Positions 1-64,000 of a stretch of DNA of 64,000 nt are shown piece by piece (positions within the stretch are counted from its first letter, which is position 1; every line of letters starts with the position of its first letter). The notes beneath the pieces are model-generated. The model made no database searches. It had not been told where the DNA came from and worked only from the letters and a program-made list of their open reading frames with translations. The position numbers and the translations under genes were made by a program. The stretch spans positions 496,001 through 560,000 of the forward strand of contig BLSF01000008.1 in assembly GCA_012862575.1 (NCBI GenBank), in the 5' to 3' direction. This stretch comes from Parietichytrium sp. I65-24A (taxonomy: Eukaryota > Sar > Bigyra > Thraustochytrida > Thraustochytriidae).

Positions 1-2
1 CA

Positions 3-1160
3 AACTCTTGCAGCTCACATGGAACTTGTTCCGGGGGAAGTTCTTATACTTGTACTTGCGACGAGGGATACCAGGGATTTGATTGCTCAGACAAGGTTTG
101 TCCAAAGGGAGTGGCATGGTTTGCGGAGCCTGGTATAACACTGCCTGGTCTGGTGACAGCAACGCAGAGTTCCACGACTGTCACAACGACTTCGGACTTG
201 ACCAACTACGTGATGGCCGGGGACACCATGGTAATTGATGGCAACGAAGTGACAATCAGCTCTGTTACATCGGGCACCGTGGTGCTGACGACCGCTTACA
301 CAGATTCCACAGTTACTAATGTTGAAGCGTTTGCACACCCTCTTACGGCGCATCATTTGGTGGAGTGCTCTGGGAGGGGCAACTGCAATCGTGGCACTGG
401 GCTCTGCAACTGCATGTCTGGCTTCACCGGCTCAGCTTGCCAGAAGACAGTCTGCCCGTCCGACTGTAGCGGCAGGGGCACGTGCCTTACCAACGAAGAG
501 TTCGCGTCTACGACGGAGAGCAACGGAGAAGCGACTTCTTACACTTACGGAGAAGATCCCAGCAATCTCGCTACCTGGGATCACGACAAGCTGTTCGGGT
601 GCAAGTGTGACAAGGCTATTTACAAAGGTGGAATGTATGATTACACCGGGCATGACTGCTCGCAGATCTCATGCCAGGTAGGCGACGACCCTGGTGTTAT
701 TGGAGTTGACGAGATACAGAGCTTGACTTGCTCTTTGAGCTCGGGAACGTTCACGCTTACTTTCCGCCAAGAGACCTCTGAGGCTATTGACTTTGACGCC
801 ACTGCAAGTGAGCTGAAGAGCGCGCTGGAAGAGGTGCTTACCATCGGTACCGTGACGGTTAGCATCACTGGCTCTTCAAGTGCGTCGGATCCCATCTGCT
901 CTGGAGGTACGGTAGAAACCATGATCACATTCACATCTCGGCACGGGGACCTTCCGGACATGGTCAGCTCTGACGCAAACGCGGTTGTCGCTGAGGATAC
1001 GGCTGGGACCAAAAAAAACTACGAATGCTCCTCCCATGGACTTTGCGCACGTGATACGGGAGTGTGCGAGTGCTTCAACGGCTACGTGTCGAGTGACGGC
1101 CAAGGGAATGTCGGAACAAGAGGCGACTGTTCGGCCCGCGATGCCCTTTACTCTGGATAA
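3..1160 (+). CDS. C-terminal part of an EGF-like extracellular protein (5' end outside window)
   Basis: The frame is open from base 3 and ends at TAA 1158-1160, so this is the 3' end of a longer gene. The 385 residues hold at least four EGF-type cysteine clusters with the CSGRGNC / CSGRGTC / CSSHGLC pattern followed by CxCxxGF/Y. Between the third and fourth clusters (about 695-1000) lies a beta-rich unit with EIQSLTCSLSSGTFTLTF and later a GDLPDMV segment. I recognise that unit from large secreted or cell-surface proteins of heterokonts. The family role is adhesion or extracellular matrix, and no enzyme motif is visible. No membrane segment follows the last EGF cluster, so this end looks secreted or lumenal. 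Function is inferred from domain type only. A GTG at 111 lies inside the frame and is not the start. Confidence 0.75.
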   Translation, partial: NSCSSHGTCSGGSSYTCTCDEGYQGFDCSDKVCPKGVAWFAEPGITLPGLVTATQSSTTVTTTSDLTNYVMAGDTMVIDGNEVTISSVTSGTVVLTTAYTDSTVTNVEAFAHPLTAHHLVECSGRGNCNRGTGLCNCMSGFTGSACQKTVCPSDCSGRGTCLTNEEFASTTESNGEATSYTYGEDPSNLATWDHDKLFGCKCDKAIYKGGMYDYTGHDCSQISCQVGDDPGVIGVDEIQSLTCSLSSGTFTLTFRQETSEAIDFDATASELKSALEEVLTIGTVTVSITGSSSASDPICSGGTVETMITFTSRHGDLPDMVSSDANAVVAEDTAGTKKNYECSSHGLCARDTGVCECFNGYVSSDGQGNVGTRGDCSARDALYSG

Positions 1161-2170
1161 AATCACCCTCCCTCAACGTTTGTTTTACAAAAAATTATTT
1201 TTTCCAACTAAATCTTCTCTTCCGGTGCTGAGCAGAGCTCACACTGTCAATCATCAGCACCCCTTGGCTCTCAGACATCGTCACCATCGCCCAGTCCCAC
1301 TGTCTTCATCATGAAAAGAGGAGCTGGAGGTCGCGCCATTTCGAGCCGAGAACTTGAGTGCCTCATCTTGGATAGAATTGAGGGCCGTGGAGATCCATCT
1401 ATTCGTGACAGGACCCGGTTCTCCGTTCCTCATTGTTTGGTTGAAGACAAGCTTCGTTTGGAACACTTTGAGGGCTGTCTAACCGCTGAAGTACATTTGA
1501 CAAAAGGAAACAAACAGACGCTCAGACAGAAGAAAAGGCACCTTGGCTGACTCTGTTCTCATGCGTTCACACTACCGGTACCATGTTCATGCTCAATTGA
1601 AGAATGCACGAGGGTTAGTTTATAGTGTTGGTGTGCGATTGATTGCAGCGCGAATGCGAAGAGGAGTGCGATGGCTTCGGGGCGTATGCTTCACGCCTAC
1701 GCATGTCTACGCTCGTTTATATTGAATTTTGATATATTTTATTGGACTTACGGCACACTCTATCTAGCTAGCTAGAGTCCAGTTGAGCATAGTTGAGCCC
1801 CAGCGTGAGCCTGAGACTCCTGAGACAACGTAGCTGGCCTCTCGCGCCTCAGGGTAGTGAAACCAGTTTCATTACGCTTATTACAGTAACGTGTGGCGCT
1901 TTTACTCGTTCACGTGCCAATCACGCAGTGGCTTTCCAGAGTCTCCGAGTTTGCAGCGCGTGGTGCGGACAGAAAAGAAAGGAGAAGAGACAGGAGGTCG
2001 TCGATCGATCGAGCGAGCGTTTCGCACAGGTCCGAGTTCGACCATTGTTTTTGCAAGCAAAGCAGCTCTGCAAAGCTCAAGTCGCCGAAGGCGGTGGATG
2101 GCACCGTTGGGGTCGGCTCTGACCAGGTTACTGCAAAGGAAAAGAAGCACCGTCGGAGCGTAAGTGCGAG
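1161..2170. other. Intergenic, no supported gene
   Basis: About 1 kb between the EGF-like gene and the prenyltransferase. A 79-codon frame opens at ATG 1312 (MKRGAGGRAISS) but resembles nothing I know and has no support. A TAGCTAGCTAG palindromic run lies near 1762-1776; similar runs recur near 8167 and 37383. The last 250 bases are probably leader and promoter of the downstream gene. Confidence 0.5.
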
Positions 2171-3061
2171 ATGAACTACTTGGAAAAGGTGGTGCTGAAC
2201 ACGGTGAAGCTTGGGCCGCTTCCACAACATGTCGCGTTCATCATGGACGGGAACAGACGGTTTGCGAAAAAGAATGGCAAATCAGCGTGGGAAGGTCACA
2301 GTGACGGGTATTCGTCTCTGCTGAGAGTGTTGCAATGGTGCTTGGTGCTGGAAGTGAAAGTTGTGACGATCTATGCGTTCAGCATTGACAACTTTCAAAG
2401 ACCAAAGACGGAGGTGGAGACGCTCATGAAGCTTGCTGAGGAGAAATTCCAAGAGTTCTTGAAACATCAGGCTCTGGTGATGCAGCATGAGATTCGAGTG
2501 AGGATCCTTGGCGATTTAAATCTCTTGCCCGAGGGCGTGAAACGAGCTGCCGCGAACGTTATGCATGCGACTGCAAAACATAAGAAATTGACTCTCAACA
2601 TCTGCTTCAGCTATACTTCTGGGGAGGAGATCTCAAGTACAATCCGAAATGTTGTCCAAGCTGCTCGGGAAGGAATCATCGAGAAGGAGGACATCGACGA
2701 GCAGTTTCTTTCGCAGTGTCTCTACACTCGGGGTAGCTCGCCAGATTTGCTCGTCAGAACCTCTGGAGAAACTCGACTCAGTGATTTTCTGGTGTGGCAA
2801 TGCAGCAGAGCGCACTTATGCTTTGTGGATACGACTTGGCCAGAAATTGATCTGTTCAAATTCCTCACCTGTATTTGGGATTACCAGGCGCATCGGCTCT
2901 CTACTGCGCCAGTCCTGGTTGAAGAGCCAAAGCATCACATCGGTGGAAACCAGGAAGAAGAAAAGTCAGAAACACAGAAGAGCGAGAAATTGCAGCGGCA
3001 AACCAAATATCTTGAACTCTTGGAAACTCAGGAGCTCGAAAGATGCCAAAAATGGATGTAA
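2171..3061 (+). CDS. cis-prenyltransferase, dehydrodolichyl diphosphate synthase (DHDDS-like)
   Basis: This 296-residue protein should condense farnesyl diphosphate with isopentenyl diphosphate units in cis to make the dolichol precursor used for N-glycosylation at the ER. Family motifs appear in order: FIMDGNRRFAKK with the catalytic Asp (about residue 25), WEGHSDGYSSL, YAFSIDNFQRP, LGDLNLLP, CFSYTSGEEI, LLVRTSGETRLSDFLVWQ and the WPEIDLFKF stretch that binds IPP/Mg. It aligns closely to animal DHDDS from memory. Animals need a second subunit (NgBR/NUS1) with a C-terminal RxG; I see no RxG here. The usual SIEN motif reads SIDN, a conservative Glu-to-Asp change. The start is the ATG at 2171 and the length is normal. 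The tail after residue 245 is charged and family-atypical. The SENP-domain gene ends convergently 20 bp away. Confidence 0.9.
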   Translation: MNYLEKVVLNTVKLGPLPQHVAFIMDGNRRFAKKNGKSAWEGHSDGYSSLLRVLQWCLVLEVKVVTIYAFSIDNFQRPKTEVETLMKLAEEKFQEFLKHQALVMQHEIRVRILGDLNLLPEGVKRAAANVMHATAKHKKLTLNICFSYTSGEEISSTIRNVVQAAREGIIEKEDIDEQFLSQCLYTRGSSPDLLVRTSGETRLSDFLVWQCSRAHLCFVDTTWPEIDLFKFLTCIWDYQAHRLSTAPVLVEEPKHHIGGNQEEEKSETQKSEKLQRQTKYLELLETQELERCQKWM

Positions 3062-3081
3062 TTAGTTGAAACCAATCATCG

Positions 3082-6000
3082 TTAGTTTTCGTCAACAAGT
3101 ATTGAGAAGACAGAGCCCGAGAGTTGCCTGGTGCTCTCCAAAAGCACCTGCACCTCGCGCTTTGTTTCGTGTAGGTAACTGAAAAGCGCATGTTTTAAAC
3201 TTTTGTGATCACAATCTTCCTTCGCAAGCTCTAGCCTGACTTGCTCCGCAGCACTGCTCGGCTTAGAGCTGCCCCAAACTTCAAGCTCTTCGTCCTCATC
3301 TGGAGGAGGCGAATTGGTAGCCTCATCCTCGCTATCGGTTGCTGCCGTCCATGGGCCTCTGGCTTTCTCGCTCGCTTCCTTTCCCTGGTCAACCACGTTT
3401 GCTGGAGATCCAAACTTCTTTTCAGAGCCAAACTTCGGCTTCCAATACGTTGTCTCCTCTTCTTCTTGTTTTTGCTTCAGAGCGTCCTTTAACATCGCGG
3501 GTTGGTTGATCGCTCTAGGAAACATGGACTGCATAAAAACTTTGACTACCACAGAGTCGCATATTGTCATTGCCAAATTTATCATCGGGGCGAAGTCTTT
3601 GAACGACTCGTCAACGGCAGACCGTGGCAAAGTCTTTGCCCTGCTGCTCATCAACTCCATCACCGCATCGCAGAGCTTCTTGTTTGTGACGACATCCGTT
3701 CGGCTCTCCGATATCAGCGGCAACACGCCTTCTTTGACCAATTCCAAGACCTCAATTGCAGGCAAATTGGGCAGTTTGGCCTTCACCAAATCTGCAATGT
3801 AGCCAGAAAAAGGTGTCTGAGAGTCGAAAATGTAGAGGTGACTGCGAATTAGAAACGAGGCTATTTGCGGGCAGCCAAGCAGGATTTCGTTGCTTTGGCA
3901 GAGATTTACCCAAAATCGTTTCTTGGACTCGACGTTGCCATGGGAAACAAATACATTCAGCAGCCTCGTATTGAATTTGGCTCTTGCTTGAGAGCAAGAA
4001 CGACGAATTGCAGTTTCATTCGCAGCCTGTTTGTGGCGAATCAGACTTCGTATTGTCCCACGAAGACCAGCTTTCGAGCTTTCCACACTTTCAGCGGAGA
4101 ACCACTCTGAATGTATGCGCGTCTCGACGATTTCTCTCAGGTCCAGAGCCTTCCCGCCTGATAGACCCGGGCAATATACTTCTTCCAGAAATTTTTCTGC
4201 GAATTTGCACAAGTACAAACCACAGTCATGCCCATTTTGTTGTTGCGGAACCGAAGGGGCCAGTACCTATACTTGGGAAATTTATAATTAGTGACAATGC
4301 GGGCCACGGCATTTCCAGCTCTCAGACTTACCGGTATCTTGAAAGCACAAGCGAGTACATTCGCCTGCAACGCTGCACCATCAAGTTTGTTCTCATCTAC
4401 GTAACATGCGGCCAGCTCATTTCTTATCACGTCTGCAATCTGCGCCTCGCTCCCGCCAATAGAATCCAACACGAGGATGAAACAACATTCTCTTTTGTCA
4501 TCAGTACTTGCCTTCATGAAGGATGACACGTTGCAAACCACGGTGAGGCACCAGTGTGCCCCTAAATTGCAAGGTACGAACCAAAACCTGAGCTTGCACA
4601 AATCGCCCTTCCTGCTCCGAAAACGACTCCCGGAGAACCATCGCTGAAAGACCAATGAGGTATACAAGTGAACCTCTTGTTGCATTCTCTCATGAGTACT
4701 GCGTGGAAATCGCTCCAATACGAGGTATTGAAGGTAGAAGTCGATCACAGTATCATTCACATGAGCGCCAATATTCAGCTTGACAAGGTCTGCGCGACGG
4801 ATCTGAATGCGCAAGACTTGAGAGGGCGGATAAGAGAAAAGAACTTCGTTCCCGTCGTCCTGGCCCTGTGTCTGGGATTCACTTTGACTAAAATGAAAAC
4901 TCAGGGAAGAGTCGTAGCTTGCAGCGGTTTCCTCCATCGCAAAGGCGACCATCCAGAAGCGATCAGTGTCGAAACCTTGATGAGGGGAAAGCAAGTCATT
5001 TAAAAACGACACCCAATCTCTCGGAGAGGACATCTTCACTTTGATGCACCCCGCCACGAATTGTGGAAGGCGTGTTTGTACGAGCGTTACTAGGTCAATC
5101 GACCAGCCTTCTAGAGTTTTCTGAAGACTTGGCGAAGCTTCTTCGGAAACCAGCCCATTCAATATTCTGGAAACAGCTTGCTTCGTCTCTGTTCGTGAGC
5201 TTGAAACAAGTTTCATCAGGCGCTCAAAAGCACGTTTGAGAAGAGCGACATCTCGTAGATGTTCCAAAAACGTGTGCCAGAGGAAGACACCGTCGATACC
5301 ACCGAAAGCGTTGAGTACAACCACAGATTCTTTTTCCAGAAAAGTAACAAGATTGGGTCCGCAGTCGACTACTAAACGCTGAGCCAATTTTGTGCTTGCA
5401 GAGCTGAGCCCAGCTTTGGCGGCCGAGACATATTCGTACTCCATACAGTAAACGACACAGCCTAGCAACTCCTCCGAGTCCCCAATGCAAGTGACCACAA
5501 TGTCTGGCCCCAAGAGAGACAAGACCTTCCACAAGGCAGGTAAATCACGCTTCAAGGACGGTCCTTTGGATGAGAATACTCTACTCCAATACAGGGTCGT
5601 GTCGACAGCAATGCTTGCTTTTCGATCGAGGAAAAGGCGCAGAAGGTCCTCCAGGGTGAAGAGGCCCAATTCTTCGAAACTCAATGAAATGACATCACTT
5701 GCCGTCAGGTGCGACGCTACGAGATGGAGGGCATCAGTAAAAACAGAACGATTAACGTACTGCGATGCCTTCGTCAGTGCATGGAAGACGTCTGCCCGCA
5801 GCTCGGTGAGTACTATAGCGGACATCTGTTGCGTCCAAGGCACAACCTGCCGAGAGGGTAGATCCACAGACTTTTTGTTTTGCAACGATGTGAGATACCC
5901 CAGACGCGCCTGCTCACGTTCGATGGCTGCGAGGGAGCTCACGTCTTCACAACGCTGAAACAAAACTCCAAAGACCCACTCGAGAAGATCTCCCCAACAA

Positions 6001-7958
6001 CTATACTCCTTGTCGCTTGGTTGGTTCTCAACAGAAGCGTGCCCTGCCTGCGAAAGCCAGAGCAGAACGGGGTGCACAATCGTTTTTAGACATACCGCAT
6101 CTTCCAAAATCGCTCTCGGCACTGCGCAAAGCAGGTAAATCCAAACGTAAAACGTGTATCTCTGAGCTCGAACGCTCGACTTGGTGAAGGGGCACTCCTC
6201 CCAAATCTGTTCAATCTGCATAACGAGGTTGCGCATCGTTTTCTGTATGCTCTCTGAGACTGTGACATTGTCTCCCACTGCTACAAAGTTTCTGCAGTAC
6301 ACCTCTATGAAAGATGTAAAGTGACATATCGCTTTTGCTGCTTCGACATCCGTCTTTGCACGTGCAATGACGCCGTGGATGGCTGAACCGGTAGCACTGA
6401 TGTCCGCTTTTACGGCTTTGCGGCTCTGTGCATCTGGAAAAATCTCTTCAATAAGCTTCGACCGAGGGATTGAAAGGTAGAGCACAACCGCGCTCCAAAC
6501 TTTCGCAGCAACAAGAATTTGCGTTTTCCAGCCTGGCTGGGATGTTGGGGTTCCGGAGCGGCTTCCCGCTTTCTCAGACTTCAGCGTTGCTCCCCCGGGC
6601 GGACTCGCGACGTGAACTTTACTTTGTGAATCAATACTAAACTTTTGCCGCTTGGGGGCGGATATGAGCTGATCAGCAGAATCCCTCTTCTTCTCGGCTC
6701 TGCCATTGTCGAGGTTGAGCTTCAGGGAAGACTCTCTGAGCCGTGCGGTTGCAGTTAATTTTCTCTTTGGCAAGCTCTCCGATCCTTGCCTCCGCTGTCT
6801 AAAGAAGTAAAAGTGCCTTATGGCTGCCAAATCCCCAAAGCTTGTCAAGCCGGGAATCGGGGTAAGAGCGCCGATTTGCTTCATAGAAATAACTTCCTGG
6901 CCTCCGGGTCCAGGATGTCTACTAATTTCATATCCAGCCTGCTCAAAGTACTGCAAAATCACCTCGTCGCTCTCGCTTGTAGATGCCGAAAATGTTCGAT
7001 TCAATTCAGGCTCTGCTTTAGCTGTGCGTTCCGTATTTGCTTGGCGCAGAGAGTGATGGATCGGGGGGACTGAATGGATCTCCCGAATGCGCTTTTTTGA
7101 GTTCTTTCGAGACGACAAACTTTGCTGTGTTATCTCATCTGGTCTTGAAAAGAAACCAAGTTGCAAGCTTTTAAAGAAATTGGGGCATGATTGGAGAACT
7201 CGGCGCTGAAGTTGACTGGCCATCCTACTGTGGTGCTCCGGGTCGAAGAAGATCCGACGACCGTTAGTTAGAAATACGAGAGCCTCGACATTCGCAGCTT
7301 CCGACTTTGTGAGAAACTCTGTCAGACAGATGCAAAAGCACTCTGTGAGGCATGAAGCGTGATAAATTCCTACGCGCCTGATGCTTCCACCAGGGACATT
7401 TTTAAAAAACATACTCCCCATGCCAAGTGTCGCCATAACAAGTCGGAAGCTCCGCGGGAGGTCTTTCATGCACCGATGGAGCAGCAGCACTAAGTCGGGC
7501 CACACTTCATCGGGAAAATCGGGATGGAACCTGTCAATAAACTCGGCAAGACAGAACAAGCTCTTCGCAAGGAACGCCTTGGCGTGCTCGTCCAGGTTCG
7601 TGTTCAAACGCTCCAAAATTGCCACATTCAGCCTCTCCAAAACCTCCTTTACAAGCTTCGGGGACGACTGCAAGACCGCGCGGACCTGTGGCGCCTCGAA
7701 TGCCAGCCGAAGACACCATACCGCATTGCTACTCCCCACCCTTGCGGCAACTTCCACTGCGCTTCGGACCCACTCTCCGTTCGCCAGTCCGTGTTCCCGC
7801 ACAACATCCTCGACCCCACCACCGCTCTTTTCATCCTCTGCGGCGCCGCCTTTTCTCGCTGCTTCCAGCTCCGTCACCAGGTGCTCAAACGCCGGAAAAC
7901 TCCGGTCCGTGGTTGAGGCCTGCGAGCTTTGCGTTTGAGACGCCCAAAGCTCCTCCAT
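3082..7958 (-). CDS. Large helical protein with SENP/Ulp1-type SUMO protease domain (2 exons)
   Basis: Exon 1 is 7958-4332, exon 2 is 4266-3082, and the intron 4267-4331 (65 bp) runs gtaagt...tatag in phase 0. The joined product is about 1,603 residues. The protease domain sits at roughly 1060-1290: His in GAHWCLTVV (about 1135), Asp in ILVLDSIGG (about 1165), and across the splice VPQQQNGHDCGLYLC with the oxyanion Gln and catalytic Cys (about 1224). This is the SENP6/7-like arrangement, expected to cut SUMO from conjugates in the nucleus. Read without splicing, exon 1 runs on to a false stop and loses the cysteine. About 1,050 residues of helical, HEAT-like sequence precede the domain, with a basic, serine-rich linker near 380-490. 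About 310 further residues follow, with an acidic, proline-containing tail. I do not recognise the flanking regions. The ATG at 7956-7958 is the start. Confidence 0.85.
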
Positions 7959-9268
7959 TCCCGCGAACCAGTGTCCCTGTGCCCTATTCCGCCATGCTCT
8001 GAATGGTAAGCCAAGGAACTCGTAGGTGTGCGCACGCGATTATGTGTACTCGCGCGTACGCGTACTTGCGGTGTGCGCGTATGTATTTTGTATGCTTCGT
8101 TCATGAAGTACTCTGCGTGTACTACACACGTTTTTGATGGCGACTATTATGTCTGTACTCTACTACTAGAGCTAGCTAGCTAGTAGACGTAAGAAGCACT
8201 CGTCTAGGTAGTAATAATTATAAGTACTTTGTTGGAGAGAAGAGATTTGAATTTTAGTGTTGCAACATAGGTAAATCACGCATCTCGTCAATTTGAATGC
8301 AAGCCGCTCGTGTTTCTTTGGTGACTCATTCTTCTGCGACCATGGTGGCCCATGTACAAGTTGCCTCAGCAAAGTATTAGTGATCACCAACCGCCTTAAC
8401 GTTTCCCAGGTTTGTTGGCGAGAAAAAATTCCCATCGTATTATTATTCATCTTTCGCCGAACGGAGCTGGCCAAGCGGGGCATTCTTTCCCTCCCACACG
8501 ATGGTACGGCAGTCGATGGCGAGTCACTACGAGCCTGCCAAGGCAGCATCTCGTTCCAGCTCCATCCTTGGAACGCCATACCCTCTTGAAAGGCACTATT
8601 GCGCCTCTTGCGCTCAGAATCTAAGAGATTCCCCACGTTTGACGCGCTGCCGTTGCGGACAAATGATCGCACACACAATGTACGTTGGACAACCCTACAG
8701 GAGGCGGAAACTATCCACCCTGTTTGCACAAGCCTATCCTTTAGCATTTCCTTTTCAGCAGGCAACAGTGCTTCTTCGATACGTACTCCACTTTCGCCAA
8801 GACTGTAAAAACAAGAGTGTGTCTCTGAACTCGAAACGGCTCCCATGTCCAAAACAGAGTTGAGCGCGCAGTCTTATTCAAAAACTTTCCAGGCTAACGA
8901 GGGAACATCGGCCCAGCATACTAAAAGACCTTCCCGGTGGTGCAGGCTCTGGGTTGATCTCACCCCGCGGCTATTCTCTACAACATCCGCCCAAAAATGT
9001 GAGAGTCTAAGAATATAACTTTACTTGTTTTATGACTGTGAGTTGAGCAATCCTTTCTTCCCCGTTTGAGACCACGCACTTCTCAGAGCGCAGAGCGCGG
9101 GTCCGCGAGAATATTTTCGTGGCTTGAAAGATTTCACAGAATCGAGGATGATTTTCCGCTATCTCCGACTGCGAATTACAATGGTGTCAAAGTCAGTCAG
9201 AAAAAAAAGAAAGTCAAGAAAAATACAAACTTTACGCACACATCCCGGTGTCAAAGTCACACATACAC
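7959..9268. other. Intergenic between the SENP gene and the LRR gene
   Basis: 1.3 kb. Bases 8030-8100 are alternating CG/TG/TA-rich (gcgcgtacgcgtac) and 8165-8186 hold a ctagctag palindromic run. A possible small plus-strand gene (8501-8863) is listed separately. The minus-strand frame 8846-8172 overlaps it and has no recognisable domain. Near 9182 a piece resembling the LRR-gene intron sequence (ggtgtcaaagtca) survives, suggesting decayed repeat units beyond the present end of that gene. Confidence 0.4.
8501..8863 (+). CDS. Doubtful small ORF with a CxxC/CxC cluster
   Basis: 120 codons from ATG 8501, with a second ATG at 8516. One short stretch, YCASCAQNL then TRCRCGQMI, has the spacing of a small zinc ribbon. 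Nothing else is recognisable, and a 225-codon frame lies antisense, so coding potential is weak. It stands between two convergently facing intergenic flanks with no operon-like context. I would keep it only as a candidate. Confidence 0.2.
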   Translation: MVRQSMASHYEPAKAASRSSSILGTPYPLERHYCASCAQNLRDSPRLTRCRCGQMIAHTMYVGQPYRRRKLSTLFAQAYPLAFPFQQATVLLRYVLHFRQDCKNKSVSLNSKRLPCPKQS

Positions 9269-12200
9269 TTATTCAGTCAGCGCGGAGTTCTTCTGCATCG
9301 CAAGATCGAGCGCTGATACTACTTCATGGCCAATGTTGTTGCTATGTAGTCTAATTTGTTCCAAAAAAACATGAAATCGTCAGCCACGAAGCCTAGAAAG
9401 TTTGGCAACATACTAAACCTTTCACCAAATCTGTGTCAACGTCACACGTACTCCAATGTAGTCAGCACAGCGTTCTTCTTCAACGCGCGGCCGATCGCTG
9501 ATGCTCCTTCATCGCCAATTTTGTTGGCCCAAAGACTATTTCACCACAAAAGAAAGTGCGATCGTCAGCCACCAAGTCCGAGAAATACTACGAACATTTT
9601 CACCAAATTGGCGTCAAAGTCACACTTGCTTTAATGTAGTCAGCGCAGTGTTCTTCTCCAACGCGCGGCCGATCACTGATGCTCCTTCATCGCCAATCCA
9701 GTTCCTTTTGAAACTATTTCATTAGAAAAAAAACATGGAAATCGTCAGAGCCACTTGAGGTACGAAACTCTTTCACCAAACCGGTGTCAAAAGTCACACG
9801 TACTTCAACGAAGTCAGCGCAGTGTTCTCTTCCAACGCGCGACCGATCGCTGAAGCTCCTTCATCGCCAATCCTATTCAACTTAAGCCTATATCACCAAG
9901 AAGACATGGACGTCAGCCACCAAATCCGAGAAAATTTAGTAAGGTAGTAAACCGGTGTCAAAGTCACACGTACGACAATGTAGTCAGCGCAGTGTTTTTT
10001 CCAACGCGCGACCGATCGCTGATGCTCCTTCAGCGCCAAATCCGGTCATCCTGAGACTATTTCATTAGAAAAACACATGGCAATCGTCAGAGCCACTTGA
10101 GGTACGAAACTCTTCCACCAAACTGGTGCCAAAGTCGCACGTACACCAATGTAGTCAGCGCAGTGTTCTTCTCCAACGCGCGACCGATTGCTGATGCTCC
10201 TTCATCGCCAATCTCGTTAAAGCCAAGACTATCTCATTATTAAAAGACACGGAATCGTCAGAGCCATTTGAGGTACGAAACTCTTTCACCAAACCGGTGT
10301 CAAAAGTCACACGTACTTCAACGAAGTCAGCGCAGTGTTCTCTTCCAACGCGCGACCGATCGCTGATGCTCCTTCACCGTAAATCCTATTCGACCTAAGA
10401 CTATTTCATTAGAAAAACACATGGAAATCGTCAGAGCCACTGGAGGTACGAAACTCTTTCGCCAAACCCGTGTCAAAGTCACACGTACTTCAACGAAGTC
10501 AGCGCAGTGTTCTTCTCCAACGCGCGGCCGATCGCTGATGCTCCTTCATCGCCAACTTTGCTACTATCAAGACTATTTCATCACAAGAGAACGTGCGATC
10601 GTCATCCACTAAGTACCAACATTTTCACCAAATTGGCGTCAAAGTCACACGTACTTCAACGAAGTCAGCGCAGTGTTCTTCTCCAACGCGCGGCCGATCG
10701 CTGATGCTCCTTCATCGCCAACTTTGCTACTATCAAGACTATTTCATCACAAGAGAACGTGCGATCGTCATCCACTAAGTACCAACATTTTCACCAAATT
10801 GGCGTCAAAGTCACACGTACTTCAACGAAGTCAGCGCAGTGTTCTTCTCCAACGCGCGACCGATCGCTGATGCTCCTTCAGCGCCAATGTCGTACGAATG
10901 AAGACTATTTCATTACAAAAAGACATAAAATCGTCAGCCACCAAGTCCGAGAAAGTTTAGTAGGGTGCAGAGCCACTTAAGAAGCACGAAACTCTTTCCC
11001 CAAACCGGTGTCAAAGTCACACGTACTCCAATTCAGTCAGCGCAGTGTTCTTCTCCAACGCGCGACCAATTGCTGATGCTCCTTTAGCGCCAATCTCCTT
11101 TTCATTAAGACTATTTCGTTGCAAAGGGACTTAAAATGGTCAGCCACCAAGTCCGAGAAAGTTTAGCAAGCGGACCACACGTCTTCATCAAACCGGTGTC
11201 AAAGTCACACGTACAACAACGAAGTCAGCGCAGTGTTCTTTTCCAGCGCGCGACCGATCGCTGATGCTCCTTTAGCGCCAATACCGTTGCCATATAGACT
11301 ATTTCGTTGCAAAAGGACTTGAAATGGTCAGCCACCATGTCCGAGAAAGTTTAGCAAGCGGACCACACGTTTTCACCAAACCGGTGCCAATGTCGCACGT
11401 ACCCCAACGTAGTCAGCGCAGTGTTCTTCTCCAGCGCGCGACCGATCGCTGATGCTCCTTTAGCGCCAATATCGTTGCCATATAGACTATTTCGTTGCAA
11501 AAGGACTTGAAATGGTCAGCCACCAAGTCCGAGAAACTTTAGCAAGCGGACCACTACGTTTTCACCAAACCGGTGCCAATGTAGCAAGGAACTCCGGTGT
11601 GAAAGTCACACGTACACCAACGAAGTCAGCGCAGTGTTCTTCTTCAACGCGCGACCGATCGACGATGCTCCTTTAGCGCCAATATGGTTTTCTCTAAGAC
11701 TATTTCATCACAAAAAGACATGAGAAGTCGTCAGCCACCAAGTCCGAGAAAGTTTAGCAGGGTACTCATTGGTTTCGCCAAACTGGTTCAAATGTCACGC
11801 GTACTCCAATGTAGTCAGCGCAGTACTCTTCTCCAGCGCGCGACTGATCGCTGATGCTCCTTTAGCGCCAATTCCATTCTTCCCAAGACTATTTCGTTGC
11901 AAAAGGACATAAATCGTCAGCCATCAAGTCCAAGAAATTTTAGCAGATTTCTAAACTTTTCTACACACAGCCACGCATACCTCAAGGACGTCAGCGCGGA
12001 ATTCTTCTCCAGTGCGCGACCGATCGCTGCTGCTCCTTCATTGCCAATCTCGTTGGATGCAAGACTATTCAATGAATCAACAACAGCAAAATTCGTCAGC
12101 CACAAAGCCCGAGAGAGCGTCTAAATGTTTTCATCAAACTGGTGTACATGGTACACGTACGCTAAAAACGTCAGCGCGGTGTTCTTCTCCAGTGCGCGAC

Positions 12201-12601
12201 CGATCGCCACTGCTCCTTCAACGCCAATCTTGTTGGATGCAAGACTATTCAATGAATCAACAACAGCAAAATTCGTCAGCCACAAAGCACGAGAGAGCGT
12301 CTAAACATTTTCACCAAGACGGTGTCACAGTCAGACGTACTCCAATGAAGTCAGCACAGTGTTCTTCTCCAACCCGCGACCAATCGCCGATGCTCCTTCA
12401 TCGCCAAGTTTAGTACTCCTAAGACTGTTTTTATACAAAAAACGCGAAATCGAGAACAAGAAAGTTTAGAAAGGCACCAAATATTTCACGAAAAGCTGGT
12501 GTCAAAGTCGCACGTACTCCATTGAAGTCAGCGTAGTGTTCTTCTCCAACACGTGACCGATCGCTGATGCTCCTTCATCGCCAATGTCGTTGCAGCGAAA
12601 C
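9267..12601 (-). repeat. Tandem exon-plus-intron array of the LRR gene
   Basis: About 19 units of 166-213 bp, each an 84-bp exon plus an intron of 82-129 bp. Introns are similar to one another, not only the exons: most begin gtacgtgtgactttgacacc. They fall into blocks. Introns around 9780-10490 share a gtacctcaagtggctctgac core. Those around 10920-11760 share a ctcggacttggtggctgac core. Those at 12065-12340 share a tttgtggctgacgaattttg core. Exons 10489-10572 and 10655-10738 are identical, and exons 10489, 10655 and 10821 start exactly 166 bp apart. Confidence 0.9.
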
Positions 12602-12973
12602 CTAGTCCATTTGAAAAGAAGAAGACATAAGTCTACAACGGACGATAGAGTTTCATGGAATTCAAGCTTTGGACCAAATTGAAAGTTTCTCATTACTTGC
12701 GTAACTTACATCATCTCTCGAAGCGTTTTGTTTCCGTTGAGCGCCACGATGATCTTCATCGCTCCAGCTTGCCCTCTTGAACCAAAACTGTTGTGAAAGG
12801 ATCGGCATCATCAGAAAAACAAACCACGCTGGCCGTTTCCGTCAGCTGACGCGCAACTTGACTCACCACACTGGTATTCCTCGGTCGACAGCCTTTAGTG
12901 CCTCCTCCAACGAGTCCACCACCCACACCCTCGACATGGCGCCGCACATGTACCAATCTTCGTACTTGCCCAT
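9269..12973 (-). CDS. Leucine-rich-repeat protein, one 28-residue repeat per 84-bp exon (21 exons)
   Basis: I assembled this model by hand. Exon 1 is 12973-12867 (ATG, MGKYEDWYMC), exon 2 is 12787-12710 (78 bp), followed by 19 LRR exons starting at 12601, 12424, 12244, 12064, 11888, 11699, 11486, 11298, 11110, 10904, 10738, 10572, 10400, 10228, 10056, 9887, 9713, 9535 and 9350. Each is 84 bp long except 10056-9974 (83 bp) and the last, which stops at TAA 9269-9271. All introns are phase 2, so every repeat exon is interchangeable. The consensus is L..N.IG.EGASAIGRALEKNTALTSL, the ribonuclease-inhibitor/NLRC type. Donors are mostly gtacgt, and acceptors end aaatag or similar. One donor (after 9630) is gcaagt. 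The summed length is 593 codons including the stop if the 83-bp exon is counted as 84; its one-base loss lies in an A-run. The first 60 residues match no known effector domain. Expected role: cytoplasmic protein-binding scaffold. Confidence 0.8.
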
Positions 12974-13325
12974 CTTTTTCTTCTTTTTGCGTCCCCTCCT
13001 TCCGCGCAATACCACAGCGAGTACCTCCCGGGCCCTCCTCTCTCCCACTGCTCTGTGCACACTCGCACAGACGTGCACTCTGCGTGTACTTTCTCAATAG
13101 TATTGCCTCCCACTATGGCAGGGCTTATACTTTCTCAATAGTATTGCCTCCCACTATGGCAGGGCTTACAGCTGCTCACTATCGATCGCCTCCACTTGCT
13201 CATTAATTAACTATAATGTGTGGAAACATGGACATGGACAAACGAAAGACTCAAAGATAGAGGGGAGAGAGATGGAGAGAGGGAAAGAGATCATCGAGAG
13301 TGGCGGAGCGGCGACAAAGTGGAAA
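11745..13325. repeat. Direct duplication, copy 1 (partner 13327-14845)
   Basis: About 1.58 kb covering the last 5 LRR exons by coordinate (the gene's 5' end), exons 1-2 and the upstream region, repeated at an offset of 1,570-1,581 bp. Exon 1 is nearly identical between copies, while the LRR exon at 11805 differs from that at 13386 at 5 of 84 sites. Copy 1 carries an extra 42-bp direct repeat at about 13085-13167 that copy 2 has only once. Confidence 0.85.
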
Positions 13326-13326
13326 N
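13326..13326. other. Single undetermined base (N) at the duplication junction
   Basis: The N lies exactly where copy 1 of the duplication ends (gtggaaa) and copy 2 begins inside an LRR intron (cgagaaagtatag). A single N at a repeat boundary suggests an assembly join. Confidence 0.9.
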
Positions 13327-14845
13327 CGAGAAAGTATAGCGAGGTTCTAACATTTTTCACCAAACCGGTGTCAAAAGTCACGTACTCCAATGTAGTCAGC
13401 ACAGTATTCTTCTCCAGCGCGCGACTGATCGCTAATGCTCCTTTAGCGCCAATTCCATTCCGCCCAAGACTATTTCGTTGCAAAAGGACATAATTCGTCA
13501 GCCATCAAGTCCAAGAAAGGTTAGCAAATTTCTAAACTTTTCTACACAAAGCCACACATACCTCAAGGACGTCAGCGCGGTATTCTTCTCCAATGCGCGA
13601 CCGATCGCTACTGCTCCTTCAATGCCAATCTTGTTGGATGCAAGACTATTCAATGAATCAACAACAGCAAAATTCGTCAGCCACAAAGCCCGAGAGAGCG
13701 TCTAGATAACTTGGTGTATATGGTACACGTACGCTAAAAACGTCAGCGCGGAGTTCTTCTCCAGTGCGCGACCGATCGCTACTGCTCCTTCAATGCCAAT
13801 CTTGTTGGATGCAAGACTATTCAATGAATCAACAACAGCAAAATTCGTCAGCCACAAAGCACGAGAGAGCGTCTAAACATTTTCACCAACACGGTGTCAG
13901 AGTCACACGTACTCCAATGAAGTCAGCGCAGTGTTCTTCTCCAACCCGCGACCAATCGCCGATGCTCCTTCATCGCCAAGTTTAGTACTCTGAAGACTGT
14001 TTTAATACAAAAAAACGCGAAATCGAGAACAAGAAAGCTTAGAAAGGCACCAAACATTTCACGAAAAGCTGGTGTCAAAGTCGCACGTACTCCATTGAAG
14101 TCAGCGTAGTGTTCTTCTCCAACACGCGACCGATTGCTGATGCTCCTTCAGCGCCAATGTAGTTGCAGCGAAACCTAGTCCATTTGAAAAGAAGACATAA
14201 GTCTACAACGGACGATAGATTTTCATGGAATTCAAGCTTTGGACCAAATTGAAAGTTTCTCATTACTTGCGTAACTTACATCATCTCTTGAAGCGTTTTG
14301 TTTCCGTTGAGCGCCACGATGATCTTCATCGATCCAGCTTTCCGTCTTAAACCAAACCTGTTGTGAAAGGAACGGCATCATCAGAAAAACAAACCACGCT
14401 GGCCGTTTCCGTCAGCTGACGCGCAACTTGACTCACCACACTGGTATTCCTCGGTCGACAGCCTTTAGTGCCTCCTCCAACGAGTCCACCACCCACACCC
14501 TCGACATGGCGCCGCACATGTACCAATCTTCGTACTTGCCCATCTTTTTCTTCTTTTTGCGTCCCCTCCTTCCGCGCAATACCACAGCGAGTACCTCCCG
14601 GGTCCTCCTCTCTCCCACTGCTCTGTGCACACTCGCACAGACGTGCACTCACTCTGCGTGTACACTTTCTCAATAGTATTGCCTCCCACTATGGCAGGGC
14701 TTACAGCTGCTCACTATCGATCGCCTCCACTTGCTCATTAATTAATGTGATGGACATGGACAAACGAAAGACTCAAAGATAGAGGGGAGAGAGATGAAGA
14801 GAGGGAAAGAGATCATCGAGTGGCGGAGCGGCGACAAAGTGGAAA
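13327..14845. repeat. Direct duplication, copy 2
   Basis: Second copy of the 5' part of the LRR gene and its upstream region. Its right end continues uninterrupted into the leader of the next gene, where the gtggaaa end of copy 1 is followed by gcgggttccgggg and the ATG at 14859. Copy 2 is therefore the one in natural context on its 5' side. Confidence 0.8.
13386..14543 (-). CDS. Partial second copy of the LRR gene (5' seven exons)
   Basis: Exons read 14543-14437 (ATG, MGKYEDWYMC), 14357-14280, 14174-14091, 13996-13913, 13816-13733, 13645-13562 and 13469-13386, with the same phase-2 junctions as the full copy. All five LRR exons are 84 bp and open. No further repeat exon follows, because the sequence reaches the N at 13326 and then the upstream region of the other copy. 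The model is truncated at its 3' side either by a real partial duplication or by an assembly join of two alleles. Exon 2 differs more than exon 1: its start encodes FGLRRKAGSMK against FGSRGQAGAMK in the full copy. Confidence 0.65.
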
Positions 14846-14858
14846 GCGGGTTCCGGGG
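14544..14858. promoter_or_regulatory. Divergent promoter region, LRR gene (-) and helical protein gene (+)
   Basis: 315 bp between two head-to-head starts, also present upstream of LRR copy 1 (12974-13325). It includes pyrimidine-rich tracts, an attaattaa stretch near 14740 and a purine-rich gagagagatgaagagaggg tract near 14785. No core promoter element can be assigned. Confidence 0.4.
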
Positions 14859-17800
14859 ATGGAACCGTGGCGAGCAGGAGACGCCGGGTTCTTGGACGCC
14901 GTGGAGAGCGGTCTGCGCGCTGACCCACGGCGAGCTTGCGGGAAGGTGGAGCTCAGCTACGAGAAGGATGTCCAAGCCTTCGGCAGCGTTCAAGTGAGTT
15001 TGGGCGACGGAAGTTGCAACGATGCCCAAGAACAACTTGGTCGTGGGAAAGATTACTGACTGGTGAAGCGTGCGTCCGCGTGCATTGATGTATATGTGTA
15101 AACCGGTGGGGAAGCAGCAAGGGCTACTTTTGAGGGTGTTTAATGTGCTTGCGGACTGCGACGATGCTGCTGCGGAATACCTCGCAGGGTGGCTGGATGA
15201 CGCACCCAAGTGTCTGATGGCCTCAGACGTCCCCCTCATCAGGACCAAGCAGGCGCTGCAGGGGCATTTCGCTGCCAGAAACGCGTTTGTTGATCGCAGA
15301 AGCTCGCAAGATCCAAAGTGGCCCGCCATCTCGTGGAAACTCTGTGCACTCTATCTGCCAAAGTCTTTAGATCCTAGCTGTGGCGCATACATCAAGGAAA
15401 TACTTGTGCCGAGATTCACAGCGTTGGTGGATCGAGGCGAACTACCAAAGCACGCCTTGAGGTATTTGATCGAAGGTATTGCGTGCTTGGCGGGATGTTT
15501 GGCACGAGCATCCGTCACAAAATCTCCTGTTCTTCAGTGGGTAAAGGATGCAATTCTGCCGTTGTGCATTCAGACGTCGCAAGGGGATGCGTTGGTCGAT
15601 TTGGGAAATCTTTCGTTCTTGATGTTGCGTTCGAGCGACGCTTCGGTTGCCAAAATTGTGCGCTCGATCACTAAAATTGCAGGCTCTCTCCCTGACTCTC
15701 GTGAGGCTTGGGCAAGTCACCCAGAAGTGGCGAAGTGGCTAGTTGATTTTTTGTTCCAGGAAGGCTCTGCTTCTCCGACTGGCGACCCTTATACGCTTGC
15801 TCGCCAAAATCTCAAAAGCACCTCACCGATTCCTCCTGCAGATATATTAGGTCGTGCAAATTACCAGACCTCTTTCCGCGCATTTTACCACCTTTTTAGT
15901 GGGGTAATGCAGCGGCACGAAATGCTCGAATCGTCTCTAGGCTTTCTTCCTGGCAGGTTACGGTCTTACATTGCAAAAATGCCTTCTTCAGAGCTTTACA
16001 ATGCAATATTCTTAGAAAAGTCACTGAGGATGAGCATGTTGGCACTCTTAGAGAGGTGCGTCAAAATGCCCTTCTTATTGCGTCGTCTCTGTGGCGCGAA
16101 CGAGATACAAACAATCGCTGTTTTTGATGCGTTTGCCGAGGAGCGCGAATGCATCCCTATTCTCGCGACTCACTTTGAGTGTGTGGTCCGCGAACTGTCT
16201 ATTTTACAACGTTCAACCGCCGCACGTGCAATATCTCCTCAGGTCCTGAGGAAGCTTGCAATTCTGGTTCGAGACTTGTTACAGTACACATTGGTAAATC
16301 ATGGCGCGGGAGGCTCGCCATTATTCGTCACGCAAGCACGGAAGTATCCAACTTTAATTCAAGATCTATGCACGAAGGTGATTGGTCCTGAGAGCTTTCT
16401 GGAGAGCGTCGCGTGCACCGAGAGCGCCGTGCCTCCTTCTGTAGCGGAAATCATCTTAGAAAACAAGGCACATCTACAACCGAGCCTCTCTGACGTGGTG
16501 GCATCATGGGCTACTCATCAAGATGATCTGTGTTCTAATTATACAAGATTTAGGCAAGCATTTCAGGAAGTTGCGCTGCCTGAATCAGACAATCTTTACG
16601 AGCGAGTCTTGGAAGAAATGATGCGTGAATTTGTCACATCTAGTGGGAACATGTTAAAGCTGATGAACGAGGCCGACATGGAAGCTTTCACTTGCGATAC
16701 AATTGAGATGCCAAACGCACTGGCCTCGTATGCAACGGTGATCCAAGACTGCGCCACCTTCCGTCACGTGCGCAGGGGTCTTTGGCTCGCTTTGGCCAAA
16801 CGCGTAGCAAATTTTGACACGAGAAACGACATTACCTTGGGAATCGCGCTACTTCTTGCGCGATATTCTTCGTTCATGCGAGACGAACCACTCGAGCCAA
16901 ACTTGGTTTTGGGCATTCTCAAGCGCATACGAGCGTCCCGCGCAAAAATGTCAGGAAGCAACCTCCAAGAAACAAACGCTGCGCTAGACAACCTGTTGAG
17001 TCAGCTTGTTTCCATTTTGCGTGTCTGGACGCCACCTCCGACGGGTGAATCAACGTTCTCGGTGTTGGTCGTCTGCGTGAGCTCGCTAGTCCAAGAATTA
17101 CAGGTGCAAGACTCCAGGCGACGTGAATACTTTAGTCCGCAGCTCTTGCGGAAAATGCGCAAAGCAATTCCCCCCTCTGATGTGGACCAAGAACTCTTAC
17201 GCGACTTGTCTTCATTTCTGCAAACTTTTCCGAGCGCTTTTGGAACAGTCAAGCCAATCGGGGGCGGGGACGATTTTGTTATGATTGAATCTGCGCAGAA
17301 ACGGCCACGGCTGGAAACTCTTACGCCCAGTCAGCGAAAGAGGAGAACCCACTTTGGTATATCTGGTTACAACGATTGCGATCCGTCTCAACTAGTCGAT
17401 GTTCTTTACGACTCAGAAACTTCGTCAAAGGAAGAGGGTGAGGAGAACGAGCTTCAAAAATCGATTTTAGTAGAAGAAGGAGTAGGAGAAGAAGAAGAAG
17501 AAGAGCAGCGATGTCAGCGGGCTGAGAGTCAGGTTAATGCGGAAAACGCAAAAGAGGATTATTCAGATGTGTTTACGGTTCCGAAAAGAAGCGCCACAGT
17601 CGAATCTCACGACAGTCTAATTGACGAAGAGCACCTTATTTCGATAACGATGAAATCTGCTAAAAAGTCGGCGTCAAAGGGGAGGGTCAGCTTTGAGTAC
17701 TCACCCCACTTGGAGAAAAAAGACAAAGCGATTCAAGAGGCATTCTTTGCCTTGGAAGATGACAAGATCCGGCTAAAGTCTATCGTGCGTCAACTGGAGT

Positions 17801-17979
17801 CTATGTACAAAGAGAAAGAGGAAAGAATGCGCTTACTGCTCTCCTCGGGAGTGAGGAAAGATGAGGACTACGAAAGTTTGGGGAGACAAATTGCTTCCGT
17901 TGAGCTTGAGTTGGCTGCAGGAGTAAAGAGCTATCATACCTCAATGAAAAAATTGGAAACCATTTGTGAGAAGTTGTGA
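14859..17979 (+). CDS. Large helical (HEAT-like) protein of unknown function, 2 exons
   Basis: Exon 1 is 14859-14993 (45 codons from ATG, MEPWRAGDAGFLDAVESG), the intron 14994-15117 runs gtgagt...aagcag in phase 0, and exon 2 is 15118-17979. The product is about 998 residues. The long open frame could also be started at GTG 15070, but that lies inside the intron. Residues 1 to about 760 are predicted helical without clear motifs. A basic KRPR segment, then an acidic low-complexity stretch (about 835-880), then a basic region and a C-terminal coiled coil with KDKAIQEAFFALEDDKIRLK follow. The overall plan recalls large nuclear scaffold proteins such as FANCD2/FANCI, but I see no diagnostic motif and do not assign it. 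It is transcribed divergently from the LRR gene. Confidence 0.75.
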
Positions 17980-18135
17980 GCGTTGGCTCCTACTTCGTGA
18001 ACAACAAACTATTTATATAATATATTTTCGTTCGGAAATCCATTTTTTTTTTTCGGAGGCACTAGAGCAAGCACAAACGACAAAAGAGTGCGCCTATATT
18101 TAAAAACAGCAAAGCAGCGCAATTTGACCAGTGGC

Positions 18136-18977
18136 CTAACTATCTTCTGACTTCACACCTGACCCTTCTTGGTTCACAACTTCCTTCGGAGGTCTTTGAT
18201 AACGTCGATCTATCTCGTACTGCTTATCCAGACACGCCATCGTAAACATTCTGAATTCTTCATAATCGAGCTCCTCGCTGTTGTCCTTGTCGAACTACAT
18301 ATCAAAGGCACCAACGGGTCAGTCCAAATTCTCGCCTATGAGAGGCCAACCAAACAAGCCATTCGAGGGCCAAAACTTACATCTTTGAAAATGTCACGCG
18401 ATGCCTTTCGGCTAATATTAAACATGAGAGCAAATGTCTCGAACTCGGCTCTGGAAACAGCGTTACTACCGTCCGCATCTATCAGCTCAAAGCAGGTTCT
18501 TGAATGATTCCACAGAAATTGTTTTTGCTGACCGTCCTTTACAAAGCAAGCCCAAGAGAACCATCCGTCAGTTTGGCGTTTCTTTCGCCGTGTGTTACCA
18601 CTGCCTGAGACTCACCTTTATTGCAATGAGAATGCAGACGATGAGGTAAAACTCGTCAAATTCAATGGTACCATTCGAATCGACATCGAAGATGTCAAAT
18701 ACTTTGTATGACTCTGACTCTGTCAAGTTTGTAGATTTTACCATGAAAGAAACGAAGGCCAGGTCGTCCAGATAGTTCTAATTCGCTCAATACAAAGAAA
18801 ATGGCCTACTTCAGGTTGCGCACTTTCGATCCAAAAACTCACGCAGCGCAAACTCACCTTATTTTCAACGTCCAGCATCGAGAACAGCGTATGCACCACC
18901 TTCACAGACCTCGCCGACAGCAAGAGCTGTCTCGGGTCGAGGTGCAGCAGCTTGAGCAACTTGCTCGTGATCTTCAT
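18136..18977 (-). CDS. EFCAB9: EFCAB9-like EF-hand protein (CatSper-associated family), 4 exons
   Basis: Exons are 18977-18858, 18777-18616, 18536-18381 and 18294-18136, all in phase 0 with gtgagt or gtaagt donors, giving 198 residues. The protein aligns along its length with animal EFCAB9 from memory: VFDIFDVDSNGTIEFDEFY against VFDMLDWNAVGEIDFEKFY, then the FLWNHSRTCFELID segment against FMYRHSRPVFDLLD, then FKDFDKDNSEELDYEEF. Loops DVDSNGTIEFDE and DKDNSEELDYEE carry full calcium ligands, DADGSNAVSRAE is plausible, and the first loop is degenerate. In animals EFCAB9 senses calcium and pH for the CatSper channel of the sperm flagellum. By inference this organism is flagellated and may have CatSper. 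The start ATG at 18977 gives the usual length. It is divergent from the IQ/WW gene. Confidence 0.85.
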
Positions 18978-19338
18978 CGCTGCTTTCTTCCTCTTCGAGC
19001 TCTCCTTCGCTCCTGTTCTTCCTTTCCTGCCCCAAACGCTCTCTCTTTTCGCCAATCCCACCGAGCGTCCCGTCGCTCTCTTCATCAACTCCGCACTCCT
19101 CGTTCATTCCATTTCATTCCTCTCTCCTTCTGCCTCTCAACTTCTACCGGAAAGCGTAAGCCGTGCCAGAGTGATCTAGCGAGCGAACGGTCGCTTTTCA
19201 CCATCTCGCGACCCAGCACCACGGCTGTTGAGATTTTTGGATTTTTGCGGAACGCGTAAAACGGACAAACTCCGCCCCCAGAATTGGCAATACGCACCCA
19301 GCACCCGCAATAGCAATCGCACCTTTGTGAGGAACGCA
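18978..19338. other. Intergenic, divergent promoter region
   Basis: 360 bp between the EFCAB9-like gene (-) and the IQ/WW gene (+). Overlapping frames cross it on both strands without recognisable content. The right boundary is uncertain because the start of the IQ/WW gene is not fixed. Confidence 0.35.
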
Positions 19339-22300
19339 ATGTTTGCCTCCCCCCCCGGAATTGGACTCGTATCATTCATATACACTGGACTAGCTAGCGG
19401 CAGGCGCGCACCTGGCAAAAACGCGAATACGTCCGCGGATGGTCCTCGGTCATCGCGGAACATTCGCGGAACAGACGCATACATCCCCGCGCGTAACAAT
19501 AGACCGGGAATGCCTTCCGCCGCGCAGGCGGCGTACGCGCTTGCGCTGCGGCGGACGGGCACTTGTCGGCGGGAGGATGGCCCCGCGCCAGGTCCCTCTC
19601 CCTCTCCCGCTCCTGTTCCAGTTCCCAGAGGCGGAGGAACATTCCGCTCCAAAAAGCGTCCTCGCCGCGGACCGCGGTTGAAAAAGCGTTCCGCAGCTGG
19701 ATTTGCGCAGATTGCGGGGGATGCTCGGCAGGAGACGACTGCGCCGATGCGCGCCGGCGTGTTCCGGGCCCGCATCGGCGCGTACACCTGGTTCTTCAGC
19801 GCTTGGGGCGACGTCTCTGCCGCGCGCGCGGACACTTTGCGCATGCTCGCGCACGGCGCGCACCCTTTCGCTGCTGCTCAGAAGACCTGGGATGCCGGGG
19901 CGAGTTGGGCGAGTTGGGACACCTTGGACTCGGGGGACAGTGACAATGCAGCGGGAAGCAGGGGGCAGCGCATGAGTGTGCGCGTACACGTACGCGAGGT
20001 GTGGGGCGCGCCGATGTTTGCGGATGGGCGCAGGAAGGTCTCGGCGCAGGCGGTGGAGAGGCAGCTGGAGGCCAGGTTGCGTGCGGCCAGGGAGAGGTAT
20101 GCTGGGCAAGTGTTGGGGAAAGCGGCGAAGGTGTATTATAGGAGCAAGACCGCACCCGCGCTGGCAACGTGGGCGAGGTTTGCGGAGGAACATAGGAAGT
20201 GGCAGAGGGAACAGGCTGCAATACGTGTACAAACACTGGGCAGAGGGTTCGTTGTGCGCAACAGGCGATGGGCGCACAGACGGGACGAGGCGCAGGCTAA
20301 GATTGCACGCATGGCAAGGGCCCGTGTGGCCAGAAGAGCTGGCAAACTTTGGCTGGAAAGGCGGAGGCTGGATCTTGCCGCTGTGAAGATACAAGGGATG
20401 ATGCGGAATATTTGGGCCCGTAGAAGCCGGTCCTTGATGCTAAAGCTGCGCGACTGGGATGACGCCGCCCGCGTGATTCAAGCTGGTTGGCGACGAAGCA
20501 AGAGCTGCAGAGTCGCAAGAGCTGCTCTTGCTACACGCCGGAGGCTTGCTGCTAGAAGGCAAATCATCGGCTTCTTGCGTGTTTGTGCTGCTAAAAACGA
20601 GCTGTTCAGGTTGCGCTTAGAAAACGCTGCGGTGAGAGTTCAGACTCGATGGAGATGTCATCGTGGGCAACTCGCGAGCCAACTCATTCGCGGTCAAAAG
20701 CGAGTTGAAAACGAGGCGGCATCACAGCTCCAAGCCGTGCTGCGCGGACGGCGCGACAGAAAGATGGCTCTTAAAAAGCGGCGAGAGCGCGAAGAGAAGG
20801 CAGCGATCAAGATCCAAGCAAGATGGAGGGCAAAGCACTCACAGCTAGCCACTTTCATGATCCGCCGGGAGAAATTGAGGGCTGCCAAAGTCATTCAAAA
20901 ATTCTATCGAAACAACTGCATCAAGATCTATGTCATGCACCGCAAGCGAGTCAGAGCCGCCAAAAGAGTTCAGCGTGTCTTTCAGATACTTAAAAAGAAG
21001 AAGCGTCGTGCAGCTTGGAAGATTCAAAACGCTTGGAGAAAGACGCGAGAGCGAAGGAGAAGGGACAGCGCTTCCATTACTTTGCAGAGCTGGTGGAGAA
21101 AGGAAAGACTTCAAAGAACGTTTATCGCAAGACGGGTTGCCGTGTGCGTTTTGCAGAGGCTGATTCGTTCTCATCAGGCCCGACTCATGGTCGAAGCACT
21201 TCGGAGCCGGCGGGAGCGTCTTGCTGGCCTGCCGCTATGCGACGAATGTCACGACGAGGTATGCCACGTACTCTGTGATGCATGTGAAGGAAAATTTTGC
21301 GAGTCGTGCATGGGCGTCATCCACAGAATTTTAAAAGATCACGAGCGTATGCATCTCTCCGGAGGTGTGCCACTCATTTTTCATGTAGATTGGACTCATG
21401 ATCATGTCAGAGCAGCATCGCAGATACAGAGATCATGGCGAAGACGGAACGCTAGGGTGCTTCTTTTAGCTAAGCGAGCAATCAGAATCAAGCGCGAACA
21501 CGCATTGGCTATGGCACGGATGAGGTGGCGCTATAACGCCAAGCGCTCGGCGAATGCCAAAGTTATTCAAGCCTTAGCTCGAGGCTTCCTTGCACGCCGT
21601 GAGCATGCCCTTCGACTGACGAAGGCAACCCTAATCAACTCGTGGGCAAGGTCTGCGCTCGCTCGAAACAACCTTCATCGATTGAAGGCTGCTGCAATTC
21701 GTTTGCAGGCGTTTTCCCGAGCCCATGCTGCCAAGAAAAGATATCAAGACTGCAAGGCAGCCACGATCCGCTTGCAAGCTTTTGCGAGAAGGAACCAAGA
21801 TCGGCTCAAATTTATCATCCTGTTGAAATCTGTGATCAGAATTCAGACATTCTATCGCATGCGCATGAACAGCAAACGATACAGAGCAATTCTGAAGAGC
21901 GTGATTCTCATTCAAGCAGTGGTGCGCACATTTCTTACCAAAAAGAATTTGCGAAACAAGCACCAGTGCGCTACTACAATTCAAGCTCGAGCAAGAGCCC
22001 ATATACAGCAGCGGTCGTATCTGCACTTGCGCAGGATGGTTCAGAGAATCCAGGGCCAAGTTCGTATGGCACAGTCGCGAACCGCTCTCCGTGCCAAGAG
22101 GCTTGAGCGTGCAAGACTTCTATTGCTCGATGAGCACTCCCGAGAATTTAGCGCTAGAAGAATCCAGCGTGTTTTCCGACGGTGGTTTTCTCGCAAGCTT
22201 GCAGCCCTTCGAATTCAACGGCAGTGGAGACGGAGGCAAGGACAATTTGCGGCATTTTTGGTGGGGGTTGCGCGAGCACAAGCTGCAGACGATGAACTTG

Positions 22301-23136
22301 ACCTGGAGTGCGCCTGGTCAAGGCACTGGGATCCATATAACGAGAGGCATTACTATTTCAACAATGAGACATTGGAAACGACTGTTAAGAAGCCGGCAGC
22401 GTACGAACTTGCAGAACTTGAGCGTTTGTGCAGGCAAGAAATGCGCAAGGAAGAGGTTCTGGTGTTCAAGTTGATGGAGATAGAGGCCGAACGTGCGGAG
22501 CGGGAGAGAATGAACGCCCCGGAGAACTGGAAGGTCTTCTTTGATGAGCAGGCTGACCCAGTTCAAAAGTATTACGTTAATGAGCTTTTAGGAGTCTCAA
22601 CGTACGAACGTCCAGAAGTCCTGGGGCGGGACCCAGACGTTGCTTTGTGGAGTACTCACATTCACCCCGTTTCGAACCGGCCGTGGTATTATAACACTGA
22701 AACTGGGGAGACCACATGGGATCGTCCAGTTCAGGACCTCGGATATGAGTACTTAGAATATTGGGATTTCGAGAAGAAGTGCCATTACTGGTATTCCACG
22801 GTGACAGGCGAGAGTACCTATCAAAAGCCATCCGAGTTCGGCAAGGACCAATTGGTTCCAAATGCGGACTCTGACGGCCAGACGACTCATATTAGTGGCG
22901 CAGACGATCCTGCGTTTAGGAAGTGGTTCGAAGCTATCGACGAAGAGACAGGTCATCCGTACTACTACGAATACAATGAGTACACGCAGACCACCGAGCA
23001 AATCGTTTGGGAACGTCCTGAGGCGCTGATGAGCGAGCACGAAAAGTGGAACGAGTATTGGTCCTCTGAGGAGAAGCGCTCATACTATGTAAATAAGAAG
23101 GATCCGTCCAAAGTGCAGTGGAAGAAGCCGTGGTGA
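19339..23136 (+). CDS. IQ-motif, B-box and multi-WW scaffold protein
   Basis: The frame is open from 19228 (TTG). The first in-frame ATG is 19339; ATGs at 19510, 19747 and 19972 are alternatives because the first 290 residues are GC-rich, proline/arginine-rich and unrecognised. From about residue 290, some twenty IQ-type repeats (AAxxIQxxxR) should bind calmodulin or light chains. A B-box-like zinc site (CDECHDEVCHVLCDACEGKF, then CESCM and HERMH) interrupts them near residue 635-670. The last 270 residues hold six WW-like modules, the clearest being ENWKVFFDEQ...YYVNELLG and STHIHPVSNRPWYYNTETGE, which bind proline-rich ligands. This combination fits a cytoskeletal or flagellar scaffold. The molecular partner is unknown. 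About 1,265 residues from the first ATG. Confidence 0.8.
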   Translation: MFASPPGIGLVSFIYTGLASGRRAPGKNANTSADGPRSSRNIRGTDAYIPARNNRPGMPSAAQAAYALALRRTGTCRREDGPAPGPSPSPAPVPVPRGGGTFRSKKRPRRGPRLKKRSAAGFAQIAGDARQETTAPMRAGVFRARIGAYTWFFSAWGDVSAARADTLRMLAHGAHPFAAAQKTWDAGASWASWDTLDSGDSDNAAGSRGQRMSVRVHVREVWGAPMFADGRRKVSAQAVERQLEARLRAARERYAGQVLGKAAKVYYRSKTAPALATWARFAEEHRKWQREQAAIRVQTLGRGFVVRNRRWAHRRDEAQAKIARMARARVARRAGKLWLERRRLDLAAVKIQGMMRNIWARRSRSLMLKLRDWDDAARVIQAGWRRSKSCRVARAALATRRRLAARRQIIGFLRVCAAKNELFRLRLENAAVRVQTRWRCHRGQLASQLIRGQKRVENEAASQLQAVLRGRRDRKMALKKRREREEKAAIKIQARWRAKHSQLATFMIRREKLRAAKVIQKFYRNNCIKIYVMHRKRVRAAKRVQRVFQILKKKKRRAAWKIQNAWRKTRERRRRDSASITLQSWWRKERLQRTFIARRVAVCVLQRLIRSHQARLMVEALRSRRERLAGLPLCDECHDEVCHVLCDACEGKFCESCMGVIHRILKDHERMHLSGGVPLIFHVDWTHDHVRAASQIQRSWRRRNARVLLLAKRAIRIKREHALAMARMRWRYNAKRSANAKVIQALARGFLARREHALRLTKATLINSWARSALARNNLHRLKAAAIRLQAFSRAHAAKKRYQDCKAATIRLQAFARRNQDRLKFIILLKSVIRIQTFYRMRMNSKRYRAILKSVILIQAVVRTFLTKKNLRNKHQCATTIQARARAHIQQRSYLHLRRMVQRIQGQVRMAQSRTALRAKRLERARLLLLDEHSREFSARRIQRVFRRWFSRKLAALRIQRQWRRRQGQFAAFLVGVARAQAADDELDLECAWSRHWDPYNERHYYFNNETLETTVKKPAAYELAELERLCRQEMRKEEVLVFKLMEIEAERAERERMNAPENWKVFFDEQADPVQKYYVNELLGVSTYERPEVLGRDPDVALWSTHIHPVSNRPWYYNTETGETTWDRPVQDLGYEYLEYWDFEKKCHYWYSTVTGESTYQKPSEFGKDQLVPNADSDGQTTHISGADDPAFRKWFEAIDEETGHPYYYEYNEYTQTTEQIVWERPEALMSEHEKWNEYWSSEEKRSYYVNKKDPSKVQWKKPW

Positions 23137-24319
23137 GAGAGCGGCTCTTCGATGCTCGTTGGATGCTGGTCCCGAATGACTATTAAGTTAGGTATTGACA
23201 TCAATCTAATTTCAACTATCTCGGCAACTGAGCAATAACTATCGCCACCGGCTCAGAAAACCGTCTTCATGTCTAAAAAACAAAACTTCAACTCTTCGTA
23301 GCGTTTCGCCGCTCGACAGCCATCTCCAAGTGCTATGAGTGCGGTGCCACGTTCTAATGATTCCAATGCCATGATCTGGCATGCATGCATGCTCAGTATG
23401 CTCAGCACGGCTCCCGTCCTACTGCTTCCTTCTATACAACGACTAGAACGCCAAACGAACTTTCAAATCTTCCCAACCCTAACCCATGGGTCAGGGTCCC
23501 CTTTGAAAGAGGCCCAGTTTCTATCTATCCGCCAAGCCCCACCGGAGCTAACGGAGTTAGCGGAGCTAGCAGATCATCAGGAGCATCGCTGTGTGCTGCG
23601 CGCGTTGCTCGGCGCCGCGCAAGAACCAGAAGCAGCGGCGCGGGTTCTCGGGTTCTCCGGTTCGCGTTTGCAATGCGCGCGGTTCCGCGCTCGCACGGCC
23701 CCGCGGCGACCGCGCAGGGTCCTCGGTCCCCTGGTTCTCGCGCTCCGAGGGCGGCGGGTTCTTCGCTGCCGCACTTTCGGTTCCCGCCCCTGTCTCCTCT
23801 CTCTTTGCCTCTCTCTGTCCCTGTCTCTGACCCTCCATCGAAGAGTGGGAGAATGAAAAAGGAGCCCTTCCAGAACGCACCTTGCGAGACCAGTGGGAGA
23901 GGGGGTGCGCGCCGCGGACACTCGCTCGCTCCGCTAGTAGGCTAGTGTGCTACTTCCTCAGGTGTGCTCCGTCTGGGACAACAAAGGGAACGCTCCATCC
24001 AGCGCAGAACAAGCCCTCCCTTAGTTCCTTCCTTCCTTCCTTCCTTCCTTCCTTTGTTGTTGGGCGCCAGGATAGCCGCGTTAGCTTGGCTGTGCGCGCG
24101 CGTGTGTGTGTGTGGCGGCAAGAGGAGAGCGGCAGGAGGCTGTCCGCGGAGTGGACTGGCCGAGCTGGAGATCAAACGTGGGGCGAGAAGGAGGGTTGAG
24201 GGTTGACTCAGCAGTTCGAGCGACGGAAGAAGATAGAAAGAGAGGGAGGAAAGGGTTTCGTGCTAGTGGAAACGAGGAGACGGGTTGACTTGGTTGCAGT
24301 GGCAGTGGTAGAGGCGGTC

Positions 24320-24355
<36 letters not shown>

Positions 24356-24361
24356 AGAGCA
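23137..24361. other. Intergenic with simple repeats; leader of the chromatin gene
   Basis: 1.2 kb. Base composition shifts to CG-rich at 23600-23800. A (TTCC)n tract lies at about 24025-24053, a GT run at about 24101-24112 and a (GA)n tract at 24319-24352, just before the next ATG. Overlapping frames on both strands across 23335-24200 have no domain signature and look like compositional artefacts. Confidence 0.6.
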
Positions 24362-27300
24362 ATGAGCGAGGAAAAGTCCAGCCCGAGCGACGTGGAGCTA
24401 AGCTCCACCAGTGCCAGCGGTAGCGAGAGCGAGGGCGAAGAGCAGGAGAAAAGATCCAACTCTGGCAAATCGGATTCAGAGGATTCTGAAGAGGACTCGG
24501 AGGCTTCAGACAGCGAAGAGGAGTCCGACGACGAGTCCGAGAATGAAGAAAAGAAAGACGGGAAGAAATCTGCCAAGGAGAAGGAGAGTCAAGCAGCAGG
24601 CAAGAAGAATGGGACGCCAGCGACCAAGATCAAGCTCAAGGTAGCAAAATCCGCATCGACTTCCGGGTCGGTAAGCGCAGCCGATGACCAACAAGGAGAG
24701 GAGGACGAGGCCAAACCCAAGAAGAGCCCGGCGAAAAAGCAAAAGTCTTACCACGATATGATTTCAAATGTTTTATACGAGCACAGGGACAAGAAAGGGT
24801 GCACCCTTCAGGTGCTGAAAAAGAACATGGTGGATCGGTATGACATCAAGTCGCAGCGGTTCAATCAGCAATTTAACATCGCGATCAAGAAAATGATTGC
24901 AGGGGACATTGTTACGAAGAACGGGCAGCGCTATAAATTGAATGCCAAGATAGCCAGCAAGAGGCGGGCGGAAGAGCTCGTCAAAGAGCGAGCGGCAAAA
25001 GAGGCGGATTTTCAAAGAAGAATGAAGCTAGGCACGGTCTCAATGGAAGAGCTCATGGAACACAAGAAAAAGAAGGAAGCCGAAAAGAAGAAGAAGGACG
25101 AGAAGACTCGGCGCGAGAAGGAAAGACTGGCGCGCAGGAAGGCCGAGCGAGACGCTGAGAGGAAGAAGAATGGCGAGCTGGTTGAAAGCGAAGCCAAGCA
25201 GAAGAAAAAGAAGAAGAAGAAGAAGAAGGGCCCTACAGCAATTGTCCCGAGCAGTGAGTTCCCTTTTGCCAATGTCGCTGGGCCGCTATTGGCTATCGTG
25301 GAGTTCTGCGCCGAATTTGCGGAGGTACTGAAGCTGACGCCTTTCACGGCTCAAATGCTGTACCAAGCCCTCACAAGCGATCACGTCACCACTTTATTGC
25401 GAGAGATTCACTTGGTCTTCCTTGCGCTGTGTTTGGAGCCAGAGATGAAGCAAGACGATGTTGTCGTACGGTGGGACTGGTTTAAGATGCTAAACTCGCT
25501 TACCTGGCAAGAGATTTTGCGGAGGTATCTGATTCGTAGTGCTGTCCTGCTTGGGGACAATTACCCTCCACGGAAGCAACTGGTCAAAGTTGTGGAGCAC
25601 CTAAAAGACGGCGACTATGTTAGTTTGCCTGTCGAGTCCAAGGTGGCTTCTCTGCGAGTCCTCATTGACGACTGTACCTTGCATCCCGAGATTCTGGAAG
25701 CCATCGAAGAGCGTGTTAAACTCAGGAACGAGCTTTCTGTGAAAAAGTGGCACGAGGATAACAGGAGAGCAAAGAGGGTCAGGACATTGAAGGAGCAGAA
25801 GGAGTACCTTGACCGTGGTGAAATGCCCCCCGGTGACGAGGAAGATGGAGACGACGACGACGAGGAAGAAGAAGAAGAAAAGGATGAGGACGACGGGGAG
25901 GAAAGTAGCGGCGCCGATGACGACAATGGAGACGACGACGACGACGATAAGCCTAAGAAAGGCTCGACCAAAAAGGGCAAGGCACCAAAGAAGGCCGCGA
26001 AGACAAAGTCGTCCGGAAAAGGCAAGCAGAAGGCCGCCGTGGACAAGGAAAAGGCACCGGTGAGCAAACGCGCTGTTGAAACCCTGAAGAGTAGCGTGGA
26101 GAAAGAGCTGGAAGATCTACAAAAGGAAAAGGAGGAGAAGAGCGAACAGATTCAGCGCGATATGGCTCTTCATCGCGTTCGTGCCGAGCCGTGGGGAACG
26201 GATGCTGCTGGCAATACGTTCTGGAGTTTTATTTGCGATCCAAAGCGATTCTATATTCACGGGAACGGTCTTCGCGGAGAAAAAGATCTGAAACGCAAGG
26301 TATGGCGATTTTACGATTCAACCGTTGCTATCGACAAGCTCATCAGTCTCTGCGATAATAGCAGTAGGACGGAAAAGACCCTCAAGCGCACCCTGAAATT
26401 CTTCTATGATGACATCACCCAGAACTTGAACAAGGAGCAAGCAGAGGAGAAACCAACTGCCAAGGGTAAGAGTGAAAAGGCGAAGAAGTCAAAAAAGGCT
26501 GAAAAGGAGGCAGAAGAGTCACGTGCGGCTGAGGAAAATGACGGCGTAGACGAGAATCTTCAAGAGATTATTGACGAAATTGACCGCGATCGCCCGCGTC
26601 GTGGTGCCGCAAAGCTCGCTAAAGAGCAAATTCGTGCTCAGTATGACCCTGCTCAAGCCAAAAAGCTTGCCATCGCAAACGCTGGAGGCGACGCCGATAA
26701 TGATGACGAGTCTGAAACCCCTCGAAAAAAGCGTAAGTCTCGCCGGGTAAAGTCTTGGAACGACGAGGATGAGGATGCATTCGAGCGGTACCAAAACCTC
26801 CTTAATCAGGTAGAAGGGTTGGAGCTGGACCTCGAGAACCCCACAGATGAGCAACTAGAGTCGTCTCTGGACGACCCTGATGTCAAGCTCTTCAAAGATG
26901 CAGAGAAGCGCTCTGTCACCGCCAAGGTTCTCATTAAAGACCTTGGCGAGCTCTCCGAGTTTCTCCATCAGCACGGTGGAAACTTTGACTGCGATAATGG
27001 CATCAGTGGGTTTGAGAAGCTTGTGCAGCGCGCTCTTGAATCATACACTGAAGCAGATGTGAAGGACGAGGAGGGCGAGGCGATTGTTGCCAAGAAAAAG
27101 CAGTCAAAGCTCACCCGAGAGTCCCAAAAGCTCCTTCGAGAGATTTGCACTACCCTGGAGAAGGTTGCAACCGAGGCCATCATTGCGTCGAAGCAGAGGA
27201 ACGCAAAGAAAGAAGCGGAGCGTAAGGAACGACTTCGCCAGCTTCGGTTGAAGCGCAAAGAAGAGGAAAATGCTCGTAAGATGGCATTGGAGGAGCGTCG

Positions 27301-28297
27301 AAGGCGGAACCAAGAGAGGCGTGATAACGCCTCTTCAAAACGCAAACGAGAACTAGCTTCCAGGACAGGAGATTCGAAGGCTCCTTCTCGAGACCGACGC
27401 TCTGGCCGGAAGAGGCAAAAGGTGTCTGATGTGCGTACCACTTGGAGCGGCAGGGCATCAAGAGTGAACTACAATGAGGCTGCACTCATGTCAGAGCAAG
27501 CGGATGACGATTCTGACGAGGCTTCCGACGACACTGTGAGCGATGTTGATAAGAGGAAGAAAGGTAAACGAAAAGCTGTTGAAGAAGAGGATGAGGAAGA
27601 AGATGACGACGACGAGGACGAAGATGACGACGACCAGAAGGGAAGAGCGGCCGAAATCGAGATCAACGATGACATTGACGTACCCGAGGAGGACGCGGAA
27701 CGAATTGCTCTTTTGCAAAAATTCGAAAACATGTTTGAATACGGCACGTTGTTGCGCTGTGAGCTAAGCGAGCGGAAAAAGGCTCTGGTTGCGGATGACA
27801 TGGCTTCAGAAATTATGGATTCTGATACCGACGAGCCAAAGGATACCACTGTCAAGAACGAAAAAGTTGAGGAATCGAGTTCGGCTGAGGATGAACACGA
27901 AGGCGCTCATGGAGAGATCCTGAATGGCTACCTCGTCAAGTTCCAGCCAGCCACCTTTCTAACCTTTGAAAGCGTGGAGGACCAGTGGCTCGTTAACCTT
28001 GAAAACGGCACGTCGGTGTGGCTGAACGAGCAGGAAGTCAGGTTAGCCATCCAGCAGCGCGAGAGGTATGAGCTTGATGGTATGCAGGATGATGAGGAGG
28101 ATGAGGCTCTGCAAGTCCCTGAGAAACCCAAGCTTGAGGAGAGCGTGAGAAACACTATACAGGTATTGTGGGGTACCAAAGCTGAGCGAGACGTTTGGTT
28201 TGAGTTCACCGAGTTTGCCCAAACATGTAGCGCTTGGTCCGCTGTCGTGTACCAGCTGGCGAATCGCATCTACGTAAATAACAGTTTTAGCGAATAA
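24362..28297 (+). CDS. Chromatin protein: linker-histone-like + DDT + WHIM (ISWI-partner type)
   Basis: Started at the first ATG, 24362 (MSEEKSSPSDVELSS); the frame extends upstream only to a TTG. About 1,311 residues. In order: an acidic serine-rich N-terminus; a winged-helix linker-histone-like domain at about 126-200 (KSYHDMISNVLYEHRDKKG and then GQRYKLN); a lysine-rich stretch ending in a poly-Lys run; a DDT domain at about 300-365 (FPFANVAGPLLAIVEFCAEF); a long acidic/lysine region; a WHIM-type segment near 608-637 (AEPWGTDAAGNTFWSFICDP); and a basic coiled region. DDT plus WHIM is the arrangement by which Acf1/BAZ and plant RLT proteins bind ISWI remodelling ATPases. A linker-histone fold in the same protein would add DNA binding. 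Nuclear. No PHD finger or bromodomain is seen. Confidence 0.85.
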   Translation: MSEEKSSPSDVELSSTSASGSESEGEEQEKRSNSGKSDSEDSEEDSEASDSEEESDDESENEEKKDGKKSAKEKESQAAGKKNGTPATKIKLKVAKSASTSGSVSAADDQQGEEDEAKPKKSPAKKQKSYHDMISNVLYEHRDKKGCTLQVLKKNMVDRYDIKSQRFNQQFNIAIKKMIAGDIVTKNGQRYKLNAKIASKRRAEELVKERAAKEADFQRRMKLGTVSMEELMEHKKKKEAEKKKKDEKTRREKERLARRKAERDAERKKNGELVESEAKQKKKKKKKKKGPTAIVPSSEFPFANVAGPLLAIVEFCAEFAEVLKLTPFTAQMLYQALTSDHVTTLLREIHLVFLALCLEPEMKQDDVVVRWDWFKMLNSLTWQEILRRYLIRSAVLLGDNYPPRKQLVKVVEHLKDGDYVSLPVESKVASLRVLIDDCTLHPEILEAIEERVKLRNELSVKKWHEDNRRAKRVRTLKEQKEYLDRGEMPPGDEEDGDDDDEEEEEEKDEDDGEESSGADDDNGDDDDDDKPKKGSTKKGKAPKKAAKTKSSGKGKQKAAVDKEKAPVSKRAVETLKSSVEKELEDLQKEKEEKSEQIQRDMALHRVRAEPWGTDAAGNTFWSFICDPKRFYIHGNGLRGEKDLKRKVWRFYDSTVAIDKLISLCDNSSRTEKTLKRTLKFFYDDITQNLNKEQAEEKPTAKGKSEKAKKSKKAEKEAEESRAAEENDGVDENLQEIIDEIDRDRPRRGAAKLAKEQIRAQYDPAQAKKLAIANAGGDADNDDESETPRKKRKSRRVKSWNDEDEDAFERYQNLLNQVEGLELDLENPTDEQLESSLDDPDVKLFKDAEKRSVTAKVLIKDLGELSEFLHQHGGNFDCDNGISGFEKLVQRALESYTEADVKDEEGEAIVAKKKQSKLTRESQKLLREICTTLEKVATEAIIASKQRNAKKEAERKERLRQLRLKRKEEENARKMALEERRRRNQERRDNASSKRKRELASRTGDSKAPSRDRRSGRKRQKVSDVRTTWSGRASRVNYNEAALMSEQADDDSDEASDDTVSDVDKRKKGKRKAVEEEDEEEDDDDEDEDDDDQKGRAAEIEINDDIDVPEEDAERIALLQKFENMFEYGTLLRCELSERKKALVADDMASEIMDSDTDEPKDTTVKNEKVEESSSAEDEHEGAHGEILNGYLVKFQPATFLTFESVEDQWLVNLENGTSVWLNEQEVRLAIQQRERYELDGMQDDEEDEALQVPEKPKLEESVRNTIQVLWGTKAERDVWFEFTEFAQTCSAWSAVVYQLANRIYVNNSFSE

Positions 28298-28402
28298 ATA
28301 CGAAATTTCCAAGTGAATCCGTTGAGGGTCGATCGGCTGAAGCCGCGATTTGACCAGAGAAATGTAATGCAGTGTATTGAATGTGGAGGGAAAAGTTCAG
28401 TT

Positions 28403-30847
28403 CTACTTATTTTCCATGTATTTGTCAAGCAGCTCTGTGAACGTGGGCGGCTTTGGGTTGTGAAGCGACAGAGATCGTGTAGTGTAGGAACGAGCTGATT
28501 TGACGCTCGCAGCGCGAATAGAAGAACTGCGTCCTGACTCAAAGCTATGCCCCGTGCCTGGTCTCCGCTGACCTGAGAGCGGCCGACCGAGAAGAGCACT
28601 CACCATAGGAGACGTGTCTCCTTGGTGCGGGATATGTCGGTCCGTCCCGAGAAGCAAATTATTTAGAGGCGGCGGGAAAGGAGGAGGTGGTGGTGGCGGT
28701 GGTGACTCACACCCTAGCTCGAGCTCTTCGCCAACCCCGGCAGCTCCAAGACCGAGCAAAGAAGGTTTGATCGGAGTTCTTGGCTTGGCCTTTCTGATCC
28801 TCTCGACCTCCCTGTGATATTCGTTTTCTTTTGCGCGATATTCTCCTTTCAGTCTCTCCAACTCTGCTAGGTGACTCTCCCGCATTCGCTCGACTTTATT
28901 TTCTGCCTCTCTTGCAGCTTTTCGTGCTCCTTCAAGCTGCATATTATGCTCCCTTCGCAATGCGGCGATGTTGTCTCGATGCTTTTGCTCAAGTCCATGA
29001 ACAAACTCCCCATGCTCGCGGACAAGTTGATTGATTTTGTGTTCGATAGCCTGGCGGTATGCCGTGTGCTTTTGTTGTAATAGCACCACTTCTTGTTGTG
29101 TCTCGACGGACCTGTGATCTCTGATTGCAGCAAGCTCCATGGAAAGTCTATCATTCTCTTTCTCGAGCTCACGTTGACGCTGAAGGAACTCCTTTTCTTG
29201 CTGGCGAATCTGCTTTTCCAGCTGTTCCGCGGCTTCCTTCTGCCGCTTTGACTCGTCACTATGGGTTTCTTTGAGCGTTTGAGTTGTGTTGTCCAGCCTT
29301 TTCCTTAGTTCCGAGTTCTTGGCGGAATAGCTCTGGTTAGATTTTGTCAAAGTCTGTACTTCAGCTTCCAGTTGCTGGATTCTAGACCGCGCAGAGTCAA
29401 GCTCACTCTGCAGTCTCTGAATATTCAGGTCTTTCGATGCCAATGCTGACGAGTGCTCGGCTTGAGCGCGTTCAAGAGCCATCCTAACCTTTTCGGCAAG
29501 CTCTTGTTGCATAATGTCCTTGTCCTTTTGAAGCTGTTTATTGAGATTTTGAATGGTGCTATGCACAGTCAGAATGCTTTCTTTGCGAATACTCCGGTGA
29601 TGTCTGTCTCTTTGCGTAAATTGATACACGACCTCCTCCAAAGTCTGCCACAATTTGTACACCGCAGATACATCTCGAAGATGCTGGGGAAGGGGACGAA
29701 TATTTAGAGACTCTCGTGCCTCAAGTCGTTTTGCCATTGAGAGCAAGTGAATTTGGTCGGCTGAGTTCTTGGCTGCGTCGAACAGGTTTTGCAGCTCTTC
29801 AGTAGAGAAAGAATACTCTGGGAATGTATCACTGTTCGTGCTCAATGACCGAATGACATTGAGTAGCTCCTCATCGAGCCAGCGGATCGCCTCATCGATG
29901 TGCGAGTCGCCCGTTTCATTGAAAGGCTGCACAAAAGCAGCTTTCTGCCACTCTGTATCAGACCTCCAGTACGGAGCTCTACTTCCGCGGGACCGTGCCT
30001 CCCAGAATTTTGCCTCCTCTTCTAGCTCTACTTCTTGGTGCCGAGAAGTGTTAGGTGTTGCATGATGCCTCGGCTGTTCATTAAGGGCGTGGCTCGGGGA
30101 CTCGAACTTGCGAGGGGTTGGCCGCCCAAATGTTCGCGATCCCTCTAATGTATTGTTATAAAGATTACTCGAATTCCCTGACTTTTGCGTTCCACCAGGG
30201 TACAAAATCTTCTCCGAAGTATGCGTGCCCCTTGATTTGTGCTCCACCTTTGTGTTTAACGGTTTGGTCGACGGAGACTTAAAATTAGAAGCCCATTTTT
30301 CTTGCTCTTCAAAGAAAGCTTCCAACTCTTTTGCCGCCTCGAGACTGCTCCGCACATTGCTCGAGGGGGAAATCGGAGTCGGACTCCGCACAGCCCGACC
30401 TTCATTCTCGTCCTCCTCCAGCCTCACACCCCCATACCCACTTCCATAATCTCGCTCCTTCTCTCTCGAAACAGATCCCTCTACATTTCTCACCACCGCA
30501 CCGGTAGGCACAATAATATCCACCTCCCCGTTCCTATGAATCCTCGCTTGCGCTCTTCCAAGTGCTTGGAGCTTGGCCGAAGGCTGTTGCTCCAATGACG
30601 CGAACGAATCCCAGTCTGGCAGCGGCTCTCCCATGTCCTCTGCGCCTCGTTGGCCAGTCCCATTCGCGCCATCCGCGGGAACTACATACACCCACCCGCG
30701 AGGGTCCTTGGCTGACACTAGCTTTTCCGTGGCCGGGCTCTTGTGAAAATGTGTACTTTCTTTCGTTCTCTTGTGGCTCGTACCCCCGCCTCCTACACTC
30801 CGCACCACGGGAGGTTTTCTATACACTCGCAGTCTCCCATCCCCCAT
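28403..30847 (-). CDS. Coiled-coil protein of unknown function
   Basis: Start taken at ATG 30845-30847 (MGDGRLRVYRKPPV); the open frame reaches a GTG at 30886. About 814 residues. The N-terminal third is polar and low in complexity, with a GWVYVVP patch near residue 55. A helical segment at about 330-420 precedes a long heptad-rich coiled coil (about 430-700) with repeated LEKQIRQQEKEF-type sequence. A poly-proline run (eight prolines, then FPPP) follows. The C-terminus ends LLDKYMENK. The layout suits a centrosomal, basal-body or cytoskeletal linker. No catalytic motif. The chromatin gene ends 105 bp away tail to tail. Confidence 0.7.
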   Translation of the reverse strand: MGDGRLRVYRKPPVVRSVGGGGTSHKRTKESTHFHKSPATEKLVSAKDPRGWVYVVPADGANGTGQRGAEDMGEPLPDWDSFASLEQQPSAKLQALGRAQARIHRNGEVDIIVPTGAVVRNVEGSVSREKERDYGSGYGGVRLEEDENEGRAVRSPTPISPSSNVRSSLEAAKELEAFFEEQEKWASNFKSPSTKPLNTKVEHKSRGTHTSEKILYPGGTQKSGNSSNLYNNTLEGSRTFGRPTPRKFESPSHALNEQPRHHATPNTSRHQEVELEEEAKFWEARSRGSRAPYWRSDTEWQKAAFVQPFNETGDSHIDEAIRWLDEELLNVIRSLSTNSDTFPEYSFSTEELQNLFDAAKNSADQIHLLSMAKRLEARESLNIRPLPQHLRDVSAVYKLWQTLEEVVYQFTQRDRHHRSIRKESILTVHSTIQNLNKQLQKDKDIMQQELAEKVRMALERAQAEHSSALASKDLNIQRLQSELDSARSRIQQLEAEVQTLTKSNQSYSAKNSELRKRLDNTTQTLKETHSDESKRQKEAAEQLEKQIRQQEKEFLQRQRELEKENDRLSMELAAIRDHRSVETQQEVVLLQQKHTAYRQAIEHKINQLVREHGEFVHGLEQKHRDNIAALRREHNMQLEGARKAAREAENKVERMRESHLAELERLKGEYRAKENEYHREVERIRKAKPRTPIKPSLLGLGAAGVGEELELGCESPPPPPPPPFPPPLNNLLLGTDRHIPHQGDTSPMVSALLGRPLSGQRRPGTGHSFESGRSSSIRAASVKSARSYTTRSLSLHNPKPPTFTELLDKYMENK

Positions 30848-31475
30848 CGAGCTCCGAGTTTCGAGTTTCTTTGCCCACTTACTCACTCACTCACTCACTC
30901 ACTACCTAGCACTCGCCAACCCCATGCATAATTGGGTCTTAGCAATCTCGCGCGGTCCTCGCCTCTGTAACCGTTACAATACTGGCTCAAATTTGTCCCT
31001 CGTACACAACTACAGCGGCATACGCCGCGTACACTAGCGTCCCACTAACTTTTCCTCTTTCACTTTCTTTTCTCCGCAAAGAGAGAAAGGGGAAAAAAAT
31101 CACTGCTACCAGATGCTACCTAACCACCTAGCCAACCCCCGAGGAACGAGAGAAGCGTTCCCTCCCCAAATTCCACACAGACACAGAGAATGCGTTCCGC
31201 AGGCGGCAACGGTCAGAATGCACGGTCCTACGACTGCATAAGTGGCTCCTACCTGCCGGTCCAGAAAAGGCACACACACTCACATCGATCGCGAGAGGCG
31301 CGTACACTAGGGGAGGCGGTAAGTGTGGCTTAATAGCACGTGTCCGCGCACGTGCGCGGGGACACATTAGCGCGGACAGCAGGCGACAGACCGGCAGGTT
31401 TTCGCTGGGCGGTAAAAGGACGGAAGGCACGCGTTCCGCAGTAAGGAAGGAACGAAGGAAGGAAACGCGGATGGC
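30848..31475. promoter_or_regulatory. Divergent promoter region with (ACTC)n repeat
   Basis: 630 bp between head-to-head starts of the coiled-coil and CEP104-like genes. An (ACTC)n run spans about 30880-30903 beside the minus-strand start. The rest shows no gene, only a GGAAGGAACGAAGGAAGG purine tract near 31445. Confidence 0.45.
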
Positions 31476-34400
31476 ATGGCCGCCAGCGGAGGTATGGAAC
31501 CCGTCCGGTTCTCTGTTTCCGGTTCCGCTTGGCTGAACGATAAGCAGTCGCGTAACGGTCAAGTGTCCGCGCTGACGGGGTCCGCGCAGGTGTCCGCGGC
31601 GGGCAGCGGTGGGAGTGTGCTGAGATGGCGGTCCGCGCAGCACTGCTCGTTCCCACAGGTGGTAAGGCTCGAGCTAGCCGCGGAGACTACGGTGGCGCAG
31701 GTGCGCGTGTGGGCGGACAGTGCGCGTACGCCAACGTCGCTGGTTCTCGCGGCGGAGGCCGCGGATGGAACCGTTCGGGAACTGGGCCGGTGCCGGTTCC
31801 AGGACGCCAGGGACCGCGGGTTCCGGAGCTGCGAGGTCAAGTTCGTGGACGTGTTTGCGAGAGGGTGCGCGGCGCTGCACGTCGCTGTGGAAGGCTGCTT
31901 TGCTAGCGAGAGGAACGCCTTTGCAGAGGCGGAATTGTGCGGTCTGCTTGTTATTGGCGAGCACCAGGAGGGTCGTGGCGCGATGGCCGAGTGGCAACAG
32001 AGTCATTGGGATCATGGTGATGAAGGCGTGGACTGGCGAGCAGGGCGCAATCAGGGTCTACAGAGTCATACGCACAGTCATGACGCTGTTCATCAGCTAG
32101 CGGGAAACCTTGAAAATTACTCCAGGGGAGGTGGCTTTCCCAACGAAGCCGCGAATCAGAGAAACGGGAGCGCGCGGTACAGGGAGCGGAGAGATCAGAA
32201 GGGCGAAGCGTCTGGTCGTAGGGCTAGCGCCAGCAAAAAGCCACTGGACACTCTATTGAAGCAAGTGGAAGGCGTTGTTCAAGCAGTCAAGTCCCGTGGG
32301 CGGGCTAGCCAGAGTGCAACACAACAATACCAGCACGCTGTCCACGTAGAACAGCGAATTAAAAACCTGGTTCACGCGAAAGACCTCGCAGTGGCCCAAG
32401 AGGATTTCGCCCGGGCTGCGGAACTCAAGAGAGAGCTGTTCTCGGTTGCAGAGCGAACAATATTATTTTTTGAAAGGATACAGAATATCGAAGCCGAAGG
32501 CGCCTTGGTTGATCGTGGCTTTGAACAAGCGGTGTACATTAGTGGCAGAAGCTCAAGTCGTCAGAGCTCAAGCAGAGAAAGTGCAAGGAGTAATCGAGCA
32601 GCGAACGCTGCCGCGATCAACATTATTAATGGGAATACCGAAAATGTTCCTTTTCAGAGAGAGGAAAATTTGCAGGGCGGAAGCAAGGCTTTGATGGGGC
32701 GAAGCAACAAACACCGCCCCGCTGCGAGGCTGCCTTTGACACTTTCCAGCCCACTGTCTCAGGCAACTCAGTCATTGGTGGACGATCCGGAGAGCCCGGA
32801 TAAGGTTGTGGCGGGCTGGGAAGGGAGAGAATATAACTCTCTCCAAGATGTAGTCTCCGATCAGATAGTCCCTATCCAGGGTTGGGATGATTTTATACGG
32901 AACCACTCGAGAGAAGGTGATGAGCGCCCTGTGTCTCAGTCGCAGCGTTCCTTGCTTGCAGACAGGGATGACATCTCCGTAGTCTCAACCAGGTCACTGC
33001 AGCCTGTTGCAGATGCCCCGCCGATAAACAATGTGCCATTCCTACCCATGGAAGACGGAGCTGAGGGGCCACAGGACCACGAGGAGACAGCTTCTGCAGC
33101 GCTCGGAGATGGCCAGGAGGAGTGGCAACAAAACACAGTCATGAGTCCTGAGGACTATCACTCCCCTGCCAGCAGGAGTTCTCCGTCTCGAGAAATAGCA
33201 CACAGCTCGGAAGTAGAGGCGGCACAGAATAGCACGAGAAGCGCTCACGAAGTATCGATGCTGCAACCAGCAATGACTGGCCAGGAGCAAGTCTTAGGTG
33301 CTCATGGTGAATTGCAAGATGCGAAGCAGGCTAAAGATATGGAGGAATCTCAGGTATCAAAAGGAGAGAGAGAAGGAACGCTGACAGAAAAGCAAGAGGT
33401 GGAGATAGCCGCAGCAATTTTTCCGCCTCTTGGCACTCAAGATCAAGTTCGTGATGCAGCCGCTGATGTTGAAAGAACCCCGCGCCTGCTGAATCGTTCG
33501 CATGCAGAAGTTTCCGAAGATGCTTTGACAAACGTAGATGAACCTCACTTGCAATCAGACCCGGCGTTGGCATCTGCAAGCCTTGACGAAGCAAAATTGC
33601 AAGAGTTCGCAGACGGTGGCAAAGTATTCCGCGAGTCTGGAGCTCATGATGCTGAGCAGCAGCTCGCGGCTTTTGCTGGTGTAGAAGGGGTGAAGGTTGC
33701 TTCGGCTGTGGAGTTCCAGTCGAATGATTTGTCGTCGCCACAATCTGAACAGCATGCGTCAAGCCCGAACGAGCCACTTGTACGGAGCCAAAGTGCCCCT
33801 TCCAATCGCAGAGATGAGCGTGGCGGAATAGAGGACCCTCTCATCCCAGTTGTTGACCAGCTAAACGAGGAGATAAACGATGCTGCCGAGGGAGGCGAGC
33901 TGGTGGCGGAGCATGACTTGGCAGAAAAAGACGCAGTCCACTCGGGGATGGAGGTTGTGCCATTACTTACTATCGAAGATTCTCAACATCCAAGCGACAC
34001 TCCAAATTCGAAGCGGAGCCAGACTGCATTACTAAACAGCAGGGAAGATTCTATTGAAGACAAAAGCGCGAGTCAAATATTCGCAGAGGAGGATTTGGAT
34101 GCCTTTCTTGAGACTGCGCGCTCCAGCGTAGCGTCAGAACCAAAAGAGAACTCTCCGGAAGCCGATACCAAAACCTCTCGTGCGATGGAAGAGATGGTGG
34201 AGCAAGCCATTGAAACTGTAAGGGTAACCGGTGATCCCTGGGATGCTGGATCTCAGGTGAGCATGTGCAAACTGGCGCGCGTTGCTCTTCTTGGGAAACC
34301 TCTCGTTTGGAGAGTGCTGGGGGCTCGTTTGACAGGTTTTCTGAGCACGAGCATTTCTGTGAATGACTATGAGAATTGGGAATCAGAACAGCTCAATGAT

Positions 34401-34754
34401 ATGTTCCTGCTGGTGCGAGTGTTGATGAAGAAGTTGCAGAAAGTTGACGTGCCTGAAGAGAGTGCAAGCGAGCTCACAGGGGCCTTCCGGGCATGGGTAG
34501 GCACCTCAAAGGGCCAAGCCGCCAACACGGTGTCCCTTCTCTGCAAGGGCCACCTAACTATGCCAACTCTTGAGGAGCAAACCATTCGCCGTTTTAAGAT
34601 CTTGCAGGCTCTTTTGAAAACCTGCGCTTTAACAAACGTCGACGCCGACATCTTCGATGAGTCAATCCGTGGATACGTGGAGTCTGTAATTTGGGAAGGC
34701 TCACCGCAGCAAGTTCGCCATGCCGCTGATGCGCTTCTCAGTCTTTTATCCTAG
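31476..34754 (+). CDS. CEP104-like protein (N-terminal jelly-roll domain, UVR-like motif)
   Basis: Start ATG 31476 (MAASGGMEPVRFSVSGSAW); 1,092 residues. Residues about 45-165 match the N-terminal domain of CEP104 from memory: WRSAQHCSFPQVVRLEL, then the CEVKFVDVFARGC and ERNAFAEAELCGLLVIGE segments. A UVR-like helix pair at about 298-322 (HAKDLAVAQEDFARAAELKR) also occurs in CEP104. The middle 550 residues are acidic and disordered. The last 190 are helical (PLVWRVLGARLTGFLS) and could be a TOG-like or other helical domain. The zinc fingers of animal CEP104 are absent. CEP104 sits at ciliary and microtubule tips and binds EB1, so a ciliary role is likely by homology. An orthologue versus a paralogue cannot be settled by eye. 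Confidence 0.65.
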   Translation: MAASGGMEPVRFSVSGSAWLNDKQSRNGQVSALTGSAQVSAAGSGGSVLRWRSAQHCSFPQVVRLELAAETTVAQVRVWADSARTPTSLVLAAEAADGTVRELGRCRFQDARDRGFRSCEVKFVDVFARGCAALHVAVEGCFASERNAFAEAELCGLLVIGEHQEGRGAMAEWQQSHWDHGDEGVDWRAGRNQGLQSHTHSHDAVHQLAGNLENYSRGGGFPNEAANQRNGSARYRERRDQKGEASGRRASASKKPLDTLLKQVEGVVQAVKSRGRASQSATQQYQHAVHVEQRIKNLVHAKDLAVAQEDFARAAELKRELFSVAERTILFFERIQNIEAEGALVDRGFEQAVYISGRSSSRQSSSRESARSNRAANAAAINIINGNTENVPFQREENLQGGSKALMGRSNKHRPAARLPLTLSSPLSQATQSLVDDPESPDKVVAGWEGREYNSLQDVVSDQIVPIQGWDDFIRNHSREGDERPVSQSQRSLLADRDDISVVSTRSLQPVADAPPINNVPFLPMEDGAEGPQDHEETASAALGDGQEEWQQNTVMSPEDYHSPASRSSPSREIAHSSEVEAAQNSTRSAHEVSMLQPAMTGQEQVLGAHGELQDAKQAKDMEESQVSKGEREGTLTEKQEVEIAAAIFPPLGTQDQVRDAAADVERTPRLLNRSHAEVSEDALTNVDEPHLQSDPALASASLDEAKLQEFADGGKVFRESGAHDAEQQLAAFAGVEGVKVASAVEFQSNDLSSPQSEQHASSPNEPLVRSQSAPSNRRDERGGIEDPLIPVVDQLNEEINDAAEGGELVAEHDLAEKDAVHSGMEVVPLLTIEDSQHPSDTPNSKRSQTALLNSREDSIEDKSASQIFAEEDLDAFLETARSSVASEPKENSPEADTKTSRAMEEMVEQAIETVRVTGDPWDAGSQVSMCKLARVALLGKPLVWRVLGARLTGFLSTSISVNDYENWESEQLNDMFLLVRVLMKKLQKVDVPEESASELTGAFRAWVGTSKGQAANTVSLLCKGHLTMPTLEEQTIRRFKILQALLKTCALTNVDADIFDESIRGYVESVIWEGSPQQVRHAADALLSLLS

Positions 34755-35473
34755 CTGCCGCTATAATTTTTGCCAGTGGAGCTACTTGGCCCTCGAACAG
34801 GGCATAATAAATAACTTGTGTTAGTTACTACTCCCCACTGTCCACATTTTGGACGGTGATTGCACTGACAGTAATGTTGGTACCGGTACCGGTACGGTAC
34901 GTAGAAGAGGAGACCTCAGAGACCGCACAACGAAGAGCGTCAGAGCCTCCTGTCTGGCTCTCTGTACCGGTACCTCTGTACCGACCGCGACATCCAGAGC
35001 AGACTATGAATACAGAAGAGCACATTCACTGTCAATGAATGAAACAAGCGGAAGAGAAGAAGGTGAAGAAGAAGAAAAAGACACTTTCCACATCTTTCCA
35101 CCCACAATTGTCCCACTACACTTACTACACTTTACCATTTTCACACGGCCAACAATACCACCAAGGTAACCTCGAGTATAGATAACAGCTTTTTTCCTGT
35201 ATACAAAAGTTCAGCGATTCCAAGTTCCAAACTAGTCCTCGCACCACCACCACGCGCCATACTCTCCGCGCATTCGTGCACTCGAGGACTCTAGTACCAC
35301 ATACGCGCGTACGCGCGCGCACATAAATCCCCGCGGCACGCTTCTCCCCTGCCTTCCCCACTGCCCCACGCACGCAAACCAACAGCGCCCGTTAGCCTTG
35401 GTTGCTCTTGGGTCACCGCGTCACCGCGTCACCGCGTCACGGCGTCCCCCCTCGAGGGGGTGCGCGCAGCAGC
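34755..35473. other. Intergenic with palindromic GGTACC repeats
   Basis: 720 bp. Bases 34878-34900 are a run of ggtaccggtaccggtacggt, and a related run recurs near 34965-34980. A cacgcg/gcgtac-rich stretch follows at 35300-35330, and a four-fold caccgcgt repeat lies at 35416-35440 just before the ArfGAP start. No gene is supported. Confidence 0.5.
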
Positions 35474-37297
35474 ATGGGCCAGCAGCAGGGGTCCTCGCGC
35501 GGGCCAGGCCCCGATGTGCCGCGTGCCAGCGAGCGACTCGACCGCGCGGACCGGCGGCCGGGGTCGCTGAACATCTCGGAGCTGTCCTCGTCCGGGCGGG
35601 ACTTGCTGGTGCAGGCGCTGCAGGTGGGCAGCGAGCGCGAGTGGCAGGCGGGTGCGGGTGCTGGCGCGGGTGCTGGCGCGGAGGCGGGTGCGGAGGCGGA
35701 GGACTCGGTGTCTTCAGAGGCGGAGAAGGTGCGGCTGCGCGCGGGCAATGGGCAGTGCGCGGATTGCAGCGAGCAATCGTCCACGTGGGCCAGCGTGACG
35801 TTCGGCGTGTTTCTGTGCCTAAGCTGCGTGGGCGCGCACAGGTCGCTGGGATCTGACGTATCCTTCACGCAGTCCACCACGCTAGACGCCAAGGGATGGA
35901 CGCAAGAGTCACTGGCCAAGCTCGCCGCGGGCGGAAATGAGGTGTCGAATGCGGAGCTGGAGTACCACGTGCCGGAGACGTGGCCCAAACCGGAGGCTGG
36001 CGCACCCGGAGCGTACAGGAGGGACTACGTGAGGGCAAAGTACAAGGAGAAGCTGTTCACAAGGGAGAGTCACCCGGACAAAGGGCCGTTGCCGCCAACG
36101 TGGTGGCGGGACCGCAGGACGCAGTTGTACAGGGCGCAGAGCATAAGAGTGGAAGGTAAGGTGGAATTTATAGGAATTGTGTCGATCACCGTGGTGCAGG
36201 CAGAGAACCTTCCGGCCGTGAATGGAGCAATCCCCGTGCCGCAGTCACCCGGGTTTTACACGAATCCTTACTGCGTGGTGTCACTGGGAAGTCATTCCGC
36301 GAAAACAAAGGTAGTTAATCGCCACACATGCCCTCGCTGGAATGAAGGGCCCGGCGAGAATGTGTCGCTTAATATGTCTTGGGATGGCGTGGCAGAGCTC
36401 AAGCTGACGGTTTGGAACAACGACAAGATTGCAAAGGACAAGCCGATTGGCTCTGCTGTTGTGGACATTTCAGCTCTGAGCAACTCCAAAGGCCCTACCG
36501 AGAGCCATGAGATTTGGGCAAGGCTCTTCCAGTACCGAGACCCAAAGTCGACTTCAGGAAGGTTTAGCAACCGCGCGCTGAAGTCCACAGACGACACAGA
36601 GTCTGCTCTTCCATATTCCGGAAGCGGGGCCTCCTTACCGGAAAACTGTGCTCATCGGCGCGCAGTCTCGGAGCACCTCCCACTGCGTCCACCCCCTCCC
36701 ATACTGTTAAGCTCTCCCCCGGCCCATAAGCGCATCTCTTCGGATTACTCTGCGCATGATTGTGTAAAGTCTCCTACAAGCGAAAACTCGGCAAAGAGCT
36801 CTTCTCCCGTCTCTTCTTCTGGCCAGAGCGTTAAAGATCAGCAATCGGTGTCAAGCGACAGAGATGCCGAGTCTGCGGAGGAAGACGCTGTAACAAGGCG
36901 AGATTGCGAGTCTTCTGGCCGTCTCACAATTGTGGACGGAGAAGGCGATGAGGACGAAGAGGGAGAGAGCGAGGCAGAACACGCTGGGAGCCCTTTGTTC
37001 TCCCCAGGTGGACTCTCTAGCCCAGGCTCGGATCCCGAGGCGATGAAGAGCTCTTCGCACAAGTCATTCGGAAGCAAGTCATGGAAACACATTCGTAGAA
37101 AGAGCCTCACCAAATTTCACTTGCGTGACAAAGTAAAAGACGCTCTCGATAATTTAATTACCGTACTCACGCCTACGAGTAAGAGCGAGTATGCTGCCAT
37201 CGATTCCGACGACGAATTTGGCGAGGCAAGGCTTCAGCTGGGATATCAGTACGCAGGCAAGGTACTGCTGAAGATCTCTTTTACGGATCTCAGGTGA
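35474..37297 (+). CDS. ArfGAP protein with C2 domain
   Basis: Start ATG 35474 (MGQQQGSSRGPGPDVP); the frame is open upstream to a TTG at 35402. 607 residues. An ArfGAP zinc finger lies at about 92-180: CADC, sixteen residues, CLSC, followed by the arginine finger in HRSLG. It should stimulate GTP hydrolysis by Arf GTPases in vesicle traffic. A C2 domain at about 232-345 (GIVSITVVQAENLP, YTNPYCVVSLG, CPRWNEG, LKLTVWNND) probably binds membranes, with or without calcium. This ArfGAP-plus-C2 layout resembles plant AGD11-13. A Gly/Ala/Glu tandem stretch (GAGAGAGAEAGAEAE) precedes the zinc finger and probably reflects a slipping DNA repeat. The serine-rich tail (about 370-560) is likely disordered. 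Confidence 0.85.
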   Translation: MGQQQGSSRGPGPDVPRASERLDRADRRPGSLNISELSSSGRDLLVQALQVGSEREWQAGAGAGAGAGAEAGAEAEDSVSSEAEKVRLRAGNGQCADCSEQSSTWASVTFGVFLCLSCVGAHRSLGSDVSFTQSTTLDAKGWTQESLAKLAAGGNEVSNAELEYHVPETWPKPEAGAPGAYRRDYVRAKYKEKLFTRESHPDKGPLPPTWWRDRRTQLYRAQSIRVEGKVEFIGIVSITVVQAENLPAVNGAIPVPQSPGFYTNPYCVVSLGSHSAKTKVVNRHTCPRWNEGPGENVSLNMSWDGVAELKLTVWNNDKIAKDKPIGSAVVDISALSNSKGPTESHEIWARLFQYRDPKSTSGRFSNRALKSTDDTESALPYSGSGASLPENCAHRRAVSEHLPLRPPPPILLSSPPAHKRISSDYSAHDCVKSPTSENSAKSSSPVSSSGQSVKDQQSVSSDRDAESAEEDAVTRRDCESSGRLTIVDGEGDEDEEGESEAEHAGSPLFSPGGLSSPGSDPEAMKSSSHKSFGSKSWKHIRRKSLTKFHLRDKVKDALDNLITVLTPTSKSEYAAIDSDDEFGEARLQLGYQYAGKVLLKISFTDLR

Positions 37298-37632
37298 GGT
37301 CCGCCTTGTTGCTGTACTTATAACCGACTCGAAATAGCAGTAATCAGCGACCATGACTGTGCTGTGCGTTTGAGATCTTTCAACTAGCTAGCTAGCTTTC
37401 CTGCGGGACTTTAAAAAGTAGTAGAAAAAGGTGGACACCAAATAAGGAAGAAGGGGTATCTGCGGAAAGAGATGTCTTGCAGAGTTCCATTCCATTATTT
37501 CTCGTGTTCCTCTACTACTAGCTATTTGCAAACAATGGTGCCATGGAGTTATCCAGGCCGAGAGAAAGAAAGAAAGACGGAGAGATTCCGCAGCAAGAGT
37601 CTGTGCCTTTGTATTTGAGGCCCTTGACATTA
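37298..37632. other. Convergent intergenic region
   Basis: 335 bp between tail-to-tail genes, holding both 3' UTRs. A tagctagctag palindromic run lies at 37384-37398. No gene. Confidence 0.6.
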
Positions 37633-38664
37633 TTATATTTCGGTTTTACAATTAAAAAATCGTGACGCATTTGAAGCAGTCGTTCGTCCAAGTTCCGCTT
37701 CGTCCATTCCCATGATAGCTGCTAATTTCTTCAACACCTGAGGCAAGGCGCTTGGTACATTTGGTGAGATTGATTTCTCTATTTTCTTGCGCTCCTTAGC
37801 CGTCTCGTTCCCACACAGCTCGTTCACTCGACATCCCGGGAACCCCAGGTACGGGGCGTCAGTTTCGATCATGACCCTCTCTAGTGGCAGCTTGACCTGC
37901 ACGATTGCGTCGCGGACGTCCTTTCCAGCACTTTCGCGGCATATAATGCCAGAAAAGCTCACGTAAAACCCCATGTCGACGTACTTTTGAAGCTCTTGCA
38001 CGTTGCCAGTAAAGCAATGTACAAGCGTAGGAGGAAGGTCTGAGCCGTGCTTTTCAAGAATCCGAACAAAATCTTCATGAGCATTTCGCTCATGAAGGAA
38101 TAAAGGCTTGCGCAATTTACAAGCCAACTTTACCTGTGCCTCGAACCATGCGAGCTGTGTTTCCGGCTCAGGGAAGCCCTCGCTATAGTCCAAGCCACAC
38201 TCACCAATACATACAACGTGAGACGCGTGATAATTAATCTCCTCCATCGCCTTCTCCAGGCTCAGCGACTTTGACTGCTGCGTGACGTTGTACGGATGCA
38301 CGCCAATCGTGGAAAACACTTGGCCCGGAAGAGCCTGCGAAAGTTCTCTCGCTTTCGAGCTCTCCTCGACAGTTGAACATGGCACAATCCACCGTGTGAC
38401 GCCGACCCGCTCAGCAGAAGCCCGAAGTTTGTCAACCTGATCCCAAAGATCAGGGTGGGTAAAGTTGCAGTCCACGTCGAATAGCCCGAGAGGCTGAGGA
38501 GGAGGCGGATTCGTCGAATGACTGCAGGCACCCCCCGATTGTCCGAACTTGTGCTGACCCACGTCGTCGCGCCGTAGCGCAAACAGACGCGCAGCAGTAA
38601 AACCTTCACTAAATGTACCTTGCATCTTTCGCTGCCGTGCGAAGCGTCTCAGCCAAAACGACAT
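37633..38664 (-). CDS. TatD-family metal-dependent hydrolase
   Basis: Start ATG 38662-38664; 343 residues, longer than typical TatD (about 260) because of an N-terminal extension of some 60 residues (MSFWLRRFARQRKMQG), basic and possibly a mitochondrial targeting sequence. The fold motifs are present: CIGECGLDY (metal-binding Glu), PLFLHERNAHEDF, TLVHCFTGN and VMIETDAPYLGFPG. The usual first-strand HxH reads FDVDCNFTHPDL, as eukaryotic TatD proteins also deviate there. Family members are 3'-5' DNA exonucleases or deoxyribonucleases acting in repair and degradation. The exact substrate here is unknown. The neighbouring RNA polymerase III subunit gene is on the same strand 57 bp upstream. Confidence 0.85.
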   Translation of the reverse strand: MSFWLRRFARQRKMQGTFSEGFTAARLFALRRDDVGQHKFGQSGGACSHSTNPPPPQPLGLFDVDCNFTHPDLWDQVDKLRASAERVGVTRWIVPCSTVEESSKARELSQALPGQVFSTIGVHPYNVTQQSKSLSLEKAMEEINYHASHVVCIGECGLDYSEGFPEPETQLAWFEAQVKLACKLRKPLFLHERNAHEDFVRILEKHGSDLPPTLVHCFTGNVQELQKYVDMGFYVSFSGIICRESAGKDVRDAIVQVKLPLERVMIETDAPYLGFPGCRVNELCGNETAKERKKIEKSISPNVPSALPQVLKKLAAIMGMDEAELGRTTASNASRFFNCKTEI

Positions 38665-38721
38665 AAACCCCCGAAAAACCTTGCAAACTGTTCCCAGACA
38701 CGCGCTGCTCGTTCCTTTTCT

Positions 38722-39051
38722 CTACTCCTTCCACTGTTCGCCACACCGCACGCACTTGAAGAAAATTGTCATAGGCTCGTCCGCAGACCTCGTTTGCATC
38801 TGCATGTAGTACGCCCGCTTGTTGTTGCAGTGCGGGCACACCGTGTCCGTTTCCGGAACGTTCTTCCAAGCGTCCTCGCCACCAAGCACGTCGTCCACCT
38901 CCTTGACCACTTTCTTCTGCTGCACAGTGAACGGCGTGCCGCTCGCTATGCGCGACACGTAGGGGCACGCTATGCACCTGAACCTGAACGCCCCGTCGCT
39001 CCCGTTATTGTCCACGATCAGCAACGTTCCGTCCCACGGGCAGAACTGCAT
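38722..39051 (-). CDS. POLR3K: RNA polymerase III subunit C11 (RPC10/POLR3K)
   Basis: Start ATG 39049-39051 (MQFCPWDGTLL); 109 residues, matching the family length. The frame extends upstream without a supportable ATG. Two zinc-ribbon regions are linked by KEVDDVLGGEDAWKNV, nearly identical to the animal linker. The C-terminal TFIIS-like ribbon (CPHC, then FFKCVRCGEQW) carries the acidic hairpin TRSADEPMT that stimulates transcript cleavage; C11 also supports termination and reinitiation by Pol III. Oddity: in the N-terminal ribbon the second ligand of the usual CPxCG is Asp (CPWDG), while the second pair (CIAC) is intact. Confidence 0.92.
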   Translation of the reverse strand: MQFCPWDGTLLIVDNNGSDGAFRFRCIACPYVSRIASGTPFTVQQKKVVKEVDDVLGGEDAWKNVPETDTVCPHCNNKRAYYMQMQTRSADEPMTIFFKCVRCGEQWKE

Positions 39052-39602
39052 CCCGACACCCACGCGTAACCGTAACCGAAGCGTAACCGAAGCGTAACCG
39101 ACGCCGGAACAAACCTTTGTTCCCTCCACTCGCCCTCTCACCCACTCACTCACAGCTCTTCACTCTTCGCTCTTCGCTCTTCACTCGCTCTTTCGGCGTC
39201 TTTCTCTCTCTCTTCTGTGTCTCGCACAACTTTCGAACGCAGTCGGAACGTGTGGTTGCCACGGAGCATTCCTTTTGTTCCCCGCTTCGATCTGTTCCTT
39301 TTGTTCCCCGGACCCGTGGAGCTGTTCTCTGATCGCTACCGAGGCTGGTCATCATCTGGTACCAATCGTGGTAGCCGGAAGATGTAGCAGCCGCTAGGCG
39401 AGAGGCCTAACTGAGAACTCACAAAGAAACAAAAGAAACGAAGACGTGCATGGAACGTGCCGGGTTTGCCGAGTATCTTTGTGCATCTTTGTACATCTTT
39501 GTACATCCTTGTGCATCTTTGTGAATTGCGAGGCGAACTTTGCAGGCGGCGTGGGTGCACAGGGCATAAGTAATTATAAGGAATTCTAAGATATTAAGGA
39601 AG
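39052..39602. promoter_or_regulatory. Divergent promoter region, POLR3K (-) and PanC (+)
   Basis: 550 bp. Short direct repeats flank it: three cgtaaccga units at 39064-39100 next to POLR3K, and a tttgtacatc/tttgtgcatc repeat (period 11) at 39477-39523 before PanC. No other gene. Confidence 0.45.
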
Positions 39603-40652
39603 ATGCTTGTGCTTGCAAGGTGCGCGAGAGGCCCATGCGCGAGGAGGATGGGGACTGGGGTTGCGCGGTCGGAGAAGAGACGACTGAGCGAGCTGTCGAT
39701 CCCGTTTGTGGACGAGGAAAAGCGAACGGCACTGGCGAAGAAACTCGGCGTGGAGGAGAGCAGGATCTTGCTGACAGTGTCAGAGCTACGCAAGGTACGG
39801 AAATCGCTGGGAGCGAGCGAGATGGTGGGGTTTGTTCCTACGATGGGCGCTTTGCACGAAGGGCATGTGAGCCTGATGCAGAGGTCGAGGAAAGAGAACT
39901 CAGTGTGCATGACGAGTATTTTTGTAAATCCGGCTCAGTTTGCGCCGCACGAAGACTTTGGAAAGTATCCGCGGCAGCAGGAGAAAGATATCGAAATCAT
40001 GCTCGAGCATGGCACGGATTACGTCTTCGTACCGCACCAATATGAGCTGTACCCCAACTCGAAGCTGGGCCAGACGAGCACACAAGTAACAAAGACTCAC
40101 GTTGTCCCAGACGGAGTGGACTTCATTTCCGAAGGCGCAGCGCGGCCCGGATTCTTCCGTGGAGTCTCCACGGTGGTCTGCAAACTGCTCAACCTCGTCC
40201 AGCCCGACCGCCTCTACCTTGGTCAAAAGGATGGCTTGCAAGTTATTGTGGTCCGGAGAATGTGCAGAGATCTCAACATTCCAGTCGAAGTTCGCTCTTG
40301 CGACACCATCAGAGAGGCGGATGGACTGGCGAAGAGCAGCAGAAATGTATACCTCTCTACGGAGCAGAGGAAGGCCGCTCCAACGCTTTACAGAGCGCTC
40401 AGAGCTATGAAAGAAGCCTATGACGGGGGAGAGAAAAACTACCACCGCCTAAAGCACATCGGGCAGAATATTCTCGACGAAGAGGATCTTTTCAGCACGG
40501 AGTACTTAAGCATCTGCGACAATTTGGAGGGGCATGAGCTCGACGTCAGCGGCGCTCTGCAGGACCACAATATTATGATCTCGGCCGCTGTTCGCTTCGA
40601 CAATTGCCGCATCCTCGACAATGTCGTCCTCGGCAAGCAAATAATCCCATGA
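39603..40652 (+). CDS. panC: Pantothenate synthetase (pantoate-beta-alanine ligase)
   Basis: Start ATG 39603; 349 residues. It joins pantoate and beta-alanine with ATP to make pantothenate, the CoA precursor. Motifs in order: FVPTMGALHEGHVSLM (ATP-binding HxGH-type site), SIFVNPAQFAPHEDFGKYPR, PGFFRGVSTVVCKLLN, YLGQKDGLQVIVVRRM and READGLAKSSRNVYLS (KMSKS-like). The core aligns with bacterial PanC, about 280 residues. The 70-residue N-terminal extension begins MLVLARCARGPCARRMGTG, basic and low in acids, consistent with a mitochondrial or plastid transit peptide. An organism with this gene can make vitamin B5 itself. Not operonic; neighbours are unrelated. Confidence 0.93.
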   Translation: MLVLARCARGPCARRMGTGVARSEKRRLSELSIPFVDEEKRTALAKKLGVEESRILLTVSELRKVRKSLGASEMVGFVPTMGALHEGHVSLMQRSRKENSVCMTSIFVNPAQFAPHEDFGKYPRQQEKDIEIMLEHGTDYVFVPHQYELYPNSKLGQTSTQVTKTHVVPDGVDFISEGAARPGFFRGVSTVVCKLLNLVQPDRLYLGQKDGLQVIVVRRMCRDLNIPVEVRSCDTIREADGLAKSSRNVYLSTEQRKAAPTLYRALRAMKEAYDGGEKNYHRLKHIGQNILDEEDLFSTEYLSICDNLEGHELDVSGALQDHNIMISAAVRFDNCRILDNVVLGKQIIP

Positions 40653-40891
40653 CCTGCCTCGAAGATTTGTTCAATCGAATGGATGAAGAAATGAATTGAC
40701 TGAAAAAGTATCTTACGTTCTTTAGAACAACTCCACCTCTTTTCATAGTACCTAGTCTAGCAAAACCGTTGAACATACATATTTCCGAGTCAAGTTGCAC
40801 GGCCTGTGCACAGCGGCGCACGTGACTGCATTGTACTTTCAAACCCTGAGAGGAAGGCGGAGCGTAGCACACCAAGCGCGAACGCAGGGAA

Positions 40892-41599
40892 ATGTGGCTC
40901 TGCTCAACATCATGGCGCCTCCTCTGCGTCTTGGGCGCCGTCTTGTGTGCGCCGCTGTGTTTCGCTGATGAGCTTGAGCCGTCAAGCACAAGATCCCAAA
41001 CTCTCGGGAGCGATGGCGAAGACGGAAAAGAGCACCCTATAGAGCTGCGGTGCATGGTGCTCAAAAGCGGCGGAGCCGGCATGGCGCAGGGTCGTGTGAG
41101 CCTCGCAGACGAGGCTCCTATAAATATCGACATTGGGACGCCTGTAATGTTGCTCTGCGGGGTTTCCAATGACGGGGGGGAAGAGGTGAACCTGCAAAGC
41201 GCTCTGGTTCGTTCGTCCCCACTATTACTGAATGACGATGACCTGCCGTACGAGATTCCGCCCATTTCAGTATCATTGAAAGTCAAACCACAACAAGAGC
41301 TCTCCTTCCCTTTGGAACTCCGGATACCCGAGAACAGGGCAGGAATGAAAGCTCAGTTGGAACTCACGATGTCGTACACAGTGCTCCAGGACAGGGAATA
41401 TTCGCTCGCTTTTTTTGGTGGCATCATTCAGTTCCAAAAGTCGCAAAATGTTACGGTGGACTGGACGATAACCTTGATGCCAACGGTCATCATTTTTATA
41501 TTCCTCACGCTTTGGCTTGCCAGAGCGCTTTATCAAACGCTACAGAAAGGAGACGCCAAGGAGGACAAGCAGAAGAAGAGACTCAAAAAAAGTATTTGA
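40892..41599 (+). CDS. Translocon-associated protein subunit alpha (TRAP-alpha/SSR1-like)
   Basis: Start ATG 40892; 235 residues. An N-terminal signal peptide (LLCVLGAVLCAPLCFA) is followed by an acidic stretch, a lumenal beta domain (about 60-185, with GTPVMLLCGVSNDGGEEV and VKPQQELSFPLELRIP), one membrane segment near the C-terminus (TLMPTVIIFIFLTLWLARAL) and a lysine-rich cytosolic tail ending KKRLKKSI. This is the layout of TRAP-alpha, which sits beside the Sec61 channel and helps translocate secretory proteins into the ER. The acidic region is shorter than in animals. The 238-bp gap before it shows no gene. It ends tail to tail with the SH3 gene, 37 bp apart. Confidence 0.8.
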   Translation: MWLCSTSWRLLCVLGAVLCAPLCFADELEPSSTRSQTLGSDGEDGKEHPIELRCMVLKSGGAGMAQGRVSLADEAPINIDIGTPVMLLCGVSNDGGEEVNLQSALVRSSPLLLNDDDLPYEIPPISVSLKVKPQQELSFPLELRIPENRAGMKAQLELTMSYTVLQDREYSLAFFGGIIQFQKSQNVTVDWTITLMPTVIIFIFLTLWLARALYQTLQKGDAKEDKQKKRLKKSI

Positions 41600-41636
41600 C
41601 CCGGGCAATCTGATTGGCGTGGTCAAAGACAAGTAT

Positions 41637-42564
41637 TCATCTCTGTTCAGCGAATTTGCACAAAAGTGTGTGCAACATATTTGACTTCACCTGTTTCAAT
41701 CCCTCCGAACTATATCCCTGCTGACCTTCAGCAGAAAAAGGCTCGTAAACAGTACCCTGTATATCCCGTAACAAATCGAGTCAGGTGCTACAGTCTTTCC
41801 CTCCGCACGCCAGTGAAAGTTCCACGGTTTCGACTCACCTTTTCAATGTTCTCATCCGAACATGGATCCTGTAAGATTTTCTGTCGGAACGCAATGTAGT
41901 CGCTACAGTTGCTGCAAAACCTTTTTGTTGGCTCGATTTTAGTGTGGCAACCCATTGCTGAGCAGGAGGTACCATTTATTAGGATCTTTTGTGCCGCTTC
42001 ACTAATGCTGTCGCCAAAGCTCTCACCTAATTTTGACTCGATGATGTTCTTGCCACACAGTATAGTTTGCGGAGCTTCTTCCAAAACCTTGACATTCTTC
42101 CTCGATATGTACCCCATATTCTTGCCGTCTTCACTCTTGCAATAGAACCAGTCGGCGTGAGCATCACTTACAACAACTAAAATTTCACCTTTACAAGCCG
42201 CGATTCTGTGCTCGCGTGGGTTTCCGGAAATGTCAACAAGCGACTGAACACGTTGTTGGTGCTCCGCAACCACGTTTTTTTTCTGCTTCGCATCCAGCGA
42301 CGCCCCAGTGCGTGGCGCCTCTTCAGATTCGGGAACCTCAAATGCAGCCACAGTCGGTCGCGCCTCCGCCACTGCAACATAATTCTCCGGAAAGTACCCG
42401 ACCTTTTCAGGTTGCCCTTCGTGCCAGCCTTTCAGCCAACCTTTCGCTTTGCTCAAGCTTGGGTCTGCAACGAGCCTGTCCCCGCTGTGAATTGACAGCT
42501 GGCCGAGCTTGGCATTCCCTTCGAATGAGTACAGCGCTGCATACACTTTGGTTGCACTCTCCAT
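41637..42564 (-). CDS. SH3-domain protein with small cysteine cluster, 2 exons
   Basis: Exon 1 is 42564-41839 (ATG, MESATKVYAALYSFEG) and exon 2 is 41756-41637; the intron 41757-41838 (82 bp) runs gtgagt...atacag in phase 0, so the end is LLCKFAEQR rather than the read-through tail. 281 residues. SH3 domain 1 lies at about 6-63 (YAALYSFEG, WLKGWHEG, GYFPENYVAV). A second SH3-like module at about 105-165 (EHRIAACKGEILVVVSD, GKNMGYISRKNVKVL) has degenerate features. A CSAMGCH...CSNC cluster (about 205-225) could bind zinc. Such proteins are adaptors binding proline-rich partners, often near actin or membranes. No enzyme domain. Partner unknown. Confidence 0.75.
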
Positions 42565-43211
42565 CCCTCGACACAGACCTTCCCCTGACTCAGAGTCTGA
42601 CGCCGACTCCGGCGCAACCTGAACAGCTTCGAGTAATGTCCTTTGTACTGCTTGCTCTCTCTTCTCTGTCTCTCTCTCTCTCTCTCTCTCTCGCTCGCTC
42701 GCTTCCTTGCCGCGATTGGGTTTCCTGATCTCAACCTCTACTTCGCAATTCCCAGCCCCGCAATCAGTGCATGCGCCAGGAGCACAAAGAGTGTGAAGGA
42801 CGGGAAGAGTTCAGATCATGTGCTGTGTAAGTGGAAGTGGTTACCTAGTAGTATACCGGGAGAAACAATGCGCTACGGCGCGCCACCTCAGGCTTCACCA
42901 TGACCATAATGACCAATACCATGAGCGTCCCACTCGCAGCCGCCGCCGCAACCTAGCCGGTAACGGCTATGTTTTCCAGTGCCGATTCGTACCTCGCCTT
43001 AGACTTGACACTGGTAAAGGAGGTTTCTCCGTTAGGGAGGCTTTGCCCGTGTCACGTGGCAAATGGCATGCCGTTCAAGTATTCTTTGAAGTCGAAGAGT
43101 CAAGCGCGAAAAAAAAAAGAAGCCACGAGTTCCGGACCACTGCTTTTCTTTAAATGCTAAAAAAAGGTAACATTGTCCGGCGAAAACCGTAGAGTTGGTT
43201 GAGCAAAGTTA
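42565..43211. other. Intergenic with (CT)n microsatellite
   Basis: 650 bp between the SH3 gene start and the 3' end of the receptor gene. A (CT)n tract lies at about 42667-42700. No frame here has domain support. Confidence 0.55.
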
Positions 43212-46200
43212 TCATTCGACAATGCTGTCGTAATCGTCAATAATTTCCGAAGACCTGAATGAGCGTCGATGAGTATTCTTTTTCAACGTTGTCCTTGTGC
43301 GCTTAAACGAGTCGGGATGATGGATCGTGCTTGCTGAAGCTGTAGTCGCCCCTTTGCTGGAAGGGGTAACTTTATGTCTGTCGTTCCGTTGGCGTGTTTC
43401 ACTGGGTTTCAAGTTGCTGCTTCTTGTAAATAGTTCAGCACCCACTCCTTCCGTGGGTGGCGAGACGTGAACAAACCACATTTTAGGGCCAAAAATGGTC
43501 GCTAAACTGACTATGTCGTTCACAAAAATTACACCACTCTTCACGAACATGGTCCCAACTGGGTTGGCTTTGAGCAGAACCAGGAGAGGCAAAGTTAATA
43601 CCCAAATTTGACACATGGAGAAAAGCGTAACACGAATGTACTTCCCTTCCGAGAAGGCGACGTTGATGTGTTGCGTTGCAAGGGCAATGTAAGAACCGAG
43701 TACGAGAATCACGGCGTGGTAGCATGTGACGATGAGGTAAAAGTATTCTTCGAAATTGCTCAAGCAGACCCCGTTGCTCGATATCAGCTGGCTGTACTCA
43801 TTCACTAGAACCGGATAGCGCACATATTCAAGTGGGTCTGAGATCGTCCAAACTGTCAAAATCGCCAGGTCCACGGACAGGAATTTAAATATCGTCAAGA
43901 GCAGCTGTTTGTCGGAAATCCGCTCGTATTGCTCAAATTTTGCGGAAAAAAGAGCGCCAGCTCTCGCATTCTTGGCAAATAAGGAAGCAAAGGATACGAG
44001 AAATCCAACATTGTAAAACCAGGGAGTAAGCTTGCAAATCAAGGAGAGCGCTTCTTGATTCACGTCGACGTCATCCAAAGCGAGGAATATTATGGAAGTC
44101 GCGCTGAACAACTTCCCACCTGCGAACAAATTCAAAAACCTTCCCTGTGAAGCACGAATAACCATGTGGTTTCTTTGCAAAAAGGTCCACAGCATGGAAG
44201 TGAGCGTCATAAAGTAAACTATGGCACTCATTGCGAGGCACGAGCCTTTCACTAGCCTGTTTGAGTTGTAGTCCTGGTCCGGGGGGTCTGCAAAGGCGGG
44301 AGGAGTGTCCTCGCCTCCATTGAATAACTCTGGTGAGCACTGCGCGCAACCGTAATTGAGTGAAGTAGATCGGGCGTTGCATTCTGCAATCAGTTGAAAA
44401 GACGCTTCCCATTCCTCCTCAAGGCTATCCCAGTTGAAGAAGACATTGCGGACCTCATAGTTACTGGTGTTTGGGGATCGATTTCCGACGGAATCGAACT
44501 GAACCGGCCCAGTGAGGCCATTGAACGACAAAGTTGACATGGCCTCTAGAAACCGAGACGAAAAACTTGTTACTTCTATGATGTCTCTCGGCTCAATGCT
44601 GCAAGCCGCAAGAGCCGCCGCAGCGAGTGCATCGAATTCATAAGCGGCAATACGCCCAAAAATATGCCATTCTTTTGTTGCGTCAAAGCTTGAGTTCGAA
44701 AAAACCGTCTTCGAAAGAGGTACTGAAGGAGCCAACTCCAACAGATCCGTAAATGACAAGTTGCTCCACATTTCAAGCAGCTTCGAGAAACCATCATTAG
44801 CAAGGCTGCCACCGGTAAATTCGACCACTTGCGAGCCATTCAAAGCTCTCAAAAGACTTTCGCCTGAGACGTCCACCAGAAGTGCAGCGCTTTGAGAACT
44901 TGAAAAGAAGAGCTGTTTGCCGCTTCCAACAAGCCCAAAGCCATACAGTTCTTCGACTAAATTCACAAGCTCAGAGTTTGTGCCGTCGTCTATGATTGCT
45001 AGAACGTTCAGTTTCGTTTCAACAATTGCCTCATATGATAGTTTCAGGGGAGCGAAACTCAGCGGGAACGTGAGCAGAGTAATATTCATAGCCTTGCAGT
45101 GCTTGAGCAGTTCGTTTCTATATGACCGACCAGTTTCGTCGTCCACGAAGATGACCGCAACGTAATCAAAGGAGTTCTTACTCCAGGCTGCGCACATTGC
45201 CTTCGCCGGCGCCGCGCTACTAGGTATAGTGCGCGAAAATAAGGGGTACCTCTTGCGATCGTCGAGAGTTGCCGAAGTCGCGCCATATGATACCAGCGGG
45301 ATTTTGTATACTTCACCGAACATCGCCGTTGCAGTTGCCTGCTCGTCCAAGTACGGCCCGATGATAACGTCTACCTCCTCGTTTCCCAACACGTCCATTG
45401 AGGAGAGAGCTGAAGATCGCAATGTTCCGCTGTCCTGTACATTCAACTCGATGACCTTGTTGCAGCTGTTATCAAGATCGCCGAATTCAGGTACTAGCAA
45501 TGCGCTTCGAGCATTGAATTGCTCTACAGCAAGGAGTGTTGCCATTAGACTCGCTTGCCAGATGCCGCTCAAGTAGCACGAGTCAGAAACCCAGTGGCCA
45601 GGACAGTCTTCCGAGGTCAGTACTGTGGAATCCGTCAATGGATGCAAGATTCCAATTCTCAAGGCACTAGATTTCCGTTTTGGCACATCAGGTGGCGCCT
45701 CTGTTGCATTTCCGGTGAACACTGAAATTCTGGCGCCCTCTTTAAATCCCTTGGCTTCCACATCAAACGATCCGACATGGCTTGGTCGCATCCCCGCGCC
45801 ATCTCCCACCAAAATGTTGTCAAGATCAACAATGAGGGAACCAGATTCACGAATAGCGTCATTGCCAAAGGATACTGAACCAGTGATGCCATCAAAGCTG
45901 AGACCTTTGAGCGCACTTAAGAAATTGCTCGCATATGAACTGTTGTATGCATTATAGGGAGCCGCGGCGCAAGCGGCCAAGCCGGTTGCGATGACAGCTT
46001 CATAGGCGAGAGCGGCAGTCAATCCGCTATGTGCTTCGCTCAAAGCTGCCTGACCGGTCAACATTGCGGAGTAGCTTTCTGACACTTCGTTTGGCAACTC
46101 CAGAAGAATACTCTCTACTTTAACCTCACCTGGGTAGAGTCCGTATTTTCCTGTGTGACTGAAGAGGACGGACCCGTGGAGCTTTTCTTGAACGGATGCG

Positions 46201-49061
46201 TCAAGGTTGGAAAAGTAAGGAATCATGTATCGATCGGCAAACGTCCACAGGGTTCCATTCCCAAGGAGCCCTGTTTGAGCTGCTTCCTTGATAATTGCGC
46301 AGATCAGATTTGATTCCGCGCCACTAGGGTTTCCACTCCCAGCAAGGAGCACGATGTTGCGATTGAGTGATTTTAAGGGAGTAATAACCTTTGCATTCAC
46401 GTTGGCGACGTCCATTTCCCTAGAAAAGACAATGGTGGAAACCAAGATGCCGAGCTCCCGGCACTCGTCCTCCATTAGGTACCCGATCGCCTCGCCACCA
46501 TCCGAGTCTGGTACGAGCGCTGCTGCAACTTGGTACCCATAGCTCGCCCAAAGCTGGCAGAGTCCTGTTGCCAGGCTTCGCCCTCCCGGATGTAGACGAA
46601 ATAAAGTACTTTTGGAAGACGCCTCAGGATACTCCGAAATGAGAGGGGTAAAAGAAAGCATGGGCATCTTGTAGACGGCGGCAAGACCAGCAGCTGCAGA
46701 GACTGAGTCACCCTCCATCGGTCCCAGTATCGTATCAACAAGACTGTTGTTTGAGAATGAGAGGGCCGAAGCCAGAGTCTTCGATGGCGACATACCACTG
46801 TCGAGAAATGAAATGGAGATGTTTTTGTTGCAACTCAGATTAGCCAAGACCGGAACGTAGGTGTCGTTTCGCGTATTAAAGTGTTTCGCTGCAAGTAGGA
46901 TTCCCCCGAGCGCGACCACATTTTCGGAAAGAGGAAAACAAGTTCCAGCTCCTTTCAAGTCTATGACCCACATTCCGTTACAAAGCGATTCTTTCTCCAC
47001 CTGCAAATCTGTCATGGGATAGAGAACACCGACCTGAAACAAGCTCGGGTGTCTCTCGAGTACGTTGGCTGGTTGCGTATAGGAGCCACCGTTGTATATC
47101 CGCTCGCTAACTCCATCTAGCAGTTCGAAATCTGACAAATCAATGTTGTATGTGGCGATCTCCTTCAGCGCAAGACTCGTGGCATTAGAATTAGTCTCCT
47201 TCTCGAGCGTGAAGGCGCTTGTACCTTCCAGCCACGGGTATCTTGCGTTGGTTTCTGGATCAAAAAGGAACATTCCTGAAAGGCCCATGTAAAAGTAATA
47301 ATAATCATCGGTGATTGCACCGATCGCCTCCCGAACCTCAGCTGCAGGTAGCATGCCGTCCGCTTCGAAAGAGTATGCCGCAAAGAGTCCGAAATTAAGA
47401 ACCAAATCGTACTGTAAGGCGCCAAAAGTTCGGACCTCACGGCTCCTCCATGGGTCAAAATCGTCAAAAAGTGACTGCGTAAGCCAGTCTCCTTCACCTT
47501 CTGGGAGAAGTTCCCGCAGTTTCTCGGCGTCAAAAGTAGACCATGCACCCAGCAGATCATAGAACCCCTCGTTTTGCGAAGGATCGGCTCCGCTGGACTG
47601 AATCACAGTGGAACCGTGCAACAGGTCTATGATTTCAGAGTCCAGACCGTCAGTCATTTCATGGATGTAATCATTTGGGAAGACCCACAGCGTACCATTA
47701 CGCAATAATCGCGACTCGAATGCATCTTTTACGATCTGTTGAAACCTGAGAACATCATGATCACATGGAAACACAATGATGTTCAACTGTGTACTGTTGG
47801 CTTCCTTGATTGATGCTTTCAACAATGACGGACTGGCCAGCTCTTCCCTGGTGAATATAAACTCGTGGATTGCAAGATCATGCGTCGCAGCACTCGTTCC
47901 AAAATCTTGTCGGAACCGAGAAGCGAAATTGTCCTCATCACTTCCAAGGACGAGAACGTCCGAATATCCCATTTGCCGGGAGAGAAACACGGCGACGGAC
48001 TCTGCAACAACCTTTGGCCCAGACGACCCTGCGAAATATATACCGGTTTCCTTCATGATAGATGAGGCCGAGAAAGAACCGTAGTTGTAATTCGCAATCG
48101 GCAGGTGATATGGAGTGGCGATGTTCAATGCGAGCTGGACAATATCTGGATCGCCCCCTGCAACGACAAAATTGGTCTCACCAGTGCTCATTTCAATGAT
48201 TCTAGAAGCGAAGTCCTTTGTGGTGCCCCTGGTATCAATGAATGAGTCTACGACCATCTTGTACTTGGGGGCAAAATATCCAATATCAGATGCGAACCGT
48301 GCGTCATGTTCGTTAAACTGTTGAACGGCTAAGAGCCCCATTGCGGCTACCGCCTTCCAATCGTCGCTGAGGTTGCACACTCCATCTACAAAATCCCCCT
48401 GGCACTCCTCGGCACTGCTAGCCGATATATCAGTCAGCTGATTAATAAACCCAACACGCACGACTTTTGACACGCACTCTCCGCTGAAAAGCCCTGATAG
48501 GTACAGCGACTCGTTCTCATCACACGGACTAATGCCGAGAGGTTCTCCGCATAAGCTTTTACCAGGCTCTTCAGCATAGAGGCCCTCGTCGCAGAAGCAA
48601 TAACAATATTTGTAATCCTGGCCGGGCCCGAAATAATCTAGCAAATTGTGACTTATACAGATGGACGCCGGTTCTGAGCAGAGCATCTTGTTGTCACAAG
48701 CGTCCGTCACACAGCACGTGCCGTTATTATACACATTCAATTTCGCTTCAGGCTCGCAGCCGCTCTCCACAAAAGCTATGTACGGACTCGAGTCTTCCAA
48801 GCTCCGATCAACAGTGATATTTCTGTGCACGGCATTTCTTGCCGCCCATTCTTCGGGCAGGGTTATTCTGCTTTCCGATGCCTCCTCCAAGCCACATGTC
48901 TCTTCTCTTTCGACCAGCTCCACGCCATGATTTATAATCAAAGGACAAGAGGTCACCGAGCGCTCCTGAATCGGCAAAAACGGGGCGCCGCTTTCTACAC
49001 CCCAAGAGCCAGCGACGGCTGCACAGTTTAACAAGACCGCAGCAATTTGGCGCCTCCTCAT
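43212..49061 (-). CDS. Class C GPCR (GABA-B type) with three tandem Venus-flytrap modules
   Basis: Start taken at ATG 49059-49061, giving a signal peptide (MRRRQIAAVLLNCAAVAG); an upstream TTG extension is ignored. About 1,949 residues, no intron needed. A cysteine-rich module (about 85-195, with NGTCCVTDACDNKMLC and CYCFCDEGLY) precedes three periplasmic-binding-protein-like domains that begin VRVGFINQLTDIS (about 202), FQVGVLYPMTDLQ (about 675) and LRIGILHPLTDST (about 1135). The seven-helix region spans about 1595-1865 and has the GABA-B signature NHMVIRASQGRFL after helix 1 and NVAFSEGKYIRV late on. It ends in a polar cytosolic tail. It should sit in the plasma membrane and sense a small ligand; the ligand is unknown. 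Paralogue of the receptor at 53588. Confidence 0.88.
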   Translation of the reverse strand: MRRRQIAAVLLNCAAVAGSWGVESGAPFLPIQERSVTSCPLIINHGVELVEREETCGLEEASESRITLPEEWAARNAVHRNITVDRSLEDSSPYIAFVESGCEPEAKLNVYNNGTCCVTDACDNKMLCSEPASICISHNLLDYFGPGQDYKYCYCFCDEGLYAEEPGKSLCGEPLGISPCDENESLYLSGLFSGECVSKVVRVGFINQLTDISASSAEECQGDFVDGVCNLSDDWKAVAAMGLLAVQQFNEHDARFASDIGYFAPKYKMVVDSFIDTRGTTKDFASRIIEMSTGETNFVVAGGDPDIVQLALNIATPYHLPIANYNYGSFSASSIMKETGIYFAGSSGPKVVAESVAVFLSRQMGYSDVLVLGSDEDNFASRFRQDFGTSAATHDLAIHEFIFTREELASPSLLKASIKEANSTQLNIIVFPCDHDVLRFQQIVKDAFESRLLRNGTLWVFPNDYIHEMTDGLDSEIIDLLHGSTVIQSSGADPSQNEGFYDLLGAWSTFDAEKLRELLPEGEGDWLTQSLFDDFDPWRSREVRTFGALQYDLVLNFGLFAAYSFEADGMLPAAEVREAIGAITDDYYYFYMGLSGMFLFDPETNARYPWLEGTSAFTLEKETNSNATSLALKEIATYNIDLSDFELLDGVSERIYNGGSYTQPANVLERHPSLFQVGVLYPMTDLQVEKESLCNGMWVIDLKGAGTCFPLSENVVALGGILLAAKHFNTRNDTYVPVLANLSCNKNISISFLDSGMSPSKTLASALSFSNNSLVDTILGPMEGDSVSAAAGLAAVYKMPMLSFTPLISEYPEASSKSTLFRLHPGGRSLATGLCQLWASYGYQVAAALVPDSDGGEAIGYLMEDECRELGILVSTIVFSREMDVANVNAKVITPLKSLNRNIVLLAGSGNPSGAESNLICAIIKEAAQTGLLGNGTLWTFADRYMIPYFSNLDASVQEKLHGSVLFSHTGKYGLYPGEVKVESILLELPNEVSESYSAMLTGQAALSEAHSGLTAALAYEAVIATGLAACAAAPYNAYNSSYASNFLSALKGLSFDGITGSVSFGNDAIRESGSLIVDLDNILVGDGAGMRPSHVGSFDVEAKGFKEGARISVFTGNATEAPPDVPKRKSSALRIGILHPLTDSTVLTSEDCPGHWVSDSCYLSGIWQASLMATLLAVEQFNARSALLVPEFGDLDNSCNKVIELNVQDSGTLRSSALSSMDVLGNEEVDVIIGPYLDEQATATAMFGEVYKIPLVSYGATSATLDDRKRYPLFSRTIPSSAAPAKAMCAAWSKNSFDYVAVIFVDDETGRSYRNELLKHCKAMNITLLTFPLSFAPLKLSYEAIVETKLNVLAIIDDGTNSELVNLVEELYGFGLVGSGKQLFFSSSQSAALLVDVSGESLLRALNGSQVVEFTGGSLANDGFSKLLEMWSNLSFTDLLELAPSVPLSKTVFSNSSFDATKEWHIFGRIAAYEFDALAAAALAACSIEPRDIIEVTSFSSRFLEAMSTLSFNGLTGPVQFDSVGNRSPNTSNYEVRNVFFNWDSLEEEWEASFQLIAECNARSTSLNYGCAQCSPELFNGGEDTPPAFADPPDQDYNSNRLVKGSCLAMSAIVYFMTLTSMLWTFLQRNHMVIRASQGRFLNLFAGGKLFSATSIIFLALDDVDVNQEALSLICKLTPWFYNVGFLVSFASLFAKNARAGALFSAKFEQYERISDKQLLLTIFKFLSVDLAILTVWTISDPLEYVRYPVLVNEYSQLISSNGVCLSNFEEYFYLIVTCYHAVILVLGSYIALATQHINVAFSEGKYIRVTLFSMCQIWVLTLPLLVLLKANPVGTMFVKSGVIFVNDIVSLATIFGPKMWFVHVSPPTEGVGAELFTRSSNLKPSETRQRNDRHKVTPSSKGATTASASTIHHPDSFKRTRTTLKKNTHRRSFRSSEIIDDYDSIVE

Positions 49062-50541
49062 GGCTCCGTTTGACCAGCTCGCATAGCTTGCCAGTGCGCT
49101 ATGCAAGCGAGAAGACTTTCGCGGACAGCGACGGCCCCCTGTTCAGCCCCGCGGACAAACTGGCTCTGCTCACTCACTGCCCGTACTCTTCACTCTTCGC
49201 CCTTCACTCTGTGGCAGTTTTGCAGTCTCGCACACGGTCACGACGGTCACCTTTATTCTGAATTTGTTATTCTAAATCCGATTTTACCGGTACCGGTGCT
49301 CACTGTCAGTATTGCCAGCAAGGTGCTGTCTGTACTTAGAGGTAGTCGAAGTTGTGCCTGGATTGGTGAGGTTTGGCCATGTTTGGCCACTCCTTCTAGT
49401 CTCCTTGCCCCTACGCCCCAACGCTCTTGCAACTCGCGTCATACCCCTCTGTGCTGCGGGTGTCGTTGCGTAGCAGTCCATCATGCAGTGACTGTGCAGA
49501 GACATGTAGCACAGCAGAGCCATACTTTGGTCCGACTCTTGCTTGGTACCGGTACAAGCTCTTCCACCGGGAGAGAGAGGTTTGTGTTGTCGTTTGCAGT
49601 CACAGTCTCTTGTCCATTCTTTCAGAATGCAGGTGATACACATGTGCGAAAATGTAATTGACATTGGCGGTGACATCACAGCGAGCGAGTTTCGAGTGCT
49701 GAGAGTACAGTGAACCACAAACTGAGTTCATCAAAAAGCCAGCCTTTCTTTCTTTTCCTCTCGCTCGCTCAGTATACTCTCTGTCTTGTTTCGCGAGTTT
49801 GTCGAGTGATGAAACCTACTTGCTTTGCTCTGAACAAGTTTATTCAGGGTTCACTCACTGTAAGAACAGATACTTTCATGCCGACATGGGGGCAGGGGGT
49901 CGTTTGCCTGGAAAGCAATGTTGGTTGCTGGCGATCGCTGGTGTGAGAGTGATAGTGACCGTTACAGTGACCAACGGTCTGCAACTCGGCGGTGCATTAC
50001 GCTCTTGAGGTGCATTACGCTCTTGAGGTGCATCACGCCGAGCCTTTCCCGGAGATGACTGGATGTCAAACCGACGTTTGTACCGTTCTTCGTTGTGTTT
50101 CTTCTTTTCGAAGTTTCGGGAGTCTTTATTCACTGCCTTCATTTTCTTCATTTCCTCATTCACCGACTCGGAGACCTAAGAGACCTAAGGCTCCTAAGGC
50201 CATCAGCCCCACGAAGTCACGGTATCGCGAAGTGCAGCGTAAACAAACCTTATCAGAAGGTAGGATGTGATATGCCTTGAAATTGAACGAGCGAAACCCA
50301 ATTCCAGCATGTCAGAGGCCTTTGCGGCAGTCTTTGGAGTAGTCCCGCCGAGGGAACTGAACTGGGGAACGCGAATCCTGTCGCCATACGACATCGGAAG
50401 ATGTCATTATGATCATAAAGATGTCTTTTCAGAAAGATGCCTTCGCAATGGGAGCGACTTTGAGCGCAGCAGGCGGAGCTCGAAGACGGAGGAGCAGGGG
50501 CAGCCGGTTGGGTCTTGCAGCGGTGGGAGGAGCATAACGAA
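49062..50541. promoter_or_regulatory. 1.5-kb divergent intergenic region
   Basis: Lies between the receptor (-) and the DJ-1-like gene (+). It contains ccggtaccggt elements near 49283 and 49545 and a 2.6-fold 18-bp direct repeat (ggtgcattacgctcttga) at 49991-50037. Several overlapping frames lack any signature. The frame of the downstream gene is open for 27 bp before its ATG. Confidence 0.45.
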
Positions 50542-51999
50542 ATGTCCGAGGAGCTGACGCAGCGACTGCAGAGGAAGCGCGAGCCGCTCAAGCTGGTGGC
50601 CTTCCTCTTCGATGGGTTCGAGCTGTTGGATGCGTTTGGCCCGCTGCAAATGTTCGCGACGTGCAACAGCGGCGACGTGCGCAAAGATGCCTCGAATGCA
50701 ACGGCAAACGGAAAGGTGTTTGATATTGTTACAGTTGGAGACGGGACCTCGGCGTTTGCGCCTGACTGCGTGGTAGATTATCAGCTCGGGGATGAAAATA
50801 TCCCCGCCGCGGACCTGTTGTTCATACCTGGAGGAAATGGGTGGGTGGATGCCTGGGCAGACCAGCGAACTCAAAGTTTCCTTGAGCGACAAATTGATTC
50901 GGCAGGATTGGTCATGTCTGTATGCAACGGGGCAGGACTTCTAGCGAGTATGGGGGTTTTGAATGGGCGCAGTGCGACTACAAACAAGATTGACTTCCCA
51001 GATTTGAAAGAAGATTTCGAGCAGGTCAAGTGGGAGAAACAAGCCAGATGGTGCACCGACGGCAAATTTTACACAAGCAGTGGAATATCTGCAGGCACGG
51101 ATCTGGCTCTGCAAATTATTGAAGAAATCTTGGGCGCTTCAACCGCTGATGAGGTAGTAAAGTACACCGAGTTTTGCAGAATCGCAGACAGGCTGAACGA
51201 TCCGTTCACGGACAATTTTACATGTCCGCTCTGGGATGCACGGGCGAGCGAGCGAAGTATGGTGCGCATCGGATTGTTTCTGTATGATAATTTTGAAATG
51301 CTCGATGTTTTTGGACCCCTGGAGATGTTCGCCGTGGCGAACCGAATGCAGCCCGGCCTTTTCTCGCTGCAGACCATCGGCAAGGAGCGTATAATTAAGA
51401 GCTCTAAAGGGCCAAGTTTCAAGACAGACGTAGATTTCCTGGACGAAAAGTTTTGCGACTCTTTGGATGTCCTTTTTATCCCCGGCGGGATTGGCACATT
51501 GAGAGAGGTGCACGACTCTGACACGCTAAAGTGGGTCCGGAGCGCTTGCGAGAAAGTGGACTGCGTTTTGACTGTCTGCACGGGTTCGGGCATTGTTGCA
51601 GCAAGTGGAGCACTGAATGGGTCAAAGGCAACCACCAATAAAATGTTGTTTAATTTCATGCGTTTATTTGGCCCTCAGGTTGAATGGGTAAAATCGAGTC
51701 GCTACGTGATGGATGGGAAATTCTACACTTCCAGTGGTGTTGCAGCAGGGGCAGACTTGGCCCTTAAATTTATTGCGCAGACGTTCGGCGAGCGATTCGC
51801 CCAGGCAGTTGCTCATCGAGCGGAATATGTCTGGGACGCGGATAGCACTAATGATGAGTTCGCCTCGAGCGTACCAGAATTCACCTGGCTAGAGTGGCTG
51901 AAGGAGAAAGCAAAGCAAGTGACCGCCTATCTCATCTTTCGCGCGGGACTTCAGCTCGGATTTTCGATGAAAACGTCTGCTCTCCTTGGAGACCTGTGA
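50542..51999 (+). CDS. Tandem DJ-1/PfpI-family protein (isocyanide hydratase-like)
   Basis: Start ATG 50542 (MSEELTQRLQRKREP); 485 residues made of two class I glutamine-amidotransferase-like domains. Domain 1 covers about 15-220: VAFLFDGFELLDAFGPLQMF, LLFIPGGNG, and the nucleophile elbow MSVCNGAGLLASMG. Domain 2 covers about 245-445: GLFLYDNFEMLDVFGPLEMF, LFIPGGIG, and LTVCTGSGIVAASG. Each is followed by the SATTNK / KATTNK segment and an SSGISAGTDLAL / SSGVAAGADLAL motif, as in bacterial isocyanide hydratases and DJ-1-superfamily transcription regulators. Both cysteines are kept, so both halves may be active. Because DJ-1 domains usually dimerise, the fusion may form an intramolecular dimer. 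Substrate unknown. It ends 10 bp from the methyltransferase stop on the other strand. Confidence 0.88.
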   Translation: MSEELTQRLQRKREPLKLVAFLFDGFELLDAFGPLQMFATCNSGDVRKDASNATANGKVFDIVTVGDGTSAFAPDCVVDYQLGDENIPAADLLFIPGGNGWVDAWADQRTQSFLERQIDSAGLVMSVCNGAGLLASMGVLNGRSATTNKIDFPDLKEDFEQVKWEKQARWCTDGKFYTSSGISAGTDLALQIIEEILGASTADEVVKYTEFCRIADRLNDPFTDNFTCPLWDARASERSMVRIGLFLYDNFEMLDVFGPLEMFAVANRMQPGLFSLQTIGKERIIKSSKGPSFKTDVDFLDEKFCDSLDVLFIPGGIGTLREVHDSDTLKWVRSACEKVDCVLTVCTGSGIVAASGALNGSKATTNKMLFNFMRLFGPQVEWVKSSRYVMDGKFYTSSGVAAGADLALKFIAQTFGERFAQAVAHRAEYVWDADSTNDEFASSVPEFTWLEWLKEKAKQVTAYLIFRAGLQLGFSMKTSALLGDL

Positions 52000-52009
52000 G
52001 CGAGTTAAT

Positions 52010-52883
52010 TCATATCGAAAGTTCGGCGGCAGCTTCAATTAAGTCGTTTGCAAGTGTGCGTTCGCCGTTTACTCCCTTAATGATCATCAAATTTTCATTC
52101 ATCGCCCGTCTTCGTGTAATGACTTGAGCGCTCTTCATTCCGTAGCGTTGCAGTATGTCGCAGATCTCTTCTGGTTTGTTTTCCTCAATTGCGACCAAGT
52201 AAAATACACCGCCTTTTGTCAATAACTTGGGCACCAATGGTAGCAATCGATCGAGAACCTCTCTTCCATCGATACCACCCGCCCAAGCCCGGGCGATCAT
52301 ACTACAGGGAAACATTTAGCTTGTCAGTTGCCGGACTCACAACCAAAGGATCAGCGACGAGTTTCCGACAGCATGGCGTGCACGTACCTTGATTCGATTT
52401 CTTCCGTTGGTGTAACTACATACGGCGGGTTAAAAAGCATGACGTCAACTTTGCCCTCCAGTCTCTCGGCGATACCGCTGACTAGATCGGTGTTGACAAC
52501 ATGCACGTGGGGGACTGAATTGGCCGATGCAGTCTCTAAAGATGATCTGCACGCCAACGGGTTCAAATCGGTCACGAAAAAAGACGCTTTTATATCGCCG
52601 AGAACTTGTGCTAGAGCAGTCGTCACACACCCACTCCCACCTCTTTCAACAACAACGGCTTGTCAGCCCATCCCACCCCGGTCATTTCCTCAGGCGATTC
52701 CAATGCTCCTTGCACTTACCCAACCTCCAGGCAAATCGCTGGTCTCATCTCGTGGAGAAACTCTCGCTCGGAGTGAAGAGTGTCCACGAACAGATACGTG
52801 TCCTCCGCAGGTTCATAGATCTCACTTAACGTAGCCCGAGTCAAATGCGAGAGCTTTGGAAGCTCGCAGGCGTTTGGATTCAT
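52010..52883 (-). CDS. N6AMT1: N6AMT1/HemK2-type glutamine methyltransferase, 3 exons
   Basis: Exons are 52883-52720, 52642-52388 and 52301-52010, with introns 52643-52719 (gtaagt) and 52302-52387 (gtacgt...tgtag). They join to 236 residues, the family length. The joined sequence reads YEPAEDTYLFVDTL, LEVGGGSGCVTTALAQVLG (SAM site), the catalytic FNPPYVVTPTEE, then AWAGGIDGREVLDRLLPLVP and GVFYLVAIEENKPEEI. This matches eukaryotic N6AMT1 (MTQ2), which with TRMT112 methylates the glutamine of the GGQ motif of release factor eRF1. The first splice divides the SAM-binding motif, so exons read alone hide the gene. The start ATG at 52883 precedes the conserved YEPAED by 22 residues. Confidence 0.9.
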
Positions 52884-53587
52884 GTCTCTCACGGGCTTCC
52901 AATCTTATCAATCCAACTTCTTCTTCTCTTCCCCTCGCCAGCTTTTACGCATCTTCCACCGCACCCTTTCCCCGTCTCTCTCATCTCTCTCTCTCTTGTC
53001 ATTTCTCACACATCACACCCACCATTGGTGAACGCGAGAGTGTTCTCTTTGCTCCTCGTCAAAGAATTGCTCTTCGTTCACCGACCTGGGAGTTCATTAA
53101 AAGCCTATTTAATTTATGAAGTGTACAGGGTTTGGTTTGCCAAACCATGGTTGAATTAGTAAGCTCTACTTCGTGAGGGGATGTGAATGGATGTGAAGGG
53201 GAAAGTGGGATCATCATGTTGGCAGGAAAATTGCCGTTACACTCTGCCCGGGTGATACCAAAGCTTACAAGACCTGTTCGAGTTTTTGGTGTTGTATGGT
53301 GTTGTATGATTGATTGATTGATCGTTGATTGATTGATTGAAAGTGACACTTTGCAACAGCGCAATTGCTGATAATTGCTGGAGTTGAACAGCATATAGCG
53401 GTGGCATCAAGCAAGGCATCGGCAACGGGAGGTGGTCAGGGTCTGCGAGGACGGAGAACGCGGGAAGGTGGAGGATTGCAGGAGAACAAGTCAATCAGCG
53501 AGGGCAAAAGTGTGGGCGGTGGCCTGGCAACAAGCCTCGCCGTATGCTGGAAGAACTGGAGGCTGTCGGGGCTAGTTTAAAGGCGTG
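52884..53587. other. Intergenic, divergent, with GATT repeat
   Basis: 700 bp between the methyltransferase (-) and the second receptor (+). A gattgattgattg run lies at about 53308-53340. Pyrimidine-rich tracts occupy 52920-53030. No gene is supported. Confidence 0.5.
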
Positions 53588-56500
53588 ATGCTGTCAAGGG
53601 CTGGCGCAAAATGGCTCCTGTGCGCCCATCTTGCCGCCGTGATACCTTGCAGCGCTGAGGATTATTACTCGAGCAGCTCCGCTTATGATGGCTTGGGCTG
53701 GGCAGTGATCGAAACAGGGTGCGAAGCTGTGGTGTCGTACGGCTATAATACTTTTGTGAATATGACATGCTGCGAACTTCTTTGTCCCGCAAACTCTCAA
53801 GCAAACTGCGAGGGGACTCTTCAATTGTGCGACACTTATTACATTCCGGAGTATGACAGACCAATCAGCTGCCAGTGCGTTTGCAAGCCGGGGTATTATG
53901 CTGGAGACACCGCCGCAGCGACCGAGTGCTGCGCTGTATTTGGGAGGACTTGCCTTTCTCATCAGATGTGCGTCGTCAATCAGAACTATGTCGCAGAGTG
54001 TAGAGAGGTCTCGTTTCAGATTGGACTTGTTCAAGATATTACCGATGGTGACGGAAGCACTCTGGTAGACAACCTGTCCATTTTGGCAGCGTCTGTGTTG
54101 GCCGTAATCCACTTCAATGAGAGGCTCACAACCTACGTGGAAGACATTGGCTTGGCATCGAGCTGCGGAGTGAACGTTACTGCAGTGGAATTTTGGGACA
54201 GCGCGAGCTCCCCGAGTAGCGCGGTGGAAGGAACTCTAAGCGGCTTGGCGAATGGTGCGCACGCAATACTTGGGCCCGGGTCGATAAATTCGGCGGTGTG
54301 GACCACACCCGTCACCTCCAGTTTCGATGTTGTGCACTTTGCTGGTTTGCATGGATTAACTCAAGCTGCTAAGGAGAAGCTCTCTGATACCTGGTTTGAC
54401 ATGCAAGCTCCAGCAGAAATAGTTGCGCAAGCAACCTGTCGGTTCCTGCTTCAGGAGCTGAAGTTCTCGACCTCGATTCTCCTCTATTCGCCTGCTGATC
54501 CAGCAAGTGTGGATTTGTTCCGTCTTATTCTTAGCGCGTGCAGCTCTCTTGATGTTGATTTGTTCAACTACGGACTCTTCTCATCTGATGAGTACCTGAG
54601 TGAGTTGGTCGAAGCCAACTCCACAGGGATAAATAGTGTAATCTTTGTTGGGGCCCAATACGAGGAAAACGTTCCCATTCTTATGGCTGCGAGAGAGGCA
54701 GGTTTACTGCGCGCAGGCATGGTGTGGATCTTTCTGCAAGATTCAATTGTTGAACAATTGCGCATTGCAGACTCTAGTGCGCTGGAGATTATTGACGGAT
54801 CGTTCTTTCTCAGCCTCACGCCCGAGGCGGACTTACCTCAAGGATATCAAAGGTTCATGGCCGACTGGCCAACATTTGACGAGCAAGAAATAAATGAGCT
54901 GCTCGCAGACACTGGGATCGAGCTTCCACAGGGTTTTTTCGCCACATCCGCCTTGACGCAAACCCCTGTCTTGCAAATGAATCTGGCGATGGCATATGAC
55001 AGTGTGATTGCAGTTGGAATTGCAGGATGCCAACTCTATCAAACGATTGAGTCTATGCCGTCCTTGGAGGTGCTTCGCCTTGAGCTCGTGAATGCGGTCA
55101 AAGACGTGGACTTTTTGGGCCTCTCTGGCCAAGTGGTGTTTGACTCGGACTATAAAAAGCGGCAAACGACGAATGCAGCAGCTCTTGTGCACAATCTTAG
55201 GCTGGGAGACTCTGGTGGCGATCTCACTCCTTTGAAAGTTGCGACATACAACTATTCGACGTCTACCTTCAGCTTTGACTCTGCGGCAGGAGGGGTGGCC
55301 GATCTGACATTCACGGGGCACTCCAGCAGCGTGCCCAAAAATATGGTAACACGATCTCAGGATGAACTTATTTTAGGCTTGTTGTATCCAAAGCTTGACA
55401 GCGAGCAGGATGTCGACAGTTTTGCCGCAATCCTTATGGCAGTGCTGGATTTTAACAGTCGCAATTCTTTTGCCGTTAGTGAGCTCGAAGCCTTGGAGTC
55501 CGTGTGTAATAAAAAAATCAGGCTTTTGGTAAACGAGCCTGCAACGGACGTCGAGAGGGCGATTGAATCGGCTTTGGATTATCTTAAAGAGCAGCGGGCC
55601 GATGGTATAATAGGTTTTGGACTGGAAAGCCAGGTCATGGCGTCTGCGGTTCTAGCGAGTAGTCACCAGAAATTGATGCTCTCCTTCGACACACGCACGG
55701 CCAAGCTGCGGGAAGACTTGTACGAAGGAGCAGTTCGGCTCATTCTTAGCGATGCTGAGATCGCAGCTGCGCTATGTCAACTTTGGTCAGATAGAGGGCT
55801 TTCTGCCGCCGGCATGGTTATCCCAGCGAATGCGAGGGGAGACGGATTCCGGCACCTTGTGATTGACGAGTGTACGGCTCGAAGCGTCGAAATCAGCGCT
55901 TTCCTGTATGAAGTAGGGAACGTTGAAGATATGAATGAAGTCTTGCTGCGTTTGGTCCAATCTCGAGTCAACTTTATAGGTTTTTGCGACACCGGCAACA
56001 AAACCTCGAATGGGCGGCAGCATTTTCAGAACTTGATCGAGCTCGCGTATCAAACGCAGGCACTGCGGGAGGGTGTATCCTGGACGTTTTTGGACTGGTA
56101 TGTGATGGATTATATTTCTGCAACGAATTTCTCATCGAGCATAAGAACGCTGTTGTCCGGAAGTTTCGTATTTTCCGAGCCTCTGGAGGAAACGTCTGGA
56201 CTCATCGATCAGTTCAAGTATTTTGACTACAAACATGCGATATCGGATCTGGAACTCACCGACGTGGTTCAATATTTTGATCCTGTAAGCACACTAGGCG
56301 CACGTATAAAGCAGAGCGACTTGAGCAAAATGAGTTTCAAGCTGCAAGCACACTTCGCCTACGAGGCTGTGATGGCTGCTGGGTTCCTCGTTTGCTCAGC
56401 TTTCCCCGAGGAGGCATTGGACACGGTGGACGCTTGGGAAAAACTCAAGCCACGCCTGCCAACGCTTGCTTTTGCAGGACCATCTGGGACTGTCAGCTTT

Positions 56501-59119
56501 GACTCCGCTGGCCAGAGATCCTCCGCAGGCCTGCCTTTGCAGCTTGGAAATATTATTGTGAAGGACACCAAGAATGCGACTGGCACTGGCGGCGTGAGCT
56601 GGGCGGGGAGACTTCTTTTTCATGAGACAAATTCCTCTTGGAGCGGGGATCTTAGCGACCTTTTGTACAATGGAGACTCTGGCTCTGTTCCAAATGAGCT
56701 CGCGACTCGAGAGAGCAGCTTTTTCAAGATTGGATTCTTACATTCATTTACCAAATCCCAGGTAAACGATGAGGTCAACTGTTCTGGAAGTCTCGTTTGG
56801 GTTGACGGTGTTTGCTATTTCGGTGGCGCAGAAAATCTTGAAGCTGCTGCCGGTTCACTGGCAGTCAAGCACTTCAACGAGCGTAATGGGGTACTTGTCG
56901 CAAAGCTTGGTGAGCTGAATGAAACGTGCGACAAAATCATTTCTGCGGAGTTTTATGACATGGGTGATAACATTTCTTCGGCGATTTCCGCTCTAAGCTC
57001 CGCTCATGAGAACGCAGTAGATATTGTGATTGGAACCACTGGCGAGCTTGAAAGCACCGCAAGTTCTCTTATGGGAAGCGTACTGCAGTTGCCCCTTGTA
57101 TCATCAAGGGCTACTGGTTTGCTGTTGGGTGACACGGAGGCTTACCCTTACTTTTCGCGAACCGTTCCGACGGAAAGCATTCTGGCAGAGCCGATCTGTG
57201 TAATGCTCAAAGACCTTGCTCTGGAGCACGTGGTTTTGCTATATTCTGATGATGACTATGGAAGAAGTTTTCGGGACTCCGTCATAGACTCTTGTGCTTG
57301 CGAGATAGACTGTGCGCTCGCTCCAGTGTTACACGATGTGCCATTTGAAAGCTCAGAGACGTCCACTGGAGAGGCACTCGAAACCGTGCTCTCATACGGA
57401 TTAAATTCCGTCATTCTGGCCGCCAATGGGGAGGAAGATCGGACGTTTTTGCTTTCAGAAGCCTACAAGCTTGGACTCGTTGGTTCTGGGAAGCTGTGGT
57501 TCTTTTCCAGCAAGGATATACTCACTAGTCTCGATTTGCTTTCTGATGAAAACGCACGAGACGCGTATAGCGGGTCTCTTTATCCCATGGCAGTTGTGAA
57601 CTCGAACGACGACAATTCAAATTTGGCGAGCTTAGCAACAAACTGGGGATCTTTTGCTGCAGTGTCTGCGGAGGCAGGCGGCTACAGGGACCAAATCGAG
57701 CGCGCCTTTCAAGTGAACGTCACGACACAGATCCTCGCACAAAGAATTGCTTACCACTACGACGCTGTAGTGGCTGCAATGCTTGCCGTATGTACAATGT
57801 ATCCCAAAGTCCCGATAGCTCAAAAGGGATTTGCACGCGCATTTCACAACGGAATGAAAAGGCACGTCAATTTTACCGGTTTGTCCGGGTCGCTGTACTA
57901 CAACTCTGACGGCGAGCGCGATCCTTCCACGGTTCATATTTATATGTTTAATGCGATTGCGAAGACGTCTACCGCATTTACTTCGATACCCATTGGATAC
58001 ATGACGTTCAACGACGAAAACGGCTCTGCTATGGTGCTGGACTGCGATGGCTGCGAGGCCGTACTGTACAACGGAAATACAAAAACCAGCCCGCTATACA
58101 TTATCGCGCCTGACCACGACTTTGGGTACAGCTACAGCGTCAGCTTGTTCTGCTACATGATGTTTGCGGTGAGCGCGTGTTTGACATTGTTTTTCTTGTC
58201 GTGGACCCATAAAATGCGAAATCACTTTGTCGTGCGAGCTTCGCAGGAGACATTTTTGCGCATGATCAGTATTGGTGCACTTATCTCCACAACGACGATA
58301 ATATTCCTCACAGTGGACGATTCTTATGGTACCACACGCGCGGGGGAGGACGGCGGCAACGCAATTGCTTCTGGAGCGTGTGTTGCGGCAGTTTGGCTGT
58401 ATTGTGTTGGCTTCATCTTATCCTTCACGACGCTTTTTGCAAAAATGCGACGGCTTCATTTGGTCATGTCAGTGCAAGGCAAGCGAATCGACGAACAGAA
58501 GAGACACATGGAAAGAATCACGGATGCGTGGCTTGCAAGGCTCATTCTTCGTTTCGTTTCCGTAGATGTGGCGATTCTTACCGCATGGACGGTCTTGTCC
58601 CCTATGAAGTACATTCGAGTAGTGTTGCAGCGAGACGCTTACGGAAACCCGACACTGAGTGAAGGCTATTGCTTTAGCGACTCCAGCAGCTCAATGTACC
58701 TCGTCGCGATCGGTGTATATCACATTGTGGTGCTGCTTTATGGCATCTACATCTCCTACATTTGTCGCAACTACAACTCTCTGTACAGCGAGGCAAAGTA
58801 CGTTTCGATTGCTCTGTTCTCCAATCTCCAGGTTCTCCTGGTGGCGATACCCCTAATCGCGATGCTTGATAGTGGCTCGAGCTCAAGCATTTTCGTGCAA
58901 GCCGGGGTGGTTTTTCTGAACGATGTCGGCGTGGAGCTGATGCTGTTCATGCCGAAAATGTACTTGATTGTGTTTAACAAGGTTCAGGCTCCAAATGCAC
59001 AACAACGTTACCGTCAGCAGAGCCCCTCTGTAACTCAGGCGGGAGGTTCTTCGAACACCGCTGCAAGCCAAAACAGAGACAAACTCACGTCGGCTCCTAT
59101 GTCTAGCGAAAGGCCTTGA
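53588..59119 (+). CDS. Class C GPCR (GABA-B type) with three tandem Venus-flytrap modules, second paralogue
   Basis: Start ATG 53588 (MLSRAGAKWLLCAHLAAVIP, signal peptide); 1,843 residues in one exon. A cysteine-rich module (about 35-135, MTCCELLCPANSQANC and CQCVCKPGYYAGD) is followed by flytrap domains beginning FQIGLVQDITDGD (about 143), LILGLLYPKLDSE (about 593) and FKIGFLHSFTKSQ (about 1047). The seven-helix region covers about 1514-1796, starting SVSLFCYMMFAVSACL, with the hallmark NHFVVRASQETFL and NSLYSEAKYVSIALF. The short serine/glutamine-rich tail lacks a known motif. The three domains differ strongly from one another, so the triplication is old. It shares its whole domain plan with the receptor at 43212-49061, on the opposite strand. 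Ligand unknown. Plasma membrane expected. Confidence 0.88.
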   Translation: MLSRAGAKWLLCAHLAAVIPCSAEDYYSSSSAYDGLGWAVIETGCEAVVSYGYNTFVNMTCCELLCPANSQANCEGTLQLCDTYYIPEYDRPISCQCVCKPGYYAGDTAAATECCAVFGRTCLSHQMCVVNQNYVAECREVSFQIGLVQDITDGDGSTLVDNLSILAASVLAVIHFNERLTTYVEDIGLASSCGVNVTAVEFWDSASSPSSAVEGTLSGLANGAHAILGPGSINSAVWTTPVTSSFDVVHFAGLHGLTQAAKEKLSDTWFDMQAPAEIVAQATCRFLLQELKFSTSILLYSPADPASVDLFRLILSACSSLDVDLFNYGLFSSDEYLSELVEANSTGINSVIFVGAQYEENVPILMAAREAGLLRAGMVWIFLQDSIVEQLRIADSSALEIIDGSFFLSLTPEADLPQGYQRFMADWPTFDEQEINELLADTGIELPQGFFATSALTQTPVLQMNLAMAYDSVIAVGIAGCQLYQTIESMPSLEVLRLELVNAVKDVDFLGLSGQVVFDSDYKKRQTTNAAALVHNLRLGDSGGDLTPLKVATYNYSTSTFSFDSAAGGVADLTFTGHSSSVPKNMVTRSQDELILGLLYPKLDSEQDVDSFAAILMAVLDFNSRNSFAVSELEALESVCNKKIRLLVNEPATDVERAIESALDYLKEQRADGIIGFGLESQVMASAVLASSHQKLMLSFDTRTAKLREDLYEGAVRLILSDAEIAAALCQLWSDRGLSAAGMVIPANARGDGFRHLVIDECTARSVEISAFLYEVGNVEDMNEVLLRLVQSRVNFIGFCDTGNKTSNGRQHFQNLIELAYQTQALREGVSWTFLDWYVMDYISATNFSSSIRTLLSGSFVFSEPLEETSGLIDQFKYFDYKHAISDLELTDVVQYFDPVSTLGARIKQSDLSKMSFKLQAHFAYEAVMAAGFLVCSAFPEEALDTVDAWEKLKPRLPTLAFAGPSGTVSFDSAGQRSSAGLPLQLGNIIVKDTKNATGTGGVSWAGRLLFHETNSSWSGDLSDLLYNGDSGSVPNELATRESSFFKIGFLHSFTKSQVNDEVNCSGSLVWVDGVCYFGGAENLEAAAGSLAVKHFNERNGVLVAKLGELNETCDKIISAEFYDMGDNISSAISALSSAHENAVDIVIGTTGELESTASSLMGSVLQLPLVSSRATGLLLGDTEAYPYFSRTVPTESILAEPICVMLKDLALEHVVLLYSDDDYGRSFRDSVIDSCACEIDCALAPVLHDVPFESSETSTGEALETVLSYGLNSVILAANGEEDRTFLLSEAYKLGLVGSGKLWFFSSKDILTSLDLLSDENARDAYSGSLYPMAVVNSNDDNSNLASLATNWGSFAAVSAEAGGYRDQIERAFQVNVTTQILAQRIAYHYDAVVAAMLAVCTMYPKVPIAQKGFARAFHNGMKRHVNFTGLSGSLYYNSDGERDPSTVHIYMFNAIAKTSTAFTSIPIGYMTFNDENGSAMVLDCDGCEAVLYNGNTKTSPLYIIAPDHDFGYSYSVSLFCYMMFAVSACLTLFFLSWTHKMRNHFVVRASQETFLRMISIGALISTTTIIFLTVDDSYGTTRAGEDGGNAIASGACVAAVWLYCVGFILSFTTLFAKMRRLHLVMSVQGKRIDEQKRHMERITDAWLARLILRFVSVDVAILTAWTVLSPMKYIRVVLQRDAYGNPTLSEGYCFSDSSSSMYLVAIGVYHIVVLLYGIYISYICRNYNSLYSEAKYVSIALFSNLQVLLVAIPLIAMLDSGSSSSIFVQAGVVFLNDVGVELMLFMPKMYLIVFNKVQAPNAQQRYRQQSPSVTQAGGSSNTAASQNRDKLTSAPMSSERP

Positions 59120-59915
59120 ATGCCGCTTCGTATTTTGTGCAATTCACAAGCTGTGAAGATAGCGGCGCAAGCGCAGAATGAGAATCCTACGCCCAGTTCT
59201 TTCCTTTCATTCCGTGTACAAGGTTCCTTACTCTTCCAACTCTTCTAACTCTCCCGCTATCTTTTCAGGGACCTCGCCCGCAACGCACAGCAGAAGCCAT
59301 CGACTTTTCTTCCTCGCAATCTAATCAGCCGAAGCTCGGCCGATCATTTCATAATTTACAATCAATGTTCTGAACAATGTGTCCAAAGAGAGTTTGGTAA
59401 ATCCTGACTATCCTGACACAATCTGAATTCTGAATTCTGACAATCCTGACGCAAATAAGATCGTCTCGTCCAACTACCAATAACTGCTATCCACGAATTA
59501 GCCCATCGATTCTCTATATGGCAAGTGGATTGCTAGTAATGCACGTACTCTTCCTGCTATTGAACAGTCAGAACCTTGTAGTAGGTTCAATACTTCTACT
59601 CCGCAGAGCTAGAGCTGGCCACCAACAATCTTTAGCAATCGCTATAGCAATCAGTTAGACTGCTAACGCTGTGATTGTCTCAACCATCTACCCGCAGCAG
59701 TAGTTCCTAATCGCGAGCTACATGTTTGCATAGGCAACCTAGTGGACCACTGGGTTGCTAGGCCATTGCTTAGCACTCAGCAAGGGAATCTTCAAAGCAA
59801 GGGGACCGAGGACACATGTAACTGCGGGGCTTTGTAACTGCCGCGTACAGTTTTGCAGTGGTGCAGTGGTGCAGTGGTGCAGTGGTACAGTGGTTAGAAG
59901 AAGGGTACTGGAAAG
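59120..59915. other. Intergenic with short direct repeats
   Basis: 800 bp. Tandem cagtggtg units lie at about 59855-59893 just ahead of the next ATG, and atcctgac repeats at about 59400-59450. No gene is supported. Confidence 0.55.
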
Positions 59916-61529
59916 ATGGGGGAAACTGCGGTGGAAGACGTCCTCAAGCGGCGCTGGACGGCGATGGTGGAGGACGTGGTGGAAGGTGTTAGTGCGCAGA
60001 CGAGCATAGCGCAGCAGCTGTTTTTCGAAGCGGAAGAGAAGCTCCGCGACGCGGAGAAGGAGGTGAACCAGGCGAAAGAGGAGTTTGAAAAGTGCAAGCG
60101 CAGCTTGGAAGACGCCAAGACGGAGTACGAGGTCCTCCTCTCTGAAGGCGCTGTCACGGAGGAGAAGGATGGGAAAGTACGGCGAGAGATCAAATCGAGG
60201 GAGAGGATGGTGGAGCTCTCGTTTAAGATTCTGGAGATGGAGGAGGTCAAGCGCAAGCAGCAGTTTGAGCGATTCGTGGAGGCCGAAAGGATGTACCTAG
60301 GGGTCATCGGTTCGCCGTTGAGCTCGACGTCGCCGGTCGTGCACGATGCTAATCCGGCGCCTCAGCTACCACCGGTTCCAAAGGCCATAGTCAAGAGAAA
60401 ACGCGTCACCCGCATCGGGCGTCCTGTAGATGCAATGAGGAGGCTGAGTTGTCATGTGCCATTTCACGGGTACATGCTGGAGGAAATCGCCTCTTGCTAC
60501 TCACCCCAGAGGGGTTTTGATCTCGACAAACTTCATGTAATGTATCCCAACTCTTCCGGGATGTTTACTAATCCACTATTTAGGCCGAATATCCCTAGTC
60601 GCACAAACTCCAATCCGCCCTCGAACCTGCATCCAAATTCGAAGATTGCGTCGGCAGGATACCGCTCAGTCTACGGCTCGATGGAGACTGTTCCAATGTG
60701 GGGTATGCCGCACACAATTCACGATCCCACTTGGGTATGGTCCTTTGAGGAAGACGATGTTATTCACGCGCAGAGGCCGATTCCTCCATCTCACGGAAGC
60801 CGTCGTCTGGAGGAGATGCCGGCATCACCGGAAAATACGCAGCATCTCTTCATTTTTGAATTTGGCGCTGTGGTGACCTGGAATCTTCATGAGAGCCAAG
60901 AAATGGCGCTGGTGTCTTCTCTTCAGATCTTTGGTATTGAGCCTTCCAAACAAGAAGGCGCTGAGTACGCGAGTGAGAGCATCTACTTTGAGCACGGGTC
61001 GCAAGGCAATATCAACAATGATATCGTCACGTTGGAGTCGGGAAGCTTCGGTGAGCGACTGGCGTATTCTTACGCATTTGCCCAATCTTCTCTGCTCCGT
61101 TTATTCGAATGGCGAACCCTTCAGGTCATCAATCGGAATGAGCACATTCCTCTGACTCTAATTAATGAAGGAACCATCCACATGAGCCAGTCGCAAATTT
61201 CTCGTGAAATCGGATGGGTATTTTTTGAACGGGCCAAGATCAGTCTAACCACTTCCACGGATCCAGCGCAGTATTTCTGGGAGAATTCAACGTGGGAAGT
61301 TGCGTATTCAGAAGCAAGGTCATACTTTGACATTGCCGAGCGAAAGGAACGAGTGAACAAAAAGCTTGCGCAGATGAAGGAGCTTTTTGATCTGCTCAAT
61401 TCTCAAGCTGCAAATATCCACGGTGTGCATCTGGAGTGGATTGTGATTTGGCTCATTGTAATCGAGGTGTTGTGTGAACTCGTCTGGAATATCCTCGTTA
61501 AAGACGTTTATGGCTTCCGCACAGAATAA
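59916..61529 (+). CDS. RMND1/DUF155-family membrane protein
   Basis: Start ATG 59916 (MGETAVEDVLKRRW); 537 residues. Residues about 20-130 form a coiled coil. A linker follows. The DUF155 region spans about 305-525: HLFIFEFGAVVTWNL, then ERLAYSYAFAQSSLLRLFEW, LINEGTIHMSQSQISREIGW, and DPAQYFWENSTWEVAYSEA. The family's C-terminal membrane anchor is present (LEWIVIWLIVIEVLCELVW). In animals and yeast these proteins (RMND1, Rmd1/Rmd8, Sif2/3) act in mitochondria or elsewhere on membranes; RMND1 supports mitochondrial translation. The absence of a clear transit peptide and the N-terminal coiled coil argue for the cytosolic-membrane branch (Rmd8-like), but this is inference. Confidence 0.85.
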   Translation: MGETAVEDVLKRRWTAMVEDVVEGVSAQTSIAQQLFFEAEEKLRDAEKEVNQAKEEFEKCKRSLEDAKTEYEVLLSEGAVTEEKDGKVRREIKSRERMVELSFKILEMEEVKRKQQFERFVEAERMYLGVIGSPLSSTSPVVHDANPAPQLPPVPKAIVKRKRVTRIGRPVDAMRRLSCHVPFHGYMLEEIASCYSPQRGFDLDKLHVMYPNSSGMFTNPLFRPNIPSRTNSNPPSNLHPNSKIASAGYRSVYGSMETVPMWGMPHTIHDPTWVWSFEEDDVIHAQRPIPPSHGSRRLEEMPASPENTQHLFIFEFGAVVTWNLHESQEMALVSSLQIFGIEPSKQEGAEYASESIYFEHGSQGNINNDIVTLESGSFGERLAYSYAFAQSSLLRLFEWRTLQVINRNEHIPLTLINEGTIHMSQSQISREIGWVFFERAKISLTTSTDPAQYFWENSTWEVAYSEARSYFDIAERKERVNKKLAQMKELFDLLNSQAANIHGVHLEWIVIWLIVIEVLCELVWNILVKDVYGFRTE

Positions 61530-62199
61530 TAAAAGGGAAGAATGGCTTAAATATTCTGTTTGTTGCTCTGAATTTGTTTTGCATTCACTCCACTCCTCTT
61601 CTCTAGCATTATTTCCATGAACATGCGAAAGATAACAATGGTAAGGTTTTCCTACATTTGCAGCTCACACGTGCGCACGAGAAAAAGTAAAAGGCCAGTA
61701 AGGCGAGCAGCAAGAAAATCATCATTCACTGAACGGAGCTCACAGCCAGACATATCATAATCTTGTTGGGAGAAAGTACTACTGTAGAATTTTAGTCGTC
61801 AATAGACTTTTTTTTACAGCTCTTCGCGCCAAAGCTCCTTCCGAATTTGATGCATCCTCTCCCCTGCGTCTCTATCTCTGCACACCAAAAAGTGTGTATT
61901 GTCCATCATAGTCATAATCATTATTTCTTGGTGAGAGTCGAACACGAGACGCCGGGGAAGAGCTGCAACGGGACGGAGTTGTGAGTGCATCGAGCAAGCC
62001 TGCTATTGTCGTAAACATCGGTCATCACGGGTCCACTAAAAGTGTAGAGTATAAAAATGGCAAGGTTCGTTGTTGTGAAGTCCTGGCGTGGGTCCTTTTC
62101 TTCGCGGGCTTCCTGCTCTGGAGGTTTCCTCCTCTGCAATATCAGTCTTCGAACGAAAGAAAAGAACTTTGCGCCACAGCTCAAGAGCGCATCATCGTC
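61530..62199. other. Convergent intergenic region
   Basis: 670 bp between tail-to-tail genes, expected to hold both 3' UTRs. A poly-T run lies at about 61808. The segment gtgagagtcgaacacgagac near 61930 looks faintly like a tRNA T-arm, but its stems do not pair. Confidence 0.5.
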
Positions 62200-63612
62200 T
62201 TATGGCTCACCCTTCTTCTTGCTCGACTTTTTAGTCATGTCAAAAATACTGGTGACCCAGACGGAAAAGTCGTGACGATTGCCAGCTTTCTTCACAAACG
62301 GATCCTCAAGAAGAAGGTCTTCGCTAGAAGCGCGCAAGGAAGCGTCCTTTTTCAAACACTTTGCGAGGAATTCATTGTATTCTGCGGACCACCTTTCCGG
62401 CTTCTTCAATGTTGGGCCTTCTTTCTGAGACGCAATTTTCAACAGCGCTTTCATGTGCGGCTCCTCCATGAAAGGAGGATCTCCTTCAGCCATCTCCATT
62501 GCAGTGATGCCAAGACTCCAGACGTCAACTTTCTCGTCGTAGTCTTGCTGCTGGATGACCTCCGGGGCCATCCAGTAAGGGGTTCCGACAATTGATTTGC
62601 GCTTTGCTTCCTCCCTGGTCAGCCCGGCTGCGAAGCCAAAATCAGCCAACTTGACCACTCCGTTTCTGCCGACAAGAACGTTGTCGCTCTTGATATCGCG
62701 GTGCAGAAGGTGTTTGCGATGCATGAAGGCCAGGGCGATAAGCATCTGTTGGCAAACGTACGCAATGAACTCCTCTGGCCACTTTGGAACCTTCAGCTTC
62801 GGCCCACCGATGAGGTCGAAGAGGCACCCACCGTCGATGAACTCCATGGAAATCCACACCTGGTCCTGATATGCGATGGTTTCTCCATACTGTACAATGT
62901 TGGCGTGCTCGCTCATGGCATGCATGGCAATCTCTTGCTTGATGTACGAGAGCTCTTCCATGGGAGCGATTTTGACGGCCTTGATTTCGCCGCTTCGAAG
63001 ATCGGTGACTTTGTACACCACGCCTCCGGCCCCTTCTCCGAGCTTCTTCTCTTTGCGGAAAATCTTGTTGGGATCTTGTGTGCTGATCTCCCACCTCTCC
63101 ATCATCTCTCCCTTGAGGGCTTGCTTTGTTGGCAGTTGAGGCTTGGGGCCTTCGAAGTGGAAGCGCAAGACATCCAGGACGTTGTCTGGGTTCTCGGCAA
63201 TGTCCTCTTTCGTGATTCCAGAATTCTTGAGCACCACCTCCCATTCTTTTGGCAGATTTGTGAAGCCCAGCTCACTGGAAGGATCCAACTCGACGTGCCA
63301 CAGCTTCTTGAAGTTGAATGGCGCGCCAATGTCAAACTGGTGCTCGGCCTGCTCCTTGGGCGCCTTGAACAACAGCTTGAAGCTCTTGGGAACCTTGGCC
63401 TTCAGCTTGAGGCTCTTCTTGCGCAGCATTTCCGCCAGTCCATCACCGGAGTTGTGCTTTTGAGAGTGTCTCGACGAGCGCCCTTTGCTGGTACGTTTCG
63501 ACGAATGGTCGTCCTCGTCCACCGTCACCACGCTTCCTTCGTCATCTTCCTCCAGCGCCTTGGCCGGCATCTTACTCGGCGACTTGGTCAGCTTGGCCAC
63601 TTCCGCTGGCAT
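62200..63612 (-). CDS. PAK-like (STE20) serine/threonine kinase with CRIB-like motif
   Basis: Start ATG 63610-63612; 470 residues, no intron. A basic, serine-rich N-terminus precedes a CRIB-like stretch at about 93-107 (FDIGAPFNFKKLWHVEL), which keeps the Pro, Phe and HV of the Rac/Cdc42-binding consensus but lacks the first His and the last Gly. The kinase domain at about 185-445 has all key elements: LGEGAGGVVYKV (Gly loop), AVKI (Lys), HRDIKSDNVLVG (catalytic loop), DFGFAAGL, the STE20 signature GTPYWMAPEV, and DVWSLGITAMEMAEGDPPF. Group I PAKs act below Rac/Cdc42 on the cytoskeleton and motility. The C-terminal tail is lysine-rich (KKSSKKKGEP). Possibly GTPase-regulated. Confidence 0.93.
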   Translation of the reverse strand: MPAEVAKLTKSPSKMPAKALEEDDEGSVVTVDEDDHSSKRTSKGRSSRHSQKHNSGDGLAEMLRKKSLKLKAKVPKSFKLLFKAPKEQAEHQFDIGAPFNFKKLWHVELDPSSELGFTNLPKEWEVVLKNSGITKEDIAENPDNVLDVLRFHFEGPKPQLPTKQALKGEMMERWEISTQDPNKIFRKEKKLGEGAGGVVYKVTDLRSGEIKAVKIAPMEELSYIKQEIAMHAMSEHANIVQYGETIAYQDQVWISMEFIDGGCLFDLIGGPKLKVPKWPEEFIAYVCQQMLIALAFMHRKHLLHRDIKSDNVLVGRNGVVKLADFGFAAGLTREEAKRKSIVGTPYWMAPEVIQQQDYDEKVDVWSLGITAMEMAEGDPPFMEEPHMKALLKIASQKEGPTLKKPERWSAEYNEFLAKCLKKDASLRASSEDLLLEDPFVKKAGNRHDFSVWVTSIFDMTKKSSKKKGEP

Positions 63613-63839
63613 CCTCCGCGATCCCTCTCCCTCTCACGCTGTCGCACCGCTGGCCAAACCCCCCTCTCTCCCTCTCTCCCTCTCTACCTCTCTACCTCTC
63701 TCTTCAATCAACCCTGCTCCTCTTCTGCCTCTACTCTCTTTCCTCTGTCTCCGCGGCTTGCCACTTGCCACTTGCCAGTTGCGCGTCCCTCTTCTCTGTC
63801 TCTCTCTGTCTCTCTCTGTCTCTCTCTCTCTCTCTCTCT

Positions 63840-63875
<36 letters not shown>
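63613..63875. repeat. Kinase upstream region with (CT)n microsatellite
   Basis: Pyrimidine-rich leader region of the kinase gene, ending in a nearly pure CT run from about 63800 to 63875. It may read as GA-rich in the minus-strand transcript. Confidence 0.8.
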
Positions 63876-64000
63876 NNNNNNNNNNNNNNNNNNNNNNNNN
63901 NNNNNNNNNNNNNNNNNNNNNNNNNNNNNNNNNNNNNNNNNNNNNNNNNNNNNNNNNNNNNNNNNNNNNNNNNNNNNNNNNNNNNNNNNNNNNNNNNNNN
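63876..64000. other. Sequence gap (N run)
   Basis: 125 N characters after the CT microsatellite, so the assembly probably broke in the simple repeat. Confidence 0.99.

Follow-up and report, generated by a model that had tools for sequence, protein, structure and literature searches.

A ribonuclease-inhibitor-type leucine-rich-repeat gene with one repeat per 84-bp exon, and its probable membership of a large, diversifying family, in Parietichytrium sp. I65-24A

What might a gene made of 19 consecutive leucine-rich repeats (LRRs), each carried on an exon of its own, be used for, and how does such a gene change? The question is raised by a locus in the window, the stretch of 64,000 nucleotides from Parietichytrium sp. 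I65-24A that was analysed here. Between 12973 and 9269, on the minus strand, a 107-bp ATG exon, a 78-bp exon and 19 LRR exons are connected by phase-2 joins, each of which splits a codon between its second and third bases (Table 1). The first-pass annotation had described an LRR gene with these exon lengths and this phase, and the description was borne out, 17 of the 19 LRR exons measuring exactly 84 bp. Its model of 593 codons was correct as a sum (1779 bp including the stop, if the 83-bp exon is taken as 84) but not as a continuous frame, since the 83-bp exon, when read literally, contains a stop and limits the product to 477 aa. If that exon is omitted, a frame of 564 aa is kept, because the flanking exons have the same phase.

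The introns between the LRR exons (n = 18) were 82–129 bp long. An AG acceptor was found in front of all 19 LRR exons, and the donors were GT in 17 of 18 cases and GC in the remaining one, which follows the exon at 9713-9630. No signal peptide was evident by eye in the product of exon 1, and a search of the window against Rfam gave no match. The window also contains 19 stop-to-stop frames of at least 250 aa, the longest of 1976 aa, some of which overlap and are possibly due to chance; in a window so rich in long open frames, an LRR gene with 20 introns is therefore locally conspicuous.

Table 1. Positions, within the window, of the exons of the main copy, of the neighbouring copy A and of the junction between them
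Feature	Position	Strand	Remarks
Exon 1, ATG, N-terminal cap MGKYEDWYMCGAMSRVW...	12867..12973	-	107 bp
Exon 2	12710..12787	-	78 bp, both borders in phase 2
LRR exon 1	12518..12601	-	84 bp
LRR exon 2	12341..12424	-	84 bp
LRR exon 3	12161..12244	-	84 bp
LRR exon 4	11981..12064	-	84 bp
LRR exon 5	11805..11888	-	84 bp
LRR exon 6	11616..11699	-	84 bp
LRR exon 7	11403..11486	-	84 bp
LRR exon 8	11215..11298	-	84 bp
LRR exon 9	11027..11110	-	84 bp
LRR exon 10	10821..10904	-	84 bp
LRR exon 11	10655..10738	-	84 bp; same as exon 12, intron included
LRR exon 12	10489..10572	-	84 bp
LRR exon 13	10317..10400	-	84 bp
LRR exon 14	10145..10228	-	84 bp
LRR exon 15	9974..10056	-	83 bp, breaks the frame as read
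LRR exon 16	9804..9887	-	84 bp
LRR exon 17	9630..9713	-	84 bp, then GC donor
LRR exon 18	9452..9535	-	84 bp
Last LRR exon	9269..9350	-	82 bp up to TAA
Copy A	13386..14543	-	ATG exon 14543-14437, exon 2 14357-14280, five 84-bp LRR exons
Single N	13326		Junction: cut fifth intron of copy A on one side, main-copy 5' region on the other

The outline of this gene had been drawn correctly, but a second copy (copy A, 14543-13386), the genome-wide family and the hypervariable putative contact residues described below had been overlooked, and too little weight had been given to the frame break. Copy A lies directly upstream of the main copy, lacks a terminal exon and ends inside its fifth intron at the N. 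Between the two copies, 20 of 420 bases are different across the five LRR exons, as are 16 of 368 aligned bases across four introns, gaps aside; the upstream region that they have in common differs at 14 of 302 aligned bases, with 51 gap columns. They may represent a true tandem duplication or a join made during assembly. The fifth donor of copy A and exon 2 of the main copy agree in phase, and joining them leaves the frame open; on the sequence, a transcript fusing the two copies would be possible.

The genome (42.5 Mb in 172 contigs) was searched for relatives in several ways. That the run of LRR units goes beyond chance was shown with a 47-bp repeat core, which was found 299 times with at most three mismatches (166 forward, 133 reverse), versus 0 for the reversed pattern used as a control. 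A 231-bp query containing exon and intron gave 156 matches, and a query of 111 residues gave 104 at E values up to 1e-5, intronless LRR frames included. Relatives of the first exon were located at 52 places (E up to 0.1), both copies of the window among them, and the other 50 are 40–58% identical to it. In the loci examined, nhmmer placed units at 375 distinct positions, 372 of them with sequence context, and 327 of these 372 were N-free 84-bp exons on 26 contigs, preceded by AG and followed by GT (315) or GC (12). Among the remaining 45 were broken lengths, contacts with N and hits on LRR genes that lack introns. The units form 47 clusters in these loci, 29 of them with at least 5 units; the main copy of the window (19 units) belongs to the largest, the maximum being 21. 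The spacing between units, for values below 400 bp, had a median of 186 bp (5–95%, 161–205 bp). The counts made in these loci are lower bounds, since the loci, many of about 3 kb, were chosen by similarity and are not a random sample. A link of the family with telomeres was also considered; fourfold TTAGGG was looked for in the genome and not found, and proximity to contig ends was consequently not read as subtelomeric.

The family units carry the marks of spliced coding exons. The predicted frame contained a stop in 1 of the 327 exons and the other two frames in 308 and 314 of them, counts that are not independent, given that the exons are mutually related. On the donor side, the first six intron bases were GTACGT in 226 of 313 family units. 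In 228 of the 313, the motif CTGAC, which resembles a branch point, occurred 16–45 nt ahead of the exon, starting most commonly at -33 nt. Its relaxed form CTRAY was present at that distance in 250 of 313 units, and in 23 of 313 when an equally sized control segment of the next intron was examined. A non-coding satellite was ruled out by the open frame together with a pN/pS of 0.48 in the conserved codons.

The frame break in exon 15 may mean a pseudogene, a truncation at 477 aa or an error in this one assembly. Decay of the window copy into a pseudogene, within a family that is itself alive, is an unlikely reading that nevertheless has to be taken seriously: besides the loss of frame in the 83-bp exon, there are the GC donor behind exon 17, the truncated neighbour, and the 45 of 372 units lacking an N-free 84-bp exon between AG and GT or GC. 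It is opposed by the state of the other LRR exons, all of which are open through to the final TAA, by the survival of the frame when exon 15 is left out, and by the nearby N at 13326, which leaves a sequence error possible.

The same N, placed exactly where copy A meets the main copy, bears on the suspicion that the assembly, by collapsing or joining haplotypes, created part of the gene pair and of the perfectly duplicated units. The copies are about 95% identical in exons, introns and upstream region alike, and 13 of the 52 first-exon matches lie less than 2 kb from a contig start, as if arrays had broken the contigs. Arrays of 9–21 units were nevertheless found at many places in the loci examined, and we consider an artefact of this kind unlikely.

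The duplicate units themselves indicate how the arrays may change. In the window gene, units 11 and 12 form a perfect tandem duplicate of 166 bp, with a 166-bp period maintained over a perfect run of 221 bp. Near-exact or exact copies were also observed in other arrays, involving one unit in C45 and in C8, two in C88 and three neighbouring units in C47. These duplicates uphold the proposal that exon number can change with no loss of frame, and they fit unequal exchange within arrays. Of the pairs with identical codons 1–5, 27 lay within one contig and 6 linked different contigs. The six latter pairs, three of which are one sequence, involve units with only 69–76% intron identity, and a recent transfer of cassettes between loci is not claimed from them. 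Strong homogenisation between loci had likewise been suspected from the near-identical LRR cores, but this idea was dropped when the contrast proved to be mild: the fourfold difference between loci was 0.275 in the cores (8000 sampled between-contig pairs) and 0.364 in the first exons (136 pairs of 17 sequences, with copy A excluded, from 18 places of the 26 entered and 52 in total).

The class of the repeat was assessed with the 453 joined residues preceding the 83-bp exon, which served as input for profile and structure comparisons. The Pfam profile LRR_6 matched with 233 bits, and the four Pfam families found at E values up to 0.001 were all LRR families. The best matches among solved structures were 9y6s, a ribonuclease inhibitor-like protein, and 9e5c (MOP84A), and strong matches were also obtained with the ribonuclease inhibitor 1dfj (E 8.9e-27), with 5irm (E 6.1e-26), catalogued as uncharacterized and presumably a NOD2, and with NLRP14 (9w2m, E 7.1e-19). 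Repeats of 28–29 residues that match profiles and structures of the ribonuclease inhibitor (RI) class place the gene among the RI-type LRR proteins. In the same 453 residues, Pfam revealed no signalling domain; NACHT, NB-ARC and ROC-COR were absent, and the rest of the gene consists of LRR exons.

The repeats combine a conserved scaffold with a few extremely variable positions. Among 326 exons (the 327 minus the one with a stop), codons 2, 3, 5 and 26 showed 20, 20, 20 and 19 different residues, with entropies of 3.76, 3.83, 3.43 and 2.95 bits, followed by codon 8 with 2.54 bits, and by the remaining codons with at most 1.62 bits. The codon split by the intron is variable too. The variable codons correspond to x positions of the repeat L-T-x-L-x-L-x-x-N-x-I, whose residues project outward from the concave strand in LRR structures. 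By analogy with known LRR folds, from which the position on the strand is taken, the hypervariable residues would be the putative contacts and the conserved ones the scaffold. The earlier suggestion of a varying binding surface is supported. In the 18 exons compared within the window gene, mean diversity was 0.67 at codons 2, 3 and 5 plus the split bases, 0.14 in the rest of the exon and 0.28 in the aligned intron. Across the 326 exons, the ungapped upstream intron flank reached a variability of 0.33–0.73 at positions -30 to -3, nearly that of the variable codons; the exons were therefore compared by closeness, and it is the closer pairs that carry the contrast.

For this comparison, pairs were binned by their identity across 140 bases of flanking intron, using 313 of the 326 exons, after dropping the 13 that lacked full N-free flanks. 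In 179 pairs with 86–90% intron identity, codons 2, 3 and 5 differed at 0.61 of their bases, compared with 0.08 for core bases in first and second position and 0.12 for fourfold sites. In 216 pairs with 86–94% intron identity, codons 2, 3 and 5 differed 5.0 times as much as fourfold sites (contig bootstrap, 3.7–7.3). Disjoint pairs, in which no exon is used twice, were compared as well: pN at codons 2, 3, 5 and 26 was 0.483 and pS in the rest of the exon 0.137 in 43 pairs with 86–94% intron identity, 0.097 versus 0.034 in 21 pairs above 94%, and 0.539 versus 0.201 in 73 pairs at 78–86%. Fisher tests on the disjoint pairs take no account of common descent, and no weight is placed on their values. 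These pair counts indicate diversifying selection on residues that known LRR folds would place on the concave face.

The presence of all 20 residues at codons 2, 3 and 5 is also what would be seen if the variable codons were unconstrained only, with no selection. This explanation is improbable, given that neutrality predicts equality, while in each of four disjoint pair sets the amino-acid change at the variable codons was 2.7–3.7 times the silent change in the rest of the exon, and it also exceeded the divergence of the introns.

Not all of the pattern suits a simple reading. In the 43 pairs with 86–94% intron identity, the silent difference at the variable codons was 0.358, compared with 0.137 elsewhere; this rise would not be expected from amino-acid selection by itself, although counting at saturated codons is unreliable. 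Furthermore, the silent third base of the nearly invariant Asn codon 4, which lies within the variable block, differed in 0.34–0.37 of the pairs at 78–90% intron identity, and six other pyrimidine-ending sites did so in 0.00–0.25. The raised silent change in the variable block may reflect either repeated codon replacement or a local process. Both observations would suit a hypervariable block produced by local mutation or conversion and not by selection alone, which we hold to be very improbable: the third base of Ile 6 differs in only 0.00–0.006, giving the block a sharp edge, codon 14 reaches 0.25, and an Asn lost and regained repeatedly can lift the silent turnover. More speculative still, and scarcely to be expected, is a dedicated local process, in the form of targeted mutation or cassette conversion, that would diversify the LRR contact codons of a receptor-like repertoire and, together with changes in exon number, provide anticipatory recognition in a single-celled stramenopile.

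Taken together, the locus probably belongs to a large RI-type LRR family, fast-diversifying and recently expanding, with exchange of units and selected contact residues. A single 84-bp exon, flanked by phase-2 introns, carries each 28-residue repeat; both borders being in phase 2, whole exon-plus-intron units could therefore be gained or lost with the frame intact. Unequal exchange between neighbours of nearly identical sequence would duplicate or delete the units, mostly of about 186 bp. The scaffold is conserved, and the predicted outward residues of the beta-strand show an excess of amino-acid change that indicates pressure to differ. The product would be an intracellular LRR horseshoe, and we infer that the family most likely serves to recognise partners that are diverse or that change; defence against viruses or microbes and the distinction of self from non-self are examples.

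Additional observations concern the host genome. A search with PfaA (PUFA synthase) gave nothing above the cut-off, the best score being 143.8 versus 1010.1 bits. In the Thraustochytrium mitochondrial code (NCBI table 23), TTA is a stop. In the contig that carries cox1, TTA was absent both from the 389-aa cox1 frame, whose leucine codons number 47, and from an atp6-like frame of 102 aa; a cox2-like frame has three TTA, all before the first Met. The last two frames were named by eye. This codon usage makes a labyrinthulomycete host likely, though short of proof, while the missing PfaA match counts against a typical thraustochytrid with a PUFA synthase or reflects a limit of the search.

A collection of papers was searched for LRR exons of 84 bp and nothing was found, which is no proof that they are unpublished. 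For LRR proteins in thraustochytrids or labyrinthulomycetes, the search gave one relevant paper, a transcriptome study that mentions them in passing, and a wider search had none on these organisms among the matches listed.

The architecture had been called unusual at first, and this did not hold: uniform phase-2 LRR exons are already known from ciliates and brown algae, and what is different here is the exon length and the class of repeat. According to PMC6564038, Tetrahymena has thousands of LRR genes with tandem 90-bp exons and an extreme phase-2 bias, made of repeated exon/intron units in variable number, for which unequal crossing over was proposed, and a LINE-like element lies beside the units. 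The tandem exons of equal length with phase-2 introns and the repeated units in variable number are shared, whereas the exons measure 90 bp in Tetrahymena and 84 bp, or 28 residues, in the present gene. In the brown algal LRR-ROCO genes, as described in PMC11378527 (citing Zambounis et al., 2012), one LRR is likewise encoded per phase-2 exon, alternative splicing is documented, and LRR-only relatives are mentioned; however, those exons measure 72 bp instead of 84, and the proteins carry a ROC-COR domain, which the 453 residues of the window gene do not. Positive selection was reported there at the concave-face sites 14, 16, 18 and 19, and in our own comparison the spacing of these sites equals that of codons 26, 28, 2 and 3 here. 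With the LRR domains of RI and of the NLR proteins, the gene shares the 28-residue RI-class repeat and a strong sequence match, but its 453 residues contain neither NACHT nor any other NLR domain. The combination of one LRR per phase-2 exon, a conserved scaffold and variable contacts seems to recur in another protist group, with a repeat class and an exon length of its own. If this is true, the repeated evolution of exon-cassette recognition families becomes testable, and in a single-celled host, if it is a labyrinthulomycete, strain differences, expression and ligands would be open to study.

At the Asn codon 4 of the 84-bp repeat exon, which lies inside the hypervariable block, silent third-base change across the family was 1.4 to many times that of six other pyrimidine-ending sites. 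This silent change was raised even though the residue itself was almost invariant among the family exons.

Relatives of the 107-bp first exon, which carries the ATG, were found at 52 places in the genome (E up to 0.1), and nine of these lay on the minus strand less than 500 bp from a contig start (contigs C110, C53, C41, C54, C22, C19, C4, C58 and C121). These matches look as if the assembly had broken within arrays of tandem exon-intron units; the unit counts for the family are lower bounds.

Within the window, splicing from the last donor of the truncated neighbouring copy into the main copy's exon 2 could preserve the reading frame. The two long single-exon frames are, judging from their predicted domains, class C GPCR-like proteins in which the ligand-binding domains are repeated.

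Additional features of the window
Feature	Position	Strand	Content
Second, truncated LRR gene copy	13386-14543	-	breaks off at a single N, 13326
Frame, 1318 aa	19180-23133	+	WW domain and IQ motifs
Single-exon frame, 1976 aa	43212-49142	-	two ANF_receptor stretches, then 7tm_3 domain
Single-exon frame, 1847 aa	53576-59119	+	three ANF_receptor stretches, then 7tm_3 domain

Elsewhere in the assembly (contig C141, loci L058-L059), TTA was absent from the coding part of cox1 and of the cox2-like and atp6-like frames, the latter two named by eye. Coding frames without TTA are the expectation under the Thraustochytrium mitochondrial code.
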